Positions 1 to 64,000 of a DNA stretch of 64,000 nucleotides are shown here, piece after piece (the stretch's first letter is position 1; the number at the start of each line of letters is the position of its first letter). Source of the stretch: Polyangium fumosum (lineage in GTDB: Bacteria; Myxococcota_A; Polyangia; Polyangiales; Polyangiaceae); the NCBI RefSeq assembly GCF_005144585.1, contig NZ_SSMQ01000012.1, forward strand, positions 1-64,000. The letters run 5' to 3'. A program made the position numbers and the translations under genes. The notes beneath the pieces were generated by a model that saw nothing but the letters and a program-made list of their open reading frames with translations, was not told where the DNA came from and made no database searches.

Positions 1-2
1 GA

Positions 3-92
3 AACAATGTCTTCGACCTACGCCGATATGGGATCCTGCTGAACCTGGAGGTCATCCAGCGTCGTGAGGGCGAGCTGGCCAAGGCCGCGTAA
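3..92 (+). CDS. C-terminal fragment of an unidentified protein
   Basis: The window opens inside a reading frame that ends with TAA at 90-92. The 29 visible residues are charged and probably helical, ending in REGELAKAA. Too little is visible to assign a family, and the rest of the gene lies upstream of the window. The frame has no competing long frame on the other strand, but a tail this short cannot be proved to be coding. Confidence 0.35.
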   Translation, partial: NNVFDLRRYGILLNLEVIQRREGELAKAA

Positions 93-166
93 CTTCAGGT
101 GGAATTGAACCGTTTGTTGCTCTAGCGCGCCTCGTAGGCATCTTCGAGAAGCGTGGCATTCCCTGG

Positions 167-853
167 TTGGAAGGGCGCAACGACTGCTTCACGGATGAAG
201 AGCTCGAATCCGCGCGGCTGATCGCCATGTCGTACGATGTGAATGCCACGGTCTTCGCGGGGCCGCGGGTGGGCACGACCTACGACATGTCCGAGGCGTG
301 CAAGCGTTGCGGCGCCGGGGCCCGGCAGACATCCGCCATGATCATCGACGGCGAGTATCTTCATCGACTCGAAGGTCGCCGTGCAGCCTCGACGAGTTAC
401 GACGACGTACTCGCCGACGAGAAGCTGGCCCGCACGCTCGCGGAAAGTGGCCTGACCGGGATCTCGTTTCGAGGTGTCTTCGCAGCCTTCGAAAAGAGGG
501 GCCACATTCAGCTTCCCTGGCGGCAGCTCTGCGCTGCGCACACGATGCCGCCGCTGTCACCACGTTCGACCGGGATCGTACCCTCCGAACTCTGCGCTTG
601 CGGGCGGAGCGGCTTCGATACGCCCTCGGAGATCCCCACCCGCCTCGTCTACCGCGCCTCGGACCTGGTCGACATTCACGACGTCAACGTGACCTGGGAA
701 TGGTTCGGCGATTCGCGCTTCGACGGCGACGTGAGGGATGCTCTCTTCCCGGCCCCCTGGTTCCTCGTCACCCCGAAGATCTGGCGCATCTTCCAGGGCG
801 CAGGCGTCACCGGGTTCGACTGGCTCCCGATCCGCGTCGTCGACGACGAATAA
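167..853 (+). CDS. Cys-motif protein, possibly of the myxobacterial double-CXXCG family
   Basis: A 228-residue protein if TTG at 167 is used. ATG at 227 is an alternative start giving 208 residues. It carries CKRCG near residue 45 and a second cysteine cluster (CACG) near residue 146, a spacing like the Myxococcus double-CXXCG paralogous family. The second cluster is CxCG rather than CxxCG, so the match is imperfect. No signal peptide or membrane segment is seen, so it is probably cytosolic, with cysteines that may bind zinc. The frame stays open upstream to 68, so the true start is unsettled. The next gene is convergent, 40 bp away. Function unknown. Confidence 0.5.
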   Translation: MEGRNDCFTDEELESARLIAMSYDVNATVFAGPRVGTTYDMSEACKRCGAGARQTSAMIIDGEYLHRLEGRRAASTSYDDVLADEKLARTLAESGLTGISFRGVFAAFEKRGHIQLPWRQLCAAHTMPPLSPRSTGIVPSELCACGRSGFDTPSEIPTRLVYRASDLVDIHDVNVTWEWFGDSRFDGDVRDALFPAPWFLVTPKIWRIFQGAGVTGFDWLPIRVVDDE

Positions 854-893
854 CGCGGGCAGACCTGCGCGCCCGTGCTGCCATCCCTCGTCG

Positions 894-2114
894 TTACAGC
901 CAATCCCGAAAGAGATAGGCCGCCCAGGAGGCAGCCCGCTCCCACGGGGGACGTTTTCCCCAGCTCGTCCGGGTGACCTCGTGGCAATGGGGGAGGTCCG
1001 AGAGGAACATGGCCTCCATCGCCAGCGCGAACCGCTCGTCCTCGATGATCGCGTTCGCCTCCAGGTTCTGCCGCAGCGATTGCATGTCGAGGTTGCTCGA
1101 CCCCACGGTCGACCAATGCCCGTCGACGACCGCCGTCTTCGCGTGGAGGACGCGGCCCGTCCATTCGTAGAGGCGCGCGCCGGATTCGAGGAGGCGCCCG
1201 TAAATCGAGCGCGAGGCGTGCAGGACCGCCGGGACGTCCGTCGTGCCGGCGACCATGAGCCGGACGTCGACGCCGCGCTTGGCCGCGTCGTTGAGCGCGT
1301 GGAGGAGGCCGAGCGAGGGGAGGAAATAGGCGTTCGTGATCCAGATGCGCCGCTTGGCGCTCTTGATGGCCGCGCGGTAGGCGTCGCGGATGCTCGCGCG
1401 GCCGCGGTGCATGTCGCTCGTGATCACGCGGACGCGCGGATCCGCGCGGCGACCCGAGACGCTGTAGCGCGGCTCGTCGATCGCCGGGCCCTTGGCCTTC
1501 GTCCAGGTGCGCAAAAAGAAGTATTGCAGCTCGAGCGCCGCAGGGCCCTCGAGCGCGAGGTGCGTGTCGCGCCAGGGCGGGGCGCTGGTGATGTCCTTCG
1601 GCGCGTAATCGCCGCAGATGTTGATCCCGCCGGTGAATGCGATGTGCGAGTCGACGATGAGCGATTTGCGGTGGTTTCTCCGGACGACGTGGCGCAAGAG
1701 CTTGCGATTCTGGAGCGCCATGCGCACGGGGCGAAACGCGACGACCCGCACGCCCGCCTCCTCCAGGGACGCGACGTAGTCCCCCGAGACGGACGAACCC
1801 CAGGCGTCGTACAGGAGGTTGACCTCGACGCCCGCGCGCGCGCGCTCGGCGAGGGCATACGCGAAGGTCTGTCCGACGTGGTCGTCGCGCAGGATGTACG
1901 TCTCCAGGCAAATGGTGGAGCGCGCGTGCGCGATGGCCTCGAGCATCGCAGGGAAGGTCTGCGCGCCGTCGTGGAGGAGGCGCAGCCGGTGGTAGCCCAC
2001 GACCATGTCGCAGAAGGCCGGCGTGCGAAGGAGCGTCGTGGGCGGCGGCACGGCGTCGATGGACAGGATGGCGTCGACGCTCGGAGAGAGCGGCAGACGA
2101 TCGCCTCGGCTCAA
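894..2114 (-). CDS. Phospholipase D / cardiolipin synthase-like protein
   Basis: A 406-residue PLD-superfamily enzyme. Both HKD motifs are intact: HRKSLIVD at about 148-155 and HAKTAVVD at about 324-331, the latter followed by GSSNLD. Proteins with this two-HKD layout join two phosphatidylglycerol molecules into cardiolipin or transfer other phosphatidyl groups. It lacks the N-terminal transmembrane pair of classical ClsA, so it resembles the shorter ClsB-like proteins. Start: TTG at 2114 is preceded by AAAGGA seven bases upstream, which supports this non-ATG start; no in-frame ATG gives a full-length protein. It lies 36 bp downstream of the diguanylate cyclase gene on the same strand, so co-transcription is likely. 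Confidence 0.8.
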   Translation of the reverse strand: MSRGDRLPLSPSVDAILSIDAVPPPTTLLRTPAFCDMVVGYHRLRLLHDGAQTFPAMLEAIAHARSTICLETYILRDDHVGQTFAYALAERARAGVEVNLLYDAWGSSVSGDYVASLEEAGVRVVAFRPVRMALQNRKLLRHVVRRNHRKSLIVDSHIAFTGGINICGDYAPKDITSAPPWRDTHLALEGPAALELQYFFLRTWTKAKGPAIDEPRYSVSGRRADPRVRVITSDMHRGRASIRDAYRAAIKSAKRRIWITNAYFLPSLGLLHALNDAAKRGVDVRLMVAGTTDVPAVLHASRSIYGRLLESGARLYEWTGRVLHAKTAVVDGHWSTVGSSNLDMQSLRQNLEANAIIEDERFALAMEAMFLSDLPHCHEVTRTSWGKRPPWERAASWAAYLFRDWL

Positions 2115-2150
2115 TCGCGGGTCCTTTCGAACGCCCAGCGTAGCGCAGAA

Positions 2151-2930
2151 TCAGCCCGCGGGTCCCTCGTCGAGCGCCGACGATCGCGGAGGCGCGGGCG
2201 GCGCGACGACCGCGCGATCTCGTCCTGCCGTCTTGGCCGCGTAGAGCGCCGCGTCGGCGGCCTCGAAGAGCGCGAGGGGCAGGGGCGCGGCCGCCGCGTC
2301 GAGGTCGGCGAGGCCGATCGACACGGTCGGCGCGCCGGGCACGGCGCGCAAGGACGCACGGATCCGTTCGGCGAGCTCGACGCCCTGCACGGCCGTCGTC
2401 TCCGGCAAGAGCACGGCGAACTCGTCGCCGCCGTACCGCGAAGGCAGGTCGATCGCGCGGCAAGATCGGCGCAAGGCCTCGGCGACGGCGTGCAGCGCGA
2501 CGTCGCCGGCCTCGTGGCCGCCGCGGTCGTTGATCTCCTTGAGGTGGTCGACGTCGAGCAGGAGGAGCGCGACGGAGCCCTCGTACCGCGCGAGGCGCGT
2601 GATCTCCTCGGCGAGCCGCGTATCGAGGTGGCGCCGGTTCGAGAGGCCCGTCAGCGGGTCCGTCATGCTGGCCTCGGCGAGCGTGTCCTCGCGTGCGCCG
2701 AGGGCGCGACCGAGCAGGACGAACACGAGCAACGAGGTGAACACGAGGTAGCCGAGGGTGACGGGATCGGCCTTGGCTTCCGTGACGAGCGAGGCAGGCG
2801 TGGGCGGCGCGCCGGCGAGGAGGGCGCGGAGCACGAGCAGGCCGAGGGGCGTGCCGAGGGCGAAGAGGAGGCCGAGGACGGGGAAGACCCGGCGGCGGGG
2901 CCAGCTCTCGGGGACGCGTAGCCATCGCAT
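2151..2930 (-). CDS. Membrane-bound diguanylate cyclase (GGDEF)
   Basis: A 259-residue protein that should make cyclic di-GMP from GTP. It has two N-terminal hydrophobic segments (about 15-38 and 60-77) followed by a complete GGDEF domain. The domain opens with DPLTGLSNRR near 91-100, and the active-site GGDEF is at about 167-171. An RAID tetrapeptide lies five residues before GGDEF, matching the RxxD inhibitory site by which c-di-GMP represses its own synthesis, so product inhibition is expected. There is no EAL or HD-GYP domain and little extracytoplasmic sequence between the helices, so any sensing is probably membrane-based. It is divergent from the universal stress protein gene. Confidence 0.88.
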   Translation of the reverse strand: MRWLRVPESWPRRRVFPVLGLLFALGTPLGLLVLRALLAGAPPTPASLVTEAKADPVTLGYLVFTSLLVFVLLGRALGAREDTLAEASMTDPLTGLSNRRHLDTRLAEEITRLARYEGSVALLLLDVDHLKEINDRGGHEAGDVALHAVAEALRRSCRAIDLPSRYGGDEFAVLLPETTAVQGVELAERIRASLRAVPGAPTVSIGLADLDAAAAPLPLALFEAADAALYAAKTAGRDRAVVAPPAPPRSSALDEGPAG

Positions 2931-2992
2931 CGTGGACCCTGGTTGCCTGGAAGATCTATGCCGGTGTGGCGCGACGAGGGTGCTGGGCGCAT

Positions 2993-3018
2993 GGCACGGG
3001 CCGTGTTAGGCCCGTGCC
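2993..3018. promoter_or_regulatory. Perfect 10-bp inverted repeat between dgc and usp
   Basis: GGCACGGGCC at 2993-3002 is repeated in inverted form at 3009-3018, with a six-base spacer GTGTTA. It lies in the divergent intergenic region, 27 bp before the start codon of the universal stress protein and 10 bp before its ribosome site. It could be an operator for a dimeric regulator or a hairpin in the 5' leader. There is no T-run, so it is unlikely to be an intrinsic terminator. Confidence 0.55.
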
Positions 3019-3044
3019 GCGTAGAACAAGGAGAGCGACGGATT

Positions 3045-3485
3045 ATGCACAGGATTCTGGTTGGCCTCGATGCTTCCCCGCGGGCGAAGGACGTGCTCGA
3101 AGCGGCGATCGACCTCGCGCGGCGAACGAACAGCCGGCTCATCCTGATGCGGGCGATCGGGATCCCGGTCGAGCTGCCGCCGGAGGCCTACGCCTTGCCG
3201 CCGGCGTCGCTCGAAGGGCTGCTCGAACAAGAGGCGCTGCGTTACGTCGAGAAGGAGCTCGAGCGCGTGCCCGAGGAGCTGCGCGGGCCGGTGCGGGTCG
3301 CCGTGGGCACGCCGTGGCAGGCGATCTGCCAGGCGGCCAAGGATGAGAACGTGGACCTCATCGTGATCGGGTCGCACGGGTATCAGGGGCTCGATCGGCT
3401 GATCGGGACGACGGCGGCGAAGGTCGTGAACCACGCAGACCGATCGGTGCTCGTGGTCCGGCACGGCGAGAAGCTCACGTCGTGA
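3045..3485 (+). CDS. Universal stress protein, UspA family
   Basis: A 146-residue single-domain Usp protein. It begins MHRILVGLDAS, the usual first strand with the conserved Asp. It ends with the nucleotide-binding pattern VIGSHGYQGLDRLIGTTA followed by DRSVLVVR, close to the G-2X-G-9X-G(S/T) signature of ATP-binding Usps but one residue shorter. It is therefore probably an ATP-binding cytosolic stress protein. Start: ATG 3045 has AAGGAG at 3028-3033. An in-frame GTG/ATG extension upstream would run through the inverted repeat and is unlikely. It is monocistronic and divergent from the diguanylate cyclase. Confidence 0.88.
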   Translation: MHRILVGLDASPRAKDVLEAAIDLARRTNSRLILMRAIGIPVELPPEAYALPPASLEGLLEQEALRYVEKELERVPEELRGPVRVAVGTPWQAICQAAKDENVDLIVIGSHGYQGLDRLIGTTAAKVVNHADRSVLVVRHGEKLTS

Positions 3486-3530
3486 TGCAAGGCGTGCGGC
3501 TCCGCGCAAAGGCTGCGCCGCACGAGGTTG

Positions 3531-4673
3531 CTAGGGCTTCGACTGGATCGAGGCGATGCCCGTGTCGACGTAGCGGGCCTGCGCCTTGGCGCCGGTGAGA
3601 TAGGTGTCGTAGCCTTTGTTGCCGCGCAGGTAGCGCTCGTAAAACGCGGTGACGTAGGCGCGGGAGAGGGCGTTCACCGTGGCGTTGTCGAGCGTGGGCA
3701 TCTTGCACGCGCTGCAGGCGACGCCGCAGGTCAGCGTGTTGTCGACGAAGCCGACGTGGTTCGCGCCGTTGATCGTGACGGCGAGGCTCGGCGAGGTGGT
3801 CTCCGCATAGAACGTGATGAAGTTCTCCGCCGCGGGCGCGCACGCGGGCTGGAAGCCGCCGCTCATGCCGTCGAGTGTTTCACCGAGGAACCCCGTGGGT
3901 TTGTCGATCGGGAGCTGCTCGCTCACGTCGATGCACGCGGGCGCCGTACACATCGGGTTCGGGTCGATCGGATTGCTGGGCGCGCCGTCGACCGGATCGA
4001 GCACGATCGAAGCCTGAAAGCGATCGTCGAGCTTCGCCGCGTAGATCGCGAGCTTGCCGCCGAGCGAGTGGCCCGTGGCGCCCGCGAGCTTCGTGTCGCC
4101 CTGGAGGCTCGGCTTCGACTCGACCCAATCGAGGGCGCTGATGATGTTCTGCGTGGCCTTCGTGTTGTCGTTCCCCAAGAACGACGTCGGATAGTCGGGC
4201 GTGACCGCGACGTACCCGAAGCTCGCGAGGCGCTTCAAGTAGCCGTAGTACTGGCTCGCCGCGATCTGGAAGCCGTGCGCGACGACGACGACCGGGTAAG
4301 GCCCGCTCGAAGGGCCCTCGGTGGGATACGCCGCGTGCATCGGCACCGTGTCGCCGGTCGACGCCTTCCACTGCTTGTCGTCGATCTCGGCGATCGTGAA
4401 CGGCCCGTCCTTGTTCGGATCGAACACCGGCATCGGCGTGCCGCCGCCCGCGCCGCCTTGCCCCGATCCACCCGCGCCGCCCTGGCCCATGCCACCGTCA
4501 CCGCCGGTGCCACCGTCGCCGCCGCTGCCGCTGCCGCCTGGCCCCGATGTGCCCGATCCGCTCCCCGTCGGCCCCGTGATCGTCCCTCCCGTGAGACCGG
4601 TGTCACCCCCGCCCGTGCAAGCCGACGTGAACACGACGCCTGCAATGCCCAAGACAATGCCGAGTTTCTGCAT
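3531..4673 (-). CDS. Lipoprotein alpha/beta-hydrolase (PET-hydrolase/chlorophyllase-like)
   Basis: A 380-residue exported hydrolase. The N-terminus is a lipoprotein signal with TSAC lipobox (Cys19), followed by about 60 residues of Gly/Ser-rich linker (roughly 20-80). The catalytic domain shows VVVVAHGF (oxyanion strand), the nucleophile elbow GHSLGG (Ser203), an acid in LDPVDG near 226-229 and a His in NGANHVGF. This is the complete triad of the dienelactone hydrolase/cutinase-like branch. Several Cys near the C-terminus (CGVACSAC) suggest disulfides and extracytoplasmic folding. The substrate is likely an ester, but its identity cannot be read from sequence. It sits alone between a convergent Usp gene and a same-strand hypothetical gene. 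Confidence 0.78.
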   Translation of the reverse strand: MQKLGIVLGIAGVVFTSACTGGGDTGLTGGTITGPTGSGSGTSGPGGSGSGGDGGTGGDGGMGQGGAGGSGQGGAGGGTPMPVFDPNKDGPFTIAEIDDKQWKASTGDTVPMHAAYPTEGPSSGPYPVVVVAHGFQIAASQYYGYLKRLASFGYVAVTPDYPTSFLGNDNTKATQNIISALDWVESKPSLQGDTKLAGATGHSLGGKLAIYAAKLDDRFQASIVLDPVDGAPSNPIDPNPMCTAPACIDVSEQLPIDKPTGFLGETLDGMSGGFQPACAPAAENFITFYAETTSPSLAVTINGANHVGFVDNTLTCGVACSACKMPTLDNATVNALSRAYVTAFYERYLRGNKGYDTYLTGAKAQARYVDTGIASIQSKP

Positions 4674-4735
4674 GAGACGGGCGTAAGCCGACGCCGACGG
4701 AGCGTCAACGCGGTCACCCGAGGATGCAGGGGCGA

Positions 4736-5320
4736 TCAGGCCGTGAACTCGGTCGTCATCTGGATGCCCCAGTTCGTCGGGGGCCGGACCGCATAACTCA
4801 GCGCGAGGACCTCGATCAGCACGATGCGATAAATCTCGTGCACGTCGTCGACGTCCACCTCGCTCGCGTTCGCTTCGAGCGCCGCGTCGACGTGCTCGTG
4901 GACGAACGAGAGCACATCGGGCTGCTCCATCGCGATGACGTCGTCGGAGTCGACCGCCTCGGCCGGATCGGCCATGCGGAGCTGTTCGTCGAGCTTGAGC
5001 GACTCTTCCACGCCGGCGAGCGCGAGGGGCGTGACCTCCGCGAGCTCTTCCCCAAAGACGTTGTCGAAGGCGAGCCAGACGGCGAGCGTCAGGAAGTATC
5101 CGAGCGCGAGCGCGGTTTCATCGAGAGGCCCGCCAAGGACCTGCGCGATCCGATCGGCCATCGCAGGCTGCGTCTGCTCGAAGCGGGCGAACGCTTCGTC
5201 GAGCTTCTGCCGCGCCTCTTCGTCATCCTCCGCGAGCTGCTCCTCGACCTCCGAGAGGGCCCGTAAAGGGACCTGCGCGAAGGACGGTACCGGACGGATG
5301 GCAGCGCGGCGGACCCACAC
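4736..5320 (-). CDS. Acidic hypothetical protein
   Basis: A 194-residue acidic protein that I do not recognise. The middle (about 70-90) is moderately hydrophobic (ALGYFLTLAVWLAF) but is interrupted by acids and is not a convincing membrane helix. The rest is Glu/Asp-rich and mostly helical, with no signal peptide and no metal motif. It lies 63 bp upstream of the lipoprotein hydrolase on the same strand and 65 bp downstream of the Bat operon, so it could be read through from either. Codon use matches its neighbours, so it is probably a real gene. Confidence 0.6.
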   Translation of the reverse strand: MWVRRAAIRPVPSFAQVPLRALSEVEEQLAEDDEEARQKLDEAFARFEQTQPAMADRIAQVLGGPLDETALALGYFLTLAVWLAFDNVFGEELAEVTPLALAGVEESLKLDEQLRMADPAEAVDSDDVIAMEQPDVLSFVHEHVDAALEANASEVDVDDVHEIYRIVLIEVLALSYAVRPPTNWGIQMTTEFTA

Positions 5321-5385
5321 GGCGGAAACCTAGCACACGGCGACCTGGCGTTCTCGCGACATCGTCCACGGTCGCCAGGCGGACG

Positions 5386-6183
5386 TTAGGGCGAGAGCAA
5401 GCGGACGCTGCCGCCCGGGACCCATCCCTCCGTCGCGCCCCACCGCACGTGAACGAGCCCGCCGCGCACTTCGCCGACCTCGACGGCGTGCGCCTCCGGG
5501 ATCGGATCGCCGCCGAGCGCCGTGCCGTGATCGTCGACGAGGTGGACCTCGGGCACGACGATGACGCCCGCGCGCGTCGTGAGCCGAAGCCTGCGCGCGG
5601 CGATCGTGAGCGGCAAGAACACGAGGAGGAGCACGAGCGCCGTCGGCGCCATGATGCGGCCCGCGACGGAGAACGCAGCGGCGCGGCTCCGTCGGAGGAA
5701 GAGGCCGATCGCGAGGAGGATCGATGCCGCGAGCGCGAGCAAGCTCCATGCGCGCTCGGACGCGAGGCCGAGGACGGCACGATCGAGCGTGGGCCGCACC
5801 GTCGTCGCGTCCTTGCCGTGCCGCGCGCGCCTCCGCACGACCTCCGCGCGCACGAGGTCGAGAGCGTGATCGGCCTCGATGTCGGAAGGACGCAGGCGGA
5901 GCGTCTCCTCGAAGGCCGCCGCGGCGCGGCCGAGATCCCCGGGTCGATCGGCGCCGGCGCGCACGCGCGCGACATAGGCGAGGCCGCGGCCGAAGCTCGC
6001 GTCGGGGTGCACGAAGCCCATGTCGGCGAGGGCCTCGAAGCGCTCGATCGCCGTGCCGTACGCGCCGCGGCCGAGGGCCTCGGTGCCCTCGTGATGGAGT
6101 TCTTCGGGCGTCGCCGCGCGCGCGACGCTCGCGGACGCGAACCCGAGCACGAAGGCGATCGCCGCGGCCTGCCCGCGCCTCAT
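5386..6183 (-). CDS. BatE-like TPR/SH3 membrane protein
   Basis: A 265-residue protein and the last gene of the MoxR/Bat operon. It has a cleavable signal peptide (about 1-23), then TPR-like helices (HHEGTEALGRGAYGTAIERF, with a second unit ending RLRPSDIEADHAL). Two transmembrane segments lie near 145-165 and 175-195. The C-terminal portion looks like a bacterial SH3 fold (GGLVHVRWGATEGWVPGGSV). This TPR-TM-TM-SH3 order is typical of BatE in Bacteroides-type aerotolerance operons. The ATG overlaps the batD stop as ATGA, so translation is coupled. It probably works with BatA, B and D in the periplasm/inner membrane. The molecular role of the family is unsettled. Confidence 0.75.
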   Translation of the reverse strand: MRRGQAAAIAFVLGFASASVARAATPEELHHEGTEALGRGAYGTAIERFEALADMGFVHPDASFGRGLAYVARVRAGADRPGDLGRAAAAFEETLRLRPSDIEADHALDLVRAEVVRRRARHGKDATTVRPTLDRAVLGLASERAWSLLALAASILLAIGLFLRRSRAAAFSVAGRIMAPTALVLLLVFLPLTIAARRLRLTTRAGVIVVPEVHLVDDHGTALGGDPIPEAHAVEVGEVRGGLVHVRWGATEGWVPGGSVRLLSP

Positions 6184-8096
6184 CCCCGCGCCCTCCCGGA
6201 GACGGCGAGGAGATCACGCACGACCGCGCGTCCGCGTGTCGAAAGCTCTTCCAGGCTCGACGCGCTCGCCCCGGGATCGAAGCGAAGCGCCGAAGCCTCG
6301 TCGAGCAGGCTCCGCGTGCGCGCCGCGAGGTCTTCGGGGACGCCCGCGTCTTCGAGTTCGGTCGCGAGATCGTCGAGCAGGATGCCGCGCGATTCGAGCG
6401 TGGTCGCGGCCTTGATTGCGTGGTGGATCGCGCGCTCGACGGCCGCCGAGAGGGCCTTCGTGTCGCCTCGCTCGCGGGCTTGATCGGCCTCGTCGAGCGC
6501 GACGTTCGCGAGGCGCTCGGGCGAGGAGGCTCCCGCGGCTCTGCGGGATCGGAGGCGCCGCGCGCCCGCGGCCGCAGCCGCGAGCATGCCGTACGCGAGA
6601 GGCGGCGCGGCGATCACGACGTAAAGGCTCGCGCCGTCGAAGAGGGGCGCGGAGGGCGCGACGAAGGCGCCGAGCGTAGCGCGCGGGGCAGGGAGGGTCG
6701 CGAAAGGATCGGCCTCGCCCTTCGGCGCCGCGGGATCGGCGCCGGGCGCGGCGCTCGGGGAAGCGCTCGCGGACGACCGAGGATCGGGCGCGGCGGAGGG
6801 CGTGACGTCGACCTTGCCGAGCTCGACGCTCGCGACCTCGTACTGCTTCGACGAGGGATCCCAGTACGGGAGATTGATCTTCCCGAGATCGACCTGGCCC
6901 GCCTCCTGGATGCGGACGACGTAGCCGAACGAGCGATACCCCGCGATGATCGCGCCTTGCGGGCCGATCGACTCGCGCTTCTCGGGATCGAGCCACTCGA
7001 CGCCCGTGCGCGCCGGCACCGCGAGCGTCTGCGGGAAGTTGCCGTTGCCCTTCACCTGCACGCTGACCGCGATCGATCCGCCCTGCGTCAGGCGGCGCGG
7101 CTCGACGGTGGCCGAGAGCGAGAACCGACCGACGTCGCCGAGGACGTAGCCCGGCGGGCGGCCCGCGCGCGGCGGCTCGGTCACGCGCACGACGATGTCC
7201 TCGCTCGACCGATCGACCAAGCGGCCGACGCGTTGGCCCGAGAATTTGATGGTCATGGGGCCGACGTGCAGATCGCCCGTGCGGACCGGGAAGAGCGCGA
7301 CGCGATCGATGAGGCGCGCCATGTACGTCTTGCCGCCGGCGCGCGTGCGGAACGGCGGCTCGAAGCCGGGCGTCGAGATCATCGACATGCGGATGAAGTC
7401 GGTCATCGACGCGTCGTGCGCCGGCGCCATCTCCACGTTCACGCGCTGGTAGACGTAAAACGACACCGTCACCTGCTCGCCGACGACGGCCTCTTTCTTG
7501 TCGGCGCGCGCATGCACGAACACGTACGGATCCGGCGCGGTCTTGAGCTCGAGCTTCTCGTCGAGCGCGGGCTGCGGCTCGTCGTCGTCGTCGTCGTCCG
7601 CGAAGGGATCGTGGCCGCCGCCGAACCCGAACTGCCCGAAGATCCCAGGGCCGCCCGGCAAGAGGAACGGGCTCTGCGGCCTGCGCGAGCGGCCCGTCGA
7701 GGGGACGACCTCGACCTCGACGGCCTGTCCGGAGAAACGTTTCCCCGACCAGAGCACGCTCGGCGCGGGGATCTTCACGCGGCCCGGCGCGTTCGAGACG
7801 AGCTGCCAGCTCGCGTCGATGCCGAGGCGCGTGTTGCCGTTGATCGAGACCATCGAGGTGCCGACGGCCGGGCCGCCCTGGATCGTGGCGCCCGCGGGCG
7901 GCGCGAGGCGCGGATCACTCGGCATGGGCTCGCCGGGTGGGACGAGCGCGGAGAGCTGGATCGAGAAGGGCTCGCCGACCTCGACCTTGCGCGCGCTGAC
8001 GCGGGTCGTGACCTGCGGTTCGGCGTGCGCGATCGTTGCGACAGAAACGATCGCGGCCTGCGCGGTCAGAGCCCACGCGAGCGCCCCGGCCCTCAC
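6180..8096 (-). CDS. batD: BatD family protein
   Basis: A 638-residue BatD-family protein. It has a signal peptide (1 to about 25), a long beta-rich periplasmic region with repeated immunoglobulin-like strands, and a transmembrane segment near 460-480 (YVVIAAPPLAYGMLAAAAAG) followed by a helical cytoplasmic tail. An acidic stretch DDDDDDE lies around 168-175. BatD is the large periplasmic partner of the VWA proteins BatA and BatB and is linked to oxygen/stress tolerance and envelope integrity. The start is GTG, overlapping the preceding stop as GTGA, and the end overlaps the next ATG by four bases, so the gene is embedded in a coupled operon. Confidence 0.82.
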   Translation of the reverse strand: MRAGALAWALTAQAAIVSVATIAHAEPQVTTRVSARKVEVGEPFSIQLSALVPPGEPMPSDPRLAPPAGATIQGGPAVGTSMVSINGNTRLGIDASWQLVSNAPGRVKIPAPSVLWSGKRFSGQAVEVEVVPSTGRSRRPQSPFLLPGGPGIFGQFGFGGGHDPFADDDDDDEPQPALDEKLELKTAPDPYVFVHARADKKEAVVGEQVTVSFYVYQRVNVEMAPAHDASMTDFIRMSMISTPGFEPPFRTRAGGKTYMARLIDRVALFPVRTGDLHVGPMTIKFSGQRVGRLVDRSSEDIVVRVTEPPRAGRPPGYVLGDVGRFSLSATVEPRRLTQGGSIAVSVQVKGNGNFPQTLAVPARTGVEWLDPEKRESIGPQGAIIAGYRSFGYVVRIQEAGQVDLGKINLPYWDPSSKQYEVASVELGKVDVTPSAAPDPRSSASASPSAAPGADPAAPKGEADPFATLPAPRATLGAFVAPSAPLFDGASLYVVIAAPPLAYGMLAAAAAGARRLRSRRAAGASSPERLANVALDEADQARERGDTKALSAAVERAIHHAIKAATTLESRGILLDDLATELEDAGVPEDLAARTRSLLDEASALRFDPGASASSLEELSTRGRAVVRDLLAVSGRARG

Positions 8097-9196
8097 TTGT
8101 CCTCCATCACGCGCCCGCGCCGCGTGCCGGCCTTCATCTTGGCCTCCTGCTCCTGGTAGGTCGGCGCCTCTTCGAAGCGATCGAGGATGCGATCTTCCTG
8201 GCCCGGCTGGGGCTCCGGCGAGGCTGGTTGCGGCGGCGGAGGCGGCGACTGTCCGCCGTCCTGGCCCGCATCCTGGCCCGCGTCCTCTCCGCCGTCGCCA
8301 CCGCCGTCGTCGCCCGCGTCTTTCCCGCCGTCGTCGCCTGCGTCCTCGCCCGCGTCGTTGCCACCGTCGTCGCCGCCGTCGGACCCGTCCGAGCCATCGG
8401 ATCCATCGTCGCCGTCGGCGCCATCACTCGCGTCGTCGCTGCCGTCCTGGCCTGCGTCCTGGTTCGCGTCTTGATCGGCGTCCTGGCCCGCGTCCTTTTG
8501 GTCCTCGATGCGGCGCAGCGCGATGGCGCGGTTCCACGCGGCGTCGCGCCCGATCCCGTCGGCGGACGCGTCCTCGGGCAAACCCGGGATGAGCGCGAGC
8601 GCGTCGTCGTAGTGGCGCACGGCTTCCTCGTACTTCTTCCGCAAGAATTCGAGGTTGCCCGCGAGGTAGTGCGCGCGGGCGCGGAGATCGATCGGGACCT
8701 TCGGATCCTCGGCGATCGCCCGCACGACGATGAGCGCGCAGTCGACCTCGAGCGAGCGCATCGCGGCGAGCTGCTCTTCTTCGGGGCCGCCGTCGCTCTG
8801 CTCCTCCTCGCCGAAGCGCCGGCCGTACTTCTCCGCGACCGAGAACAGCACGAGGCCGAGATCAAACGAGCCGTTGTACTTCTGGCGAACGGCGTCCGGC
8901 AGCCCGAGGCCTGCGTCCGTGCACGGCCCGGTGCCGAGGTAACTTTCGAGGGCCTGCTCGGCCGATTCGAAGCGGCCCGCGTCGAGATCGGCGAGGGCCT
9001 GATCGACCGCGGGCGCGTTGCGTTCGAAGGGCGAGCGAGGATCCCACCCGCTGCACCCGGACGCGAGCCAGGTCGCGCCGCCGGCGACGCAGGCGAGCGC
9101 GAAGACGGCGATCGCCGCGGTCTTGGCGTGGTCGCGGAGCGCGCTCGATGCACGCGCGGCGCGGGCGACGCGCTCTTTGCGATCAGGCCGGGACAC
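8093..9196 (-). CDS. BatC-like TPR protein with an Asp/Gly repeat tail
   Basis: A 367-residue protein at the BatC position. It has one N-terminal membrane anchor (about 27-46, with a possible lipobox-like ASGC), TPR-like helices through about 230, then an extreme low-complexity acidic segment at about 231-316 made of short Asp/Gly/Ala/Gln repeats (AGQDADQDANQDAGQD type). A proline-rich linker and a short basic tail follow. The acidic block could bind cations such as calcium or act as an entropic spacer. Start: GTG at 9196 with an excellent AAAGGAGG six bases upstream, overlapping the batB end by 14 bp. The DNA of the acidic block is itself repetitive (about 8249-8506) and so prone to length change. 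Confidence 0.75.
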   Translation of the reverse strand: MSRPDRKERVARAARASSALRDHAKTAAIAVFALACVAGGATWLASGCSGWDPRSPFERNAPAVDQALADLDAGRFESAEQALESYLGTGPCTDAGLGLPDAVRQKYNGSFDLGLVLFSVAEKYGRRFGEEEQSDGGPEEEQLAAMRSLEVDCALIVVRAIAEDPKVPIDLRARAHYLAGNLEFLRKKYEEAVRHYDDALALIPGLPEDASADGIGRDAAWNRAIALRRIEDQKDAGQDADQDANQDAGQDGSDDASDGADGDDGSDGSDGSDGGDDGGNDAGEDAGDDGGKDAGDDGGGDGGEDAGQDAGQDGGQSPPPPPQPASPEPQPGQEDRILDRFEEAPTYQEQEAKMKAGTRRGRVMEDK

Positions 9197-10283
9197 GACG
9201 CGCCTCCTTTCGTTTGCGCTCGCCGGCGCGCGGGATCGGCTTCGGCGCGGCCCTCCGGCGGAGGATCCGGAGCGGCGCGTCCGTGATCAGCGCCTCGGCC
9301 ACGAGCAAGAGGATCGCGAGCCCGAGCGGGTAGTAGTAGACGTCGGCGTAGACCGTCTCGATCTTCTCGGCGAGCTCGCTCTTCATCTGCTTGCGCAGAT
9401 CCGCGGCGATCCGATCGATCCCGGTCGTGCCCTTGTCCGCCACGATGATCTCGCCGCCGGGCGTCGACGTGGCGATCGCCGCGAGCTGCTTCTCGCCGTT
9501 CACGGTGAGCGCCGTCGTGAGGGGTTTTCCGTTCCGGTCCGTCCGGAAGCCGACGACACGGCCGTCCTCGCCGACCTCGGGGATCCGCTCGGGCGTGCGG
9601 CCGCCGATCTGCACGACGTGCACCGTCGTGCCCTCGGCGCCGAGCTGGCGCGCGACGCCCGCCGGATCTCCCTCCAGATCCTCGCCATCCGTGACGAGCA
9701 GGATGATCCGTTTGTGCTCCGACGATTTCGGATCCCGCTTCAAGAGGTCCCGCGCGAGGGTGAGGGCGCGGGCGATCGCGGTGCCGCCGATGGGCATGTC
9801 GTTTGGATCGAGCTGGCGGAGGAACTGCGCGACCGCGGCACCGTCGGCGGTGAGGGGAAAACCCATCGGCTCGCCGGCGAAGGCGACGGCGGCGAAACGC
9901 GCGCCTTCGAGCTCCTTCACGAGCCGCGCGACCTCGACCTTCGCGCGGAAGATGCGCGAGGGCTCAACGTCCCGCGCATACATGCTCTTCGAGTAGTCGA
10001 GCACGAGGACCACGTCGACGTTCGTCGCTGGCACGAGGCGCGTTCCCTTGCCGTACTGCGGGCGCGCCGCCGCGAAAAACGCGAGCGCTGTGGCCATGAC
10101 GAGGAGGACGGCCTTCCATGCGCGGCGCACGGAGGGATCACTCGTGCGCAGCGCTTCGATGCGTTCGAGATCGCCGAAGGCTTGCGCCGCGCGCCGCCGG
10201 TAGATCGCGCCGAGCGCGAGCAGGACCGCGACGAGGGCGGCGAGGGCCGTGCAGAAGAGGAAGACGGGCGCGCCGAAGATCAC
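9183..10283 (-). CDS. batB: BatB, VWA-domain membrane protein
   Basis: A 366-residue VWA protein with two N-terminal helices (about 8-27 and 56-73), a VWA domain with MIDAS DYSKS at about 96-100 and a TDGEDLEGD metal-site loop later, and a C-terminal helix (YYPLGLAILLLVAEAL). VWA domains bind divalent metal and mediate protein-protein contacts; BatA and BatB act as a pair at the inner membrane. I chose GTG at 10283 because it overlaps the batA stop as GTGA and has GGAGG five bases upstream. An upstream GTG at 10304 would add seven residues but overlap batA by 25 bp. Confidence 0.85.
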   Translation of the reverse strand: MIFGAPVFLFCTALAALVAVLLALGAIYRRRAAQAFGDLERIEALRTSDPSVRRAWKAVLLVMATALAFFAAARPQYGKGTRLVPATNVDVVLVLDYSKSMYARDVEPSRIFRAKVEVARLVKELEGARFAAVAFAGEPMGFPLTADGAAVAQFLRQLDPNDMPIGGTAIARALTLARDLLKRDPKSSEHKRIILLVTDGEDLEGDPAGVARQLGAEGTTVHVVQIGGRTPERIPEVGEDGRVVGFRTDRNGKPLTTALTVNGEKQLAAIATSTPGGEIIVADKGTTGIDRIAADLRKQMKSELAEKIETVYADVYYYPLGLAILLLVAEALITDAPLRILRRRAAPKPIPRAGERKRKEARRVPA

Positions 10284-11416
10284 GGGAACCTCCGGAGCAG
10301 CCACGCCCGAAGCAACGCGTCGAGGCCCACGAGCACGACACCGGGCACGAGCAGGAACGGAAAGAGATCCTCGAACGAACCGCGGCTCGCCTCGAAGCGG
10401 GTCTTCTCCAGCTTGTCGAGCACCGCGTGCATGCTCTGCGCGAGCGCCTGTGCGTCGGTCGCGATGTACGCCTCACCGTTCGTGGTCTTGGCGATCCACT
10501 TGAGCAGCTCGGGGTTCACGGGGTAACGGCGGCGCACGTACCGCGGCTGGCCCAGGGGATCGAAGCCGTCTTCGACGTCGACCTCGTCGTCGTTGCCGAT
10601 CTGGATCGTGCTGATCTGCGCGCCTACGCTGGTCGCGAGGTGCGTCGCGTACTGCGGCGAGACCAGGCCTTCCTTGTTGTCGCCGTCCGTGAGCAGCACG
10701 ATCACCTTCGAGTGCGCGTCGCTCCGGCGGAGGCGCGCGACGGCCGTGGCGAGCCCGTCGCCGATCGCCGTGCTCGATCCGTCGATCACGTCGAGCGTCA
10801 TCTTGCCGACGAGCTCGCTCAGGAGGTGGTAGTCGAGCGTGGGCGGCGAGAGGACATACGCGCTCTTGCCGAAGACAACGACACCGATACGGTCGGTCTT
10901 CCGGCGCGAGATGAAGTCCTGAAGGACGATCTTCGCCGTATCGAGCCGCGTGAGGCGCTTGCCGCGCGGCAGCGTGATCCGGCCTGGCAGGTCGCCCGGC
11001 TTGGCGTCGAGGATCGCGCGCATCGAGCCCGAGAGGTCGAGCGCGACCACGATGTCGATGCCTTTGTCGTCGCTGCGCTCGTCGCGCAGGATCGAGATCG
11101 GGCGCGCGATCGCGGTGACCAGCAGCGCGACCGACACCGCGCGCAGCACGCCCGGCAGATCCCGGAGCTTTGCGCGCACGCCGCGTGGACCCGTGACGAA
11201 CGGCAGGACCGTACCGATGCGCAGCCGCGGCGTGCGCTGGTCCTGCCCCGCCGTGCCCCACCAGAGCAGGAAGGGGACGATCGCCAGGCCGAGGAGCAAC
11301 CACGGCAGCTCGAAGCTCGCGCTCTCCCAGGCGTCACGTCGCGAGAGGAAAGGCCACGCGAGCGCGAGCGCGAGCACCACGAGGGTTTGCAGGAGGACGA
11401 GGGCGAACCGTTTCAT
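10280..11416 (-). CDS. batA: BatA, VWA-domain membrane protein
   Basis: A 378-residue paralogue of BatB with the same layout. Hydrophobic helices lie at about 4-22, 37-54 and 90-105. The VWA MIDAS DLSGS is at 127-131, TDGDN forms the third metal loop, and a C-terminal helix (LFPFLLVPGVVLVGLDALL) anchors it. It is more canonical than BatB at the MIDAS (DLSGSM against DYSKSM). The start ATG 11416 overlaps the upstream stop as ATGA. It acts with MoxR and the DUF58 protein, whose homologues are thought to work as an AAA+/VWA chaperone pair. Confidence 0.87.
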   Translation of the reverse strand: MKRFALVLLQTLVVLALALAWPFLSRRDAWESASFELPWLLLGLAIVPFLLWWGTAGQDQRTPRLRIGTVLPFVTGPRGVRAKLRDLPGVLRAVSVALLVTAIARPISILRDERSDDKGIDIVVALDLSGSMRAILDAKPGDLPGRITLPRGKRLTRLDTAKIVLQDFISRRKTDRIGVVVFGKSAYVLSPPTLDYHLLSELVGKMTLDVIDGSSTAIGDGLATAVARLRRSDAHSKVIVLLTDGDNKEGLVSPQYATHLATSVGAQISTIQIGNDDEVDVEDGFDPLGQPRYVRRRYPVNPELLKWIAKTTNGEAYIATDAQALAQSMHAVLDKLEKTRFEASRGSFEDLFPFLLVPGVVLVGLDALLRAWLLRRFP

Positions 11417-12522
11417 GCCGACCCTCCCGCAGCTTCCTTGCGGCTCGTGGCCTCCCCGGATCCCGCCTGGGGCGGGGTCGTGTTGCGCACGATCGTGATG
11501 CCGCGATCGAGCGCCGCGAGGCAGTCGTTTTCGCTCGGCACGACGCGCGCGAACTTCACGAGGTCGGCTTCTTCGAGGAAGCGCGTGATCGTGTCGAGCC
11601 CGCGCACCGGCGGCCGCACGCGCGCGAGCGTCCGCTGCATCTCGTCGGTCGTGCTTTCGAGGCCGTCGAAGCCATACCGCGCGCCGAGGTACTTGCGCAC
11701 GCAGTCGCTCACGCGGTCGAAGTACTCGTCGTTGCGGCCCTCGGCGATCAGCGTCGAGGCGCGGATCGCTTCGAGCTCCTCGATCGCAGCGATCCACGGC
11801 AGCTTGGGCGCCACGTACGGCACGGGCTTCGGGCGACGTGACCAGCGCAGGAAGAGCCACGCGCCGATCGCCGTGAGGATCGCCCCCACGAGCGCGCCCA
11901 CCGCGAGCTGCTTGGCAAGCACCCACTCCTCGCGTTGCGATCTTCCCTCGGGGTTCGGTCGGACCTTCGGATCGAGCTCGTTCGCGATCGGATCCTCGAC
12001 CAAGATCGGATGCGGCGCCGTGCAGACCGTGACGAGATCACCGCTCGCGCGCGCCAGCGTGATCGGCACGGGCGGCAGCATCATCACGTTGCGGCCGGGG
12101 TTCTTTGGCAGGGCCACGAACGGGATCGAAAGCTTCGTCGTGGAGGACGTCTCGCCCGCCTCTGTGACAGCGATCGGGCCTGCGCCGCCGTCCGGGTCGG
12201 GCAGGACGAACCCTGCCTCTTCGAGCGCCTTGTACTGATCGCTGCTGCGCTCGACCCGAACACCGCCGGGCATCACGGTCTCGCCCTTGCCGTGCACGAC
12301 CGTGATTTCGAGCGGCGCGGCCCAGCCGCTCGTCCCGCGCTCGGGGAAGGTCTCCGTGATCTTCGGCCGGCTCGCGCCCTCGGGGACACGCTCCACGCAC
12401 GATGCCCACACCCGCGCGCCCGCGTCCGCGTCCGTCTCCTCGGCCAGCGCCGTGCGCGCCGCCGCGAAGGCCATTGCCGCGGCCGCGAAGGCGAACGCCG
12501 TGAGGCGCCTCGTCCTCGTCAT
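11413..12522 (-). CDS. DUF4381-like membrane protein of the Bat operon
   Basis: A 369-residue protein with a signal peptide (about 1-27), a beta-rich periplasmic domain with two to three Cys, one transmembrane helix at about 205-227 and a helical cytoplasmic domain of about 140 residues. The position between the DUF58 and BatA genes is that normally held by DUF4381-type proteins, which is the main reason for the name; the periplasmic domain itself is not recognisable. ATGA overlaps exist at both ends (12519-12522 and 11413-11416). It probably links the cytoplasmic MoxR/DUF58 machine to the periplasmic Bat proteins (inference). Confidence 0.65.
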   Translation of the reverse strand: MTRTRRLTAFAFAAAAMAFAAARTALAEETDADAGARVWASCVERVPEGASRPKITETFPERGTSGWAAPLEITVVHGKGETVMPGGVRVERSSDQYKALEEAGFVLPDPDGGAGPIAVTEAGETSSTTKLSIPFVALPKNPGRNVMMLPPVPITLARASGDLVTVCTAPHPILVEDPIANELDPKVRPNPEGRSQREEWVLAKQLAVGALVGAILTAIGAWLFLRWSRRPKPVPYVAPKLPWIAAIEELEAIRASTLIAEGRNDEYFDRVSDCVRKYLGARYGFDGLESTTDEMQRTLARVRPPVRGLDTITRFLEEADLVKFARVVPSENDCLAALDRGITIVRNTTPPQAGSGEATSRKEAAGGSA

Positions 12523-13532
12523 CGCCGGGCCCTCCTCGCGCGCTTCGCGAAGAGCTGGCGCAGCGGCTCCACGTAGCTCTGGTCCGTGCGGATCGTGACC
12601 GTGTCGACCGCGAGTTTCTTGAACAGCTTGTCCCGATCACGCCGCATCTTCCGCATCTCGGCCGCGTATCGCTCCCGCACCTTGCGATCCGAGGTGTCGA
12701 CGAGCACCTGCTCGCCCGTCTCCAGGTCCTCGAACGTCGCCAAGCCCACGTCCGGCAGCTCCGCGTCGCGTGGATCCTCGATCACCACCGGGATCACGTC
12801 GTGCTTGCTCGCCGCGAGCGCGAGGGCCCGCTCGTAGCCGTGGTCGAAGAAGTCGCTCACGATGAACGCGACGCTCCTTCGCTTCTGCACCTTCGAGAGC
12901 GTCTCCAGCGCGACCCGCAGGTTCGTCCCCGCGCTCTCCGGCTCGTGCCCCAGGATCTCGCGGACGACGCGCATCACGTGTTTGTCGCCCTTCTTCGGCG
13001 GGACGATCTTCTCCACGCGGTCCGTGGCCAGCACGAGGCCCACGCGGTCGTTGTTGCGGATCGCGCTGAACGCGCAGAGCGCGCAGATCTCCGCCGCGAC
13101 CACGGCCTTCGAGGCCCGCCGCGTCCCGAAGAGCTCGCTCTCCGACGCGTCGACCACGAGCATCACGGTCATCTCGCGCTCTTCGGTGAAGACCTTCACG
13201 AAGGCCTCGTTCATGCGCGCCGACACGTTCCAGTCGATCCAGCGCACGTCGTCGCCGGGGTTGTACGCGCGCACCTCGCGGAACGAGAGCCCCTGGCCGC
13301 GGAACACCGACGAGTACGACCCCGAGAGCTGCTCGTTCGCGAGGTGGCTCGTCTTGATCTCGATCACGCGCAGCCGCTTCAGGAGGTCCGCGGCGCCGGC
13401 CTTCGCGCCGTCCTTCTTGCTCGCCGCTTCGTCCGGCGGGGGCTCGTCGCCGAGCCCGAAGAACGCACGGAGGCGCTCCCCGAAGCTCGGGCCCTTCGTC
13501 GCCCCTTTCTTCGTACGGCCGCGGGCCTTCAC
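12519..13532 (-). CDS. DUF58 protein (VWA-like MoxR partner)
   Basis: A 337-residue soluble DUF58 protein. After a basic N-terminus (about 1-50), the typical core appears: REVRAYNPGDDVRWIDWNVS at about 86-105, then FTEEREMTVMLVVDASES with the VWA-like metal motif DASES at 128-132, and a SDFFD motif later. DUF58 proteins are the usual cytosolic partner encoded directly after MoxR and are believed to bring targets to the AAA+ ring. The ATG overlaps the moxR stop by four bases. Confidence 0.87.
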   Translation of the reverse strand: MKARGRTKKGATKGPSFGERLRAFFGLGDEPPPDEAASKKDGAKAGAADLLKRLRVIEIKTSHLANEQLSGSYSSVFRGQGLSFREVRAYNPGDDVRWIDWNVSARMNEAFVKVFTEEREMTVMLVVDASESELFGTRRASKAVVAAEICALCAFSAIRNNDRVGLVLATDRVEKIVPPKKGDKHVMRVVREILGHEPESAGTNLRVALETLSKVQKRRSVAFIVSDFFDHGYERALALAASKHDVIPVVIEDPRDAELPDVGLATFEDLETGEQVLVDTSDRKVRERYAAEMRKMRRDRDKLFKKLAVDTVTIRTDQSYVEPLRQLFAKRARRARR

Positions 13533-14515
13533 GGCACCTCGACCACCTCGAACACGCGCCGCACGACCTGCTCGGTCGTCACCTCTTCGGCCTCGGCCTC
13601 GTACGTGAGCACCATGCGGTGCCGCAAGACGTCCGGCCCCACGGCCTTCACGTCCTCGGGCGTCACGTACCCGCGGTGCCGCAGGAACGCGTGCGCCCGC
13701 GCCGCCAGCGCCAGCGCGATCGAGGCGCGCGGGCTCGCGCCGTATTCGATCATGCTCGCGAGCTCCTTCATGCCCTTCTGGTTCGGCTCGCGCGTCGCGA
13801 AGACCACGCCGACGATGTAGTCCTTCACGCGGTCATCCATGTAGACGTCGCGCACGACCTTGCGCGCGCTGACGAGCGTCTCGGGCTCGATGATCTTGCT
13901 CGCGCTCGCCTCGATGAGCCCCGTCGTGCGGTCGATGATCTGCCGCTCCTCCGCGCGGGTCGGGTACCCGACCTTCACCATCAGCATGAAGCGATCGACC
14001 TGCGCCTCGGGCAAACGGTACGTGCCCTCCTGCTCGATCGGGTTCTGCGTCGCCATGACCACGAAGGGATCGGGCAGCTTGTAGGTCGAGTCGCCGATCG
14101 TGACCTGCTTCTCCTGCATCGCTTCGAGCAGCGCGCTCTGCACCTTCGCCGGCGCGCGGTTGATCTCGTCGGCGAGCACGAGGTTCGCGAAGATCGGACC
14201 GAGCTTCGAGGAGAACTCGCCCTTCTGGTGGTTGTAGATGACCGTGCCGATCACGTCGGCCGGCAGCAGATCGGGCGTGAACTGGATGCGCGAGAACTTC
14301 GCGTGGATCGCGTCGCAGAGCGTGCGGACCGTGAGCGTCTTCGCGAGACCCGGCACGCCTTCGAGCAGGACGTGCCCGCCCGTGAGCAGGCCGATCAGGA
14401 TCCGCTCGACCATGTAGGTTTGCCCGACGATCACCTTGCCGACCTCGGCGATCAGGTTGTCGACGAAGGCACTCTCTTTCGCGACGAGCTCGTTCAGGGC
14501 GCGGACGTCGTGCAT
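13529..14515 (-). CDS. moxR: MoxR-type AAA+ ATPase
   Basis: A 328-residue MoxR ATPase and the first gene of the operon. Walker A GVPGLAKT is at 53-60, Walker B is in LVLADEINRAPAKVQSALLE, sensor 1 is around ATQNPIEQEGTYRLPEAQ, and the lid domain includes GASPRASIALALAARA. All catalytic residues are present. MoxR proteins use ATP hydrolysis to remodel or load metal into client proteins together with VWA partners. Seven overlapping genes follow, so expression of the whole 9-kb unit probably starts in the 165 bp upstream of 14515. Confidence 0.92.
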   Translation of the reverse strand: MHDVRALNELVAKESAFVDNLIAEVGKVIVGQTYMVERILIGLLTGGHVLLEGVPGLAKTLTVRTLCDAIHAKFSRIQFTPDLLPADVIGTVIYNHQKGEFSSKLGPIFANLVLADEINRAPAKVQSALLEAMQEKQVTIGDSTYKLPDPFVVMATQNPIEQEGTYRLPEAQVDRFMLMVKVGYPTRAEERQIIDRTTGLIEASASKIIEPETLVSARKVVRDVYMDDRVKDYIVGVVFATREPNQKGMKELASMIEYGASPRASIALALAARAHAFLRHRGYVTPEDVKAVGPDVLRHRMVLTYEAEAEEVTTEQVVRRVFEVVEVP

Positions 14516-14681
14516 GGCATGAACCGGGAAGGTTGTCTGGGCGGGCGTTGCCGCATGGCCGTCGTGGCTCGATCCCGCGCCTCGCGCGCGTGATCATCGT
14601 GCGGCGTGCACATAGCAAGGCTCGCGGCGCGTGGACAGGCGCGGCGGCGCCTTTATTCCCGAAAGCGGCGCGCGGCGCTCG

Positions 14682-14999
14682 CTACATCGCCGAGATCACG
14701 TTGAGCACCGCGTTTCCGCGAATCTTGCCGTAGAGCTGCCAGATCTCGATCTTGTACGCGCCCGGGGCCGAGGCGGTGAACTCGATCGGCGGCGCGCTCT
14801 GCGGCTTTCCCGTGGGGAGATCACGCAGGACCCGCTCGATGATCACCTTGCCCGAGGGCGACTTGATCCGGACGTTGAACGGGGGATCCGCGTCATCGTC
14901 CGAGCGGAAGACGAGCTTGACCAGGTCCCCTACGCGCGCGGGGTCGGTCTTGCAGATCGTCTCGATTTCTCCGACGTTGTCGGTGATGGTCCGGGACAC
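14682..14999 (-). CDS. Small hypothetical protein
   Basis: A 105-residue protein starting at GTG 14999 with no strong ribosome site; an in-frame stop 15 bp upstream limits any extension. The sequence is compatible with a single beta-sandwich (PGAYKIEIWQLYGKIRGNAV near the end) and has no signal peptide. I do not recognise the family. It lies 166 bp upstream of moxR on the same strand and could be the first gene of the same transcript, but the gap is much larger than the overlaps inside the operon. Confidence 0.5.
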   Translation of the reverse strand: MSRTITDNVGEIETICKTDPARVGDLVKLVFRSDDDADPPFNVRIKSPSGKVIIERVLRDLPTGKPQSAPPIEFTASAPGAYKIEIWQLYGKIRGNAVLNVISAM

Positions 15000-15093
15000 G
15001 TCGTTGCTCGTTCAGGCCTTCACGCTCTGATACGTCGCCCGCTCCGCGGTGGGAGCGAGCGACCGACGGACGACATTGTACGCACGGACAACC

Positions 15094-15120
15094 CCGGTTC
15101 GCGAATTTGGGGCGAACCGG
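15094..15120 (-). terminator. Hairpin after gcvPB
   Basis: A perfect 9-bp stem (CCGGTTCGC and its complement at 112-120 of the 15-kb block) encloses a 9-base loop, starting 10 bp past the gcvPB stop. No T-run follows on the minus strand, so it is a terminator-like or 3'-stabilising hairpin rather than a canonical intrinsic terminator. Confidence 0.5.
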
Positions 15121-15129
15121 AGCCCGTGG

Positions 15130-16629
15130 TCAGCCCGCCTGCGGCCGCCAGCGCAGCCGCGGCTGCCGCGCCGCGCGAGCCTCGTCGAGCCTTCCGACGA
15201 CGGTGTTGTGCGGCGCACCTTTCACGAGGGCCGGATCTTCCTGGGCCTCGCGGGCGATGGCCTTCATCGCGTCGATGAACTCGTCGAGGGTCTCCTTCGT
15301 CTCGGTCTCGGTCGGCTCGATCATGAGCGCGCCCGGGACGACGAGCGGGAAGTAGATCGTCGGCGCGTGGAAGCCGTAGTCGAGCAGGCGCTTGGCCACG
15401 TCGAGCGTCTTGACGCCCGTCGCCTTCTCCAGGTCGACGTCGCTCAGCACGACCTCGTGCATGCACGCCTCCGGCACCGGCGCGGCGTACGTGTCCTTCA
15501 GCATCGCCCACAGGTAGCGGGCGTTCAGGACCGCGAGCGCGCTCGCCATCTTGAGGCCCTCGCCGCCCATCTCGCGCAGGTACGTGTAGGCGCGGATGAA
15601 CATGCCGAAGTTGCCGTAGAACGCGCGCAGACGGCCGATCGAATGCGGGCGATCCCGATCGAACGCGAACGTGCCGTCGTCCTTGCGCACGAGCACGGGG
15701 CCGGGCTGGAAGGGCTCGAGGTGCTTCTTGAAGCAGACCGGGCCCGAGCCGGGGCCACCGCCGCCGTGTGGCGTGGTGAAGGTCTTGTGCAGGTTGATGT
15801 GGATCACGTCCACGCCGATGTCGCCGGGGCGCGCGTGGCCCATGATCGCGTTCGTGTTCGCGCCGTCGCCGTACACGAGGCCGCCCTTGCCGTGCACGAT
15901 CTCGATGATCTCGGGTAGGTGCTTCTCGTAGACGCCGAGCGTGTTCGGGTTCGTGATCATGAGGCCGCAGACGTCGTCGCCGCCTTCACGCTCGATCGCG
16001 GCGAGGACCTCTTGCGGCGTGACGACGCCGCCGGGGTTCTTCTCGATCTTCACGGCGACGAGGCCGTTCAGCGCGCAGGAGGCCGGGTTCGTGCCGTGTG
16101 CGCTCTCCGGGATGAAGACCTTCTTCGGGCTGCGACCCTTCGACGCGTGGTAGGCGCGCATCATCATGAGCCCGGTCAGCTCGCCCTGCGCGCCTGCCGA
16201 AGGCTGCAGCGAGCAGGCGTCCATGCCGCTCACCGCGGAGAGCATCTGCTGCACGTGCCACATGACCTCGAGCGAGCCTTGTGCGAGCTCGTCCGGCGTC
16301 TCGGGGTGCATCTTCAAGAAGGCCGGGATGCGCGCGGCCCACTCGTTGATCTTGGGGTTGTACTTCATCGTGCACGACCCGAGCGGATAGAGCTGCGAGT
16401 CGATGCAGAAGTTCCACTGCGAGAGGCGCACGAAGTGCCGGAACGCCTCGGGCTCGCTCACCTCGGGCAAACCCGCGGCCTCCTTGCGCGCGAGCGCGCC
16501 GAAGTGCGCGGCCGGATCGACGTCCGGCACGTCGAGCGGGGAGAGCGAGGCGCCCGAGCGCCCCTTCGTCCCACGCTCGAAAATGGGGGGCTCGCGGAAC
16601 TTGATTCCTTGCGGTTGAGGTCGTGCCAT
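15130..16629 (-). CDS. gcvPB: Glycine dehydrogenase (decarboxylating) subunit 2
   Basis: A 499-residue P-protein beta subunit of the glycine cleavage system. It decarboxylates glycine and passes the aminomethyl group to the lipoyl arm of H protein. The PLP lysine is K282 in HINLHKTFTTPHGGGGPGSG, and the N-terminal EPPIFER motif is present. This is the two-subunit form of P-protein, so it needs GcvPA. No gcvPA, gcvH or gcvT lies in this window, and its neighbours are unrelated. ATG at 16629 fits the family N-terminus. A hairpin follows the gene. Confidence 0.93.
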   Translation of the reverse strand: MARPQPQGIKFREPPIFERGTKGRSGASLSPLDVPDVDPAAHFGALARKEAAGLPEVSEPEAFRHFVRLSQWNFCIDSQLYPLGSCTMKYNPKINEWAARIPAFLKMHPETPDELAQGSLEVMWHVQQMLSAVSGMDACSLQPSAGAQGELTGLMMMRAYHASKGRSPKKVFIPESAHGTNPASCALNGLVAVKIEKNPGGVVTPQEVLAAIEREGGDDVCGLMITNPNTLGVYEKHLPEIIEIVHGKGGLVYGDGANTNAIMGHARPGDIGVDVIHINLHKTFTTPHGGGGPGSGPVCFKKHLEPFQPGPVLVRKDDGTFAFDRDRPHSIGRLRAFYGNFGMFIRAYTYLREMGGEGLKMASALAVLNARYLWAMLKDTYAAPVPEACMHEVVLSDVDLEKATGVKTLDVAKRLLDYGFHAPTIYFPLVVPGALMIEPTETETKETLDEFIDAMKAIAREAQEDPALVKGAPHNTVVGRLDEARAARQPRLRWRPQAG

Positions 16630-16672
16630 TTCGCAATCTCGCTCGGGCGAGGGAACGTCCCCGAGCCTCCTG

Positions 16673-17248
16673 TCAGGGGTTCGCCGGCTCCTCGGGCGCG
16701 CCCTGTTCCTTGTTCTCCGAATCCCAGTCGCCGCCGCCGATGTCGGAGGCTCCCGTGCCGCCGATCGACGCGAGGTCCGGGTTCACGTTGCGCTGCTTGA
16801 CCGCGTCCCAGGGCTCGCCGACCTCGTCCTTGTCGAAGCCGATCTCACCGGAGAACGTGTCGTCGACGTTGTCACCCGCGGGGCGCTTGTACTTGAAGTA
16901 GCCGCGGCCGTTCTTCGCCGCGTTGGGGCCGACGAGGCCCGTGGTGTACTCGGTCCACTCGAACTTGATGACATCGCCGGTGGCTTCGCCCTTCAGCTTG
17001 CCCCACTTGTCCTTGTGCGGGCGGATCCACTTGCCCTCGACCGCGTTGCCATCCTGAACGAGGTGCAGGTAGCCGTAGAGCTCGCTGAAGTAGACGCCGG
17101 TCCAGCTCGCGCCGGCCGGCAGGTCAGCAGGCTGCAAATCCGGGGCTTTGGCGCCTCCCGAGCCACCTGCGCAGCTCACCGTGGAAAGAGGAGCGCTCAC
17201 GAGCGCCATCGCCGTCACGACCAACCAGAGCGAACGCTTCCATTTCAT
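16673..17248 (-). CDS. Lipoprotein of unknown function
   Basis: A 191-residue protein with a lipoprotein signal ending in STVSC (Cys26). The mature part has a beta-rich domain (GVYFSELYGYLHLVQDGNAV, then GKWIRPHKDKWGKLKGEATG) that looks like a small calycin or beta-sandwich fold. An acidic, Gly-rich tail (DIGGGDWDSENKEQGAPEEP) follows. The ATG overlaps the lpxK stop as ATGA, so it is co-translated with lipid A synthesis and is plausibly an envelope protein. Family not recognised. Confidence 0.65.
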   Translation of the reverse strand: MKWKRSLWLVVTAMALVSAPLSTVSCAGGSGGAKAPDLQPADLPAGASWTGVYFSELYGYLHLVQDGNAVEGKWIRPHKDKWGKLKGEATGDVIKFEWTEYTTGLVGPNAAKNGRGYFKYKRPAGDNVDDTFSGEIGFDKDEVGEPWDAVKQRNVNPDLASIGGTGASDIGGGDWDSENKEQGAPEEPANP

Positions 17249-18276
17249 GGGGCCGGGAGCCTAGCACAGGCAGGTGCGCCCTCGCGCGAGCCTCGAAACG
17301 AGAGTCGAGCAAGGAGCGGGCCCACAGAGACCCGATGATCGAGGGCGAGGACCGGGGCACCGCCGAGCCGAGGCGGGAGCTTGGTAGCGCACCGAGCCGT
17401 GGTGAGCCAGGCATCGAGGCCAAGGTCCCGGGCACGATCGAGCGTCGCCGTGTCGAAGCGGGCGTGGTCGGCCAGGCAAACGACGGCGCGCGGGTGGATG
17501 CCCACACGGTCGAGCGCAGGAAGCAAGCGATCGGGGCGCGCGATGGCCACGAGCAGGCCGACGCAGCGTGAAGCGAGGGAAGCGAGGTCGTAGCGGCGGC
17601 CGGTCGCGTCGAGGGCGCCTTCGATCGAAGAGGCGAGCGAGAGGGCGGACGCGGGCAGGGCAGGCGAGCGCGCGTCGCCGAGCGCGACGACGTGATCGGC
17701 CGCTTCGAGCAGCGCAGCGGCAGGGGCGCGGAGATCCCCGAGCGGAGGGCAAACGCCGGCGCCGAACGGAGAAGCGCCGTCGAGCACGAGCACGGCATCG
17801 TCGAGGCGACGCGGCGAGGTCTGGAGGAGGCCATCCACGACGAGCAAGGTTTTTCCGGACCGTACCGCGAGCGCGAGGGCCTCCGCGCGTCGCTTCGCCA
17901 CGAAGACGGGCGTGTTCGTGGCGGCGAGCGCGCGCGCCGCGCAGAGCGCGTCATCGCCGACGAGGTCGACGGCGTCCGTCGGCAGGACGCGGCGCGGCGA
18001 GGCCACGCGCGCACGGTAGCCGTGTCCGATCAGCGCGACGTCGTGGCCTTCGAGCGCGAGCGCGCGCGAGAGCTCGATCGCGACGGGCGTCTTGCCCGCG
18101 CCTCCGAGAACAGCGCCGCCGACGCCGACGATCCGCGCGCCTTCGGGGAGCGTCACGGGGCGCGCAACACGCGCGGCGGCGATCGCGGCCCACGCGCTCG
18201 CGAGCGCGCGGCCGGGCAGGGAAGGCTCGATCCCACGCTCGAGGCGTCGCGCGATGCGTGCGCGGAGGGCGTCCAT
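17245..18276 (-). CDS. lpxK: Tetraacyldisaccharide 4'-kinase
   Basis: A 343-residue LpxK, the inner-membrane-associated kinase that phosphorylates the 4' position of the lipid A disaccharide precursor. The P-loop region reads GAVLGGAGKTP near 56-66, a variant of the usual GNLTVGGTGKTP but with the GGxGKTP core intact. DDA and DGLLQ positions follow. Start: ATG at 18276 gives the normal family N-terminus (MDALRARIARRLERG). It overlaps the following lipoprotein gene. No other lpx gene is visible here. Confidence 0.85.
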   Translation of the reverse strand: MDALRARIARRLERGIEPSLPGRALASAWAAIAAARVARPVTLPEGARIVGVGGAVLGGAGKTPVAIELSRALALEGHDVALIGHGYRARVASPRRVLPTDAVDLVGDDALCAARALAATNTPVFVAKRRAEALALAVRSGKTLLVVDGLLQTSPRRLDDAVLVLDGASPFGAGVCPPLGDLRAPAAALLEAADHVVALGDARSPALPASALSLASSIEGALDATGRRYDLASLASRCVGLLVAIARPDRLLPALDRVGIHPRAVVCLADHARFDTATLDRARDLGLDAWLTTARCATKLPPRLGGAPVLALDHRVSVGPLLARLSFRGSREGAPACARLPAP

Positions 18277-18384
18277 GGGGCTCGCCCCGAACGTAGCGCG
18301 CGGCGCGCGGGGCTGCGACGCTGCGCGTTCGCTGTCGACGGCGCGCGCGGGATCGCGTAGGGCAAAAGGCGTGGAGGTTCGTCG

Positions 18385-18936
18385 ATGAAACGTTCGTCCT
18401 TCTGGATCGCGGTCTTCGGGCTCTCGGCTCTCGCGTTCGTCACGCCCGCGCGTGCGGACGTGGTCGGACCGCCGCCGGACGACTGCCCCGAGGGCACCGA
18501 AGGCGCGACCTGCCACGGCGGGCCTTATTGCAGCCCCGTCGAGTGCACCTCCGACGCGGAGTGTGGCAACGGCGAGACGTGCAAGGACAAACCGCTTTGT
18601 ATCTCCACGATCTCCTGCGCCGGCCTCTTGCCGCCCGACGCGAACCCCATGGACTACGAGCGCACGAAGGTCGAAAGCCAGTGTCCCGCCGGCAACGAGT
18701 GCACCCAGGGCGCGACATGCAAGACGCAGAAGGTGTGTGTCCCCGCGGCGTCCTCCTCGGGCTCGGCGTCGTCGTCCGGCAGCGACGGCGGGTGCGGGTG
18801 TCGGCTCGCGCAGGGCGCGCCGCTCGAAGCCTCGTTCGGGGCGCTCGCGCTCGGGGCGCTCGGGGCTGCGACCTTCGCACGCCGCCGTCAACGCGCGGAG
18901 GCGGCGTCGCGCGCTTCGCGGCAGCGGCGCGCGTAA
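18385..18936 (+). CDS. Cys-rich secreted protein with a MYXO-CTERM-like tail
   Basis: A 183-residue protein with signal peptide (about 1-24, ending TPARA), then a Cys-rich segment with spaced cysteines (CTSDAECGNGETCKDKPLC and CPAGNECTQGATC), resembling small disulfide repeats. After a Ser/Gly spacer comes GCGCRLAQGAP, a hydrophobic stretch (FGALALGALGAATF) and an Arg cluster RRRQR. This Cys-hydrophobic-Arg arrangement is the MYXO-CTERM surface-sorting signal used by myxobacteria. The 3' end overlaps the convergent gene by 49 bp. Confidence 0.75.
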   Translation: MKRSSFWIAVFGLSALAFVTPARADVVGPPPDDCPEGTEGATCHGGPYCSPVECTSDAECGNGETCKDKPLCISTISCAGLLPPDANPMDYERTKVESQCPAGNECTQGATCKTQKVCVPAASSSGSASSSGSDGGCGCRLAQGAPLEASFGALALGALGAATFARRRQRAEAASRASRQRRA

Positions 18937-19616
18937 CCCGAGGCGAGCGCGTCGATGCCCGGCGCGCCGTCGGGGTGCGTGCGCAGGTAGTCGAGCACGA
19001 GCCCCTCGCGCGCCTCCTCCGGCGCTGCCCAGTAGGCCCCTTCGAACTCGTAACGCACGCGCGACGCCGCGCCGATGCCGAGCACGCGGCGCAGGTTGAT
19101 CTCCAGCGACAGCGCTGCGGACTCCGCGGCGAGCGCGCGCTCCGTGATCACCTCGCAGCTCTCGTCCTCACCGCTGCGTGGCTCCACGCGCAGCCCCTCG
19201 GCCACGTGCGTGAGCAGGTGCCCGACCCGCGCGGCGGACTCTTCCGTTCCAAGCGCCTCATCGATCAGCACGGCGCCCGACGTCGTCACCGACGACACGC
19301 CGATGCGGCCGAAGCAGAACGAGACCCCGCCCTTCGCGAGCGCTTGGTCCCTCGCGCGCGCCCCCGCGGGCACTTCCCCGAGCTTCGCGAGGATCGCCTC
19401 GGCCCGCGCGTCGTCCGCGCGAAACCCTGCGGGGCACGTGCTTGCGCGTGGCGTCTCCGACCTGCATCCGAGCGTGAGGCATGGAGCAAGAACGAAGAGA
19501 ACGAAGAGCACGAGTGCAACGTGAAGGCTGTACGCGCGCGACGTGATGACGCCGCGCTTTCGCGGGCGAACCCCGGGACAAGGTGGGTCTTCTGGGGATC
19601 CTGTAAAGAGAATCAC
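18888..19616 (-). CDS. Putative lipoprotein of unknown function
   Basis: A 242-residue protein if GTG 19616 is the start. A hydrophobic segment ending LAPCLTLGC (about 35-51) resembles a lipoprotein signal, but with an unusually long basic n-region of about 30 residues, so the real start may be further in. The mature region has a CFGRIGVSSVTTSGAVLIDE motif reminiscent of metalloprotease-like folds, but no HExxH is present and I do not recognise the family. It is convergent with, and overlaps, the MYXO-CTERM protein gene by 49 bp. Confidence 0.55.
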   Translation of the reverse strand: MILFTGSPEDPPCPGVRPRKRGVITSRAYSLHVALVLFVLFVLAPCLTLGCRSETPRASTCPAGFRADDARAEAILAKLGEVPAGARARDQALAKGGVSFCFGRIGVSSVTTSGAVLIDEALGTEESAARVGHLLTHVAEGLRVEPRSGEDESCEVITERALAAESAALSLEINLRRVLGIGAASRVRYEFEGAYWAAPEEAREGLVLDYLRTHPDGAPGIDALASGYARRCREARDAASAR

Positions 19617-19685
19617 CTTGGATCGCTGTCGTCTCCGGTTGCGGTCAGCCGCGCTATCAGCCTACCGTAAGCAAGCGGTCGCGCG

Positions 19686-20597
19686 ATGAACGGAAACCTG
19701 AAGAAGCTCGTTCACCACACCGAAGAGGCAGTAAGCTTCGGACTTTCGACCGTTTGCAAGAGGCTCGGCGCCGGCGTGCTGATGCGCGTCAAAGCGCAGG
19801 ACGTCTTTCGAACGGAGGGCAACGGGCTTTCGGAGGAGCTGCTCCAGTTCGTCTCCCGCGCCACGTTCGACTTTCTCGCGGTGGATGCCGAGCGCACGCC
19901 GCTCTTCGTCATCCAGTTCGACGGCACCTCGCACCCGACCGACGTGGCGAGCGTCAAGCAGCAGCAGGAGAACGAGATCTGCCGCAAGCTGCTCCTGCCG
20001 CTCGTCCGCGTGCACGCCTTCCACCTCTCGAAGAAGCACCACAGCGTCGAGCTCATGACGTTGATGCTCGAGAGCTGGTTCGCCTCGAAGGGCATGCCGA
20101 GCGGCGGGGAGAAATCGCGCTCGTTCCGCAGCGGCGAGATCGATCTCTTCGGCACCGCGGGGCCTGGCTCGACGGCGTCGCTCTCGGCCACCTCCGCTGC
20201 TTCCGCGGCGGATTTCGATCCGACCTCGGGCGCGCTCGGCGACGTGCGCAAGAACATCCGCCGCATCTACGAGTCGGGCAAATGCAAGAGCCCCGTCGCT
20301 TCGTCCGTGATCGGCGTCGACGCGGCCGGCAACTTCCACGCCGTCGGGTTCGTCCGCGTGACCGACGAGGCCGTGGCGAGCTCGAAGATCGCGATGCGCA
20401 ACCAGCTCTTCCCCGCGACGACGAACACGCTCGTCGACGAGATGCTCCTCTACGAGCTCTATCAAGAGCTGCTCGAATGCATCCGCGGCCGCGGCCGCCT
20501 CGTCTCGCGCGCCGAGCTTGGCGCCACGATCGCGGCCTTCCGCATGCGTTACAAGGTCAAGGCCATCCCGCCGAGCATGCCGCCCGGCTCTTTCTGA
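19686..20597 (+). CDS. DUF2726-like protein (putative PD-(D/E)XK fold)
   Basis: A 303-residue cytosolic protein. Residues about 55-112 (FDFLAVDAERTPLFVIQFDG, then a helix with a conserved ENEICRKLLLPLVRV end) match the DUF2726 pattern of a restriction-endonuclease-like core with D...QxD residues. A Ser/Ala-rich linker (about 155-175) joins it to a C-terminal domain (about 180-303) that I do not recognise. DUF2726 domains are often attached to topoisomerase zinc fingers or helicases; none is seen here. It is monocistronic. A nuclease role is inference. Confidence 0.55.
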   Translation: MNGNLKKLVHHTEEAVSFGLSTVCKRLGAGVLMRVKAQDVFRTEGNGLSEELLQFVSRATFDFLAVDAERTPLFVIQFDGTSHPTDVASVKQQQENEICRKLLLPLVRVHAFHLSKKHHSVELMTLMLESWFASKGMPSGGEKSRSFRSGEIDLFGTAGPGSTASLSATSAASAADFDPTSGALGDVRKNIRRIYESGKCKSPVASSVIGVDAAGNFHAVGFVRVTDEAVASSKIAMRNQLFPATTNTLVDEMLLYELYQELLECIRGRGRLVSRAELGATIAAFRMRYKVKAIPPSMPPGSF

Positions 20598-20738
20598 GCC
20601 CGCCGCGTTCTCGCCCGGCTGGGTTTTTCCTTTCGCGACGGCTTTGCGCGATGTGTTCGCGCGCCGCGAGCGCCCCGTCCGGGGTGCCTCTCCCTTCGCC
20701 CACGTGACTCGGGTACCCTCGACGCGTCCGAGGTGACC

Positions 20739-21515
20739 ATGGATTCCCGAGCTTCTGCCCTTCTCGCCTTCGCCGCGGTTCTTTTCGCCGGTTCGAGCGC
20801 CTTTGCCCACGCCGTGCTGATGAACCCGCCACCCCTCACGAACGACGACAACGCGAAGAGCGGCCCTTGTGGCTGCTACTTCGGCGCCGGGCCCGAGGAT
20901 CCCGCCGAAGACAGCTCCGCCTCGGCGTGCCCGGCCTCGGGCTACAAGGTCACCGACCTCGTCGTGGGACAGACCGTCCAGGTCACGTGGAAGGAGACGG
21001 TCAACCACAACGGCAAGTTTCGCGTGGCGATCTCGACGAAAGGGATCGACACGGTCAAGCGCGCCGATCTCGACGCCTCGGTGTTTTACGAAGGCAACGA
21101 CGCGAACTCGCAGTCGGGTGGGCTCGTGAGCACGACGATCACCGTGCCCGACACGCCTTGCGAGAACTGCGTGATCCAGCTCCGCCAGTACATGGAAGGC
21201 GCCTCGAAGCCTTATTACTACTCCTGCGCCGCCATCAACATCGTCGACCCGAACGCGAGCGGCAGCAGCGCGTCGAGCTCGACGGCAGCTTCGTCGTCGA
21301 GCTCGACCGGCGCAGGCGGCGCGGGCGGCGCAGGCGGCGGCGGCATGGGCGGCTCGATCCCGGACGACGTCGGCCCCGGCCCCGCGCCTTTCCAGGAGAA
21401 CCAGCCGTCCGGGATTTGCAGCGCTTCGCTTTCGGCGCCTGGATCTCCCGCCGCGCTCGTGCTCGCCCTCGCCGGCCTCGTGGCCCGCGTGGCGCGCAAG
21501 AAGACGCGGCGGTGA
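20739..21515 (+). CDS. Secreted LPMO-like (SCE4755-type) protein with sorting tail
   Basis: A 258-residue secreted protein. The signal peptide ends SSAFA at residue 23, so the mature protein begins with His24 (HAVLMNPPP). A second His90 lies in VNHNG, together forming the histidine-brace pattern of copper lytic polysaccharide monooxygenases. This resembles the myxobacterial 'SCE4755 family polysaccharide monooxygenase-like' group. Paired Cys (CGCY, CPAS, CENC, SCAA) suggest disulfides. A Ser/Gly linker leads to a Cys, a hydrophobic segment and RKKTRR, a MYXO-CTERM-like anchor. ATG 20739 has GAGG just upstream. Likely acts on chitin- or cellulose-like polymers (inference). Confidence 0.75.
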   Translation: MDSRASALLAFAAVLFAGSSAFAHAVLMNPPPLTNDDNAKSGPCGCYFGAGPEDPAEDSSASACPASGYKVTDLVVGQTVQVTWKETVNHNGKFRVAISTKGIDTVKRADLDASVFYEGNDANSQSGGLVSTTITVPDTPCENCVIQLRQYMEGASKPYYYSCAAINIVDPNASGSSASSSTAASSSSSTGAGGAGGAGGGGMGGSIPDDVGPGPAPFQENQPSGICSASLSAPGSPAALVLALAGLVARVARKKTRR

Positions 21516-21527
21516 GGGGATCGGCGA

Positions 21528-22802
21528 TCAGCCGAGCGACGCGCGCGCGGCTTCGACCGTGCGCGTGATGTCCTCGTCGGTGTGCGCCGCCGAGAGGAAC
21601 GCCGCCTCGTATTGCGACGGCGGCCAGTAAATGCCCCGCGAGAGCATGCCCGCGTGCCAGGCCGCGAAGCGCTTCGTGTCGCTCTGCGAGGCCTCGGCCC
21701 ACGACCGCACGGGTTTGTCGTTGAAGAACAGCGTGATCATCGAGCCCACGCGCTGCACCGTGGCCGGCACGCCCGCCTTCGCGGCTGCGTCCTTGAAGCC
21801 CGCTTCGAGTGCGGCGCCGAGCTTCTCGACCTTCTCGTACACCTCGGGCACGAGCCGCTCGATCGTCGCGAGCCCGGCCGCGACCGCGACGGGGTTTCCG
21901 CTCAACGTGCCGGCCTGGTACACGGGCCCGAGCGGCGCGACCACGTTCATCACGTCTTCCCGGCCGCCGTAGGCCGCGAGCGGCATGCCACCGCCGATGA
22001 TCTTGCCGAGCGTCGTGAGATCCGCGCGCAGGCCGTAGCGCTCCTGCGCGCCTCCGCGCGCGAGGCGGCAGCCCGTCATGACCTCGTCGAAGATCGAGAT
22101 CGCGCCGTGCTTGCGGCAGAGCGAGAGGATCGCTTCGAGGAAGCCGGGCTCGGGCGGCACGCAGCCCATGTTGCCGACGACGGGCTCCACGATGACGGCC
22201 GCGATCTCGCCGCCGCGGGCCGCGAAGAGCGCTTCGAGCGCCGGGATGTCGTTGAACGCGAGCGTCAACGTCGTCTTCGCGGTGCCCTCGGGCACACCGG
22301 CGGAGTCGGGGACGCCGAACGTTGCGAGGCCGCTACCTGCTTTGACCAGCAAGTGATCGGCGTGACCGTGGTAGCAGCCCTCGAACTTCACGATGACGTC
22401 GCGGCGCGTGAAGCCGCGCGCCACGCGGATCGCGCTCATCGTCGCTTCGGTGCCGGAGGACACGCAGCGGAGCTTCTCGATGCCCGGGTAAAGCGCGCGC
22501 ACGGCCTCGGCGAAGCGCACCTCGCGGGACGTCGGCGCGCCGAACGAGAGCCCGCCCTCTGCGGCTTCTTGCACGGCGCGGATCACGTCGGGGTGCGCGT
22601 GGCCGAGCAGCGCCGGTCCCCAGGAGCCCACGTAGTCGACGTACTCGCTGCCATCCTCGCCGAAGACACGCGCTCCCTTGGCGCGGGCGATGAACACGGG
22701 GTTCCCGCCGACAGCGCGGAAGGCGCGGACGGGGCTGTTGACGCCGCCGGGGATGACGGCGCGCGCGCGCTCGAAGAGGGCCTGAGAGATCGTGTCGGAC
22801 AT
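21528..22802 (-). CDS. hemL: Glutamate-1-semialdehyde 2,1-aminomutase
   Basis: A 424-residue class III aminotransferase that converts glutamate-1-semialdehyde to 5-aminolevulinate in the C5 route to tetrapyrroles. K267 in [18 protein letters not shown] is the PLP lysine, and [11 protein letters not shown] at the N-terminus and FDEVMTGCR are characteristic. Start: ATG 22802 gives the standard family N-terminus; the open frame upstream is not needed. HemB is encoded 28 kb away. It is divergent from the amine oxidase gene. Confidence 0.93.
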
Positions 22803-22875
22803 GAGGTCGGTGACTATGCGCGCCTTGGGTTCGGGGGCAAGTCCGAGGTATCCTGCGGCGGGCTTTCTTCGCGCC

Positions 22876-22900
22876 GCGGCGCTTCGCCGCTGCGTTTTTC
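22876..22900 (+). promoter_or_regulatory. Leader hairpin with T-tract before the amine oxidase gene
   Basis: GCGGCG, a three-base CTT loop and CGCCGC form a stem at 22876-22890. It is followed by TGCG and a run of five T ending 14 bp before the ATG at 22913. This has terminator-like geometry in the leader and no upstream plus-strand gene to terminate, so it may act as an attenuator or just be a 5'-UTR structure. Confidence 0.3.
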
Positions 22901-22912
22901 CCAGGGGAATCC

Positions 22913-24634
22913 ATGGCGAGAACACCGCTCTTTCGATCCTTGTCCCGCCTCCTCCAGATCAGCCGGGCCGCGCGCCAGACCGGCATCCCCGCATCCGAGC
23001 TCCTCGCGATGCAGCGCGAGCGCGCGACCTTGCCGCGCCGTCGTTTCCTGGAGATGAGCGCCGCGGCGCTCACCTTGCCGATCGCCGCGAGCGCGTGCGG
23101 AGGCGAAGATCCGCCGAAGCCGCCGCCCGCGGGGGAGCCGACGATCGCCATCGTGGGCGGCGGCATCGCGGGCCTGCACTGCGCGTATCGGCTGAAGAAG
23201 CTCGGCGTCACGGCGACCGTGTACGAGGCCTCGAAGCGCATCGGCGGCCGCATGTACTCCGACCTTGCGACGTTCCCCGACGGCCAGCACTGCGAGCTCG
23301 GCGGCGAGCTCATCGACACGGGCCACGAGACGATGCACGACCTCGCGGCCGAGCTCGGGATCGACCTGCTCGATTACAAGGAAGACGATCCGAACCTCGA
23401 GCACCTCGTCGCCCACTTCGGGGGCACGAAGCTCACGGAGGCCGAGATCCTGTCGGGATTCGAGCCCATCGCGGCGAAGATCGACGAGGCCCTCGCGACG
23501 CTCACCGATCAGGAAGACCTCTTCGTTTATTACGACAAACCGAACGGCGGCGAGGCGCTCGACGCGCTCTCGCTCTCGGCGTGGCTCGATCAGATCGGGA
23601 CGAGCGGGCCGGTGCGGACGTTGCTCGAGGTCGCGTACAACATCGAGTACGGCCTCGAGCCCGACGTGACGAACGTGCTCAACATGATGTTCCTGATCTC
23701 GACGGACACCTCGTCCTTCGACGTCTTCGGCGACAGCGACGAGCTCTTCCACGCGAAGGACGGCAACGACACGTTCCCCACGCGCCTCGCCGAGGACCTG
23801 AACCCCGAGCAGATCGAGCTCGAAGCGGCGCTCGTCGCGCTCCGCGAAGAGGCGGACGGGCGGTACGTGCTCACGTTCTCGCGCGGCAGCGGCACGTTCG
23901 AGGTCACGGCGGATCACGTGGTGCTCGCGCTCCCGTTCACGAAGCTGCGCGAGGTGACGCTCGACGTCGAGCTGCCCGACGCGAAGAAGCGCGCCATCGC
24001 CGAGCTCGGCTACGGTACGAACGCGAAGCTGATGGTGGGTTTCTCCTCGCGCCCGTGGCGCGACGCCGGGTCGAATGGCGAGACGTTCTCGGATCTGCCG
24101 TACCAGTCGACCTGGGAGACGAGCCGCTTGCAGCCGGGCGCGAGCGGCATCCTGACGAATTTCACCGGCGGCAATCCAGGCATCCAGATCGGCATGGGCA
24201 CGCCCGAGGAGCGCGCGGCCGAGTTCCTGGATCAAATCGACCAGGTTTTTCCTGGAACCAAAGCGGCCCACAACGACAAGGTCGCGCGGTTCCACTGGCC
24301 GACGCACCCGTTCACGCTGGCGAGTTATTCGGCCTACAAGGTCGGGCAATACACGACGATCACCGGGTCCGAGTCGCTGCGGGTCAAGAACCTCCATTTC
24401 GCCGGCGAGCACACGAGCCTCGACGCGCAAGGCTACATGGAAGGTGGCGCGCTCTCGGGGGCCATCGCCGCGGACGAGATTGCCGGGGATCTGGGGATCT
24501 CGACGCAAGCACTCTTGCGCGGGCAGGAGGAGCGGCCGCGATCGTTGTGGCTGCCGGGTGATCGCATTCTCGCGCGGGCGCGGGCGGCGCGCACGCATCG
24601 ACGGTGGAAGACGGCCCTGCGGCGGGCGCGCTGA
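22913..24634 (+). CDS. Tat-exported FAD-dependent amine oxidase
   Basis: A 573-residue flavin amine oxidase. A long n-region leads to a twin-arginine signal ([19 protein letters not shown], about 42-60) with a possible lipobox ASAC. The FAD-binding Rossmann fold follows: [11 protein letters not shown] near 78-88 and the acidic [11 protein letters not shown]. The C-terminal FAD loop [21 protein letters not shown] completes the cofactor site. The family oxidises amines or amino acids with release of peroxide; the substrate is not evident. Export by Tat fits a protein that folds with its cofactor in the cytoplasm. The last 40 residues are Arg-rich. It is divergent from hemL and convergent with the next gene, 9 bp apart. 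Confidence 0.8.
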
Positions 24635-24643
24635 TTCGATTCG

Positions 24644-25762
24644 TCAACCGCGCCCACATCGCGCCACGGCCGACAGCATCTTCAAAAGCGTCGCCCCTTC
24701 CCGCACGAGCGCCGGCACGCCGCGCAGCGTCGTCCCCGCGTCCGCCTTGTGCGTATGCCCGTACAGCCCCGTCACGTGAATGCCCTGACAAACGCCCGCG
24801 GGCAGGCGTTTGGCCAGGGCGAACGCTTGTTCGTATGGGATCACGTCGTCGTCCGCGCCGTGGATGAAATGCACGGGGCAGCGGATGTCCCCGAGCAGCG
24901 GGCTGGGATCGAGCCACGTGAACGCGTCGCCCGATCGGCCGAGCGCCGCGTCGACGAGCGCCTTCGTGTCGCCCGAGACGCCCGTCGCGGCGTAAAACAA
25001 GGGATGATACGCCGGCGCGAGCTCGTCCGCGACCGCCCGCGCAATGGCTTGCCATTTCCCGTCGACCTTCATTTCGGGCCGCCCCCACGTCGCTTCCACG
25101 TATTTCCGCAAGGCGGCGACGAGCGGCGCGGGATCGTCGGGTTTGTCGTGGAGCCAGGGCAGGAGGTTCATGAACACGACCGGGCGGTTCAACGGGTCGT
25201 GCGCCGCGCCGGGGCGACCGTGGATGCAGAATCGCAGCGTGTCCCCGAAATCGGCATATCCGCCGAAGACGATCAAGGTTCCCACCTCGGAGGCGAGGCG
25301 CGAGCGCGCCGCGAGCCAAAGCGAAGGGAGTGATCCGAACGAAATGCTGAAGACGCCCGGCCGACCCGGCGGGCGGCCCGGGAGCGCGAGCAGGGCCGAG
25401 AAGGCGCGCGAGAGGTCGTCGAAGACGCCTTCGCCGAGCACGAGCGACGTGAAATCGGGCAGGCGCGGCGCGAGCACCGTGAGGCCCGCATTCGCGAGGA
25501 TCCGCGCGAAGCGATCCATCCGCGGATCGAGCGGGCCGAGGTAATGGAGGCCCGGCACGAGCAAGAGCGAGCCCACCGGCGTTTGGCGCCGGGATCGATA
25601 CACGAAGGCCGAAAAACCGCGCTCCCCGGCGCGGCGACCTTCGAGGGAGAGCTCTTCGCGCGTGACGTCGTGGGGCGCGGCCTGCCCGTCTGTCCAGGGG
25701 CCGAGCCAGCGCCCGAGCTCGATCATCGTTCGCAGGTCCACGAGCGGCCGCACGCGCGACAT
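24644..25762 (-). CDS. Alpha/beta-hydrolase
   Basis: A 372-residue cytosolic alpha/beta-hydrolase. Strand-turn SLLLVPGLHYLGPLD carries the oxyanion site. The nucleophile motif appears as FSISFGS (Ser in SxSxGS rather than classic GxSxG), the acid is in IHGADDDVIPYEQA, and the His is in GLYGHTHKAD. The substrate is unknown. I chose ATG 25762 because AAAGGAG lies four bases upstream; a longer frame starts eight codons earlier without a site. It is monocistronic and divergent from the kinase operon. Confidence 0.75.
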   Translation of the reverse strand: MSRVRPLVDLRTMIELGRWLGPWTDGQAAPHDVTREELSLEGRRAGERGFSAFVYRSRRQTPVGSLLLVPGLHYLGPLDPRMDRFARILANAGLTVLAPRLPDFTSLVLGEGVFDDLSRAFSALLALPGRPPGRPGVFSISFGSLPSLWLAARSRLASEVGTLIVFGGYADFGDTLRFCIHGRPGAAHDPLNRPVVFMNLLPWLHDKPDDPAPLVAALRKYVEATWGRPEMKVDGKWQAIARAVADELAPAYHPLFYAATGVSGDTKALVDAALGRSGDAFTWLDPSPLLGDIRCPVHFIHGADDDVIPYEQAFALAKRLPAGVCQGIHVTGLYGHTHKADAGTTLRGVPALVREGATLLKMLSAVARCGRG

Positions 25763-25978
25763 ATTTCTCCTTTCGCGAGCCAGCACCCGCGACGCCCACG
25801 ACGATAGCCTTGGTCACGCCCCCTGGAAAACGCGTGTGCCACTTCGGTCTATAAGTGTTTGGCATCACGATCATAGGCTTCGCTCGAAATTTGTTGCGAC
25901 GCAGCAATCGGGTTGGATCTTGCTCTTGTCGTCGGAAAGGAGCCCAAAGGAGGGACGTTTTGCTACCCTCGGGGGGCC

Positions 25979-27610
25979 ATGGCCGGGGATCGAGACGCGG
26001 ACATCGCCGTCCTCGCGACGGGCGCCCTCTTTCACGGGGCCTACGAGGTCGTGCGCTGCATCAAGGCCGGCGGCATGGGCGCGGTGTACGAGGTCTTGCA
26101 GAAGAACACCGAGCGACGCCGCGCGTTGAAGGTGATGCTGCCGAGCCTCGTGAGCGACCCCGAGATGCGCGCCCGCTTCGAGCTCGAAGCCAAGATCGCG
26201 GCCGGGATCGAGAGCGAGCACATCGTCGAGACGCTCGACGCCGGCGTGGACGAAGCGACCGGCATGCCGTTCATCGTGATGGAACTCCTCAAGGGCGAGG
26301 AGATCGGCGCCCTGCTCAAGGTGCGCAAGCGCCTGCCGCCCGAGGAGGTCGTCACGCTCCTGCACCAGGCCGCGCTCGCGCTCGATCGCACGCACGCCGC
26401 CGGCATCATCCACCGCGATCTGAAGCCCGAGAACCTCTTCCTGACGCGCCGGGACGATGGATCGCCGCGCCTCAAGATCCTCGATTTCGGCGTGGCGAAA
26501 ATCGTGGCCGACGGAACGGGAAGCTCGAACACGACGAAAAGTGTCGGTTCGCCGCTCTACATGGCCCCCGAGCAGATTGCCGGGGAGGCCATCGGGCCCC
26601 ACGTCGATCGGTACTCGCTCGCCCACATCGCGTTCACGATGCTCGTCGGAAAGCCGTACTGGGCGCGCGAGCGCAAATCCGCCCAGGGGCTTTATCCCTA
26701 CCTGATGCTGGTGGCGCGCGGCGCCCAGGTGCCGTCGAGCGAGCGCGCGAAGGAGCTCGGGGTGAGCTTGCCCCCCGCATTCGACGGCTGGTTCTCCCGG
26801 GCCACCGCGCTCGACACGAGCACGCGGTTCGACGGCTCGGTGGCCATGGTCGCGGCGCTCGCGGAGGCCTTCGACGTCAAACCGCCCGCGGCCTCGACCC
26901 CGCCGCCCGGCACGCGCGCGGTGCTGCCCTCGATCGTGCTCGAACCGGCGCGCGAACTGCCGCTCTCCCAGCCGCCGCCGGCCGACGGCGTGATCACCGC
27001 GACCGCGCCGCCCGTCCCCGCGTACGTCGCGGCCATCGAGGCGAGCGGGCCGTCCCCCCTGCCTTCGTCGCTGGAGCCGCCGCCCGAGTCGACCTCGCCC
27101 GGCGCGGACCCTTCGGCGCCGGCGCTGACCCGTTCGAGCGGCGAGCCGCTGAGCTCGCCGGCGGAGCCGCGGTCCAGGCGGCGCTCGTCGGTCACGCCCC
27201 TCTTCGCGCTCGTGTTGCTCTTTGCAGGCGTGGGCGCGGTCGGCGCCGCGCTCGCGTTCTGGCCCAAAGGCGGGCCGCGCGCAGCATTGCCCTTGCCCTC
27301 GCCCACCATGGCGCCGACGCCGACGCCCGGGCCCACGTCCTCGTCCCCGGCGCCCGCGGCCGTCGTCCCCGCGGCGCTCTCCAGCGCCGAGCCGACCACG
27401 ATCCCCGAGCCTGTGGCCTCCGCGTCGGCCGCGCCGGTTGGGGAGCCTCTGCCCTCGTCGTCGTCGGCCACGCCCGTCGCATCGGCCGCGTCCTCGGACA
27501 AACCCGCCTCTCCGCTCCCCTCGACCAGCGGGTGGAGCCGTGGCAAGCCCGCGGGCACCGGCACGTCGAAGACCCCACCCAAGGGGAAAAATCCGCTCGA
27601 TGAATATTGA
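25979..27610 (+). CDS. Eukaryote-like Ser/Thr protein kinase, membrane anchored
   Basis: A 543-residue kinase. Gly-rich loop KAGGMGAVYEV (about 29-39), VAIK-type Lys51, HRDLKPEN at 145-152, DFGVAK at 169-174 and APEQ near 196-199 are all present, so it should be active. The activation loop is Thr/Ser-rich (SSNTTKS). After the kinase domain (to about 300) come about 100 Pro/Ala/Ser-rich residues, a transmembrane helix near 405-425 and another long Pro/Ser-rich tail outside. The tail has no folded sensor domain. Start ATG 25979 is chosen; TTG at 25913 would add 22 residues. The gene overlaps the next by 11 bp. Confidence 0.85.
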   Translation: MAGDRDADIAVLATGALFHGAYEVVRCIKAGGMGAVYEVLQKNTERRRALKVMLPSLVSDPEMRARFELEAKIAAGIESEHIVETLDAGVDEATGMPFIVMELLKGEEIGALLKVRKRLPPEEVVTLLHQAALALDRTHAAGIIHRDLKPENLFLTRRDDGSPRLKILDFGVAKIVADGTGSSNTTKSVGSPLYMAPEQIAGEAIGPHVDRYSLAHIAFTMLVGKPYWARERKSAQGLYPYLMLVARGAQVPSSERAKELGVSLPPAFDGWFSRATALDTSTRFDGSVAMVAALAEAFDVKPPAASTPPPGTRAVLPSIVLEPARELPLSQPPPADGVITATAPPVPAYVAAIEASGPSPLPSSLEPPPESTSPGADPSAPALTRSSGEPLSSPAEPRSRRRSSVTPLFALVLLFAGVGAVGAALAFWPKGGPRAALPLPSPTMAPTPTPGPTSSSPAPAAVVPAALSSAEPTTIPEPVASASAAPVGEPLPSSSSATPVASAASSDKPASPLPSTSGWSRGKPAGTGTSKTPPKGKNPLDEY

Positions 27611-28634
27611 ACGTCCGATCTTGGCGACGCGGAAGCACGCGTTCGCCGTCTCCGCGCTTTTGATCGTCTCGGTGTGCCCCGGGCGCGCGCTCGGTGAAGA
27701 CAAACCTCGGGATCCCGCGGCGGCCGAGGCGCTCTACCTGAGCGGTCGCAAGCTCGTGACCGACGGCAACTGGGCCGAGGGCTGCGCGAAGTTCGAGGCG
27801 AGCATGGAGCTGAACCCCGCGGCGAGCACGCTGATCAACATCGCGAAATGCCGCGAGCACGAGGGCAAGCTGACGCAGGCGCTCGTCGACTACCGCCGCG
27901 CGGTGCAGCTCAACCAGGACACGCTCGGCGAGGAGCGCAAGAAGCAGCTCGAACAGGTGGCGAAGGACGGGATCGCGGAGATCGAGCCGCGCCTCGCGCA
28001 CGTGGAGCTCGTGGTGAACGCGCGGCCCGAGGGGCTCGAGGTCGTGCGCGACGGCATCCGCCTGCCGCTGGCGGCGCTCGGCGAGACGATCCCGCTCGAT
28101 CCGGGCAAACACATGTTCGAGGCGAGCGCGCCTGGCTTCGAGACGATCGAAAGAAACATCGAGATCGCGGAAGGCCAGAAGGCGAGGGTGGAGCTCGCGC
28201 TCGTGCCCGCCGCGGCGGTCGCGAAAACACCGGCCTCGCCGCCCACGGACAAACCCAAGCCGCCCCCGGCCTCGGGCGGCGTGCCGGCCTGGGCGTTCGT
28301 CGCGGGCGGGCTCGGCCTCGCGGCGGTCGGCGTCGGCGTGTACTTCCGCTTCGATCAGATGGCGGCCGAGGAGAGGATCCAGGCGAACTGCCCGGGCACG
28401 CCGCCCATTTGTGATCCCACGAAAGCGTACCGGCCCGACGACGACAACATGCGCAAGGACCGGAGCTTTTACCTCTTCGTGGGCCTGACGGCGGTCGGCG
28501 CGGTGGGGATCGGCGCGGCGGTGGTCGGCATCGCGCGTGGGCTCTCGCAGAAGAAGCCGCAGGCGCAGAGCCTGCACGTCGTGCCGTACGTCGGGCGCGG
28601 CGACGGCGGGCTCGTGCTCCAGGGAGCTTTCTGA
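27600..28634 (+). CDS. TPR/PEGA-like membrane protein paired with the kinase
   Basis: A 344-residue protein. It has a signal or anchor segment (about 14-30), TPR-like helices (AEALYLSGRKLVTDGNWAEG and two more units to about 125), a PEGA-like beta domain (HVELVVNARPEGLEVVRDG), a Pro/Lys linker and two C-terminal hydrophobic segments (about 225-243 and 285-307). This TPR-PEGA-TM protein directly after a Ser/Thr kinase is a recurrent myxobacterial arrangement and suggests a substrate or scaffold role (inference). It overlaps the kinase stop by 11 bp, and the next gene starts two bases after its own stop. Confidence 0.7.
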   Translation: MNIERPILATRKHAFAVSALLIVSVCPGRALGEDKPRDPAAAEALYLSGRKLVTDGNWAEGCAKFEASMELNPAASTLINIAKCREHEGKLTQALVDYRRAVQLNQDTLGEERKKQLEQVAKDGIAEIEPRLAHVELVVNARPEGLEVVRDGIRLPLAALGETIPLDPGKHMFEASAPGFETIERNIEIAEGQKARVELALVPAAAVAKTPASPPTDKPKPPPASGGVPAWAFVAGGLGLAAVGVGVYFRFDQMAAEERIQANCPGTPPICDPTKAYRPDDDNMRKDRSFYLFVGLTAVGAVGIGAAVVGIARGLSQKKPQAQSLHVVPYVGRGDGGLVLQGAF

Positions 28635-28636
28635 CG

Positions 28637-29929
28637 ATGGCGAAGGGGCACTCGCAAGGGCTCACGCTCGCGCTGCTCGGCGTCGCGCTCTCCGGCTGCC
28701 CGATCGACGACGCGCAGGTCGGCGAGGCAGGATCGTCGAGCAGCAGCGGCATGACGGCGTCGTCGAGCTCGGGCAGCGGCGGCGCAGGCGGGATCGGCGG
28801 AGGCGGCACGGGCGGCGCCGGTGGCGGAAGCGGCGGCATGGGCGGCGGTTGTCCCGTGGAACCCGGCTTGCCCGGGAGCTGCGACGTGGCCGGTTGCCCC
28901 GCGTGCCCGACGCTCGTGATGTTCGCGACCGGGACGCAGGGCGGCGTCACGAAGCGGTTCCAGTCGAAGGACGGCTGGACGATGGAGACGGCCGTGAGCG
29001 AGAAGAGCGCCGATCCGCCGGCGTTCGTGATCCTCCCCGGCCAGAAGGCCGGCGTCGCGCTCCTGCGCAGCAGCGAAGGCGTGACGAAGGATCGGATCCG
29101 CGCGTCGACGTGGACCGAGGCGGGCGGCTTCGGGCTCGTGACGAACGTGGGGGCGAACGTGAGCACGCGGGCCACGCCCGGGATCGCGGCGTCGAGCGCC
29201 GCGGCGCACATCGTCTACCAGGACGTGACCAACAACCGCTACTGGTACGCGGCGTACACGCCCGCAAGCGGGTTCGCCCCGACGAACGAAGAGGTGAAGG
29301 TCGGAGTCGACACGTACAGCCTGGGAGATGCGGCCGCGGCGATCACCGTGCTCGGCATGGATCCCGTGATCACGAACGACGGGTGGGGCGACCCGAACCT
29401 GTACACGCAGCGCCGCGCGGCCGGCGTGTGGGAAGCGGCGACCCAGCACCTCGCGGCGTTCGACGTCGACGACACCACGCCCGCGATCGCGGCGCTCACC
29501 TCGACGCAAGGTCCCGAGCTCGTCCTCGTCTTCACGCGCGCGAACGACAAGCAGCTCGTGTTCCTCACGCGCGAGGGCGGGACGTGGAGCACGACGCCGG
29601 TCGAGATCACGGGCGCGAAGTCCACGGAGCTCACGCTGCTCGCGTTGCCCTCGGGCGGGGCGCTGCTCGCCTACCGCGAGGTCGCCACGGGGAACCTGCA
29701 CTGGGCGCGCTTTGACGGCGTGGCCTTCTCGGCCGTGGAAAACCTCGCGCTGAAGGCGATAGGCCGGCCCGCGCTCGCGCTCGGCGCGGGGGACGCGGAG
29801 GCCGAGCTCGTCTACGTGGACACGACCGGGAAGGCGCACCATGCGCGCCTGCAGAACGGCACGTTCACGACGCCCGTGCTCGTCGGCGGGACGAACCTCG
29901 TCGGCGTGGCGATCGCGACGAACCTTTGA
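28637..29929 (+). CDS. Gly-rich lipoprotein with beta-propeller-like body
   Basis: A 430-residue lipoprotein. The signal ends ALSGC (Cys21), followed by a Ser/Gly linker (about 30-75) like those in other lipoproteins here. The mature region has repeated beta units with W and Ala-Gly turns (RASTWTEAGGFGLVTNVGAN, LHWARFDGVAFSAVENLALK), suggesting a beta-propeller. No enzyme motif is visible. Third gene of the kinase run, starting two bases after the previous stop. Likely exposed at the outer membrane. Confidence 0.7.
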   Translation: MAKGHSQGLTLALLGVALSGCPIDDAQVGEAGSSSSSGMTASSSSGSGGAGGIGGGGTGGAGGGSGGMGGGCPVEPGLPGSCDVAGCPACPTLVMFATGTQGGVTKRFQSKDGWTMETAVSEKSADPPAFVILPGQKAGVALLRSSEGVTKDRIRASTWTEAGGFGLVTNVGANVSTRATPGIAASSAAAHIVYQDVTNNRYWYAAYTPASGFAPTNEEVKVGVDTYSLGDAAAAITVLGMDPVITNDGWGDPNLYTQRRAAGVWEAATQHLAAFDVDDTTPAIAALTSTQGPELVLVFTRANDKQLVFLTREGGTWSTTPVEITGAKSTELTLLALPSGGALLAYREVATGNLHWARFDGVAFSAVENLALKAIGRPALALGAGDAEAELVYVDTTGKAHHARLQNGTFTTPVLVGGTNLVGVAIATNL

Positions 29930-29949
29930 GCTGAAACGAGAGGGGAAGG

Positions 29950-29972
29950 GGGGGATGCGGTGTGCATCCCCC
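29950..29972. terminator. Hairpin between convergent genes
   Basis: GGGGGATGC and its complement form a perfect 9-bp stem around a 5-base loop GGTGT, in the 60 bp between the lipoprotein gene and the convergent amidohydrolase gene. This symmetrical location fits a bidirectional terminator, although no T-run is present in either direction. Confidence 0.5.
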
Positions 29973-29989
29973 TCGCGGGGGCGGACCGT

Positions 29990-32653
29990 TCAGGGGACGA
30001 ACGGATCGCAGTCGACGAACACGACGTCGCTCTTGCTGCGCGGCATGAGCTTGAAGTGGTTGAACGAGTAGCCGTGGACGCCGGTGATCGAGGTGAACTT
30101 CGATCCCACGGCGCACGTGTTGTTCAGGCCCATGTTCAGCGCCGCGTCGGTGATCTGGTCGTCGATGCGCAGGTTGCCGGTGACCGTGAACTCGTCGTAG
30201 TCGCCGGCCGGTCCGTCCGAGTTCACGACCGTGATCGCCACGTTCACCACGCGCACGAGCATCGACTCGTAGCCCTCGGCGAACATGCCGTTCGTCGCGA
30301 TGGTGGCGGGATCCGCGACGTCGATCGGGCCAAAGGGCAGCGTCGTGCTCGCTTCGTCGACGGTCACGATCGGGGTCGTGATCTCGCCGAGGCCGAAGTA
30401 CTCCTCGTACTCGCCCGTGATGCTGACGCGGTTGCCGACCTGGACCTGCGGCGCCGTGCTGCCCGTGAAGACGAAGATGCCGCTGAAGGGCTTCAGCGAC
30501 GCATCCTGCACGTAGAAGCCGCGGCTGTTGCCCGTGTTCGGGCGGAGGGCCGTGACGAAGACGTCCTTGATCGCGACGGCCGAGCCCGCGGCCGGGTGCT
30601 CGGGGTGCGCCGGGTTGCGGATCACCTCGATGAGCATGGGCTTGGGCGGGCAGAGCGGCGTGCCGAAGTTCGGCTCGGCGCACGGATCACACACGTCGCC
30701 GTGCCCGTCCGCGTCCGCGTCGGCCTGGTCGCTGTTCGCCGCTTCGGGGCAGTTGTCGTTGCCGTTCGGCACGCCGTCGGCGTCGATGTCGTTCGCGTCG
30801 AGCGACGTGCAGCCGTCGTTCGCATCGAAGGGGCACGCGTCGCAGACGTCGCCGATCTTGTCGCCGTCGATGTCGGCCTGCGCGCCCTGATCGAGCGGCC
30901 GGATCGGGTTGAAGACCTTGGGGCAGTTGTCGACGTCGTTCGCGATGCCGTCGCCGTCGTCGTCCTCGGCCGTGATGCCGTTCGCGTACTCGGTGCGCCA
31001 GGGGACGCAGCTCGGCTCGATGTTGGGCGTCACGTCGTTGCAGAAGAAGAGCGGGTAGAACGCCTCGCCGGCCGTGCGGATCTGGTTCAGCGTGATGCCG
31101 TTCAGGTCCTTCGCGACGCACGCGCGCTTGTCCCTCCCGCAGACGGGCAAGGGCTCGCAGTTCGAGCCCCCGAAGGCCGGATCGATCACGAGCTTGTCGT
31201 CGCCGTAGAGCGCCTTGCCGCCGCGCAGGACGAGCACGACGTCCTCGACCCCGGCGCCGATCACGGCGCGGTGATCCTTGCGATCCTTGCCGTCGAAGAT
31301 CGTGATGTCGGCGGCGTAGCCGGGCTTCAGCATGCCGACGATGTCCCCCGCGCCCGCGGCGAGCGCGGCGTTCGTGGTGACCATGCGCCAGAGCTCCAGG
31401 TCGGAGAAATGGCCGTCGTAGTGGAGCGTGTTGAGCTCGTCCGCGCAGCGCAGCTCGCGAAGCAGGTTCATCGAGCCCGAGGCCACCCAGTCGGTGCCGA
31501 GCGCGATCGGCACGCCGAGCGTGTCGAGCAGCGTGACGCTCGCGGTGTTGCCGTAGAGATCGATGTTCGAGCGCGGCGACCAGACGACCGTGCTGAAGTC
31601 CTTGCGCATCTCGGCGAAGTCGTCGGCGTTGAAGCCGATCGCGTGCACGATGGCCGTCTGCGGTTGGACGATGTCGTTCGCGCCCGAGATCTGGCAGGTG
31701 ATCTCGTTGTGCGCGGCCTTGTCGATGCCCTCGCTGACGTGCGGCACATACGCTTCGAGGTCGGCGATGGCCGTGGCGGCCGTGGGCGAGGGGTAGTTGC
31801 AGCCCGACTCGAGCATGAGGCCGCCGCTGTCGCCGAGCGGGAACGTGTCGGAGTCCGCGGGCGGGATCGGCAGGCCCTCCATCCGGCCCTGCACGTCGAG
31901 GTTGCGGAGCAGGCCGGCCTGGCCGCCCGCGCCGAGCGTCGACGTCGCGCCGCTCATCACGAAGCGCAGCTCCGCGAACCGCACCACGTCGCCGCTCGCG
32001 CCGCCGTTCACCGAGATCTTCGGCAGCCCCGGCGCGCCCTTTCGCCACTGATGGCGGTGCGTGTAGCGGACGCCGTCGTGCGTCTTCGGCGGGTTGTTCG
32101 CGAAGCCGATGTGATCGTGCGCGTTGATGAGCCCCGGCGAGATGACGCCGTCCGCGCACTCGATGATCGTGGGATCGGCTGCGGCGGGCGAGGCGCTGCA
32201 ATCGCAGTCGACGCAGGCGATGCTGCCCGTCGTGTCGAGCGCGAGCTCGCCGCGGTGGAACGTCTGATCGGGCGCGAGCACGGTGCCGCGGAAGATCGTG
32301 CCCGAGGTCCCCTGCTTCACGACCGCACACGTGCCCTGAGGCGGCGGCGTGAGCGGAGCGCCCGGACACTCGATCACGACGCCGCTCGGCGCGCCGCCGC
32401 TGCCTCCAGCGCCGCCCTGACCGCCTTGCCCTCCAGCGCCGCCCTGACCGCCCTCGCCCGCAACGCCGCCCTGTCCCCCTTGTCCGCCGACGCCGCCTTG
32501 CCCTCCGGCCCCGCCCGGGCCCGCGCTGCTGCTGCTCGTCGTGGTCATGCTGGTGCCCCCTTCGGCACACCCGGCCGCGATCGCGGCGAGTGGGAGCGTC
32601 AGGGCCATCGTGCAAAGAAAGAGCGAGGGACGGGTGAAGCGCGGCGGTCTCAT
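29990..32653 (-). CDS. Lipoprotein amidohydrolase fused to TSP3 repeats and an OB-like domain
   Basis: An 887-residue modular lipoprotein. IAAGC lipobox (Cys29) and a Gly-rich linker lead into an amidohydrolase-like domain with GLINAHDHIGF metal site, a histidine motif in VHAIGF and the late Asp region LGTDW. Then come thrombospondin type-3-like calcium repeats (DDDGDGIANDVDNCP, DIDGDKIGDVCDACP, DIDADGVPNGNDNCP, DADADGHGDVCDPC at about 605-705). The C-terminus (about 720-887) has an OB/YhcR-like pattern (VQVGNRVSITGEYEEYFGLG). All parts are in one frame without interruption. The hydrolysed substrate is unknown; the Ca-binding repeats suggest an extracellular location. Confidence 0.75.
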   Translation of the reverse strand: MRPPRFTRPSLFLCTMALTLPLAAIAAGCAEGGTSMTTTSSSSAGPGGAGGQGGVGGQGGQGGVAGEGGQGGAGGQGGQGGAGGSGGAPSGVVIECPGAPLTPPPQGTCAVVKQGTSGTIFRGTVLAPDQTFHRGELALDTTGSIACVDCDCSASPAAADPTIIECADGVISPGLINAHDHIGFANNPPKTHDGVRYTHRHQWRKGAPGLPKISVNGGASGDVVRFAELRFVMSGATSTLGAGGQAGLLRNLDVQGRMEGLPIPPADSDTFPLGDSGGLMLESGCNYPSPTAATAIADLEAYVPHVSEGIDKAAHNEITCQISGANDIVQPQTAIVHAIGFNADDFAEMRKDFSTVVWSPRSNIDLYGNTASVTLLDTLGVPIALGTDWVASGSMNLLRELRCADELNTLHYDGHFSDLELWRMVTTNAALAAGAGDIVGMLKPGYAADITIFDGKDRKDHRAVIGAGVEDVVLVLRGGKALYGDDKLVIDPAFGGSNCEPLPVCGRDKRACVAKDLNGITLNQIRTAGEAFYPLFFCNDVTPNIEPSCVPWRTEYANGITAEDDDGDGIANDVDNCPKVFNPIRPLDQGAQADIDGDKIGDVCDACPFDANDGCTSLDANDIDADGVPNGNDNCPEAANSDQADADADGHGDVCDPCAEPNFGTPLCPPKPMLIEVIRNPAHPEHPAAGSAVAIKDVFVTALRPNTGNSRGFYVQDASLKPFSGIFVFTGSTAPQVQVGNRVSITGEYEEYFGLGEITTPIVTVDEASTTLPFGPIDVADPATIATNGMFAEGYESMLVRVVNVAITVVNSDGPAGDYDEFTVTGNLRIDDQITDAALNMGLNNTCAVGSKFTSITGVHGYSFNHFKLMPRSKSDVVFVDCDPFVP

Positions 32654-32827
32654 GCTCGCATCTTACGCGAAGATGAGCGGCTCGGCTGCTCGTCCGCGCG
32701 TCCTGACGAACGGCGTCACGCGTTCGTCACGCCTGATCGACGCAGCCGTCGTGGGCGGCCCGGTGACCCTCGCTCCACTATCGACGCGCCGCGCCGCGCG
32801 CGCTAAGCACCTCGCCGGAGAGCGTGC

Positions 32828-33475
32828 ATGAAGATCTTCATCGACTCGGGTGACATCGCGGAGATCAAAGAGGCGCAGGCGATGGGCGTCGTCGACGGCG
32901 TGACGACCAACCCCTCGCTCCTCGCGAAGGGGGGCAAGCCCACGAAGGTGGCCATCGCGGAGATCTGCGAGGTGGTCGACGGCCCCATTTCGGCCGAGGT
33001 CGTCGGCGTCGAGGCCCAGGAGATCCTGCGCGAAGGCCGGGAGCTCGCGCGGATTCACAAGAACGTCGTGGTCAAGGTCCCGCTCATCGACGAGGGCCTG
33101 AAGGCGGTCCGTGTCTTCACAGCCGAGGGGATCAAGACGAACGTGACGCTCTGCTTCTCCGCGTCGCAGGCGCTGCTCGCGGCGAAGGCGGGCGCGACGT
33201 ACATCTCGCCGTTCGTCGGTCGGATCGACGACATCTCGGGCGACGGCATGGACCTCATCCAGCAGATCGTGCAGATCTACCGGAACTACGAGTTCAAGAC
33301 CGAGGTCCTCACCGCGAGCGTGCGCCACCCCGTGCACTTCGTGCAGGCGGCGATGATCGGCGCGCACGTGGCGACGCTGCCGCTCAAGGTGATCAAGCAG
33401 CTCCTCAAGCACCCGCTCACCGACCTCGGCCTCGCGCAGTTCCTCGCGGACGCGAAGAAGATCCCGCAGTCGTAG
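32828..33475 (+). CDS. tal: Transaldolase (small Fsa/Tal type)
   Basis: A 215-residue transaldolase of the short class, in which K83 (NVVVKVPL) forms the Schiff base. Family signatures [12 protein letters not shown] and FVGRIDDI are present. It transfers dihydroxyacetone units in the non-oxidative pentose phosphate pathway, or may act as fructose-6-phosphate aldolase; the length is typical. It is followed after two bases by the GTG start of ybeY, so the two are probably co-transcribed. Confidence 0.9.
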
Positions 33476-33477
33476 CC

Positions 33478-34026
33478 GTGGCGACGAAGAAGAAGGGCAA
33501 ACCCGCCCCGCCCGCGCCTGCACCGAACGTGGTGGAGGTCGCGACGCGGGGCGGGCCGTTCGAAGGCGCCTCGCCCGTGGTGATCCGTCGCCGCGCCGGC
33601 AAGATGCTCGAACACCTCGGCCTCACGGCGGTCGAGCTCAGCATCGCGCTCGTCGACGACGCGACGATCCACGAGCTGAATCGTTCGTACCGGCACAAGG
33701 ACAAACCCACGGACGTCCTTTCTTTTCCGCTGCACGAGCGTCCCCCCGGGTGGAAGCCGAAGGGAGCGAAGGGCGCGGAGATCGGCGCGGGATGGCCCCA
33801 CGAAGGGCCTCTCGGGGACGTGATCCTCTCGATCGACACGGCACGGCGACAGGCCGCGGATCAAGGTCGTCCGCTGCTCGCGGAGCTCACGATGCTCCTC
33901 GCGCACGGCCTCTTGCACCTCGTCGGGTACGACCACCGGACGGCGGCCGAGGATCGCGAGATGACGGCGCGGACACGGGAGCTCGAAGCGGTGGCGAACG
34001 CGCGGATAGCAGGCGCCCCCCGGTGA
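33478..34026 (+). CDS. ybeY: Endoribonuclease YbeY
   Basis: A 182-residue zinc endoribonuclease that matures rRNA 3' ends and takes part in ribosome quality control. The H3xH5xH zinc motif is intact in HGLLHLVGYDH, and NRSYRHKDKPTDVLSFPL matches the family core. A 30-residue N-terminal extension (MATKKKGKPAPPAPAP) is basic and Pro/Ala-rich, longer than usual. GTG start at 33478, two bases after the transaldolase stop; there is no better ATG. Confidence 0.88.
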   Translation: MATKKKGKPAPPAPAPNVVEVATRGGPFEGASPVVIRRRAGKMLEHLGLTAVELSIALVDDATIHELNRSYRHKDKPTDVLSFPLHERPPGWKPKGAKGAEIGAGWPHEGPLGDVILSIDTARRQAADQGRPLLAELTMLLAHGLLHLVGYDHRTAAEDREMTARTRELEAVANARIAGAPR

Positions 34027-34128
34027 CATTCCCGAGATTTTGCCTTGCGAGGCCACTCTTCGCCTGTTAAACGGTCGCCCGCTCGCGTCCAGGACGTGCT
34101 CGGACAGAGCCATTTCATGGGGTCGTCA

Positions 34129-34138
34129 CCGATATCGG
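34129..34138. promoter_or_regulatory. 10-bp palindrome upstream of the HU gene
   Basis: CCGATATCGG is a perfect palindrome 24 bp before the HU start codon and just upstream of its GAGGAGGG ribosome site, in an otherwise gene-free 136-bp region. It could be an operator or chance; HU genes are often autoregulated. Confidence 0.25.
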
Positions 34139-34162
34139 GCGGCGATCCAAGAGGAGGGCAGG

Positions 34163-34477
34163 ATGCCTCTTAGCAAGCTGACGAAAGCCCAGATCACGGC
34201 CGCTCTCGCCGAGAGCACCAGCCTCGACAAGAAGGCCGTGGGTAGCGTCCTCGACGCGCTCTCGGCGCTCGTGGCCAAGCAACTCGGATCGGATGGTCCG
34301 GGCGAAATCACGATACCGGGGCTCGTCAAGCTCAAGGCGAAGGCGACGCCCGCCACCGCCGATCGTCAGGGTGTCAATCCGTTCACGAAGGAGCCCATGA
34401 CCATCAAGGGCAAGCCCGCGAGCCGCAAGGTCCGCGCGACGCCGGTCAAGGGCCTCAAGGATCAGGTGGGCGCGTAA
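34163..34477 (+). CDS. HU-family DNA-binding protein
   Basis: A 104-residue HU/IHF-like nucleoid protein. The helical dimer core (LTKAQITAALAESTSLDKKA) and the beta arm with NPFTKEPMTIKGKPASRKVRATPVKGLK are visible. In the arm the usual R-NP loop is QGVNPFTKEP. A basic tail is present but lacks the long Lys/Ala extension of some actinobacterial HUs. Start: ATG 34163 with GAGGAGGG upstream; frames starting earlier would include the palindrome region. A strong terminator follows inside the convergent lnt gene. Confidence 0.88.
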   Translation: MPLSKLTKAQITAALAESTSLDKKAVGSVLDALSALVAKQLGSDGPGEITIPGLVKLKAKATPATADRQGVNPFTKEPMTIKGKPASRKVRATPVKGLKDQVGA

Positions 34478-34490
34478 CCGAATCTTCGGT

Positions 34491-36143
34491 TTACGTTTCC
34501 GTTTCGCCGGAGCCGGCGCGAGCCTCATCGCTCGCGCCGGTTTCGTTTTTCGAACGCGCCTCACGACGAGATCGCCAGGCGAACGCGGCGATCGCGGCCA
34601 CGAAGACGAAGCCGAGCGGCTTGTCCCCGAGGAGGCCGTAGACCGTGAGGGATCCGTCGCGCAGCGTGGGCGTCGCGACGAGCGTGGAGGTCGACGCGGA
34701 GGCATCGCGCGCGACGACGACGCCCCGCGCGTCGATCCACGAGAGCACGCCGAGGTTCACGGCGCGCACGAGGTCCAGGCGATGCTCGATCGCGCGCATC
34801 GCCGCGAGCCGCGCGTGGAGTTCAGGCTCCGCGGTCCCCACGAACCAAGCGTCGTTCGTGACGTTGACGAGCAAGTTCGGCTGGAGCGCGCGTGTGATCC
34901 GCAGGCCGACACCGGCGAGCGTGTCCTCGTAGCAGTTGAGCACGCCCATGCGCACGGGGCCGTCCGCGTGGGGAAGCACGAGCGCCGTCGGCTCGGTGCC
35001 CGGCACGAGGCCGCCGCTCGCCTGGAAGATGCGGCGTAACCATGGGATGTAGCCGCCGAGCGGGACGGTCTCGCCAAACCAGAGCAACTCGAGCTTGTCG
35101 TACGAGGGCTGGAGCGAGCCATCGGGCAGGACGAGGGTCGCGGAGTTGCGGCTGTTCGTCTCCACGACGCCGGGGCTCGTGGCCGTCGGCTTCTCCAGCA
35201 TGATGAGCCCGAACAGGATCGGCCCGCGCGCGCCGTCCCCGTGCACCGCGCGTGGCCCGCGCGGCGCCTGCGTCGTGCCGTGCATGAGCGGGTAGGGGTA
35301 AGCCGCCTCGGGCCAGACCGTGAGGTCCACGCCGCCCGCCTCGGCGTCCTTCGTGAGGCGCCGCAAATCGCGCAGGATCCCCGCGTGATTTTTCGGGTCC
35401 CAGCGCTCCGTCGGACCAACGGCCTGGTTGAGGAGCGCGACGCGGATCGTGCGCACCACCGAGGGCTGCGTCGTGAGAAAGCGGATGCGGAGCGCGCCAT
35501 GGATCACGAGCAGCGCGGGGATGGCTGCGGCGATCACGAGCGGGACCGTGGTCTTCGCGCTGAAGCGCGCCTTCATGGAGGCCGCGTCCTCCGCGAACAT
35601 CGCCTGGAGCGCACGCGCGAGGAACGCGGCGGAGACGGCGAAGATCACGGACACGCCACGCTCTCCGACAAGGTCCGCGAGCTGCACGAGCGCAGGCCAT
35701 GGGCTCACGAGGCCAGCCGGCGTCCACGCGAAGACCGAAGGGAGCGAGACCGCGACGAACACGCCGAGGGCAAACGCGAGGACGAACGGCGCGCGCGCGC
35801 GGCGATGGACGAGGTGCGTTGCGGCCGCGCCGATCGCCCAGATGAGCGATTGCCCGGCGGCGAGGAGGACGAGCGCGAGGTACGAATTGGCCGAGCCGAG
35901 CGGCGTGAAGCGCTGCACCACGCTCGGCACGAAGCGGAGGCCCACGATGCCCGCGGCCGTCGCCCACGCCGCGCCGCGGCCGAACGCGCGCCACGCCGTC
36001 GGCGCGTCTTCGAGGGACCACGCGAGCAGCGCGAGGCCGAGGAACACGGCGGGATAGAGGTCGGTCGGGGGCGAGGTGAGGGCGAAGAGGATCCCCCCGG
36101 CGATGGCCAGGAGGAGGGCCTTGTGGCGCCGCAGTCGTTGCAT
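34491..36143 (-). CDS. lnt: Apolipoprotein N-acyltransferase
   Basis: A 550-residue Lnt, the inner-membrane enzyme that adds the third acyl chain to lipoproteins. At least seven hydrophobic helices precede a nitrilase-fold domain with catalytic E279 (TVWPEAAYP), K350 (PSYDKLELLWFGE) and C404 (GVLNCYED), all present. The C-terminus ends in an acidic tail (about 530-550) whose DNA doubles as the HU terminator. A functional Lnt fits the many lipoproteins in this window. It is convergent with the HU gene. Confidence 0.9.
   Translation of the reverse strand: MQRLRRHKALLLAIAGGILFALTSPPTDLYPAVFLGLALLAWSLEDAPTAWRAFGRGAAWATAAGIVGLRFVPSVVQRFTPLGSANSYLALVLLAAGQSLIWAIGAAATHLVHRRARAPFVLAFALGVFVAVSLPSVFAWTPAGLVSPWPALVQLADLVGERGVSVIFAVSAAFLARALQAMFAEDAASMKARFSAKTTVPLVIAAAIPALLVIHGALRIRFLTTQPSVVRTIRVALLNQAVGPTERWDPKNHAGILRDLRRLTKDAEAGGVDLTVWPEAAYPYPLMHGTTQAPRGPRAVHGDGARGPILFGLIMLEKPTATSPGVVETNSRNSATLVLPDGSLQPSYDKLELLWFGETVPLGGYIPWLRRIFQASGGLVPGTEPTALVLPHADGPVRMGVLNCYEDTLAGVGLRITRALQPNLLVNVTNDAWFVGTAEPELHARLAAMRAIEHRLDLVRAVNLGVLSWIDARGVVVARDASASTSTLVATPTLRDGSLTVYGLLGDKPLGFVFVAAIAAFAWRSRREARSKNETGASDEARAGSGETET
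34513..34550 (+). terminator. Intrinsic terminator for HU, inside the lnt coding region
   Basis: An 11-bp perfect stem (CCGGCGCGAGC and complement at 34530-34540) with loop CTCATC is followed by TTTCGTTTTT. A second, weaker hairpin at 34476-34491 (AACCGA and complement) overlaps the HU stop. This is the clearest Rho-independent terminator in the window and lies in the 3' coding part of lnt. Confidence 0.8.
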
Positions 36144-36237
36144 GGTGGGGAAGCGGCCCGGCGGCAGAGAGGGCCGGGCCGCGTGCGGAAGATCTAGCAG
36201 CGGCGAGGGGCGCGCGCCGGGAGGCCCGGCGCGGGCA

Positions 36238-37293
36238 TCACCACCAGAACGTCAGGCCGCCGCGGAAGAGGCCGCCGCCGGAGGTGTTCGTCGTGCGCCC
36301 CGTGTTCGGATCGATGAACTCGGCCGGGCCCGTCTCGGCGTTGTCGTCCGTCCGGTGGCGGACGAACGCGAGCGCGTCGAGGTTGAGCGCGAGCCTGCGC
36401 GAGACGCGGAACTCGAGGCCGATGCCACCTTGCCCGCCGAAGTAGCTGTACTCGGCGGAGAAGTTGTTGCCGTCGCGGGTCGGCGACAAACGCGGGTCCG
36501 CGTCCTCCGATTGCACCGTCGCGCTCGACCAGTGCACGCCGCCGGTCAGGTAAAACTGCGCGCGGCTGCGCGGGTTCACGTAGAGAATGCCGTTCAACGA
36601 GAACGGGGTCTCGACGCGATCGAAGCCGTTGTAGTCCGTCCCGCCGAGGATGTCGAACGAGCCCTCGATGGCAAACGCGGGCACGGGCCGGTAGCGCAGG
36701 CCGAGCCCGAAGCCACCCATCCCGGCGTCGGGATGCGCGCTCGGCGCGCCGTTGTCGCGACGATCACCGCCGCCGATCGAGAGGCCCTGCAGGCGCAGGT
36801 TGAGGCCCCACTCGGGCTGCCAGCGGCGCTTCGCGGGCACCACGATCGGCGTGCGCAGACGCGCGGGCGCGGCCATCACGCGGACCGGCGGCGGAGGCGC
36901 GGGCGGCGGCGTCACGCGGACCGCCGGGTGGTGCCGACGAACCACGTGCGTCCGGGCACCCGGCGCGACGATGATGATCTGCGTTTGCGCCGGCTGCTGC
37001 TGCACGACCTGCGGCTGCTGCGGCGCGGGTTGATAAATGACGACCGGCGGTTGGGAACGACGAACCTGGGGCGCGGTCCGCGCGGGCGGCGGCGGAAGCG
37101 CCTCGTCTTCTTCTTCGACCACCTCGACGGCGGGCGGCGGAGGCGGGAGCGTGTCGGCTTCGGGCGGGGGCTGCGCGGGAGCTTGTGCCTCATCCGCGCA
37201 GAACCACGAGCCCGGCGGGCAGTCCGCCAACGCGACGGCGGGTTGGCTCAGAGCAGCGGCAGCCACGATCAAAGCAGGGGTCAAGCGGCGCAT
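36238..37293 (-). CDS. Outer-membrane beta-barrel-like protein with Pro-rich N-terminus
   Basis: A 351-residue secreted protein: signal peptide (about 1-24), a Pro/Glu/Gln-rich spacer (about 35-155), then about 200 residues of alternating hydrophobic strands with Gly-aromatic turns and a terminal ...GGLTFWW, typical of an outer-membrane beta-barrel end. The start ATG 37293 has GAGGAG eight bases upstream. A longer frame begins 31 codons earlier but lacks a signal peptide at the N-terminus. Role unknown; the Pro-rich spacer may cross the periplasm to reach peptidoglycan. Confidence 0.7.
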   Translation of the reverse strand: MRRLTPALIVAAAALSQPAVALADCPPGSWFCADEAQAPAQPPPEADTLPPPPPAVEVVEEEDEALPPPPARTAPQVRRSQPPVVIYQPAPQQPQVVQQQPAQTQIIIVAPGARTHVVRRHHPAVRVTPPPAPPPPVRVMAAPARLRTPIVVPAKRRWQPEWGLNLRLQGLSIGGGDRRDNGAPSAHPDAGMGGFGLGLRYRPVPAFAIEGSFDILGGTDYNGFDRVETPFSLNGILYVNPRSRAQFYLTGGVHWSSATVQSEDADPRLSPTRDGNNFSAEYSYFGGQGGIGLEFRVSRRLALNLDALAFVRHRTDDNAETGPAEFIDPNTGRTTNTSGGGLFRGGLTFWW

Positions 37294-37552
37294 GGGACGA
37301 CTCCTCGTTTGTGCTTGCAGCCTAGCAACCGGAGTGCCATCGGCCAGCACGCTTCGGTAGACGGTTTCCGCGAGATCTCGGTGCACTCGCGTGCATCGTC
37401 CGCCACGGCGGGCTGTGATGAAAGGTTCACACGGTGGCCAAGCGCCTGCCTACAGAAAACAATACCCCAGTCAGCCGCCCATCGGTATGCCTTCCGAGGG
37501 GGGCTTCGGCATTCGTTCTTCCGACCGGACACGCCCCGGGAGCGGGACGCCC

Positions 37553-38830
37553 ATGAACGCGCGCGCGAGATCCGCCCATGCCCCCGACCCGAGTCCTGCG
37601 CGCCCCGAGGGGCGTAGGCCAGGGTCCCCCATCCCCGTCGTCACCCTCAAGCCGGGCCACGTGAGGCCCGTCTGGACCGGACACCCCTGGGTCTTCGCGC
37701 AGGCCATCGCCCGCATCGAAGGCGGCGCCCTCCCCGGCGACGAGGTCAAGGTCATCGACCCCCACGGCGCGACCTTGGGCCACGGCCTCTACACCCCCCG
37801 GTCGGCCATCCCGGTCCGCATCTACACCCGCGACGACGCGCCCGTCGACGGCGCGCTCTTCCGCCGCCGTATCGAACGCGCGATCCAGCACCGGCGTGAT
37901 CTCGGCCTGCCGAACCACGCCGCGGGCCACGAGACCACGGCTTACCGGCTGATCCACGCCGAGGGCGACGGGCTGCCGGGGCTCGTCGTTGATGTCCTCG
38001 GGGACGTGGCCGTGGTGCAGATCGGCACGATCGGCGTGAAGCGGCGCGAGGGGATCGTGTTCGACGCGCTGTCCGAGCTGCTCTCGCCGCGCGCGATCGT
38101 CGACCGCACCTCGGTTGAGCTCGCGAAGAAGGAAGGCTTCGAGGCGGCCGCGGGGGTGGTCCGCGGCGATACGAGCGTCGACCGGTTCTCGTTCGTGGAG
38201 CGCGGGCTCCTGTACGAGATCCCGCTCGCGCTCGGGCAGAAGACGGGGTTTTATCTGGATCAGCGCACGCTCCGGGCGCGGGTCGAGCAGCTCGCGCATG
38301 GGCGGCGCGTGCTCGACGCGTTCTCCTTTGTGGGGACGTTCGCGATGGCCGCGGCGCGCGGGGGCGCGAAGGAGGTCGTCGCGGTCGACGAGAGCGCGCT
38401 CGCGATCGAGGTCGGCGCGGAGTGCGCGCGTAAGAACGGGCTGCTCGGGCGGATCCACTTCCAGCGCGACGACGCGCGCCAGGCGCTCTCGCGGGCCTCG
38501 GCTGAGGGCGGCTTCGACATCGTGCTCTGCGATCCGCCGAAGCTCTCCCCGACGCGCGGCGCGAAGGAAGGCGCGCTCGGCGTGTACAAGGCGCTCGCCT
38601 CGGCGGGCTGCCGGGCCACGAAGGCGGGCGGGATCCTCGTGCTCAGCTCGTGCTCGAGCGCCGTCTCGATCGACGACCTGACGCGCGCGCTCGCCCTCGG
38701 CGCGCGGGAGGCGCGCATGCACGCGGTCATTTTCGATCGGCACTTCCAGGGCGCGGATCATCCGGTGAGCGCGGCGTTCCCCGAGGGCCTCTACCTGAAG
38801 AGCGTGATCGCGCGGCTCGAGGTGCTGTGA
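37553..38830 (+). CDS. rlmI: 23S rRNA (cytosine-1962-C5)-methyltransferase RlmI-like
   Basis: A 425-residue methyltransferase with an N-terminal PUA-like domain (LKPGHVRPVWTGHPWVF) and a SAM-binding C-domain. Motifs include LGQKTGFYLDQR, the SAM loop LDAFSFVGTFAMAAA, and DPPKLSPTRGAK in place of a classical PCP motif. It should methylate C5 of a cytosine in 23S rRNA. ATG 37553 is chosen because the frame upstream is low complexity. The stop overlaps the next GTG as GTGA. Confidence 0.87.
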   Translation: MNARARSAHAPDPSPARPEGRRPGSPIPVVTLKPGHVRPVWTGHPWVFAQAIARIEGGALPGDEVKVIDPHGATLGHGLYTPRSAIPVRIYTRDDAPVDGALFRRRIERAIQHRRDLGLPNHAAGHETTAYRLIHAEGDGLPGLVVDVLGDVAVVQIGTIGVKRREGIVFDALSELLSPRAIVDRTSVELAKKEGFEAAAGVVRGDTSVDRFSFVERGLLYEIPLALGQKTGFYLDQRTLRARVEQLAHGRRVLDAFSFVGTFAMAAARGGAKEVVAVDESALAIEVGAECARKNGLLGRIHFQRDDARQALSRASAEGGFDIVLCDPPKLSPTRGAKEGALGVYKALASAGCRATKAGGILVLSSCSSAVSIDDLTRALALGAREARMHAVIFDRHFQGADHPVSAAFPEGLYLKSVIARLEVL

Positions 38831-39666
38831 CCGGCGTGTCCCCCTCGGCTGCGCCGCGCGCGCTCGCCGCCATGCGCCCGGAGGAGGCGCGTGGCCTCTC
38901 CGGGCTCGTGTTCGATCTGGACGACACGCTGCTCGAGCACGGCGAGCTCACGGAGGTCGCGTATACGTCGCTCTTCCGGCTGCGGGAGGCGGGGCTCCGG
39001 CTCGTGGCGTGTACGGGGCGGCCCGCCGGCTGGGCCGAGGTGCTCGTGCGGCAGTGGCCGCTCGACGCGGCGATCGCCGAGAACGGCGCCGTGGCCTTCG
39101 TCAAGGAGCGGCGCCCGTTCGGCGCGCCCCGCTTGCGCCTCGTGTTCCCGGCGGATCTCGCGGCGGCGGGGGCGAGGCGCGCGGAGCTTCGGGCCCTCGC
39201 CGAGGAGCTCGTCCGGCGTTTTCCGACCGTGGCGCTCGCGGACGACAACAGCGCCCGCTTCACGGACGTGACCCTCGACATCGGCGAGCACTGCCGCGCG
39301 CCGGCCGAGGACGTCGCGGCCATGCGCGCGGAGGCCTCGCGGCGCAACGTCCACACGCTCGCGTCGAGCGTGCACCTGCACCTCTCCTTTGATCCGGCTG
39401 ACAAGGCCACGGGTACGCTCCGCCTCCTCGAAGCGGCGTTCGGGGAGGACCCGACCCGCGCGCGGCTGACCTACGCGTTCGTGGGCGACAGCGGCAACGA
39501 CGCGGCGGCCTTCGCGGCCTTCACGACGACGATCGGCGTGGCGAACGTGCGCGCGTACTTGCCCATGTTGCCCGTTCCGCCGAAGTATGTGACCCAAGCT
39601 GCCATGGGCCGAGGTTTCGCGGAGCTCGCGACAACCCTCGTGGATCTCCGCGTTCCTCCCGGTTGA
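38827..39666 (+). CDS. HAD-superfamily phosphatase (MPGP/Cof-like)
   Basis: A 279-residue HAD hydrolase. Nucleophile motif LVFDLDDTLL (D30, D32), motif II CTGRPAG, and a late GDSGNDAAAF with the acidic pair. The cap insertion between motif II and III resembles mannosyl-3-phosphoglycerate phosphatase and sucrose-phosphatase-type enzymes. Substrate not readable. GTG start at 38827 overlaps the rlmI stop as GTGA, so translation is coupled, which argues for a shared transcript but not a shared pathway. Confidence 0.8.
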   Translation: MTGVSPSAAPRALAAMRPEEARGLSGLVFDLDDTLLEHGELTEVAYTSLFRLREAGLRLVACTGRPAGWAEVLVRQWPLDAAIAENGAVAFVKERRPFGAPRLRLVFPADLAAAGARRAELRALAEELVRRFPTVALADDNSARFTDVTLDIGEHCRAPAEDVAAMRAEASRRNVHTLASSVHLHLSFDPADKATGTLRLLEAAFGEDPTRARLTYAFVGDSGNDAAAFAAFTTTIGVANVRAYLPMLPVPPKYVTQAAMGRGFAELATTLVDLRVPPG

Positions 39667-39925
39667 AGGCGGGACGGCAACGCATCAATGTGAAGTTTGT
39701 CACGCGATCCGCGGGATGGAACGTGGGATGGACCAGCAACGGCGCACAGGGAGGAGGAGGCGGAACGAAGAGCCCCCCACTCTCTCCGAGATTCGCTATC
39801 TTGGCACCATCCGAAGTGGCTCTTCGCCCTGGGAGACGGGTATCGTAGCGGCTCTCCCTCGTGGCGGGGCCTTGGGCCGAACCCCGAGGCGAGTCCCCCT
39901 GGATCCGAGCATGTCCACCGGCTGA

Positions 39926-41824
39926 ATGGCTTCTCGAACTCCCGCCCCCGGCGCGATCGTCGACAACAAGTACCGCCTTGCAGAGCGCATCGGCGGTGGC
40001 GGGATGGGCCACGTCTTTCGTGCGGAGAACGTGCTCGCCGGCCGCGCGGTCGCGATCAAGTTCCTCCACCCCGAGCTGTCGGAGAACACCGAGCTCGCGC
40101 AGCGCTTCTTCCAGGAGGCCCAGGCGGTCAACCGCATCCGCCACCCGAACATCGTCGACGTGATCGACGCGGGCGTGGGCGAGATGGGCCCCTACATCGT
40201 GATGGAGCACCTCGAAGGCGAGGGCGTGGGCTCCGCGCTGCAGCGCCTCGGGCGCTTCGACGTCGACGCCTCGGTCGCGACGTGCATCCCCGTCCTCGAA
40301 GCCCTCGACGCTGCCCACCGCGTCGGCATCATCCATCGTGATCTGAAGCCCGAGAACGTCTTCGTCGCGTTCGACGTGTCGCGAGGTCAAGCCGTCGTAA
40401 GGCTTCTGGATTTCGGTATCGCGAAAGTGCTCGACTCGAGCGGGCCCTCGCCGCGCACGCGCACCGGCGTGGTCTTCGGGACGCCCGACTATCTCTCGCC
40501 CGAGCAGGCCACGGGCGACGCGCCGATCGACGGCCGAAGTGATCTCTTCGCCGTGGGTGTGCTGCTCTACGAGCTGCTCACGGGCACGCGTCCCTTCCGC
40601 GCGCCGACGGCCGTGGCGACGGCGTTCCGCGTGGTGCACGCCGAAGCGCCCACGCTCGCCGCGGCAGGCGTGCACGTCGATCCGCGGCTCGAAGCCGTGG
40701 TCGCGAAGCTCCTGCAGAAGGATCCGATGAAGCGCTACGCCACTGCGGGGGAGGTGGCGCGCGAGCTCGATCGGTTCTCGTCGGATCCGACGAAGCGCTC
40801 GACGGCGCTCGGCCGGATCATCAACCTGCATCGACGCGTCGCGCACGCGAGCGTGTCGCAATCCCAAGGCGCGCCTCCGCCCCCGCCGCCGGCCACGATT
40901 CTGCCGGAGCCGGATCGCATGAACACGCCGCTCCGCGAGCCGCCCCCCGTGCCCGCGCCGATCCGGCCCAGCGTGCGGACGAGCTTCACGGATTCCGGCG
41001 CCTCGTCGATGCCGTACGCGCCGACGCGTGTCGTGCCGAGCATGGGGAGCCCAGGCCGTACGAGTGATCCCGGGCCTCCGCCGCGCGGCGACTACATCGC
41101 CTCGCCACGCAACGTCGAGCCGCTCGTGCCTCCGGCGATGCCGAAGCCCCTCGGCGTGGCGCGGAGCACGGCCTCCTCGGCGAGCTCCGCGAACACGTCG
41201 GCGACCTCTTCGAACGCAGGTCCGCCGTCGCGGTACGTCCAGCCGCGCGCAGCGTCGCGGTTCCCGGGGATGTACCAGGTGCGCGGCGCCGTGCTGCGCG
41301 CCGTGGACAAGGCCCTCACCGAGGACGCAGGGCCGCGCGTGCGCGAGCAGGTCGTGGCGCAGCTCCCGCAGCGCTACGCGGAAGACTTCCTCAACGACTC
41401 GATCAACGCGCTCGTCGCGTACGACCTCGAAGCGCTCGACGCGTACATGGAGATCGCGACCGCGATCTCGCTGCACGAGCCTTCCCGATGGCGCGCGCTC
41501 GGCCGTCTCGCGATCGGCGGCGAGCTCCACAACACGGTGCGCAGCGTGCTCCGACCCGCGCCGGATCTTCAGATCGCGATCCGCCGCGGCATCTCGATCT
41601 GGTCGCGGCTCTTCAGCTTTGGCGCATGGAAGGTAGGCGCGAGCCAGAGCGGCAAGGTCGTCCTGCAAATCGCAGAGTTCGAGCCAGCCTCGCTCGCGTT
41701 GCGTCTCTGGGTCGTGGGCATGGTCGAGGAGACCGCGCGCCGCGCCGCGAGCTTCGACGTGCGCGTCGCGATCACCGCAGGCGAGGTCGGGTTCACGCCC
41801 GAGCTGACCTGCGAGATCGTCTAG
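39926..41824 (+). CDS. Ser/Thr protein kinase fused to a TIGR02265/DUF2378-like domain
   Basis: A 632-residue soluble kinase. Gly-loop RIGGGGMGHVF, Lys45 (AVAIKF), HRDLKPEN at 137-144, DFGIAK at 162-167 and SPEQ are all present, so the kinase should be active. A Pro/Ser-rich linker (about 300-440) follows. The last about 190 residues begin VRGAVLRAVDKALTEDAG and resemble the Myxococcus paralogous family TIGR02265 (DUF2378), not a transmembrane sensor. No membrane helix is present. The upstream region has little ribosome-site signal (ATG preceded by CCACCGGCTGA). The dispersed structured element begins three bases after the stop. Confidence 0.78.
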   Translation: MASRTPAPGAIVDNKYRLAERIGGGGMGHVFRAENVLAGRAVAIKFLHPELSENTELAQRFFQEAQAVNRIRHPNIVDVIDAGVGEMGPYIVMEHLEGEGVGSALQRLGRFDVDASVATCIPVLEALDAAHRVGIIHRDLKPENVFVAFDVSRGQAVVRLLDFGIAKVLDSSGPSPRTRTGVVFGTPDYLSPEQATGDAPIDGRSDLFAVGVLLYELLTGTRPFRAPTAVATAFRVVHAEAPTLAAAGVHVDPRLEAVVAKLLQKDPMKRYATAGEVARELDRFSSDPTKRSTALGRIINLHRRVAHASVSQSQGAPPPPPPATILPEPDRMNTPLREPPPVPAPIRPSVRTSFTDSGASSMPYAPTRVVPSMGSPGRTSDPGPPPRGDYIASPRNVEPLVPPAMPKPLGVARSTASSASSANTSATSSNAGPPSRYVQPRAASRFPGMYQVRGAVLRAVDKALTEDAGPRVREQVVAQLPQRYAEDFLNDSINALVAYDLEALDAYMEIATAISLHEPSRWRALGRLAIGGELHNTVRSVLRPAPDLQIAIRRGISIWSRLFSFGAWKVGASQSGKVVLQIAEFEPASLALRLWVVGMVEETARRAASFDVRVAITAGEVGFTPELTCEIV

Positions 41825-41827
41825 CAG

Positions 41828-42166
41828 AGGCGTTGCGCTGGGGCTTTGCCCCAGGCCCCACCAGGGGTTGTCCACCCCTGGACCCGGACCAGCGCAAGCG
41901 CTGGACTCGGGGTCGATGACCTGCGCGGTGCGCAGTTCATCGAACAGCCGCCGTCAAGACCACCAAAGATCTTGCCGACCAAGACCGCAGCGCGGACGGC
42001 TTGACGGGCAACGCCCCGTCGCCAGCTCGACATGCACGCCCGTGGTCTTGCCACCGGCCCGTTGGAAGAACTGCGCATCGCGCAGTTCTTCCATTCCCGG
42101 TCCAGGCCGTGCCTGGTCCGGGTCGAGGGGCGGGCAGCCCCCGCGGGGTCCGGGGCAGCGCCCCGG
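41828..42166. repeat. Dispersed multi-hairpin element, copy A
   Basis: A 339-bp non-coding sequence filling the gap between the kinase stop and the convergent zinc-ribbon gene. Hairpins in order: stem CTGGGGC around TTT (41838-41854); CCAGGGGT around TGTCC; CCAGCGC/GCGCTGG; GATGACCTGCGC arm at 41915-41941 with one mismatch; a less conserved centre; a perfect 13-bp stem GGAAGAACTGCGC at 42064-42092; an imperfect stem around CCAGGC-CGT-GCCTGG; and CCGGGGC around AGC. Left and right arms are themselves roughly inverted, so the whole element is an imperfect palindrome. A second copy lies at 53821-54160. Confidence 0.88.
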
Positions 42167-42176
42167 CTCCGGAGAG

Positions 42177-42722
42177 TCAGGACGGCTTTTCGGCCTGGAA
42201 ACAAGCCCGGCAGTACACCTTCTGGCCTTCGGCTGGCTTGAAGGGGACTGTGGCGGCGACGCCGCAGGCTGCGCACGTGATTGGGAAACCACGACCACGC
42301 GGGCCACGCGGGCTGGAGGAGGCGCGCGGGCTCTGCGTGCGATCTTGGGTGCCGTCTCGCGGGGCTTGGCCTCGGGGAGAGAAGCCGCCGCGGGGAGCGG
42401 GCGAAGCGGGACGGCCGTAGGAAGGGTACAGGGCGAAGTGGGGATCGGGCATCGGGCTCCGGTATTCGTTCACGTCGCCCGTGTATCGGCCGGGGCGCGC
42501 GGGGGGATCGTGCCTTCGGCCTTCGCGCCCGCGCGGAGCGCTGCGGGCTGGGCCCTCGCTGCGGCTCGTGCTCTTCGACCGCTTCTCGCGCCAGCAGGGC
42601 TTGCACAGCGTTGGCGGGGACGAAAGCCCTCGCTCGGCGCGCGCGGCCGCGTCGTCGGCGGAAAAGAGGAACGACGAGCCGCAGCTCGCGCAGTTGATCT
42701 GCTCGTCTCGATGCTGCTCCAT
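42177..42722 (-). CDS. Double zinc-ribbon protein
   Basis: A 181-residue protein with two four-Cys sites. The N-terminal site CASCGSSFLFSADDAAA followed by CKPCWREK resembles the zf-trcl zinc ribbon. The C-terminal site CAACGVAATVPFKPAEG then CRAC resembles a CxxC-~20-CxxC zinc finger. Between them is about 80 residues of Arg/Pro/Ser-rich disordered sequence. Probably nucleic-acid or protein binding. Start: ATG 42722 has GGAG seven bases upstream. A slightly longer frame starts eight codons earlier. The 3' end lies 10 bp from the repeat element. Confidence 0.78.
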   Translation of the reverse strand: MEQHRDEQINCASCGSSFLFSADDAAARAERGLSSPPTLCKPCWREKRSKSTSRSEGPARSAPRGREGRRHDPPARPGRYTGDVNEYRSPMPDPHFALYPSYGRPASPAPRGGFSPRGQAPRDGTQDRTQSPRASSSPRGPRGRGFPITCAACGVAATVPFKPAEGQKVYCRACFQAEKPS

Positions 42723-43088
42723 GGACACTCCGGAAACTCTTCGCAAAGGGCGCGGGTGCTCGGACCCGCGTGCCCGCGTGGTGTGCTCGGCACGCCCCTG
42801 ATTTCACGGCAAAAACGCCCGCCCTTTGTGGGACGAGCGCTCGGAGATCGTGGAGAGCAAGGTGACATGGAGCCCCTCGGGGTCAAGGCGCTCGTTCCTC
42901 GCTTCCACGGGCCGTCCGTGGTCCGCCTCGGCTGTGCGCGACGCGTGAAGACGCGAGGGGATATCACCGCGTTTTGGCCAGTGCTACAAGGGGAGCCACG
43001 ACGCCATTCCGCCTTCGCTACGCACCGCGCGTGACGCTTGTTCGCGTGCACCTCGTGACGTTGTGAAGAGCGCCCTTCGAGCAGAGTG
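42723..43088. other. Intergenic region between divergent genes
   Basis: 366 bp between the zinc-ribbon gene and the KOW-protein gene. I see no RNA gene, repeat or convincing operator. Short open frames here have no ribosome sites and look like GC-rich chance frames. Divergent promoters for both genes should lie here, but no consensus elements stand out. Confidence 0.5.
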
Positions 43089-44498
43089 ATGACCCACGCC
43101 CCCTTGCATCTGACGGACAGCGACTTCGACGCCTATGCCCCGGAGAAGTCGACGTCGAACGCCTACTCGCGCCCGCGCCTCGAAGTGAAGCAGCGTGCGC
43201 TTGCCTGGGCGCGCGGCGTGATCACGCGCCTCGCGGAGCTCGGGATCACGGTCGACGTGCACGGCTCGGACGAACATCCGACCCTGCGCAACAAGAAACG
43301 CGTCGAGTGCCAGTGGGTCTTCTTCTGGCGCGACGCTGCGGCGCGCGAGGAGCTCGAGCGCCTGCTCGACGCGGGACGATCGATCTCGGCTGCGATCGAT
43401 GATCCGAGCCCGTACGGTCGGCATGCGTTCCTCGCGCTCCGGATCGCCTCGCACGGCGTCGAGGTTTGCTTCGCCGTGCACCCTGAGGCGAAGGTTGACA
43501 TCGACAACCTTCGCGCGCGGCTCGCGGCGAAGGATGCGGCGGACGGGACCGGACCGACGGCGCTCGCTGCCGAGCTCACGGCCGCGCTGCGCGCCCTCCC
43601 CGAACAGTTCGCGGTGGGCGTCGGCGCGGATCGCGTGGCTGCAAGCGCGGCGACGCCGGAGGCGATCGAGGCGATGCTGGAGCGCGCGGCCGAGGGGCAG
43701 GTGCCGCTCTGGATTGGATGGGCCGTGCCGCGCGAGGTCGCGCTGGAGCATGCGGAGATCCTCGACGAGCAGCTCGAGGATGCGCTCCTCGCGCTCGCGC
43801 CGATCTACACGCTCGTCGCTTGGTCGCGGCAGAACGATCACATCGCGCTCGATCGGCGCCTCGAAGGCATCGAGCGCGAGCGGGCCCGAACGCACGCGGA
43901 GGCTTCGGCGCAGACCGAGAAGTGGCAAGCCGAGCAGGCGGCTGCGCGGGAGCGATCCCTCGCGGAGGCGAAGGCCCGTGGCGAGGCCGAGGGGCCGCGC
44001 GTGTCTTCGCTCCCGTTCGGGTTTGGCGCGCGCGCGGGGCATGGCGCGCCGCGCAAGCCCTCGCTCGACACGTTGTTCAAGCCGAGCCAGAAGGCCGAGG
44101 GCGATCGCGATCGGCGCGGCGGAAAGCCGCACGAAGCGAAGGCTCCTCAAGCACCGGCTGCGCCGCGTGAGCGCGAGCAGACGCCCGCGCCGCCTCGCGT
44201 GGCGCCCACGCCTGCGGCCTCGGCGCCTGCGCCCGTGGCTTCGAGCAACACGAGCGCGTCGGCGCCGACCACGATGGAAAAGGGCGCGCGCGTGCGTGTC
44301 TTGAGCGGCGCGTTCGTGGACAAGATCGGCATCGTCGGCGAGCTCGACGGACGCGGCGGCGCGCGTGTGCTGCTCGGTCTCTTGTCGACGCGGATCGAGG
44401 TGACGGATCTCGCGCTCGTCCCCGAGGGGCGCGAGCGACCGGCGATCCAGAGCTCCCACCGGCGGCCCACGGCCCCGATGCCCCGCAAAGCGCGCTGA
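43089..44498 (+). CDS. KOW-domain protein of unknown function
   Basis: A 469-residue soluble protein. An N-terminal domain (about 1-230; includes LGITVDVHGSDEHPTLRNKK and CQWVFFWRDA) that I do not recognise is followed by a charged coiled-coil-like segment (about 260-300), a Pro/Ala/Lys-rich linker, and a C-terminal KOW-like module (VRVLSGAFVDKIGIVGELDG) as in NusG and ribosomal L24. Nucleic-acid or ribosome binding is inference. ATG 43089 was chosen over the GTG one codon upstream. Its stop overlaps the ATG of the ABC exporter (TGATG), so it is translationally coupled to it. Confidence 0.65.
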   Translation: MTHAPLHLTDSDFDAYAPEKSTSNAYSRPRLEVKQRALAWARGVITRLAELGITVDVHGSDEHPTLRNKKRVECQWVFFWRDAAAREELERLLDAGRSISAAIDDPSPYGRHAFLALRIASHGVEVCFAVHPEAKVDIDNLRARLAAKDAADGTGPTALAAELTAALRALPEQFAVGVGADRVAASAATPEAIEAMLERAAEGQVPLWIGWAVPREVALEHAEILDEQLEDALLALAPIYTLVAWSRQNDHIALDRRLEGIERERARTHAEASAQTEKWQAEQAAARERSLAEAKARGEAEGPRVSSLPFGFGARAGHGAPRKPSLDTLFKPSQKAEGDRDRRGGKPHEAKAPQAPAAPREREQTPAPPRVAPTPAASAPAPVASSNTSASAPTTMEKGARVRVLSGAFVDKIGIVGELDGRGGARVLLGLLSTRIEVTDLALVPEGRERPAIQSSHRRPTAPMPRKAR

Positions 44499-46309
44499 TG
44501 CAAAAGGTCGCACCCTCCGAGTTCCCCACAGGGCTCGGCGCTCAGTTCCGCCGCAACATCTGGCTCTATCTGAGCGGCGCGGTCCTCCTCGCGGCGCAGC
44601 AGCTCCTCATGGTGAAGCGCGACTTCCTCGTGAGGGATGCCGTCGACGCGGCCGAGCAGCTCCGCTCGAGCGACGCGGCGCAGGATGCGCTGCTCATGCT
44701 GGGCGTGGTCGTCATGGCCGCGGTCGTGCGTGTCCTCTCGCGCTGGACGATGTTCACGGGCGGCAGGAACGTCGAGTACGAGCTGCGCGCGGCCCTGCTC
44801 GCGCGGCTGCACAAGCTCGGCCCCGCGTTCTTCCGGCGCATGCCCACGGGCGAGATCATGAGCCGCTCGACGAGCGACCTCCAGCAGGTCCGCCTCCTCC
44901 TCGGCTTCGGCATCCTCAACGTGGTCAACTCGCTCCTCGCGCTCGCGAGCGCGCTCTACGTCATGGTGCGCGTGAGCGGGAAGCTCACGCTCGCGGCGCT
45001 CGTGACGTTCCCCGTGCTCATGCTGACCACGCGCACCTTCTCGGGGAAAATGTTCCAGCGCATGCGCGAGAACCAGGAGGCGCTCGGCAAGATGAGCGAC
45101 CGCGTCCTCGCGAGCCTCGCGGGGGTCCGCGTGGTGCGGAGCTTCGCGCTCGAAGAGGCGGAGATCGCCACGTTCGAGCGGGCGAACCGGGACTACGTCG
45201 AGAAGAACCTCGTGCTCGCGCGCATCCGCGGATCGATGCAGCCCATCATGGGCGCGATCCTCGCGGCGGGGACGCTCATCGTCTTCTGGTACGGCGGCTC
45301 GCTCGTGCTCCAGGGGGACATCACGAAGGGCGCGTTCATCTCGTTCTGGACCGCGCTCGGCCGCCTCATCTGGCCGATGCTCGCGCTCGGCTTCGTGACT
45401 GCGATCGTGGCCCGCGGCCGGGCGAGTTACGTGCGCCTCAAGGCGATCTTCGACGCCGTGCCCGAGGTCGTGAGCGGCGCGCTCCCCGCGCCCGAGGCCG
45501 TCTCCGGCGCGCTGCGCGTCGAGGGCCTCGCGTTTGCCCACGGGGAGCGGAAGGTCCTCGACGACGTCCGGTTCGACATCCCCGCGGGCGGATCCCTCGC
45601 GATCCTGGGGCGCACGGGATCGGGCAAGAGCACGCTCGCCACGCTCCTGCCGCGGCTTTTGCCGACGCCGCGCGGAACGGTCTTCCTCGACGGCAAGGAC
45701 ATCTGCGAGCTGCCGCTCGAGGTCGTGCGCGAGAGCATCGGCTACGCGCAGCAGGACGCGTTCCTCTTCTCGACGACCGTCGCGCAGAACATCGGCTACT
45801 CGCTCGAAGAGCAGGACTCGCCGGAGGCGATGGAGAAGATCCGCGCGGCCGCGACCGAGGCGGGCGTGCTCCAGGAGATCGAGTCCTTGCCGGACGGCTT
45901 CGACACGGTCGTCGGCGAGCGCGGCGTGCAGCTTTCGGGCGGCCAGCGGCAGCGCGTCGCGCTCGCACGCGCGCTCCTGCGCGAGCCCAAGGTCCTCGTC
46001 CTCGACGACCCGATGTCCGCGGTCGACGCGAAGACCGAGGCCGCGATCCTCGGCGCCATCGAGCGCCAGGCTGCGCGCCGCACGCTCGTCCTGATCACCC
46101 ACCGCGTCGCCGCGGCGAAGCGCTGTGATCGCATCATCGTGCTCGAACACGGGCGTGTCGTGGAGGAAGGCTCGCACGAGGAGCTCGTGGCGGCCGGCGG
46201 CCTCTACGCGTCGTTCGCCGAGGAGCAGGAGATCGAGGAGAAGCTCGCTGCGTTCGGCGCCGAAGACCTGCCTTCCTCGATGCCCTCGCCGGAGGCCGTG
46301 CCCGCATGA
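44498..46309 (+). CDS. ABC exporter subunit 1 (degenerate catalytic site)
   Basis: A 603-residue TMD-NBD half-transporter with six hydrophobic helices and a C-terminal nucleotide-binding domain. Walker A is GRTGSGKST (about 371-379) and the signature is LSGGQRQR. Walker B reads VLVLDDPMSAVD, with Asp where the catalytic Glu normally stands; the H-loop His is in LITHR. The missing Glu is what is seen in the degenerate half of heterodimeric exporters. The start overlaps the KOW gene stop and the end overlaps the partner by four bases. Confidence 0.85.
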   Translation: MQKVAPSEFPTGLGAQFRRNIWLYLSGAVLLAAQQLLMVKRDFLVRDAVDAAEQLRSSDAAQDALLMLGVVVMAAVVRVLSRWTMFTGGRNVEYELRAALLARLHKLGPAFFRRMPTGEIMSRSTSDLQQVRLLLGFGILNVVNSLLALASALYVMVRVSGKLTLAALVTFPVLMLTTRTFSGKMFQRMRENQEALGKMSDRVLASLAGVRVVRSFALEEAEIATFERANRDYVEKNLVLARIRGSMQPIMGAILAAGTLIVFWYGGSLVLQGDITKGAFISFWTALGRLIWPMLALGFVTAIVARGRASYVRLKAIFDAVPEVVSGALPAPEAVSGALRVEGLAFAHGERKVLDDVRFDIPAGGSLAILGRTGSGKSTLATLLPRLLPTPRGTVFLDGKDICELPLEVVRESIGYAQQDAFLFSTTVAQNIGYSLEEQDSPEAMEKIRAAATEAGVLQEIESLPDGFDTVVGERGVQLSGGQRQRVALARALLREPKVLVLDDPMSAVDAKTEAAILGAIERQAARRTLVLITHRVAAAKRCDRIIVLEHGRVVEEGSHEELVAAGGLYASFAEEQEIEEKLAAFGAEDLPSSMPSPEAVPA

Positions 46310-48237
46310 CGACCTTGTCTGTGGATCCCAAGGCGAACGGCGCGAAGGCGGCGGCGCCCGGCAAGACCCGGGCCGAGACGGCGCTCGCGCGCTTCCACGA
46401 GGAGGACCGCCTCGGCGAGGGCCTCGACGCGAACATCCTCGCGGGGCTCTGGCCGTTCATGCGGCCGCACGCGAAGTGGCTCGTCCTCTCGCTCGTGCTG
46501 CTTCTCCTCGGCTCGGGCCTCGCCGTGCTCCAGCCGTGGCTGATGGGGCGCACGTTCGACGCGTTCGAGCATCCCGACGCGGCGCGGACGCTCATGCAGA
46601 TGGGCGCCCTCATTCTCGTCTTGAAGCTCGTCGAGCAGTCGATCGCGTTCCCGCAGGTCTACCTCATGCAGCTCGCGGGCGCGCGCGCGTCGGGGGACCT
46701 GCGCGCGCACGTCTTCCGCTTCCTGCACACGCGCAAGCTCGGCTTCTTCGATCGCACGCCCGTCGGTCGGCTCGTCACGCGTGTCACGAACGACGTCGAC
46801 GCGATCAACGAGATGTTCGCTTCGGGCACGTTGAACGCGATCGGCGATCTCGTGCGCCTCGTCCTCATCATCGTGGTCATGTTGCGCCGCGACTGGCAGC
46901 TCGCGCTGATCACGTTCGTCGCGGTCCCGCCGGTCGCGCTCGGCGTCATGTGGACGCGGCGCCGGATCCGCGACGCGTTCCGCGAGATCCGCGTCAAGAC
47001 GGCGCGCATGAACGCGTACTTGAACGAGCAGATCTCGGGCATGGCCGTGGTGCAGGCCTACGCGCGTGAGGAGCAGAGCGCGCTCGAGTTCGACGACATC
47101 AACGAGGCGTACCGGCAGGCGAACAACCGCTCGATCGTCTTCGATGCGGCGCTCGACGCGGCGATCGAGCTCGTGCAGAGCCTCTGCATCGCGGCCGTGC
47201 TCTGGTACGCGGGCGTCCGTTCGCTCTCGGATCGTGTCTCGTTCGGCACGCTCGTCACGTTCGTCGCGTACATCGAGATGTTCTTCATCCCGATCCGCGA
47301 CCTCTCGGCGCGCATGACGCAGCTCCAGTCGGCGCTGGCCGGCGCGGAGCGTATCTTCCAGCTCCTCGACAACAAGGACGAGGACGCGCCGGTGCCCGCG
47401 GCTGCCGCCGAGGGGCAGGCCGAGAAGAAGGACGCGGGGTTCGGGGCGAAGGACGCCGAAGGCGATCCGGAGCCCCGAGCGTCGACCAGCCTCGCGTTCG
47501 AGCTTGATCACGTCGACTTCGAGTACAAGCCCGGCGTGCCCATCCTCCGCGACGTCTCGATCCACGCGGGCAAGGGCGAGAAGATCGCGCTCGTCGGCGC
47601 GACGGGCGCGGGCAAGACGACGGTCGCGTCGCTGCTCCTGCGCCTCTACGAGGCCAAGCAGGGCTCGGTGCGTGTCTTCGGCCGCGACGTGCGGAACGCG
47701 CCGCGCGACGAGCTTCGCAAGAGTTTTGCGGTGGTGCCCCAGGAGGTCTTCCTCTTCCCCGGCACGATCGCGAGCAACATCGCGGCCGGCGACGTCGAGG
47801 TCGACCGGGCGCGTGTCGTCCGCGCGCTGGAGCGCATCGGCGCGCTCGATCTTTTCGAGCGTCGCGAGGGCGGGCTCGAAGCCAAGGTCGAGGAGCGCGG
47901 ATCGAACTTCTCGGCGGGCGAGCGTCAGCTCATCGCGTTCGCGCGCGCGCTCTACCGCGACCCGCCGATCCTCGTGCTCGACGAGGCGACGGCGAACATC
48001 GACAGCGACACCGAGGCGCGCCTGCAGAAGGCCGTATGGGCCGCGATGCAGGGGCGCACCGCGCTCATCATCGCGCACCGGCTCTCCACGATCCGCGCGG
48101 TCGATCGCATCGTCGTCTTCCACAAGGGACGCGTCGTCGAGCAGGGCAGCCACGAGACGCTGCTCGCGCAGGGCGGGGCGTACGCGCGCCTCTACCAGCT
48201 CCAGTTCAGCCGGACCGAGGCGCACGCCGCGGAGTAG
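46306..48237 (+). CDS. ABC exporter subunit 2
   Basis: A 643-residue partner half-transporter. Six hydrophobic helices and an NBD with Walker A GATGAGKTT (about 430), a signature FSAGERQ that deviates from LSGGQ, and an intact Walker B ILVLDEATANID with catalytic Glu. The altered signature here and the altered Walker B in subunit 1 would meet in the same, degenerate ATP site, the pattern of TM287/288-like exporters; the other site is canonical. An insertion of acidic residues lies before the NBD (about 360-390). The TAG stop at 48235-48237 is followed directly and in frame by a 21-bp tandem repeat. Confidence 0.88.
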   Translation: MTTLSVDPKANGAKAAAPGKTRAETALARFHEEDRLGEGLDANILAGLWPFMRPHAKWLVLSLVLLLLGSGLAVLQPWLMGRTFDAFEHPDAARTLMQMGALILVLKLVEQSIAFPQVYLMQLAGARASGDLRAHVFRFLHTRKLGFFDRTPVGRLVTRVTNDVDAINEMFASGTLNAIGDLVRLVLIIVVMLRRDWQLALITFVAVPPVALGVMWTRRRIRDAFREIRVKTARMNAYLNEQISGMAVVQAYAREEQSALEFDDINEAYRQANNRSIVFDAALDAAIELVQSLCIAAVLWYAGVRSLSDRVSFGTLVTFVAYIEMFFIPIRDLSARMTQLQSALAGAERIFQLLDNKDEDAPVPAAAAEGQAEKKDAGFGAKDAEGDPEPRASTSLAFELDHVDFEYKPGVPILRDVSIHAGKGEKIALVGATGAGKTTVASLLLRLYEAKQGSVRVFGRDVRNAPRDELRKSFAVVPQEVFLFPGTIASNIAAGDVEVDRARVVRALERIGALDLFERREGGLEAKVEERGSNFSAGERQLIAFARALYRDPPILVLDEATANIDSDTEARLQKAVWAAMQGRTALIIAHRLSTIRAVDRIVVFHKGRVVEQGSHETLLAQGGAYARLYQLQFSRTEAHAAE

Positions 48238-48573
48238 GCGTTCCGCGAGGGCGAGGTGGCGTTCCGCGAGGGCGGGGTGCCGTTCCGCGAGGGCGGGGAG
48301 TCGTTCCGCGAGGGCGGGGCGTCGTTCCGCGAGGGCGGGGCGTCGTTCCGCGAGGGCGGGATGTCGTTCCGCGAGGGCGGGGTGCCGTTCCGCGAGGGCG
48401 GGGCGTCGTTCCGCAAGGGCGGTGTGTCGTTCCGCGAGGGCGGGGCGTCGTTCCGCGAGGGCGGTGTGTCATTCCGCGAGGGCGGGGTGTCATTCCGCGA
48501 GGGCGGGGTGTCGTTCCGCGAGGGCGGGGTGTCGTTCCGCAAGGGCGGTGTGTCGTTCCGCGAGGGCGAGGGG
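48238..48573 (+). repeat. 21-bp minisatellite, 16 tandem units
   Basis: Sixteen contiguous 21-bp units begin at the base after the ABC stop codon. The core TTCCGCGAGGGCGGGG is nearly invariant; variation is concentrated in the last three bases and at isolated positions (unit changes to TCATTCC, CCGCAAGG, GCGAGG). 21 is a multiple of three and units lack stops, so all three frames on this strand stay open and each encodes a heptapeptide, for example FREGGVS. No protein is claimed for this. Such arrays can change copy number by slippage. Confidence 0.95.
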
Positions 48574-48655
48574 GCGGGGCGTGCACACGTGTGTGCGAGG
48601 CGCGAGGTCGATGGTTGGAGAGACGAGGGCGAGACCGCGAGGCGGGAGGACGAGG

Positions 48656-49654
48656 CTACGGGGCTTGGGCGCTCAGCTCGTCGGCACGAGCGAGGATGGC
48701 TGTGGAGAGGCGCTCGAAGTCTTCGCGGCAGCGCAGCACCGCATCCATGCGTGCGCCGATGGCACCGTTTGCAGGCTTCAGGTGAAATATCGGCTTCCGT
48801 GCGTCCTGGGCGAGGAGCACCAGGCTGTGATAGTTGCGCATGGTCCCCAGGCACCAGGGGTCAGGCGTGGGGGCAGGCCCCTGCTCTGCGAGCACCGACC
48901 GGTGGTATTCGACCGGGATCTGGTGCAACCATTGATCGTACGCCTTGAGCGCGCGACCCTGCCACGTGGGGACGGTCGACTGCATGACGACGTAGCCGAG
49001 CGGCCTCATGGGAAGAGCCGGTCCAGCGAACTCCGGGGCGGAAGCTCGAGCTAGCTGTTTCGTCCAATCCGTTCGCCAGTTGCGCAACGCGGGCCCAAGG
49101 GCACGAAGCCCCTGCAGGGAGTAGAGGTCGGGGGCCAGGGGAGTGATCATGAAGTCGGCTGCGAGGAGCGCTGCACGACTCATGGCGCCGAGGCCGCGCG
49201 CCACGTCGAAGAGGACGACGTCTGCGTGGTGGCGCTCGGCGGCCACGGTGACGATGCGATGAATGGCCGAGAGGGTGCGCAAGGCCTGGTCGTTGCCATC
49301 GAGCGACCGTACCCACGCATCCGCGAGTTCTTCCTCGAGAGCGTACAGGCCGATATCGCCGGGCACGATCGCGAGCCCGTCTCCCAGGTCTTCCACGTGC
49401 GGTTCATGGGCATCACCGCCACCACGCAGGCCCCGCTGCAAGGCGTCGAGGATGGTTCGTGGCTCGTTTGCCTGGTCGGACCAGAGCTCTTCGAGACGTT
49501 CCTCGTCCAGACAATGGGCTGTCAGGTTGGACTGCGGATCCATGTCGAGGAGAAGCACCCGCTGGCCCTGGTCCACCAGCATGTGGGCGACGTGGTAGAC
49601 GAGGGTCGTCTGGCCGACGCCCCCCTTGTTGTTGAAGAACGCCACGCGCTTCAT
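48656..49654 (-). CDS. ParA-family ATPase with Gln in place of Walker A Lys
   Basis: A 332-residue ParA/Soj-like protein. The N-terminus reads MKRVAFFNNKGGVGQTT, so the signature Lys10 is kept but the Walker A Lys before TT is Gln15 (codon CAG). DMDPQSNLTAH and the rest of the core follow normally (LFDVARGLGAMSRAALLAADF; PLAPDLYSLQGLRALGP). The C-terminal part has the family end KPANGAIGARMDAV. ATP hydrolysis is expected to be weakened or lost (inference). Its ATG overlaps the preceding frameshifted gene as ATGA. No parB-like gene or parS site is visible nearby, so it is not a standard partition locus. Confidence 0.8.
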   Translation of the reverse strand: MKRVAFFNNKGGVGQTTLVYHVAHMLVDQGQRVLLLDMDPQSNLTAHCLDEERLEELWSDQANEPRTILDALQRGLRGGGDAHEPHVEDLGDGLAIVPGDIGLYALEEELADAWVRSLDGNDQALRTLSAIHRIVTVAAERHHADVVLFDVARGLGAMSRAALLAADFMITPLAPDLYSLQGLRALGPALRNWRTDWTKQLARASAPEFAGPALPMRPLGYVVMQSTVPTWQGRALKAYDQWLHQIPVEYHRSVLAEQGPAPTPDPWCLGTMRNYHSLVLLAQDARKPIFHLKPANGAIGARMDAVLRCREDFERLSTAILARADELSAQAP

Positions 49655-50315
49655 ACGCGGGCCCTCCCGAGGACGAGTAGCCCTGCCACATTGGGGACTG
49701 CGTCTGGCGATGCGAGGTGCAGCGCCGCGAGCTGCTCGGGGATCGAACGGCCGTTCTCACGCAAGACCTCCGGGGCGACGGCGCTAGGGAGGAACTCTTG
49801 CTGGAAGAGCTTCAGGTCCAGATCGTCGAGCGTGGCTCCATGCACGGGCCGCTGATCGAACGGTCCATCCCAGTTGCGACGACGCTCGGTCAGGATGCGC
49901 TCTTCGTCCCGCGTGGCCGTATCCCGACGGGGGCCCACGCGGACGCGGACACGACCGCGCAGGCGCACGGGCGGCTCGTGGGAGGGCTGCACCTCCACGA
50001 CGACGATGTCCTTCCCCGAGAGCGTGGCCCCTTGTACACGTGCATGACGGGGAAGGGGAGGAGCGCGCCGTCACTGCGGATGCCCGTGATCTGCTGGAGG
50101 AGCAGGTCGGTGACTTCGAGTCCCGTGGGCTCGCCGGTCTTGTCGTGTACGCCGAGCAAGAGAACGCCCGGCTCTCCCGTGCCGGGCAGGTCGTTCGCGA
50201 AGGCGCAAATCGCCTCCTCGATCGAGCTCTTTACGGGTGCAAACGATTGTTTCCGCTCGACCCGAAAGCTCTCCAAGTCGGCCGCCAAGCTCGCGATCTC
50301 CTGCTCGGTCAGCAC
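49651..50315 (-). pseudogene. Frameshifted AlbA_2 (Schlafen-like) gene
   Basis: Two frames together encode one AlbA_2-domain protein. The first (GTG 50315) gives residues through LPFPVMHVYKG with ESFRVERKQSF and NDLPGTGEPGVLLLGV. The second continues with ATLSGKDIVVVEVQPSHEPP, RVRVGPRRDTATRDEE and the helical part to the stop at 49651. The frame changes at the run of four C (50028-50031); one extra C would restore one open frame of about 222 residues. The protein also ends at AGLLVLG, where related proteins usually carry on for another domain. So this is a lesion or a sequencing error, and possibly a truncated gene. It overlaps parA by four bases. Confidence 0.7.
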
Positions 50316-50329
50316 AGCCCTTCACCCCC

Positions 50330-50821
50330 TCACATCCCCGCGTCCTCGACCGGGCAACTCCCCTGCGGCATCGCGTCCGGATCCGCCGGCGGGTTCGGCT
50401 CTCCGTCGCCGGTCCCCGCCACCACGAGCAGCCAGTAGTCCACGCAGCTCCCGTTCACGATCACGAGCTTGTTCGTGTCGACCGTGCGCAGCTCCGCCTG
50501 GTTGCCCGCCGCGGGCGCGATGGTGCTCTCGCCCGTCCCGCACTTCTTGAACGACAGCCAGATGTCCACGAACCGCGGCACTTCGCCGAGCCCGTGTTCG
50601 AGCTCGTACCGCATCCCCGCGGGGAACCAGAGCAGCTCCCCGTTCCACGGCGCACTCATGTAGACGCCGTGCTCCACCGTGCCCTCCGTGTACCGGACGG
50701 GCGTGTTGGTCTCGGTGGAGCGGTCGCAGTTCGGGCCGATCGAGTTGATCGCGTTGCAGCCGCTCGAGCCCACGAGCGCGAGCGCGGCCGCGACGATCCC
50801 CCAGCGTGTCGCGCGGCCCAT
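50330..50821 (-). CDS. Small lipoprotein of unknown function
   Basis: A 163-residue lipoprotein with lipobox VGSSGC (Cys22). The mature body is beta-rich with conserved-looking WLSFKKCGTGES and four further Cys (NCD, GSCVDYW, GSCPVED) that could form disulfides. The start overlaps the hemB stop as TGATG, so it is co-translated with hemB, but no functional link is apparent. Family not recognised. Confidence 0.65.
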   Translation of the reverse strand: MGRATRWGIVAAALALVGSSGCNAINSIGPNCDRSTETNTPVRYTEGTVEHGVYMSAPWNGELLWFPAGMRYELEHGLGEVPRFVDIWLSFKKCGTGESTIAPAAGNQAELRTVDTNKLVIVNGSCVDYWLLVVAGTGDGEPNPPADPDAMPQGSCPVEDAGM

Positions 50822-51804
50822 CAGCCGAGCCAGCGCGCCGCGTCCACGGCGTGGTAGGTCAGGATGAAGTCCGCCCCCGCGCGCCGGATCGACGTCAGGA
50901 GCTCCAGCACCGCGCGCTTCTCGTCGATCATCCCCGCGGCCGACGCGGCTTTGATCATCGCGTACTCGCCGCTCACGTTGTACGCGCCGAGCGGCAGCGG
51001 CGACGCCGCGCGCACCTTCGCGATCACGTCGAGGTAGGGCAGGGCGGGCTTCACCATCAGGAGATCCGCCCCCTCCTCCTCGTCGAGCCGCGCCTCGCGC
51101 AGCGCCTCGCGCGTGTTCGCCGGATCCATCTGGTAGCCCGCGCGATCGCCGAACTTCGGCGCGCAGTCCGCGGCCTCGCGGAACGGACCGTAGAAGCTCG
51201 ACGCGTACTTCACCGCGTACGACAGGATCGCCGTGCCCTCGTGCCCCTCGCCGTCGAGCGCGCGGCGGATCGCGCCCACGCGCCCGTCCATCATGTCGCT
51301 CGGCGCCACGATGTCCGCGCCCGCCGCCGCATGCACGACCGCCGCCTTCGCCAGGACCTCCAGCGTCGCGTCGTTGTCGACCTCGAGCTCGCCGCGCGGG
51401 CCCGGCTTCAGGATCCCGCAATGCCCATGCTCGGTGTACTCGTCGACGCAGACGTCCGTGATCACCAGGAGGTCCGGCGCGGCGTCTTTCAGGGCCGCGA
51501 CCGCGCGCGGCACCGGGCCGTTCGGATCGTAGGCGGACGATCCGCTCGCGTCCTTGGTCCGGGGCAAGCCGAACAGGATGACCCCGCCGAGGCCGAGGGC
51601 GCGGGCCTGCCGCGCCTGCTCGGCGGCCGCGGCGACCGGGAGCTGGAAGACGCCCGGCATCGTCGAGATGGGGCGGGGTTCGTCCAGCACCTCGTGGAAG
51701 AAGAGGGGCAGGATGAAGTCCGAGGGGGCGAGGGAGGTCTCGCGGACCAGGCTCCGGATCGCGGGCGAGCGGCGGAGCCTGCGGGGTCGTTCGGTCGGGA
51801 ACAC
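50821..51804 (-). CDS. hemB: Delta-aminolevulinic acid dehydratase (porphobilinogen synthase)
   Basis: A 327-residue ALAD condensing two aminolevulinate molecules to porphobilinogen. Both Schiff-base lysines are present: K199 (AILSYAVKYASSFYGPF) and K252 (LLMVKPALPYLD). The metal-site segment reads DVCVDEYTEHGHCG, with Cys, Asp and Cys at the three ligand positions, intermediate between zinc-type (three Cys) and magnesium-type (Asp) enzymes. The length is typical. It is divergent from htpG. Confidence 0.93.
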   Translation of the reverse strand: MFPTERPRRLRRSPAIRSLVRETSLAPSDFILPLFFHEVLDEPRPISTMPGVFQLPVAAAAEQARQARALGLGGVILFGLPRTKDASGSSAYDPNGPVPRAVAALKDAAPDLLVITDVCVDEYTEHGHCGILKPGPRGELEVDNDATLEVLAKAAVVHAAAGADIVAPSDMMDGRVGAIRRALDGEGHEGTAILSYAVKYASSFYGPFREAADCAPKFGDRAGYQMDPANTREALREARLDEEEGADLLMVKPALPYLDVIAKVRAASPLPLGAYNVSGEYAMIKAASAAGMIDEKRAVLELLTSIRRAGADFILTYHAVDAARWLG

Positions 51805-51884
51805 GCGAGGGACTCTAGCAGCGCCTCATTTCGTGCGGGGAGGGGGATTGCATTTCCAAAAACCGGATCCATTTCGTCGTCGCC

Positions 51885-53807
51885 ATGACCCAAGAAGCCC
51901 CCCCGACCCCCGAAGCGCCGCCGGCCGCGTCTCCTCCCGCCGTGGAGATGCCGTTCCAGGCGGAGGTGCAGCAGGTCCTCTCCCTCGTCATCAACTCGCT
52001 CTACGCGAACCAGGAGGTCTTCCTGCGCGAGCTCGTGTCGAACGCCTCCGACGCGCTCGACAAGGCCCGCTTCCTCGGCCTCACGCGCAAGGACGTGACC
52101 GAGCAGGAAGGTGAGCCCGCGATCTCGATCCAGCTCGACGACGAGGCCCGCACGATCGTCATCGAGGACAACGGCGTCGGCATGACGCGCGACGAGGTCG
52201 TCCAGAACCTCGGCACCATCGCGAAGAGCGGCTCGCTCGAGTTCCTCAAGTCGCACGCCGAGGCCCTGCGCGCGAGCCAGGACAAGGACGGCGCGGTCAA
52301 GCTCATCGGCCAGTTCGGCGTGGGCTTCTACGCGGCGTTCATGGTCGCCGCGCGGGTCGACGTGGAGACGCGCTCCATGCTCCCCGAGGCCGAGCCCGTG
52401 CTCTGGCGCTCCGGGGGATCCGGCACGTTCACCGTCGCGACGGGCGAGCGCGCGCACCCCGGGACGAAGATCACGCTGCACCTCAAGGAGGACGCGCGCG
52501 AGTACACGAAGGCCTACCGGATCAAGGAGATCATCCGCAAATACTCGGACTTCGTGCACTTCCCGATCTCGGTGAACGGCGAGGTCTCGAACCGCAAGGC
52601 GGCGCTCTGGTCGCTGCCGAAGTCGCAGGTGACGGAGGAGCAACACGCCGAGTTCTTCCGGCACGTGACGGGCGGCTACGAGGGCGAAAAGCCGCTCTGG
52701 CACCTGCACGTCTCGATCGACGCGCCCGTGCAGTTCCAGGCGCTGCTCTACGTGCCCGAGAAGGCGCCGCCGGACCTCTTCCAGCGGGATCGCCGCGCCA
52801 TCCGCCTCTACGCGAAGCGGGTGCTCATCGTCGAGGACTGCGACAAGGTCGCGCCGATTTACCTGCGTTTCCTGCGCGGCGTAGTCGACTCCGAGGACCT
52901 CTCGCTCAACGTCTCGCGCGAGATGCTCCAGGAGGACAAGGCCCTGAAGCAGATCGAGACGCAGATCACGAAGCAAGTTCTCAAGGGCCTGAAGGAGCTC
53001 TCGGAGAGCGAGCCCGAGACGTACAAGAAGGTCTGGAACGAGTTCGGCAAGGTCCTCAAGGAGGGCGTGTCGGTCGACTGGAAGAACAAGGACGCGATCG
53101 CGGACCTCTGCCGGTTCGGCTCGATGAACACGCCGGAGGCGGAGCTCATCTCGCTGAAGCAGTACGTCGCGGCGATGCCGGAGTCGCAGAAGGAGATCTA
53201 CTACCTGACGGGTACGAGCCGCCGCGGGCTGGAGAAGAGCCCGCACATCGAGGCCTTCAAGAAGCGCGGCTACGACGTCCTCTTCATGACGGAGCCCGTC
53301 GACGAGTGGGTCGTGCAGACCTTGAACGAGTACGAAAAGCGCCGGCTGCGCAGCATCGCGCACGGCGACATCGATCTCGGCGAGAAGGACGAGAAGGCCG
53401 ACGAGAAGGCGAACGAGCAGATCAAGAGCGCCGTCTCCGCCGTGAAGGCCACGCTCGGCGAGCGGGTGAAGGACGTGCGCGCCTCACGCCGCCTGACCGA
53501 CAGCGCAAGCTGCCTGGTCGCTGCCGAAGGCGATCTCGGCGTCAACATGGAGCGGATCATGCGCATGATGGGCGAGGACGCGCCCCAGGCGAAGCGCATC
53601 CTGGAGCTCAACCCCGAGAGCCCCATCGTGAAGAACCTGAGCGCGCTCGCCGAGAAGGACCCGAGCGCAGAGCCCATCAAGCTCTGGTCCGAGCTGCTCT
53701 ACGAGCAAGCCTTGCTCGCCGAAGGCGTCGTGGTCGACCCGGCCAAGCTCGTGCAGCACATCCAGGATCTGCTCGTCCAGGCCAGCAACGCGGCCGTGGC
53801 GCGGTAA
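51885..53807 (+). CDS. htpG: Chaperone HtpG (Hsp90)
   Basis: A 640-residue bacterial Hsp90. A Pro/Ala-rich N-terminal leader of about 20 residues precedes the GHKL ATPase: NSLYANQEVFLRELVSNASDA, IEDNGVGMTRDEV and GQFGVGFYAAFMVA. Middle-domain and C-terminal dimerisation motifs follow (KRVLIVEDCDKVAPIYLRFL; ASRRLTDSASCLVA). All catalytic residues are visible. A conformational ATPase that helps client folding under stress. No CIRCE element is seen in the 80-bp promoter region. The structured repeat starts 13 bp after the stop. Confidence 0.93.
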   Translation: MTQEAPPTPEAPPAASPPAVEMPFQAEVQQVLSLVINSLYANQEVFLRELVSNASDALDKARFLGLTRKDVTEQEGEPAISIQLDDEARTIVIEDNGVGMTRDEVVQNLGTIAKSGSLEFLKSHAEALRASQDKDGAVKLIGQFGVGFYAAFMVAARVDVETRSMLPEAEPVLWRSGGSGTFTVATGERAHPGTKITLHLKEDAREYTKAYRIKEIIRKYSDFVHFPISVNGEVSNRKAALWSLPKSQVTEEQHAEFFRHVTGGYEGEKPLWHLHVSIDAPVQFQALLYVPEKAPPDLFQRDRRAIRLYAKRVLIVEDCDKVAPIYLRFLRGVVDSEDLSLNVSREMLQEDKALKQIETQITKQVLKGLKELSESEPETYKKVWNEFGKVLKEGVSVDWKNKDAIADLCRFGSMNTPEAELISLKQYVAAMPESQKEIYYLTGTSRRGLEKSPHIEAFKKRGYDVLFMTEPVDEWVVQTLNEYEKRRLRSIAHGDIDLGEKDEKADEKANEQIKSAVSAVKATLGERVKDVRASRRLTDSASCLVAAEGDLGVNMERIMRMMGEDAPQAKRILELNPESPIVKNLSALAEKDPSAEPIKLWSELLYEQALLAEGVVVDPAKLVQHIQDLLVQASNAAVAR

Positions 53808-53820
53808 GGCAGCGGGTCGA

Positions 53821-54160
53821 AGGCGTTGCGCCGGGGTTTCACCCCGGACCCGACCAGGGGTTGTCCACCCCTGGACCCGGACCAGCGCAAGCGCTGGACT
53901 CGGGGTCGATGAACTGCGCGGTGCGCAGTTCATCGAACAGCCAGGGGCAAGACGGGCGACGACACTGCCGACCAAGACAGCAGCGCTGACGTTTCAACTG
54001 GCAACGTACCCGTCGCCAGCTTGGAACCCACCTCCATGGTCTTGCCACCGGCCCGTTGGAAGAACTGCGCACCGCGCAGTTCTTCCACCCCCGGTCCAGG
54101 CCGTGCCTGGTCCGGGTCGAGGGGCGGACAGCCCCCGCGGGGTCCGGGGCAGCGCCCCGG
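53821..54160. repeat. Dispersed multi-hairpin element, copy B
   Basis: A 340-bp second copy of the element at 41828-42166, again filling the gap between two convergent genes (htpG and the antiporter). First hairpin CCGGGGT around TTC (53831-53847) differs from copy A at two stem pairs, T-A to C-G and C-G to T-A, so both copies pair perfectly. The GATGAACTGCGC stem (53908-53934) and the 13-bp stem at 54058-54086 are perfect here. The centre, about 110 bp, is the least similar part of the two copies. Confidence 0.9.
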
Positions 54161-54170
54161 CGCGAGCGGC

Positions 54171-56240
54171 TCACGCGGGCTGCACGTCCCCCTCCAGTGC
54201 CGTGAACAGGGCCTCCGCGCTCGAAAGGGACTCCTCCGAGCCGACGGCGGCGACGATGTCGCCCTCCTCGAGCTGATCCTTCGGGCCGGGCATCATCGAG
54301 GGTTTGCCGTCGCGCACGATCGCGAGGATCGCGGCGCCGGTCTTGGCCCGTAGGTCGAGCTCGCCCAGGGTTCGCCCGACGGCCGTGCTTCCGGGGGCGA
54401 TGCGCAAGAGACGCGGCGCGCCGAGCCCGAGGAGCAACGAGGGCGCGTCGTTCGGAGCGGGGGGCGGCGCCGCGGCGTGACCTTCTCCGTGCGCCGCGTG
54501 CGCTGTCGCCTCGCCGGCGAGCTTTGATTTGAGCACGTCGAGCACGACGGTCCCTCCGGCTTGCACCTCGAGCTCGAATTGCCGGGCGTTCCGCCAGAAC
54601 GAGACGATCGCGATGAAGGCGATCGCCACGAGGAGCAACATGCCGACGCCCGGGGGCACGAAGGGCTCGACGGCCGTGACCGAGGCGGCCGCGGTTGCCA
54701 CGAGGAGCCCGAGCTGCACGACGAGCGCGACGGGACGACCGATCTTCGTGTCGCCCGCGACCGTGAGGCCGATCGCGCGCGTCAGGCGGACGATCCCGAA
54801 GACGAACGGCAATACGACGAGCGCGGCTGCGGCGAAGACGAGCACTTGCGAGGCGCCCTCGCTCAGCCCGAGGGACGAGGCGGCTGCGTGCTGGATGCGC
54901 TCGTGCAAGAGCCCGCCGCCGACGAGGAGCGCCACGAGGAAGGCGGCGTCGAGCACGAGCAGCACGCCGAGGCGTCGCAGCCGTGCGCCTGTCGTCGCGG
55001 CTGCGGGCGCCGTGCGCACGCGCTCGATCCACGCGCTGTAGAGCGTGATGAAGGTGCCGATCCTGCGAGGGACATGGTCCTCGACGAAACGCGCGGCGCC
55101 TTCCGAGCGACGGATCAACGCGGGCGTCGTCAGCGTCGTGATCGCGGAGACCGCGACGGCGACCGCGAAGAGGAACGGGCGCGTCGCGCCGAGCGTGGAG
55201 CCGAGGCCCACGATGATGAACGAGAACTCGCCGATCTGGGAGAGGCTGAGGCCCGCCTGTGCGCTCGTGCGGATCCCGCAGCCCGTCACGATGCCACCGA
55301 GCCCCACGCCGACGACCTTGCCGACGACGACCACGACCGAGAGGACGAGGACCGCGACCCAGTTCTCGAGCACGAGCGAAGGCTCGATGAGCATGCCGAC
55401 CGATACGAAGAAGATGGCCGCGAACATGTCGCGGATGGGGACGATCAGGTGCTCGACGGTGTGCCCTTCGCCGGACTCCGAGATGAGCACGCCCGCGACG
55501 AACGCGCCGAGCGCCACCGAGTAATGCATGGCGGCGCAGGCATGCGCGAAGCCGAAGCAGATCCCGATGCTGGTGACGATGGTCGTCTCGGGCCTGCCGA
55601 GCCGCACGACGTACCGCATGAGCCTGGGCACGACGAGCAGGCCGGCGACGACCATGACGACGAGGAACCCGACGAGCTTGCCGGTCGTGAGCAGAAGCGT
55701 GGTCGCGTCGAGGCCGCTGCCGGTCGCGACGGTGGTCATCACGGCGAGAAGCAGGATCGCGAGGATGTCCTCGACGATGAGGACGCCGTAGACGAGCTCG
55801 CGGAGGCGCGGCTCGATCTTCATCTCGTCGAAGACCTTGGCGATGATCGTCGTGCTGGAGATGGCGATCGCGGCGCCCGCGAAGATGCTCTCGATCTGCG
55901 TCCAGCCGAAGGCGCGACCCACGACGACGCCGGCGCACATCATGAGCGCGACCTGGATGACCGCGATGACGCCCGCGGTGGGCGCGACGCGCACGAGCTT
56001 CTCGATGTTGAGCTCGAGGCCGATCGCGAACATCAGCAGGATGACGCCGAGCTCGGAGAGGGTCTGGACCGTGCTCGTGTCGGCGTTCAGCGGCAGGGGC
56101 AGGTGAGGCCCGACGACGAGGCCGGCGATGATGTATCCGAGGACGACCGGCTGCCGGATTCGCTGAAAAACGACCGTCGTGATCGCCGCGACGCCGAGCA
56201 CGGTAGCGAGGGTCTGAAGGAAGGCGTGCGCGTCCTGCAT
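54171..56240 (-). CDS. CPA2 family monovalent cation/proton antiporter (KefB-like)
   Basis: A 689-residue membrane protein with about twelve hydrophobic helices of the CPA2/KefB fold (VVLGYIIAGLVVGPHLPLP; LLMFAIGLELNIEKL; IVEDILAILLLAVM). Extra hydrophobic segments follow in the middle, and a soluble C-terminal region holds a TrkA-C-like module (GSTAVGRTLGELDLRAKTGA, EEGDIVAAVGSE). No TrkA-N NAD-binding domain is seen, unlike classical KefB. It probably exchanges K+ or Na+ for H+. Start uncertain: ATG 56240 fits best; GTG 56261 would add seven residues. The repeat ends 10 bp from its stop. Confidence 0.82.
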   Translation of the reverse strand: MQDAHAFLQTLATVLGVAAITTVVFQRIRQPVVLGYIIAGLVVGPHLPLPLNADTSTVQTLSELGVILLMFAIGLELNIEKLVRVAPTAGVIAVIQVALMMCAGVVVGRAFGWTQIESIFAGAAIAISSTTIIAKVFDEMKIEPRLRELVYGVLIVEDILAILLLAVMTTVATGSGLDATTLLLTTGKLVGFLVVMVVAGLLVVPRLMRYVVRLGRPETTIVTSIGICFGFAHACAAMHYSVALGAFVAGVLISESGEGHTVEHLIVPIRDMFAAIFFVSVGMLIEPSLVLENWVAVLVLSVVVVVGKVVGVGLGGIVTGCGIRTSAQAGLSLSQIGEFSFIIVGLGSTLGATRPFLFAVAVAVSAITTLTTPALIRRSEGAARFVEDHVPRRIGTFITLYSAWIERVRTAPAAATTGARLRRLGVLLVLDAAFLVALLVGGGLLHERIQHAAASSLGLSEGASQVLVFAAAALVVLPFVFGIVRLTRAIGLTVAGDTKIGRPVALVVQLGLLVATAAASVTAVEPFVPPGVGMLLLVAIAFIAIVSFWRNARQFELEVQAGGTVVLDVLKSKLAGEATAHAAHGEGHAAAPPPAPNDAPSLLLGLGAPRLLRIAPGSTAVGRTLGELDLRAKTGAAILAIVRDGKPSMMPGPKDQLEEGDIVAAVGSEESLSSAEALFTALEGDVQPA

Positions 56241-56261
56241 TCTTCGAGAAGTAGCGCTCAC

Positions 56262-56602
56262 GCGCCTCGATTCAAGAGATCACGGCCGATCGTGAACCAA
56301 CTTTTATTGGTGTACAAATGAACTGCCGAGGGACGACGCCCCACGGAGCCTCTTTCGCCTCCGTGGGCAAACGCGACGGCGATGCCGCGCTCGTGCAGCA
56401 CCCTCCGGGTCGAGCCGAGCTCGGGCCTGCGTCACGATGTGATCGATCGCACGCCGTCCGATGCCGTGTCCCTGGTTCTGCTGTCCCGAGCGCTTCGACC
56501 TGAAACCTCGTTCCGCGTCCGCCCGCGCTTGTCCGCGCTTCGGTGCGCTTCGTTCGTGCGCGTGCTTCGACCTTGCGCGTGTTCGTCGTAGAGTCCCGCC
56601 CC
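56262..56602. other. Divergent intergenic region
   Basis: 341 bp between the antiporter and pdxJ. The part near 56287-56318 is distinctly AT-rich for this genome (CCAACTTTTATTGGTGTAC), with a CCAA/TTGG inverted pair, and probably holds the promoter for one or both genes. The remainder shows nothing I can name; short frames here lack ribosome sites. Confidence 0.4.
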
Positions 56603-57391
56603 ATGGCGGTTCGGCTGCACATCAACATCGATCACGTCGCCACCGTGCGAAACGCGCGGGGCACGCGTTACCCCGATCCCGTCTTCGCCGCGGGCCTCTG
56701 CGAAGCGGCCGGCGCCGACGGCATCACCGCGCACCTGCGCGAGGATCGGCGTCACATCACCGACGACGACGTCACGCGGCTGCGCGCCTCGGTCCAGACG
56801 CTCCTGAACCTGGAGATGGCCGTGACCGAGGAGATGATCAACATCGCGTCGCGGGTGCGTCCCGACGTGATCACGCTCGTCCCCGAGCGCCGCGAGGAGC
56901 GCACGACCGAAGGCGGGCTCGACGTGATCGGGCAACGCGCGGGCGTCGAGGCCGCCGTGAAGATGGCCAAGGAGCGCGGGATCAAGGTGAGCCTGTTCAT
57001 CGGCGCGGACGAGGCCATGGTCGAGGCCTCCGCGGCGCTCGGCGTCGCGCAGATCGAGCTGCACACGGGCGAGTACTGCCACGCCTCGGGCGAGCAAGCC
57101 GAGCACGAGCTCGACCGGCTGAAGCGCGCCGCGGCCCGCGGCGCGGCGCTCGGCCTGGAGATCGCCGCTGGCCATGGGCTGACCCGCCACAACGTCGGGC
57201 CCGTCGTGGCGATCCCCGACATCGTCGAGGTGAACATCGGCCACTCGGTCATCGCCGACGCCGTCTTCTTCGGGCTCGATCGCGCCGTGCGGGACCTTCG
57301 AAGGGCCGTCGATCGGGGGCTCGGGGGCAGAGCTCCGCTTGCCGGAGCGGAGCCCCCGAACGCTGACAACGCCCGGGGTCGGTCCCGATGA
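56603..57391 (+). CDS. pdxJ: Pyridoxine 5'-phosphate synthase
   Basis: A 262-residue PdxJ that condenses aminoacetone-3-phosphate and 1-deoxyxylulose-5-phosphate into pyridoxine phosphate. NIDHVATVRNARG, HLREDRRHITD, ELHTGEYCHA and GHGLTRHNV are family signatures. The C-terminus carries a 20-residue Gly/Ala/Arg tail beyond the usual end (GGRAPLAGAEPPNADNARG), encoded by a hairpin. ATG 56603 follows the family N-terminus (MAVRLHINID). It overlaps the next gene as ATGA. Confidence 0.92.
   Translation: MAVRLHINIDHVATVRNARGTRYPDPVFAAGLCEAAGADGITAHLREDRRHITDDDVTRLRASVQTLLNLEMAVTEEMINIASRVRPDVITLVPERREERTTEGGLDVIGQRAGVEAAVKMAKERGIKVSLFIGADEAMVEASAALGVAQIELHTGEYCHASGEQAEHELDRLKRAAARGAALGLEIAAGHGLTRHNVGPVVAIPDIVEVNIGHSVIADAVFFGLDRAVRDLRRAVDRGLGGRAPLAGAEPPNADNARGRSR
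57317..57357 (+). promoter_or_regulatory. Hairpin inside the 3' coding end of pdxJ
   Basis: GGGGGCTC...GAGCTCCGC, a TTGCC loop, then GGAGCGGAGCCCCC form a long GC-rich stem over roughly 40 bp, directly inside the pdxJ C-terminal codons. It lies just before the overlap with nnr and could affect the ratio of the two proteins or be a captured palindromic repeat. Confidence 0.5.
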
Positions 57392-59046
57392 TCCCCGTGC
57401 TCACGCGCGCCCAGATGCGCGCGTTCGACAAGTACGCGATCGAGACCTGCCACGTGCCGGGCGTCGTCCTCATGGAGAACGCCGGCCGCGGCGCGGCGGA
57501 CGTCCTCTCCGCGATGATCGAGGCGCGCCGCCGGCACACGCCGAGCCGCGAGACCGACGCGATCTCCGCCCGCGCCCGCTCGTTCCCGGTCCGCCACGTG
57601 CAGAGCCCGGGGCAGCCCGCCACGTATCCGCTCGAAGCGCGTGTCGTCGTCGTCTGCGGCACGGGCAACAACGGCGGCGACGGGTTCGTCGTGGCGCGCC
57701 ACCTCTATGCGCGCGGCGCCGAGGTCGAGGTCTACCTCGCCGGCAAGAGCGAGAAGGTGATGGGCGACGCGCGCATCAACCACGACGCCTACATCGACCT
57801 CGGCGGCCGCTTCTTCGAGCTGCCCGAGGGCGCGGGCCTCGGCCCGTTGCACACGGCCCTCACGCGCGCCGACTTCGTCATCGACGCCCTCTTCGGCACG
57901 GGCCTCGACAGGCCGATCACCGGCCACCTCGCCGACGTGATCGCCGTGCTCAACGACGCGGCCGCGCGCTGCGTCGCGCTCGACATCCCCTCGGGGCTCG
58001 ACGCCGACAGCGGCGCGCCGCTCGGCATCGCGGTGCGCGCCGACGACACCGTCACCTTCGGCCACCTCAAGATCGGCATGCTCACGCCCGAGGGCGCGCG
58101 CCTCGCGGGCAACGTGCACGTCGTCGACCTCGGCGTGCCCGACCCGCCGATCCTCACGCACGTCGGCTTCGTCGCCGAGGTCATCCGCCGCGAGACGGTC
58201 GGCTCGTACTTCGCGCCCCGCGAGGCGAGCGTCCACAAGCACAAGGCCGGCGACGTGCTCGTCATCGCGGGCTCGCCCGGCAAGCTCGGCGCCTCGCTGC
58301 TGACGGCGCGGGCCGCCATGCGCGCGGGCGCCGGCCTCGTCACGATCGGCACCTGGCCCGAGGCCGCGACGTCGCTCGAATCACGCGTCGTCGAAGTGAT
58401 GACGACACGGATCGACCCGACCCGCATCGGCCCTTCGCTCGACGCCGCGCTCGCCGGCCGCCGCACCGTGGCCATCGGCCCTGGCTTCGGCCTCGGCCCG
58501 GAGGCGCGCGCGGCCGTGGATCACGTCGTGCTCGGCTGGGACGGCTTCAAGGTCGTCGACGCCGACGCCATCACGCACTTCGCGGGCCGCCCCGAGTCGC
58601 TCGCGAAAGCCAAAGGCCGCCTCGTCCTCACGCCGCACCCGGGCGAGCTCGGCCGCCTGCTCGGTCGCAGCGGCGCCGCGATCGAGCAGGACCGCTTCGG
58701 CGCGGTGCGCGAGGCCGTCGGGCGCACGAACGCCACGGTCATCCTCAAGGGCGCCCGCACGATCATCGCCACGCCCGAGGGGCGCCTGTTCATCTGCATG
58801 GCGGGCAACCCGGCCCTCGCCACGGCTGGCTCGGGCGACGTCCTGACCGGCCTCATCGCGGCGTTCGCGTGCAGCATGTCGGCCGACGAAGCGGCCTGCG
58901 CGGGCGTCCTCGTGCACGCGCTCGCCGGCGATCTGTGGCGCGCCCGCACCGGCTGCGATCGTGGCCTCTTCGCCGGGGAGATCCCGGACCTCGTCCCGCA
59001 GATCCTCGCGGCCCTGGCCCGGGGGGCGGATCCGCTCGCGAGCTGA
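57388..59046 (+). CDS. nnr: Bifunctional NAD(P)HX epimerase/dehydratase
   Basis: A 552-residue two-domain enzyme repairing hydrated NADH and NADPH. The N-terminal YjeF_N epimerase shows VVVVCGTGNNGGDGFVVARH and LDIPSGLDAD. The C-terminal ADP-dependent dehydratase shows AGSPGKLGASLLTARAAMRA, TPHPGELGRLLG and AGNPALATAGSGDVLTGLIA. Both domains appear complete. An insert of about 30 residues (RRHTPSRETDAISARARS) lies before the first Rossmann strand. ATGA overlap with pdxJ. The acpS gene often found between these two is absent here. Confidence 0.92.
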   Translation: MIPVLTRAQMRAFDKYAIETCHVPGVVLMENAGRGAADVLSAMIEARRRHTPSRETDAISARARSFPVRHVQSPGQPATYPLEARVVVVCGTGNNGGDGFVVARHLYARGAEVEVYLAGKSEKVMGDARINHDAYIDLGGRFFELPEGAGLGPLHTALTRADFVIDALFGTGLDRPITGHLADVIAVLNDAAARCVALDIPSGLDADSGAPLGIAVRADDTVTFGHLKIGMLTPEGARLAGNVHVVDLGVPDPPILTHVGFVAEVIRRETVGSYFAPREASVHKHKAGDVLVIAGSPGKLGASLLTARAAMRAGAGLVTIGTWPEAATSLESRVVEVMTTRIDPTRIGPSLDAALAGRRTVAIGPGFGLGPEARAAVDHVVLGWDGFKVVDADAITHFAGRPESLAKAKGRLVLTPHPGELGRLLGRSGAAIEQDRFGAVREAVGRTNATVILKGARTIIATPEGRLFICMAGNPALATAGSGDVLTGLIAAFACSMSADEAACAGVLVHALAGDLWRARTGCDRGLFAGEIPDLVPQILAALARGADPLAS

Positions 59047-59082
59047 CCGAAGGGCGCGCGTCTGCGTGCTAGGCTCCCTCCG

Positions 59083-59322
59083 ATGCTCGCCCTGAAAGCA
59101 AGCGTGCGGAACGGCCGCCTCGTGCTGGATGAGCCCACCGAGCTGCCGGAGGGGGCCGTCGTGGAGCTCGTCGCGGTCGGGGGGGATGCCCTCGACGACC
59201 TCGACGACGAGGCGCGTGAAGCCCTCCACGCGGCGCTCGCCGAGGGCATCGCGCAAGACGACGCCGGAGACACCGTCGACGCCGACGAGGTGATCGCTCG
59301 TCTTCGCGCTCGCGCTTCATGA
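59083..59322 (+). CDS. Antitoxin of a type II toxin-antitoxin pair
   Basis: A 79-residue acidic protein beginning MLALKASVRNGRLVLDEPTE, a typical small-antitoxin N-terminal strand pattern, with an acidic helix towards the end (DDAGDTVDADEVIARLRARAS). It overlaps the toxin start by four bases (ATGA). It presumably binds and neutralises the ParE/RelE-like partner and represses the promoter, although no operator was resolved in the 36 bp upstream. Confidence 0.75.
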   Translation: MLALKASVRNGRLVLDEPTELPEGAVVELVAVGGDALDDLDDEAREALHAALAEGIAQDDAGDTVDADEVIARLRARAS

Positions 59323-59621
59323 CGGACGTTCGTTTCGCCCGGCGCGCGCTCGGAGAGCTCGAGCGCATCGAGGCGTGGTGTCAGGCGAATGCGACAGGGC
59401 TGTGGTCGACGTTCGTCGCCGAGCTCGCGCAGGCCGTTCGCCTTCTCCGCGCCGTTCCCGAGCTAGGCGCCGAATACCAGGCTGGTCCCGCGGGCGTTCG
59501 GCGGCTCCTGCTCGAAAAGACGCAGTTCTACGTGTACTACCGGTACCACCCGACGAAGGCGCTCGTCGTCATCCTCTCCATCTGGAGCACGCGCCGACGG
59601 CGGTCACCGTCCCTTCGGTGA
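59319..59621 (+). CDS. RelE/ParE-family toxin
   Basis: A 100-residue protein with the ParE/RelE-like fold pattern: DVRFARRALGELERIEAW, then LLRAVPELGAEYQAGPAGVRR, and the terminal strand FYVYYRYHPTKALVVILSIW. ParE members poison gyrase; RelE members cleave mRNA; sequence alone does not separate them here. It is coupled to the antitoxin by an ATGA overlap. Basic Arg-rich C-terminus. Confidence 0.78.
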   Translation: MTDVRFARRALGELERIEAWCQANATGLWSTFVAELAQAVRLLRAVPELGAEYQAGPAGVRRLLLEKTQFYVYYRYHPTKALVVILSIWSTRRRRSPSLR

Positions 59622-59703
59622 CGTAGGGGCCGCGAGCCGAGAAGGGGTCGCCAACGCCCGACCGATCCCCCGCCTTCCCACGCCAGGTTGGCGCCTGGAC
59701 ACG

Positions 59704-59730
59704 CCCCGGTGTCGATTTGACACGCCGGGG
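59704..59730. terminator. Inverted repeat between the toxin gene and the sigma factor gene
   Basis: GTGTC, five-base spacer GATTT and GACAC form a perfect inner repeat (59709-59723), extended by CCCCG and CGGGG with a two-base bulge. It lies 82 bp after the toxin stop and 104 bp before the sigma gene. It could be the TA-operon terminator or an operator for the sigma gene. No T-run follows. Confidence 0.4.
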
Positions 59731-59834
59731 GGACACTCGTCCTGTGGCGTCCCAATGATTCCAATCACTTAGAACGTGCCACGCCTGGGCACCCGCCTTG
59801 CGAAAGGCCCCGAGCACCAGGAGGTCACGTCGCC

Positions 59835-60470
59835 ATGTTCGCTCAGGCCCTCGCCACCACGCCCGTCCCCTCGAAGTCGCGGTCTACGCTTGGGGGCTTC
59901 GCTCGGACGAGCCGAGCTACGCCCCCAAACCCCCAGGCCAACTCGATCGAGGAGCTCCGCCGAGGTGTCGCCGCGCTGGCCCCCGAGCTCTTCGGCCGCG
60001 CCCTCCGCATGTCGCGCTCCAGCGCCCTCGCCGAGGACCTCGTGCAGGACACCGTCGAGCGCGCCCTCCGCTTCGAGAACCAGTACCGCCCCGGCACGAA
60101 CCTGAAGGCGTGGGTCCACCAGATCCTCTTCAGCGTCTTCATCACGAAGTGCCGCCGAAACCGCCGCGAGCGCCGCGCCCTCGACGTCCTCTATTCCGAC
60201 CCGAACGCGTGGACGGCCGCGCCCGCGGTCTCCGAGATGACCGCGCTCTCGCCGCCGACCCTCCGCGCGCTCGAAGCCATCCAGGAGGTGTATCGCGAGG
60301 CGCTCATCCTCGTGGACCTCCAGGAGATGACCTACAAGGACGCCGCCGAGAAGCTCGGTGTGCCCGTGGGCACCGTCATGAGCCGTCTCCATCGCGGCAG
60401 GCGCCTGCTCGCCAAGGCCCTCGAGGCCGATCGGGACGCGTCGCTTGTGCAGTGCAACATGTTGGAGTAG
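59835..60470 (+). CDS. ECF-type RNA polymerase sigma factor
   Basis: A 211-residue sigma-70-family factor of the ECF type. Region 2 is visible as LAEDLVQDTVERALRFENQY followed by NLKAWVHQILFSVF, and region 4 as YREALILVDLQEMTYKDAAE with the helix-turn-helix LGVPVGTVMSRLHRGR. There is an N-terminal Ser/Pro/Arg-rich extension of about 35 residues. No anti-sigma factor or membrane protein is adjacent, so its control is not by a neighbouring anti-sigma. Start: ATG 59835 has AGGAGG at 59819-59824. Confidence 0.85.
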   Translation: MFAQALATTPVPSKSRSTLGGFARTSRATPPNPQANSIEELRRGVAALAPELFGRALRMSRSSALAEDLVQDTVERALRFENQYRPGTNLKAWVHQILFSVFITKCRRNRRERRALDVLYSDPNAWTAAPAVSEMTALSPPTLRALEAIQEVYREALILVDLQEMTYKDAAEKLGVPVGTVMSRLHRGRRLLAKALEADRDASLVQCNMLE

Positions 60471-60517
60471 TTCGCTTCTCCGGGGCGCGCGCTGCGCCCG
60501 AGCTCCCGGAGGATGCG

Positions 60518-61702
<1,185 letters not shown>

Positions 61703-61706
61703 AGCC

Positions 61707-62561
61707 ATGGGGCGGCCGTGGCGCGTCACGCTGGGCGTCGAGCGTTTTCCCGCGCTCACACCCACCTTGCCTCCCGCCACCCACACGAACAGCTACGCGC
61801 TGGGCGAGCGGGAGGTGCTGCTCATCGAGCCCGCGACGCCGTTCGACGACGAGCGGCGCGCGTGGCTCGCGTGGGCGCGCTCCCTTTCGAGCCGCGGCCG
61901 TCACCCCATCGGCATCGTCCTCACGCATCATCACGTCGATCACGTGGGCGGCGCCTGGTTCTTCGCGAACGAGCTGCGCCTGCCGCTGCTCGCGCACCGC
62001 GAGACGGCCGCGCGCCTCGCCGGGGAGGCGCGCGTCGATCGCCACATCGAGGACGGCGAGCGGATCGTGCTCGATGGGCCGCACCCCATGCCGCTCCGCG
62101 TGCTCCACACCCCGGGCCACGCGCCGGGTCACGTCTGCCTCTTCGACGAGGACACGGGCACCGCGGTCGTCGGGGACATGGTCGCGAGCGAGGGGACGAT
62201 CCTCATCGAGCCCGTGGACGGCGACATGATCGAGTACCTCGCGCAGCTCGATCGCCTCGCGGGGTTGTCCGCTGCGGTCGCGCTCCCCGCGCACGGCGAT
62301 CCCATCGATGAGCCGACCACGCTCTTCCGCCGGTACATCGCGCATCGCCTCGCGCGTGAGGCCAAGGTCGTCGCGGCCTTTGCCTCGATGCCTGCCGAGG
62401 GCGCGAACCTCGACGCGCTCCTGCCCGTCGCCTACGCCGATACGCCGCCTCTGCTCTGGCCCCTCGCGCGGATGAGCCTCGAAGCGCACCTCGTGAAGCT
62501 CGAGCGCGAGGGGCGCGTCTTGCGCACCGGGGACGGCGGCTATCGCCTCGCCGCCGGGTAA
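61707..62561 (+). CDS. Metallo-beta-lactamase-fold hydrolase (LACTB2-like)
   Basis: A 284-residue MBL-fold protein. Zinc motif THHHVDHVGG, then HTPGHAPGHVCLF, GDMVASEGT and PAHGDP give the expected His/Asp ligands. The C-terminal part (about 215-284) forms a small helical winged domain as in LACTB2-type endoribonucleases. Function is probably a hydrolase on thioesters or RNA. ATG 61707 is four bases after the thiolase stop, so the two are likely co-transcribed. Confidence 0.82.
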   Translation: MGRPWRVTLGVERFPALTPTLPPATHTNSYALGEREVLLIEPATPFDDERRAWLAWARSLSSRGRHPIGIVLTHHHVDHVGGAWFFANELRLPLLAHRETAARLAGEARVDRHIEDGERIVLDGPHPMPLRVLHTPGHAPGHVCLFDEDTGTAVVGDMVASEGTILIEPVDGDMIEYLAQLDRLAGLSAAVALPAHGDPIDEPTTLFRRYIAHRLAREAKVVAAFASMPAEGANLDALLPVAYADTPPLLWPLARMSLEAHLVKLEREGRVLRTGDGGYRLAAG

Positions 62562-62630
62562 CTCTTCCCGCCGGGGCCGGGCCGGCCTAGGCTGCCTCCG
62601 CTCGCCGTCTTTCGGGTGGAGGAACGCTTG

Positions 62631-64000
62631 ATGAAACGAACGCTGATTTCCCTGGGGCTCGTGGGGAGCGCGCTCTTCGCCGTCGGTTGCGCGGACGAGC
62701 CGAACCAGAACCCGCCCCCGCCGCCCGAGCCGAACATCGAGCGTTTCCGGCCCGAGGGGTGCGATTTCGAGATCGCCACCCGCCCCGAATACCTGAATTT
62801 CCAGCGCGGCAGCGCCAAGACCTCGGCCGCGCCCGACATCCGCCGCGTTCGCCTCGGCCTCGGCGGCAACGTCGAGATCGGGTCCCCGGGCCGCGCCGAT
62901 CCCGCGACCTCCGCGGGCTTTGGCTGGCAGACCGACCCGGAGACGCTCGCCAGCGAGATTCAGTGGGGCACCACGCCCGACCCGGCGACCTGGCCCGCGG
63001 CGAATCGCAAGGGCGGCGTCACGTGGGTGACCCCCGAGGGCCTCATCGCCCCGCAAGGCGACGACCGCATGCACGAGGCCTACCTCTGCGGCCTGACCCC
63101 CGCGACGACCTATTATTATCGCGTCGGCGGCGGCCCCGCGGGCAAGGAGGTCTGGAGCGAGGTCCATTCCTTCACGACCACGCCGAAGGATCCCAATGCC
63201 GAGGTCGTCCTCGGCGTCTCGGGCGACGCGCGCGGCCAGGACAACCAGGCCTGGCGCTTGATCCAGCGCCGCATGATGAAGGCCGGCGTCACGGCCGAGC
63301 TCTTTTCGGGCGACATGATCAATTTCGCCACCGACCAGAGCGAATGGCACAAATGGCTCGATCTCGCGGCGAAGGACGCCGACGGGAGCCTGCTCACGCT
63401 CGGGCAGATCCTCACGCTCTCGACGCACGGCAACCACGAGAACCACACGACGCATTTCTACAGCAGCGTCGTGCTCCCCCAGGACACGACGAAATTCGCC
63501 GACTATCCCGAGCTCTTTTATTCGGTCGACATTGGCCCGGTCCACGTCGTGGTCGTCGATGACTTCTGGGTCACGTCCCCGACCGGAAAACCCGATTACG
63601 CCCCGATGTTGAAGGCGTGGCTGGAGAAGGACCTCGAAGCGGCGAACCAGAATCGCGCGAACGTGCCTTGGATCGTCGGCATGCACCACCACGCCGAGTT
63701 CTCCTCCTCCTCGCACGGCACCGATTCCGATGTCCTGCTCGGCCGGCAGTTCTTCGTGCCGATCTGGGACAAGTACCAGGTCGACCTCATCGTCCTCGGC
63801 CACGACCACAACTACGAGCGCACGAAGCCGCTCACCGGCCCGCTCGCCGAGGGCACGCTCGAGCCCGTGGTCCAGGAGCCTCCCGCGAAGGGCACGGTCT
63901 ACATGGTCTGCGCCGGCGCGGGCGCCGATGCGTACGGCAAAGGCGTCAGCACGTGGACCGGCGTCAGCGCGGCCTACGACAGCAAGACCGTGTTCGGCTT
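62631..64000 (+). CDS. Metallophosphoesterase lipoprotein (purple acid phosphatase-like), truncated by window end
   Basis: The first 456 residues of a secreted calcineurin-type phosphoesterase; the 3' end is beyond the window. Lipoprotein signal with LFAVGC (Cys20), then a fibronectin-like region with AYLCGLTPATTYYYRVGGG, then the dinuclear metal site: GVSGDARGQ, LFSGDMINF (GDxxN), THGNHENH (GNHE), GMHHHAEF and GHDHNYER. All metal ligands of the purple acid phosphatase family appear present. The N-terminal domain before the phosphatase resembles PAP beta-domains. ATG 62631 has GGAGGA at 62618-62623. Confidence 0.88.
   Translation, partial: MKRTLISLGLVGSALFAVGCADEPNQNPPPPPEPNIERFRPEGCDFEIATRPEYLNFQRGSAKTSAAPDIRRVRLGLGGNVEIGSPGRADPATSAGFGWQTDPETLASEIQWGTTPDPATWPAANRKGGVTWVTPEGLIAPQGDDRMHEAYLCGLTPATTYYYRVGGGPAGKEVWSEVHSFTTTPKDPNAEVVLGVSGDARGQDNQAWRLIQRRMMKAGVTAELFSGDMINFATDQSEWHKWLDLAAKDADGSLLTLGQILTLSTHGNHENHTTHFYSSVVLPQDTTKFADYPELFYSVDIGPVHVVVVDDFWVTSPTGKPDYAPMLKAWLEKDLEAANQNRANVPWIVGMHHHAEFSSSSHGTDSDVLLGRQFFVPIWDKYQVDLIVLGHDHNYERTKPLTGPLAEGTLEPVVQEPPAKGTVYMVCAGAGADAYGKGVSTWTGVSAAYDSKTVFG

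Follow-up and report, generated by a model that had tools for sequence, protein, structure and literature searches.

A Polyangium-wide family of long, modular, nested palindromes located behind genes

The closest described systems to the element reported here are the REP and BIME palindromes, the REPINs, the MITEs and the ERIC/NEMIS repeats. REPs are given as 20-40 bp in length in the account of PMC3733652, and a REPIN is presented in PMC3116915 as two inverted palindromic halves that form one long hairpin. ERIC and NEMIS are described as short interspersed intergenic repeats that fold as RNA hairpins and are cotranscribed with the flanking genes, and the same source reports for many bacteria that stem-loops favour convergent gaps and the 3' sides of genes (PMC1590033). 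For rRNA hairpins, template switching has been proposed as a process that makes multi-base compensatory changes in one event together with loop inversions, compensatory change with loop inversion being described as extremely rare there (Monttinen and Loytynoja 2022, PMC8794818).

The Polyangium element shares with REP/BIME sequences that it is a high-copy extragenic palindrome, over-represented 3' of genes and seldom found in divergent gaps, and with BIMEs that it is a mosaic of short palindromic modules. It differs from a REP unit in size, a feature on which the likeness failed since the element is mostly 270-350 bp, and from REPs and BIMEs in its two mirrored arms, near-perfect core stems and reverse-complement loop sets. 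Like a REPIN, it consists of two inverted halves forming one long hairpin, but it has at least four hairpins per arm and no associated RAYT. Terminal inverted repeats such as those of MITEs are present, whereas a target-site duplication (132 copies) is not. ERIC and NEMIS resemble it as interspersed intergenic palindromes, a likeness of description and not of sequence; ERIC, at ~127 bp, differs in size, and these repeats belong to other bacteria. Unlike the rRNA case of template switching, reverse-complement loop sets dominate in the Polyangium core hairpins, and dispersed copies, too, seem to trade variants with one another. The element is an unusually long, modular variant of REP/BIME/ERIC-like repeats, akin to them in its working and greater in length. 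We found no published description of such a Polyangium repeat in the open-licence literature, and the main text of the RepRanger paper contains neither Polyangium nor Sorangium or Myxococcus (PMC12306157).

Two copies in the window and the extent of the family

The window is a stretch of 64,000 nucleotides from Polyangium fumosum. The initial annotation had described two copies of a hairpin-rich element in it, here called A and B, each between convergent genes. Both exist where they were placed, with the paired changes of the first hairpin as described, and are 88% identical over 340 bp; as small corrections, the elements run a few bases beyond the ends first given, and the A hairpin at 41913-41943 contains one broken pair. 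The flanking genes, identified by Pfam, place each copy in a convergent gap. The features are as follows, hairpins being listed without strand.

39926..41824, + strand, Ser/Thr protein kinase gene left of A (PF00069), stop codon immediately before A
41828..42170, + strand, copy A, complete element, flanked by the stop codons of two convergent genes
41838..41854, A hairpin H1, left arm, CTGGGGC/GCCCCAG (helix 1 of the 46-copy alignment)
41861..41881, A hairpin H2, left arm (helix 2 of that alignment)
41889..41904, A hairpin H3, left arm (helix 3 of that alignment)
41913..41943, A core hairpin H4, left arm, loop GGT, one broken pair (helix 4)
42063..42093, A core hairpin H4', right arm, loop ATC (helix 5)
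42102..42116, A hairpin H3', right arm (helix 6)
42127..42141, A hairpin H2', right arm (from sequence and stem counts across copies)
42150..42166, A hairpin H1', right arm (helix 8)
42177..42746, - strand, treble-clef zinc-finger gene right of A (PF23477, PF13451), stop codon toward A
51885..53807, + strand, Hsp90 (HtpG-like) gene left of B (PF00183)
53821..54165, + strand, copy B, complete element, flanked by the stop codons of two convergent genes
53831..53847, B hairpin H1, CCGGGGT/ACCCCGG (from sequence, as are the other B hairpins)
53854..53874, B hairpin H2
53882..53897, B hairpin H3
53906..53936, B core hairpin H4, loop GGT
54057..54087, B core hairpin H4', loop ACC
54096..54110, B hairpin H3'
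54144..54160, B hairpin H1'
54171..56240, - strand, Na+/H+ exchanger gene with a TrkA_C domain, right of B (PF00999, PF02080)

Hairpin H1 reads CTGGGGC-TTT-GCCCCAG in A and CCGGGGT-TTC-ACCCCGG in B, which is exactly the pair of stem changes with pairing kept that had been claimed. Compared with dinucleotide shuffles, A and B folded with z scores of -9.3 and -16.3, and 0 of 100 shuffles equalled either. A G+C-rich hairpin followed by a T-run, as in a terminator, was found at 0 sites in 41700-42300 and 53700-54300. Rfam gave no match to the whole window at gathering scores, and none to copy A at E<=1. Elsewhere in the window, positions 48155-48679 hold a tandem repeat with a 21-bp period, within or adjoining predicted ORFs, and positions 8257-8507 hold imperfect repeats spaced 12 bp apart that are CGTCCTGGCCCG-like.

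A search of the window's own assembly (G000; 12.98 Mb in 201 contigs) with copy A as query gave 356 first-look candidates. All 40 places that were scored proved to be near-full matches to copy A at 82-100% identity, so that this genome holds at least 40 copies and, given the 356 candidates, a true number that is higher. The core pattern GAASAACTGCGCNNNGCGCAGTTSTTC occurred there at 86 sites (reversed control, 0), and the core hairpin AACTGCGC-NNN-GCGCAGTT occurred 338 times, about two per element. The five other genomes of the genus (G001-G005) each contained 54 to 488 core hairpins (G002, 434; G003, 230; G004, 217; G005, 488, the most), and the reversed control of the hairpin pattern was 0 in every genome searched. 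Across the 183 genomes searched, the family was present in six of six Polyangium genomes, and the 177 other genomes of the order gave one stray core match. A longer core pattern was found in at least 103 stretches across named genomes and, among the matches listed, all were in three Polyangium assemblies. These copy counts are low estimates because palindromes break assemblies: G000 contigs C3, C21, C47, C48, C54, C118 and C140 terminate in or beside an element. Copies A and B are thus members of a family of nested, interspersed palindromes that spans the genus Polyangium, and the question of further copies, raised when the two were first described, is answered by at least 40 near-full copies, 338 core hairpins and all six genomes of the genus.

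For finding copies, a nucleotide profile HMM took the place of a covariance model. Three weak matches of 31-39 bp in other genera (L040-L042) were considered as relatives and rejected, appearing by eye to be coding and lacking the hairpin array. Self-similarity peaks per 400 kb numbered 6 at about four places in G024, a genome of another genus, versus 22 in G004; these are raw peak counts for G024 and, outside the elements, for G004. A phage, plasmid or viral-contig origin found no match.

A full copy consists of the arm H1-H2-H3-H4, a centre, and the arm H4'-H3'-H2'-H1', the local hairpins of the two arms being mirrored. Each copy is an imperfect palindrome whose centre is more variable than its arms; copies match the reverse complement of copy A at 67-73% along their length, and A matches its own at 68%. 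The ends carry an inverted-repeat consensus of ~12 bp, outside which similarity drops sharply. Such ends, together with sites that are polymorphic between species, would suit a MITE, a non-autonomous DNA transposon that a DDE transposase moves and whose terminal inverted repeats would here read GGCGYNGCGC...GCRNCGCC. However, a target-site duplication is absent (132 copies; mean longest shared flank word 3.16 versus 3.34 in shuffled pairs), which rules against a DDE-type MITE, no full copy lies within a predicted gene, and no pair among 166 copies exceeds 97% identity, and we regard a MITE as quite unlikely.

The absent duplication, the many palindromes and the mirrored pairs that fold as one long hairpin would instead be compatible with a REPIN that travels as single-stranded DNA through the action of a RAYT, the Y1 tyrosine transposase. 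The corresponding domain, PF01797, occurs in three of the six genomes (G000, G001 and G005) but in none of G002, G003 and G004 despite their core sites, and the flanks of the four Y1 loci, up to ~1.5 kb, contain no element. A RAYT/Y1 enzyme was therefore rejected as the mover, and a REPIN origin is highly improbable.

Other repeated sequences adjoin the element. A motif like CTGAGCATTGGTCTCATC recurs directly outside element ends, for example in the flanks of L051, L052 and L053; at L052 it stands on both sides, inverted, and is perhaps a second small repeat or a piece of an outer palindrome. At several sites a stretch of ~320 bp with the repeated motif CTGCAGCGCCGCAA adjoins elements (L175:1214-1540, L201:7770-8090 and L202:18169-18489), the stretches being 78-81% identical between sites.

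Position relative to genes and turnover of sites

Genes were predicted with our own hexamer model and copies were located with the profile HMM. Counting as full any copy of 250 bp or more, we obtained 166 distinct copies with no duplicates, 160 of which had neighbours on both sides. The gene context of these 160 was convergent for 99, tandem for 50 and divergent for 11, whereas convergent pairs made up 177 of 851 gene pairs in the same DNA (binomial p 2e-29 for the excess of convergent copies). None of the 166 full copies lay inside a predicted gene. Seventy shorter pieces were distributed as 31 convergent, 16 tandem, 4 divergent and 19 at an edge. Copy A itself was scored as tandem because the hexamer predictor missed the zinc-finger gene to its right, which Pfam reveals.

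Since this DNA had been fetched for its elements, the count was repeated on 400 contiguous kb of G004 (7.0-7.4 Mb), a control stretch already known to contain some copies. Of the 60 convergent gaps, 9 contained an element or part of one, against 5 of the 212 tandem gaps and 1 of the 60 divergent ones (Fisher p 2e-4). The stretch gave 17 matches, 9 of them full, and one weak piece (33.7 bits) fell within a predicted gene.

Between convergent genes, the two stop codons stood at median distances of 7 and 20 bp from the element; at least one stop codon lay within 30 bp in 98 of 99 such sites, and both did in 65. At tandem sites the upstream stop codon was within 30 bp in 35 of 50 and was the nearer gene end in 42 of 50. 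As to where the copies stand relative to gene ends, then, most follow a stop codon at short distance, and the commonest setting is a convergent gap. REPs less than 16 nt from a stop codon lower translation, according to earlier work cited in the RepRanger paper (PMC12306157).

Sites differ between species in whether they are occupied. The site of copy A is filled in G000 and G004 and empty in G001, G002, G003 and G005, where 56-112 bp stand instead, with simple G+C-rich hairpins seen by eye. The site of copy B could be compared in G004 only, the other four genomes having other DNA beyond the Hsp90 gene. In G004 it holds a hairpin of 31-33 bp (C1 2660244-2660274; L168:445-475) resembling two element ends joined, which looks like an internal deletion product or a minimal form. 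A solo "mini" hairpin was considered as a common progenitor and rejected, as a strict regular expression found 1 in ~1.4 Mb. The site C147:79561 is filled, of the six genomes, only in G000; in G004, G002 and G003 a few bases without a hairpin separate the stop codons, so that a hairpin is not required there. At C133:19783, G004 and G001 are empty and G002, G003 and G005 are filled with other variants. These mixtures of filled and empty sites indicate that sites turn over within the genus.

Paired stem changes, loops and orthologous copies

Pairing was assessed in 46 aligned copies that had been picked out by sequence similarity; eight local helices supplied 66 pairs and 3014 stem cells. Helix 7, an extra right-arm helix that was chosen after the alignment had been seen, was counted only here. 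In these copies 99.6% of the 3014 cells were paired; 95 cells had changed on both sides, 1 on one side, and 13 were unpaired, 8 of the 13 at one loop-closing pair of H3'. The observed pairing, double changes and covariation score were reached by 0 of 500 shuffles, although the 17 further pair types were not above shuffles (192 of 500). Shifting each stem partner by 1-3 columns lowered pairing to 32-47%. When all 166 copies were taken, 44 pairs of the local structure showed double changes. Absence of more copies and loss of pairing in them had been named beforehand as the results that would count against the element; the family is large, and substitutions in the additional copies preserve pairing.

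We recounted in 64 copies that had not been chosen through the hairpin pattern, which demands a near-perfect H4'. The five helices H1, H2, H4, H4' and H2' comprised 3149 cells, of which 3078 were Watson-Crick, 4 G-T, 21 A-C and 46 other, with 128 double-change cells. The looser helices contained 36 A-C and 3 G-T cells (H1'), 20 G-T and 24 A-C (H3) and 84 G-T (H3'), and the centre paired poorly, with up to 129 G-T of 966 cells.

The loops were compared in the 156 of 166 copies with two intact cores. Loops of H4 were GAT, TCC, GGT, ATC, AAT and others, and those of H4' were ATC, GGA, ACC, GTT, ATT and others, largely the same alleles reverse-complemented, at similar frequencies. The pooled loop set overlapped its own reverse complement at 0.86, versus 0.0 for the reverse and 0.0 for the complement; among 48 relabellings of the bases, the runner-up reached 0.32. 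Pairwise diversity was ~0.6 in the core loops, 0.06-0.09 in their stems and 0.23 elsewhere (72 copies). Arms also exchange in H3, where the left arm sometimes has the inverted right-arm stem and the converse occurs as well.

Linkage between variable positions decayed along the element, r2 falling from 0.19-0.22 under 10 bp to 0.02-0.05 beyond 40 bp (53 copies in G000, 55 in G004). The stem pairs of H1, H2 and H4' kept r2 of 0.56-1.0 in both genomes, with exceptions near 0 at the outermost H1 pair, 7-26, and at one centre pair per genome.

These observations bear on whether the element is a structured RNA or folded mRNA 3' end whose covariation is ordinary compensatory mutation under selection for RNA pairing. 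Copies directly behind stop codons, very stable folds and covariation that is strong against controls all speak for it, as do the changes confined to one side of a stem in orthologous copies (27 versus 30 paired; see below). But G-U pairs are nearly absent from the core stems, the loops form reverse-complement sets, the hairpins are nearly unlinked, orientation is not fixed relative to transcription in tandem sites (30 of 50 with the gene), and Rfam offers no match, so that we consider this explanation unlikely.

Both flanks could be matched in the sampled G004 DNA for 23 of 60 full G000 copies, and 18 of these sites were filled in both species, a ratio that is uninformative on how often sites are shared since G004 was sampled mostly at elements. 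Less certain are two of the 18 pairs (L007 and L031), whose gaps measure ~1 kb. The flanks of orthologous copies were 86-96% identical (mean 92%), and orientation was kept in 17 of the 18 pairs (p 1.4e-4). The elements themselves were hardly closer than others: identity was 0.878 between orthologs versus 0.865 between cross-species non-orthologs, and the ortholog was the best match in 3 of 18 cases. Their loops were identical in 8 of 36 comparisons and exact inversions in 3. In the stems of H1, H2, H4, H4', H2' and H1' we counted 30 paired changes, 27 one-sided changes and 4 double changes left unpaired; the frequent one-sided changes argue against a strictly simultaneous process. Four pairs of copies were more than 95% identical (95.5-96.7%). 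In two of them the flanks are unrelated and in a third only a 22-bp word on one side is common to both copies, so that three have essentially unrelated flanks; in the fourth the right flanks are 69% identical.

The weak resemblance of orthologs could mean that copies were inserted independently, in a specific orientation, at the same preferred 3'-end sites and then mutated fast under structural constraint with no gene conversion. The spacers between stop codon and element, which often differ between species, and the one-sided stem changes agree with this. Yet 17 of 18 orthologs are co-oriented, although neither side is preferred in a convergent gap; near-identical junctions occur in some pairs (L252/L232 and L248/L198), and the two arms have a few loop alleles in common, which is unlike unconstrained mutation; we judge independent insertion to be rather improbable.

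Taken together, the scarcity of wobble pairs, the reverse-complement loops and the orthologs that are barely closer than other copies point to copying at the DNA level. The initial annotation had read the coordinated stem change as pointing to selection on secondary structure. The paired changes are real, but by themselves they do not support selection at the RNA level; selection on structure may act alongside DNA-level copying.

A proposed mechanism and its significance

Three natures had been suggested for the element. A palindromic mobile repeat fits best, and a folded mRNA 3' end fits the location. The reading that we prefer, with a probability of roughly 0.6, is that the family consists of interspersed nested palindromes at transcript ends, homogenised by template switching and by recombination between copies, with a role at 3' ends. 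Hairpins would be re-copied by template switching within the palindromes, and ectopic recombination between dispersed copies would swap hairpins; together, re-copying and recombination would keep stems near perfect and homogenise the family. New sites would be colonised by a route that leaves no detectable target duplication. Copies may be tolerated or favoured at 3' ends, where they would replace the simple hairpins seen at some empty sites, because either transcript strand folds into strong hairpins. There they could act as a bidirectional barrier that protects the mRNA 3' end or stops Rho or an exonuclease. We infer this role from the place of the copies and by analogy with the effects reported for REPs.

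A more detailed version of the copying process is put forward tentatively, at somewhat less than even odds. Site and orientation would be inherited, while the hairpins would be cassettes that are continually re-copied or exchanged, hairpin by hairpin, between arms and between dispersed copies, through template switching or through breaks at hairpin tips that are repaired from another copy. Core stems would then stay near perfect, loops would change fastest, and the history of a site would be erased while its flanks diverge by ~8%. The case for conversion is indirect, as fast mutation to a structure-constrained equilibrium would equally make orthologs about as similar as paralogs.

SbcCD was considered as the enzyme that would break hairpin tips. 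A search of G000 for a canonical SbcD gave nothing over the NCBIfam cut-off (best score 51 bits versus 77.65). The best partial match was a metallophosphoesterase of 415 aa at G000:C120:22841 (L319:1501-2748). Long palindromes could persist more easily if the hairpin nuclease were absent or divergent.

Compensatory change is a standard proof of a functional RNA. If DNA-level copying is the true explanation here, the search for new RNAs in repeat families can be led astray by covariation alone, and template switching and ectopic conversion in palindromes would become measurable in Polyangium. The family also suggests that, across a whole genus, many genes have come to be followed by palindromes several hundred bases long.
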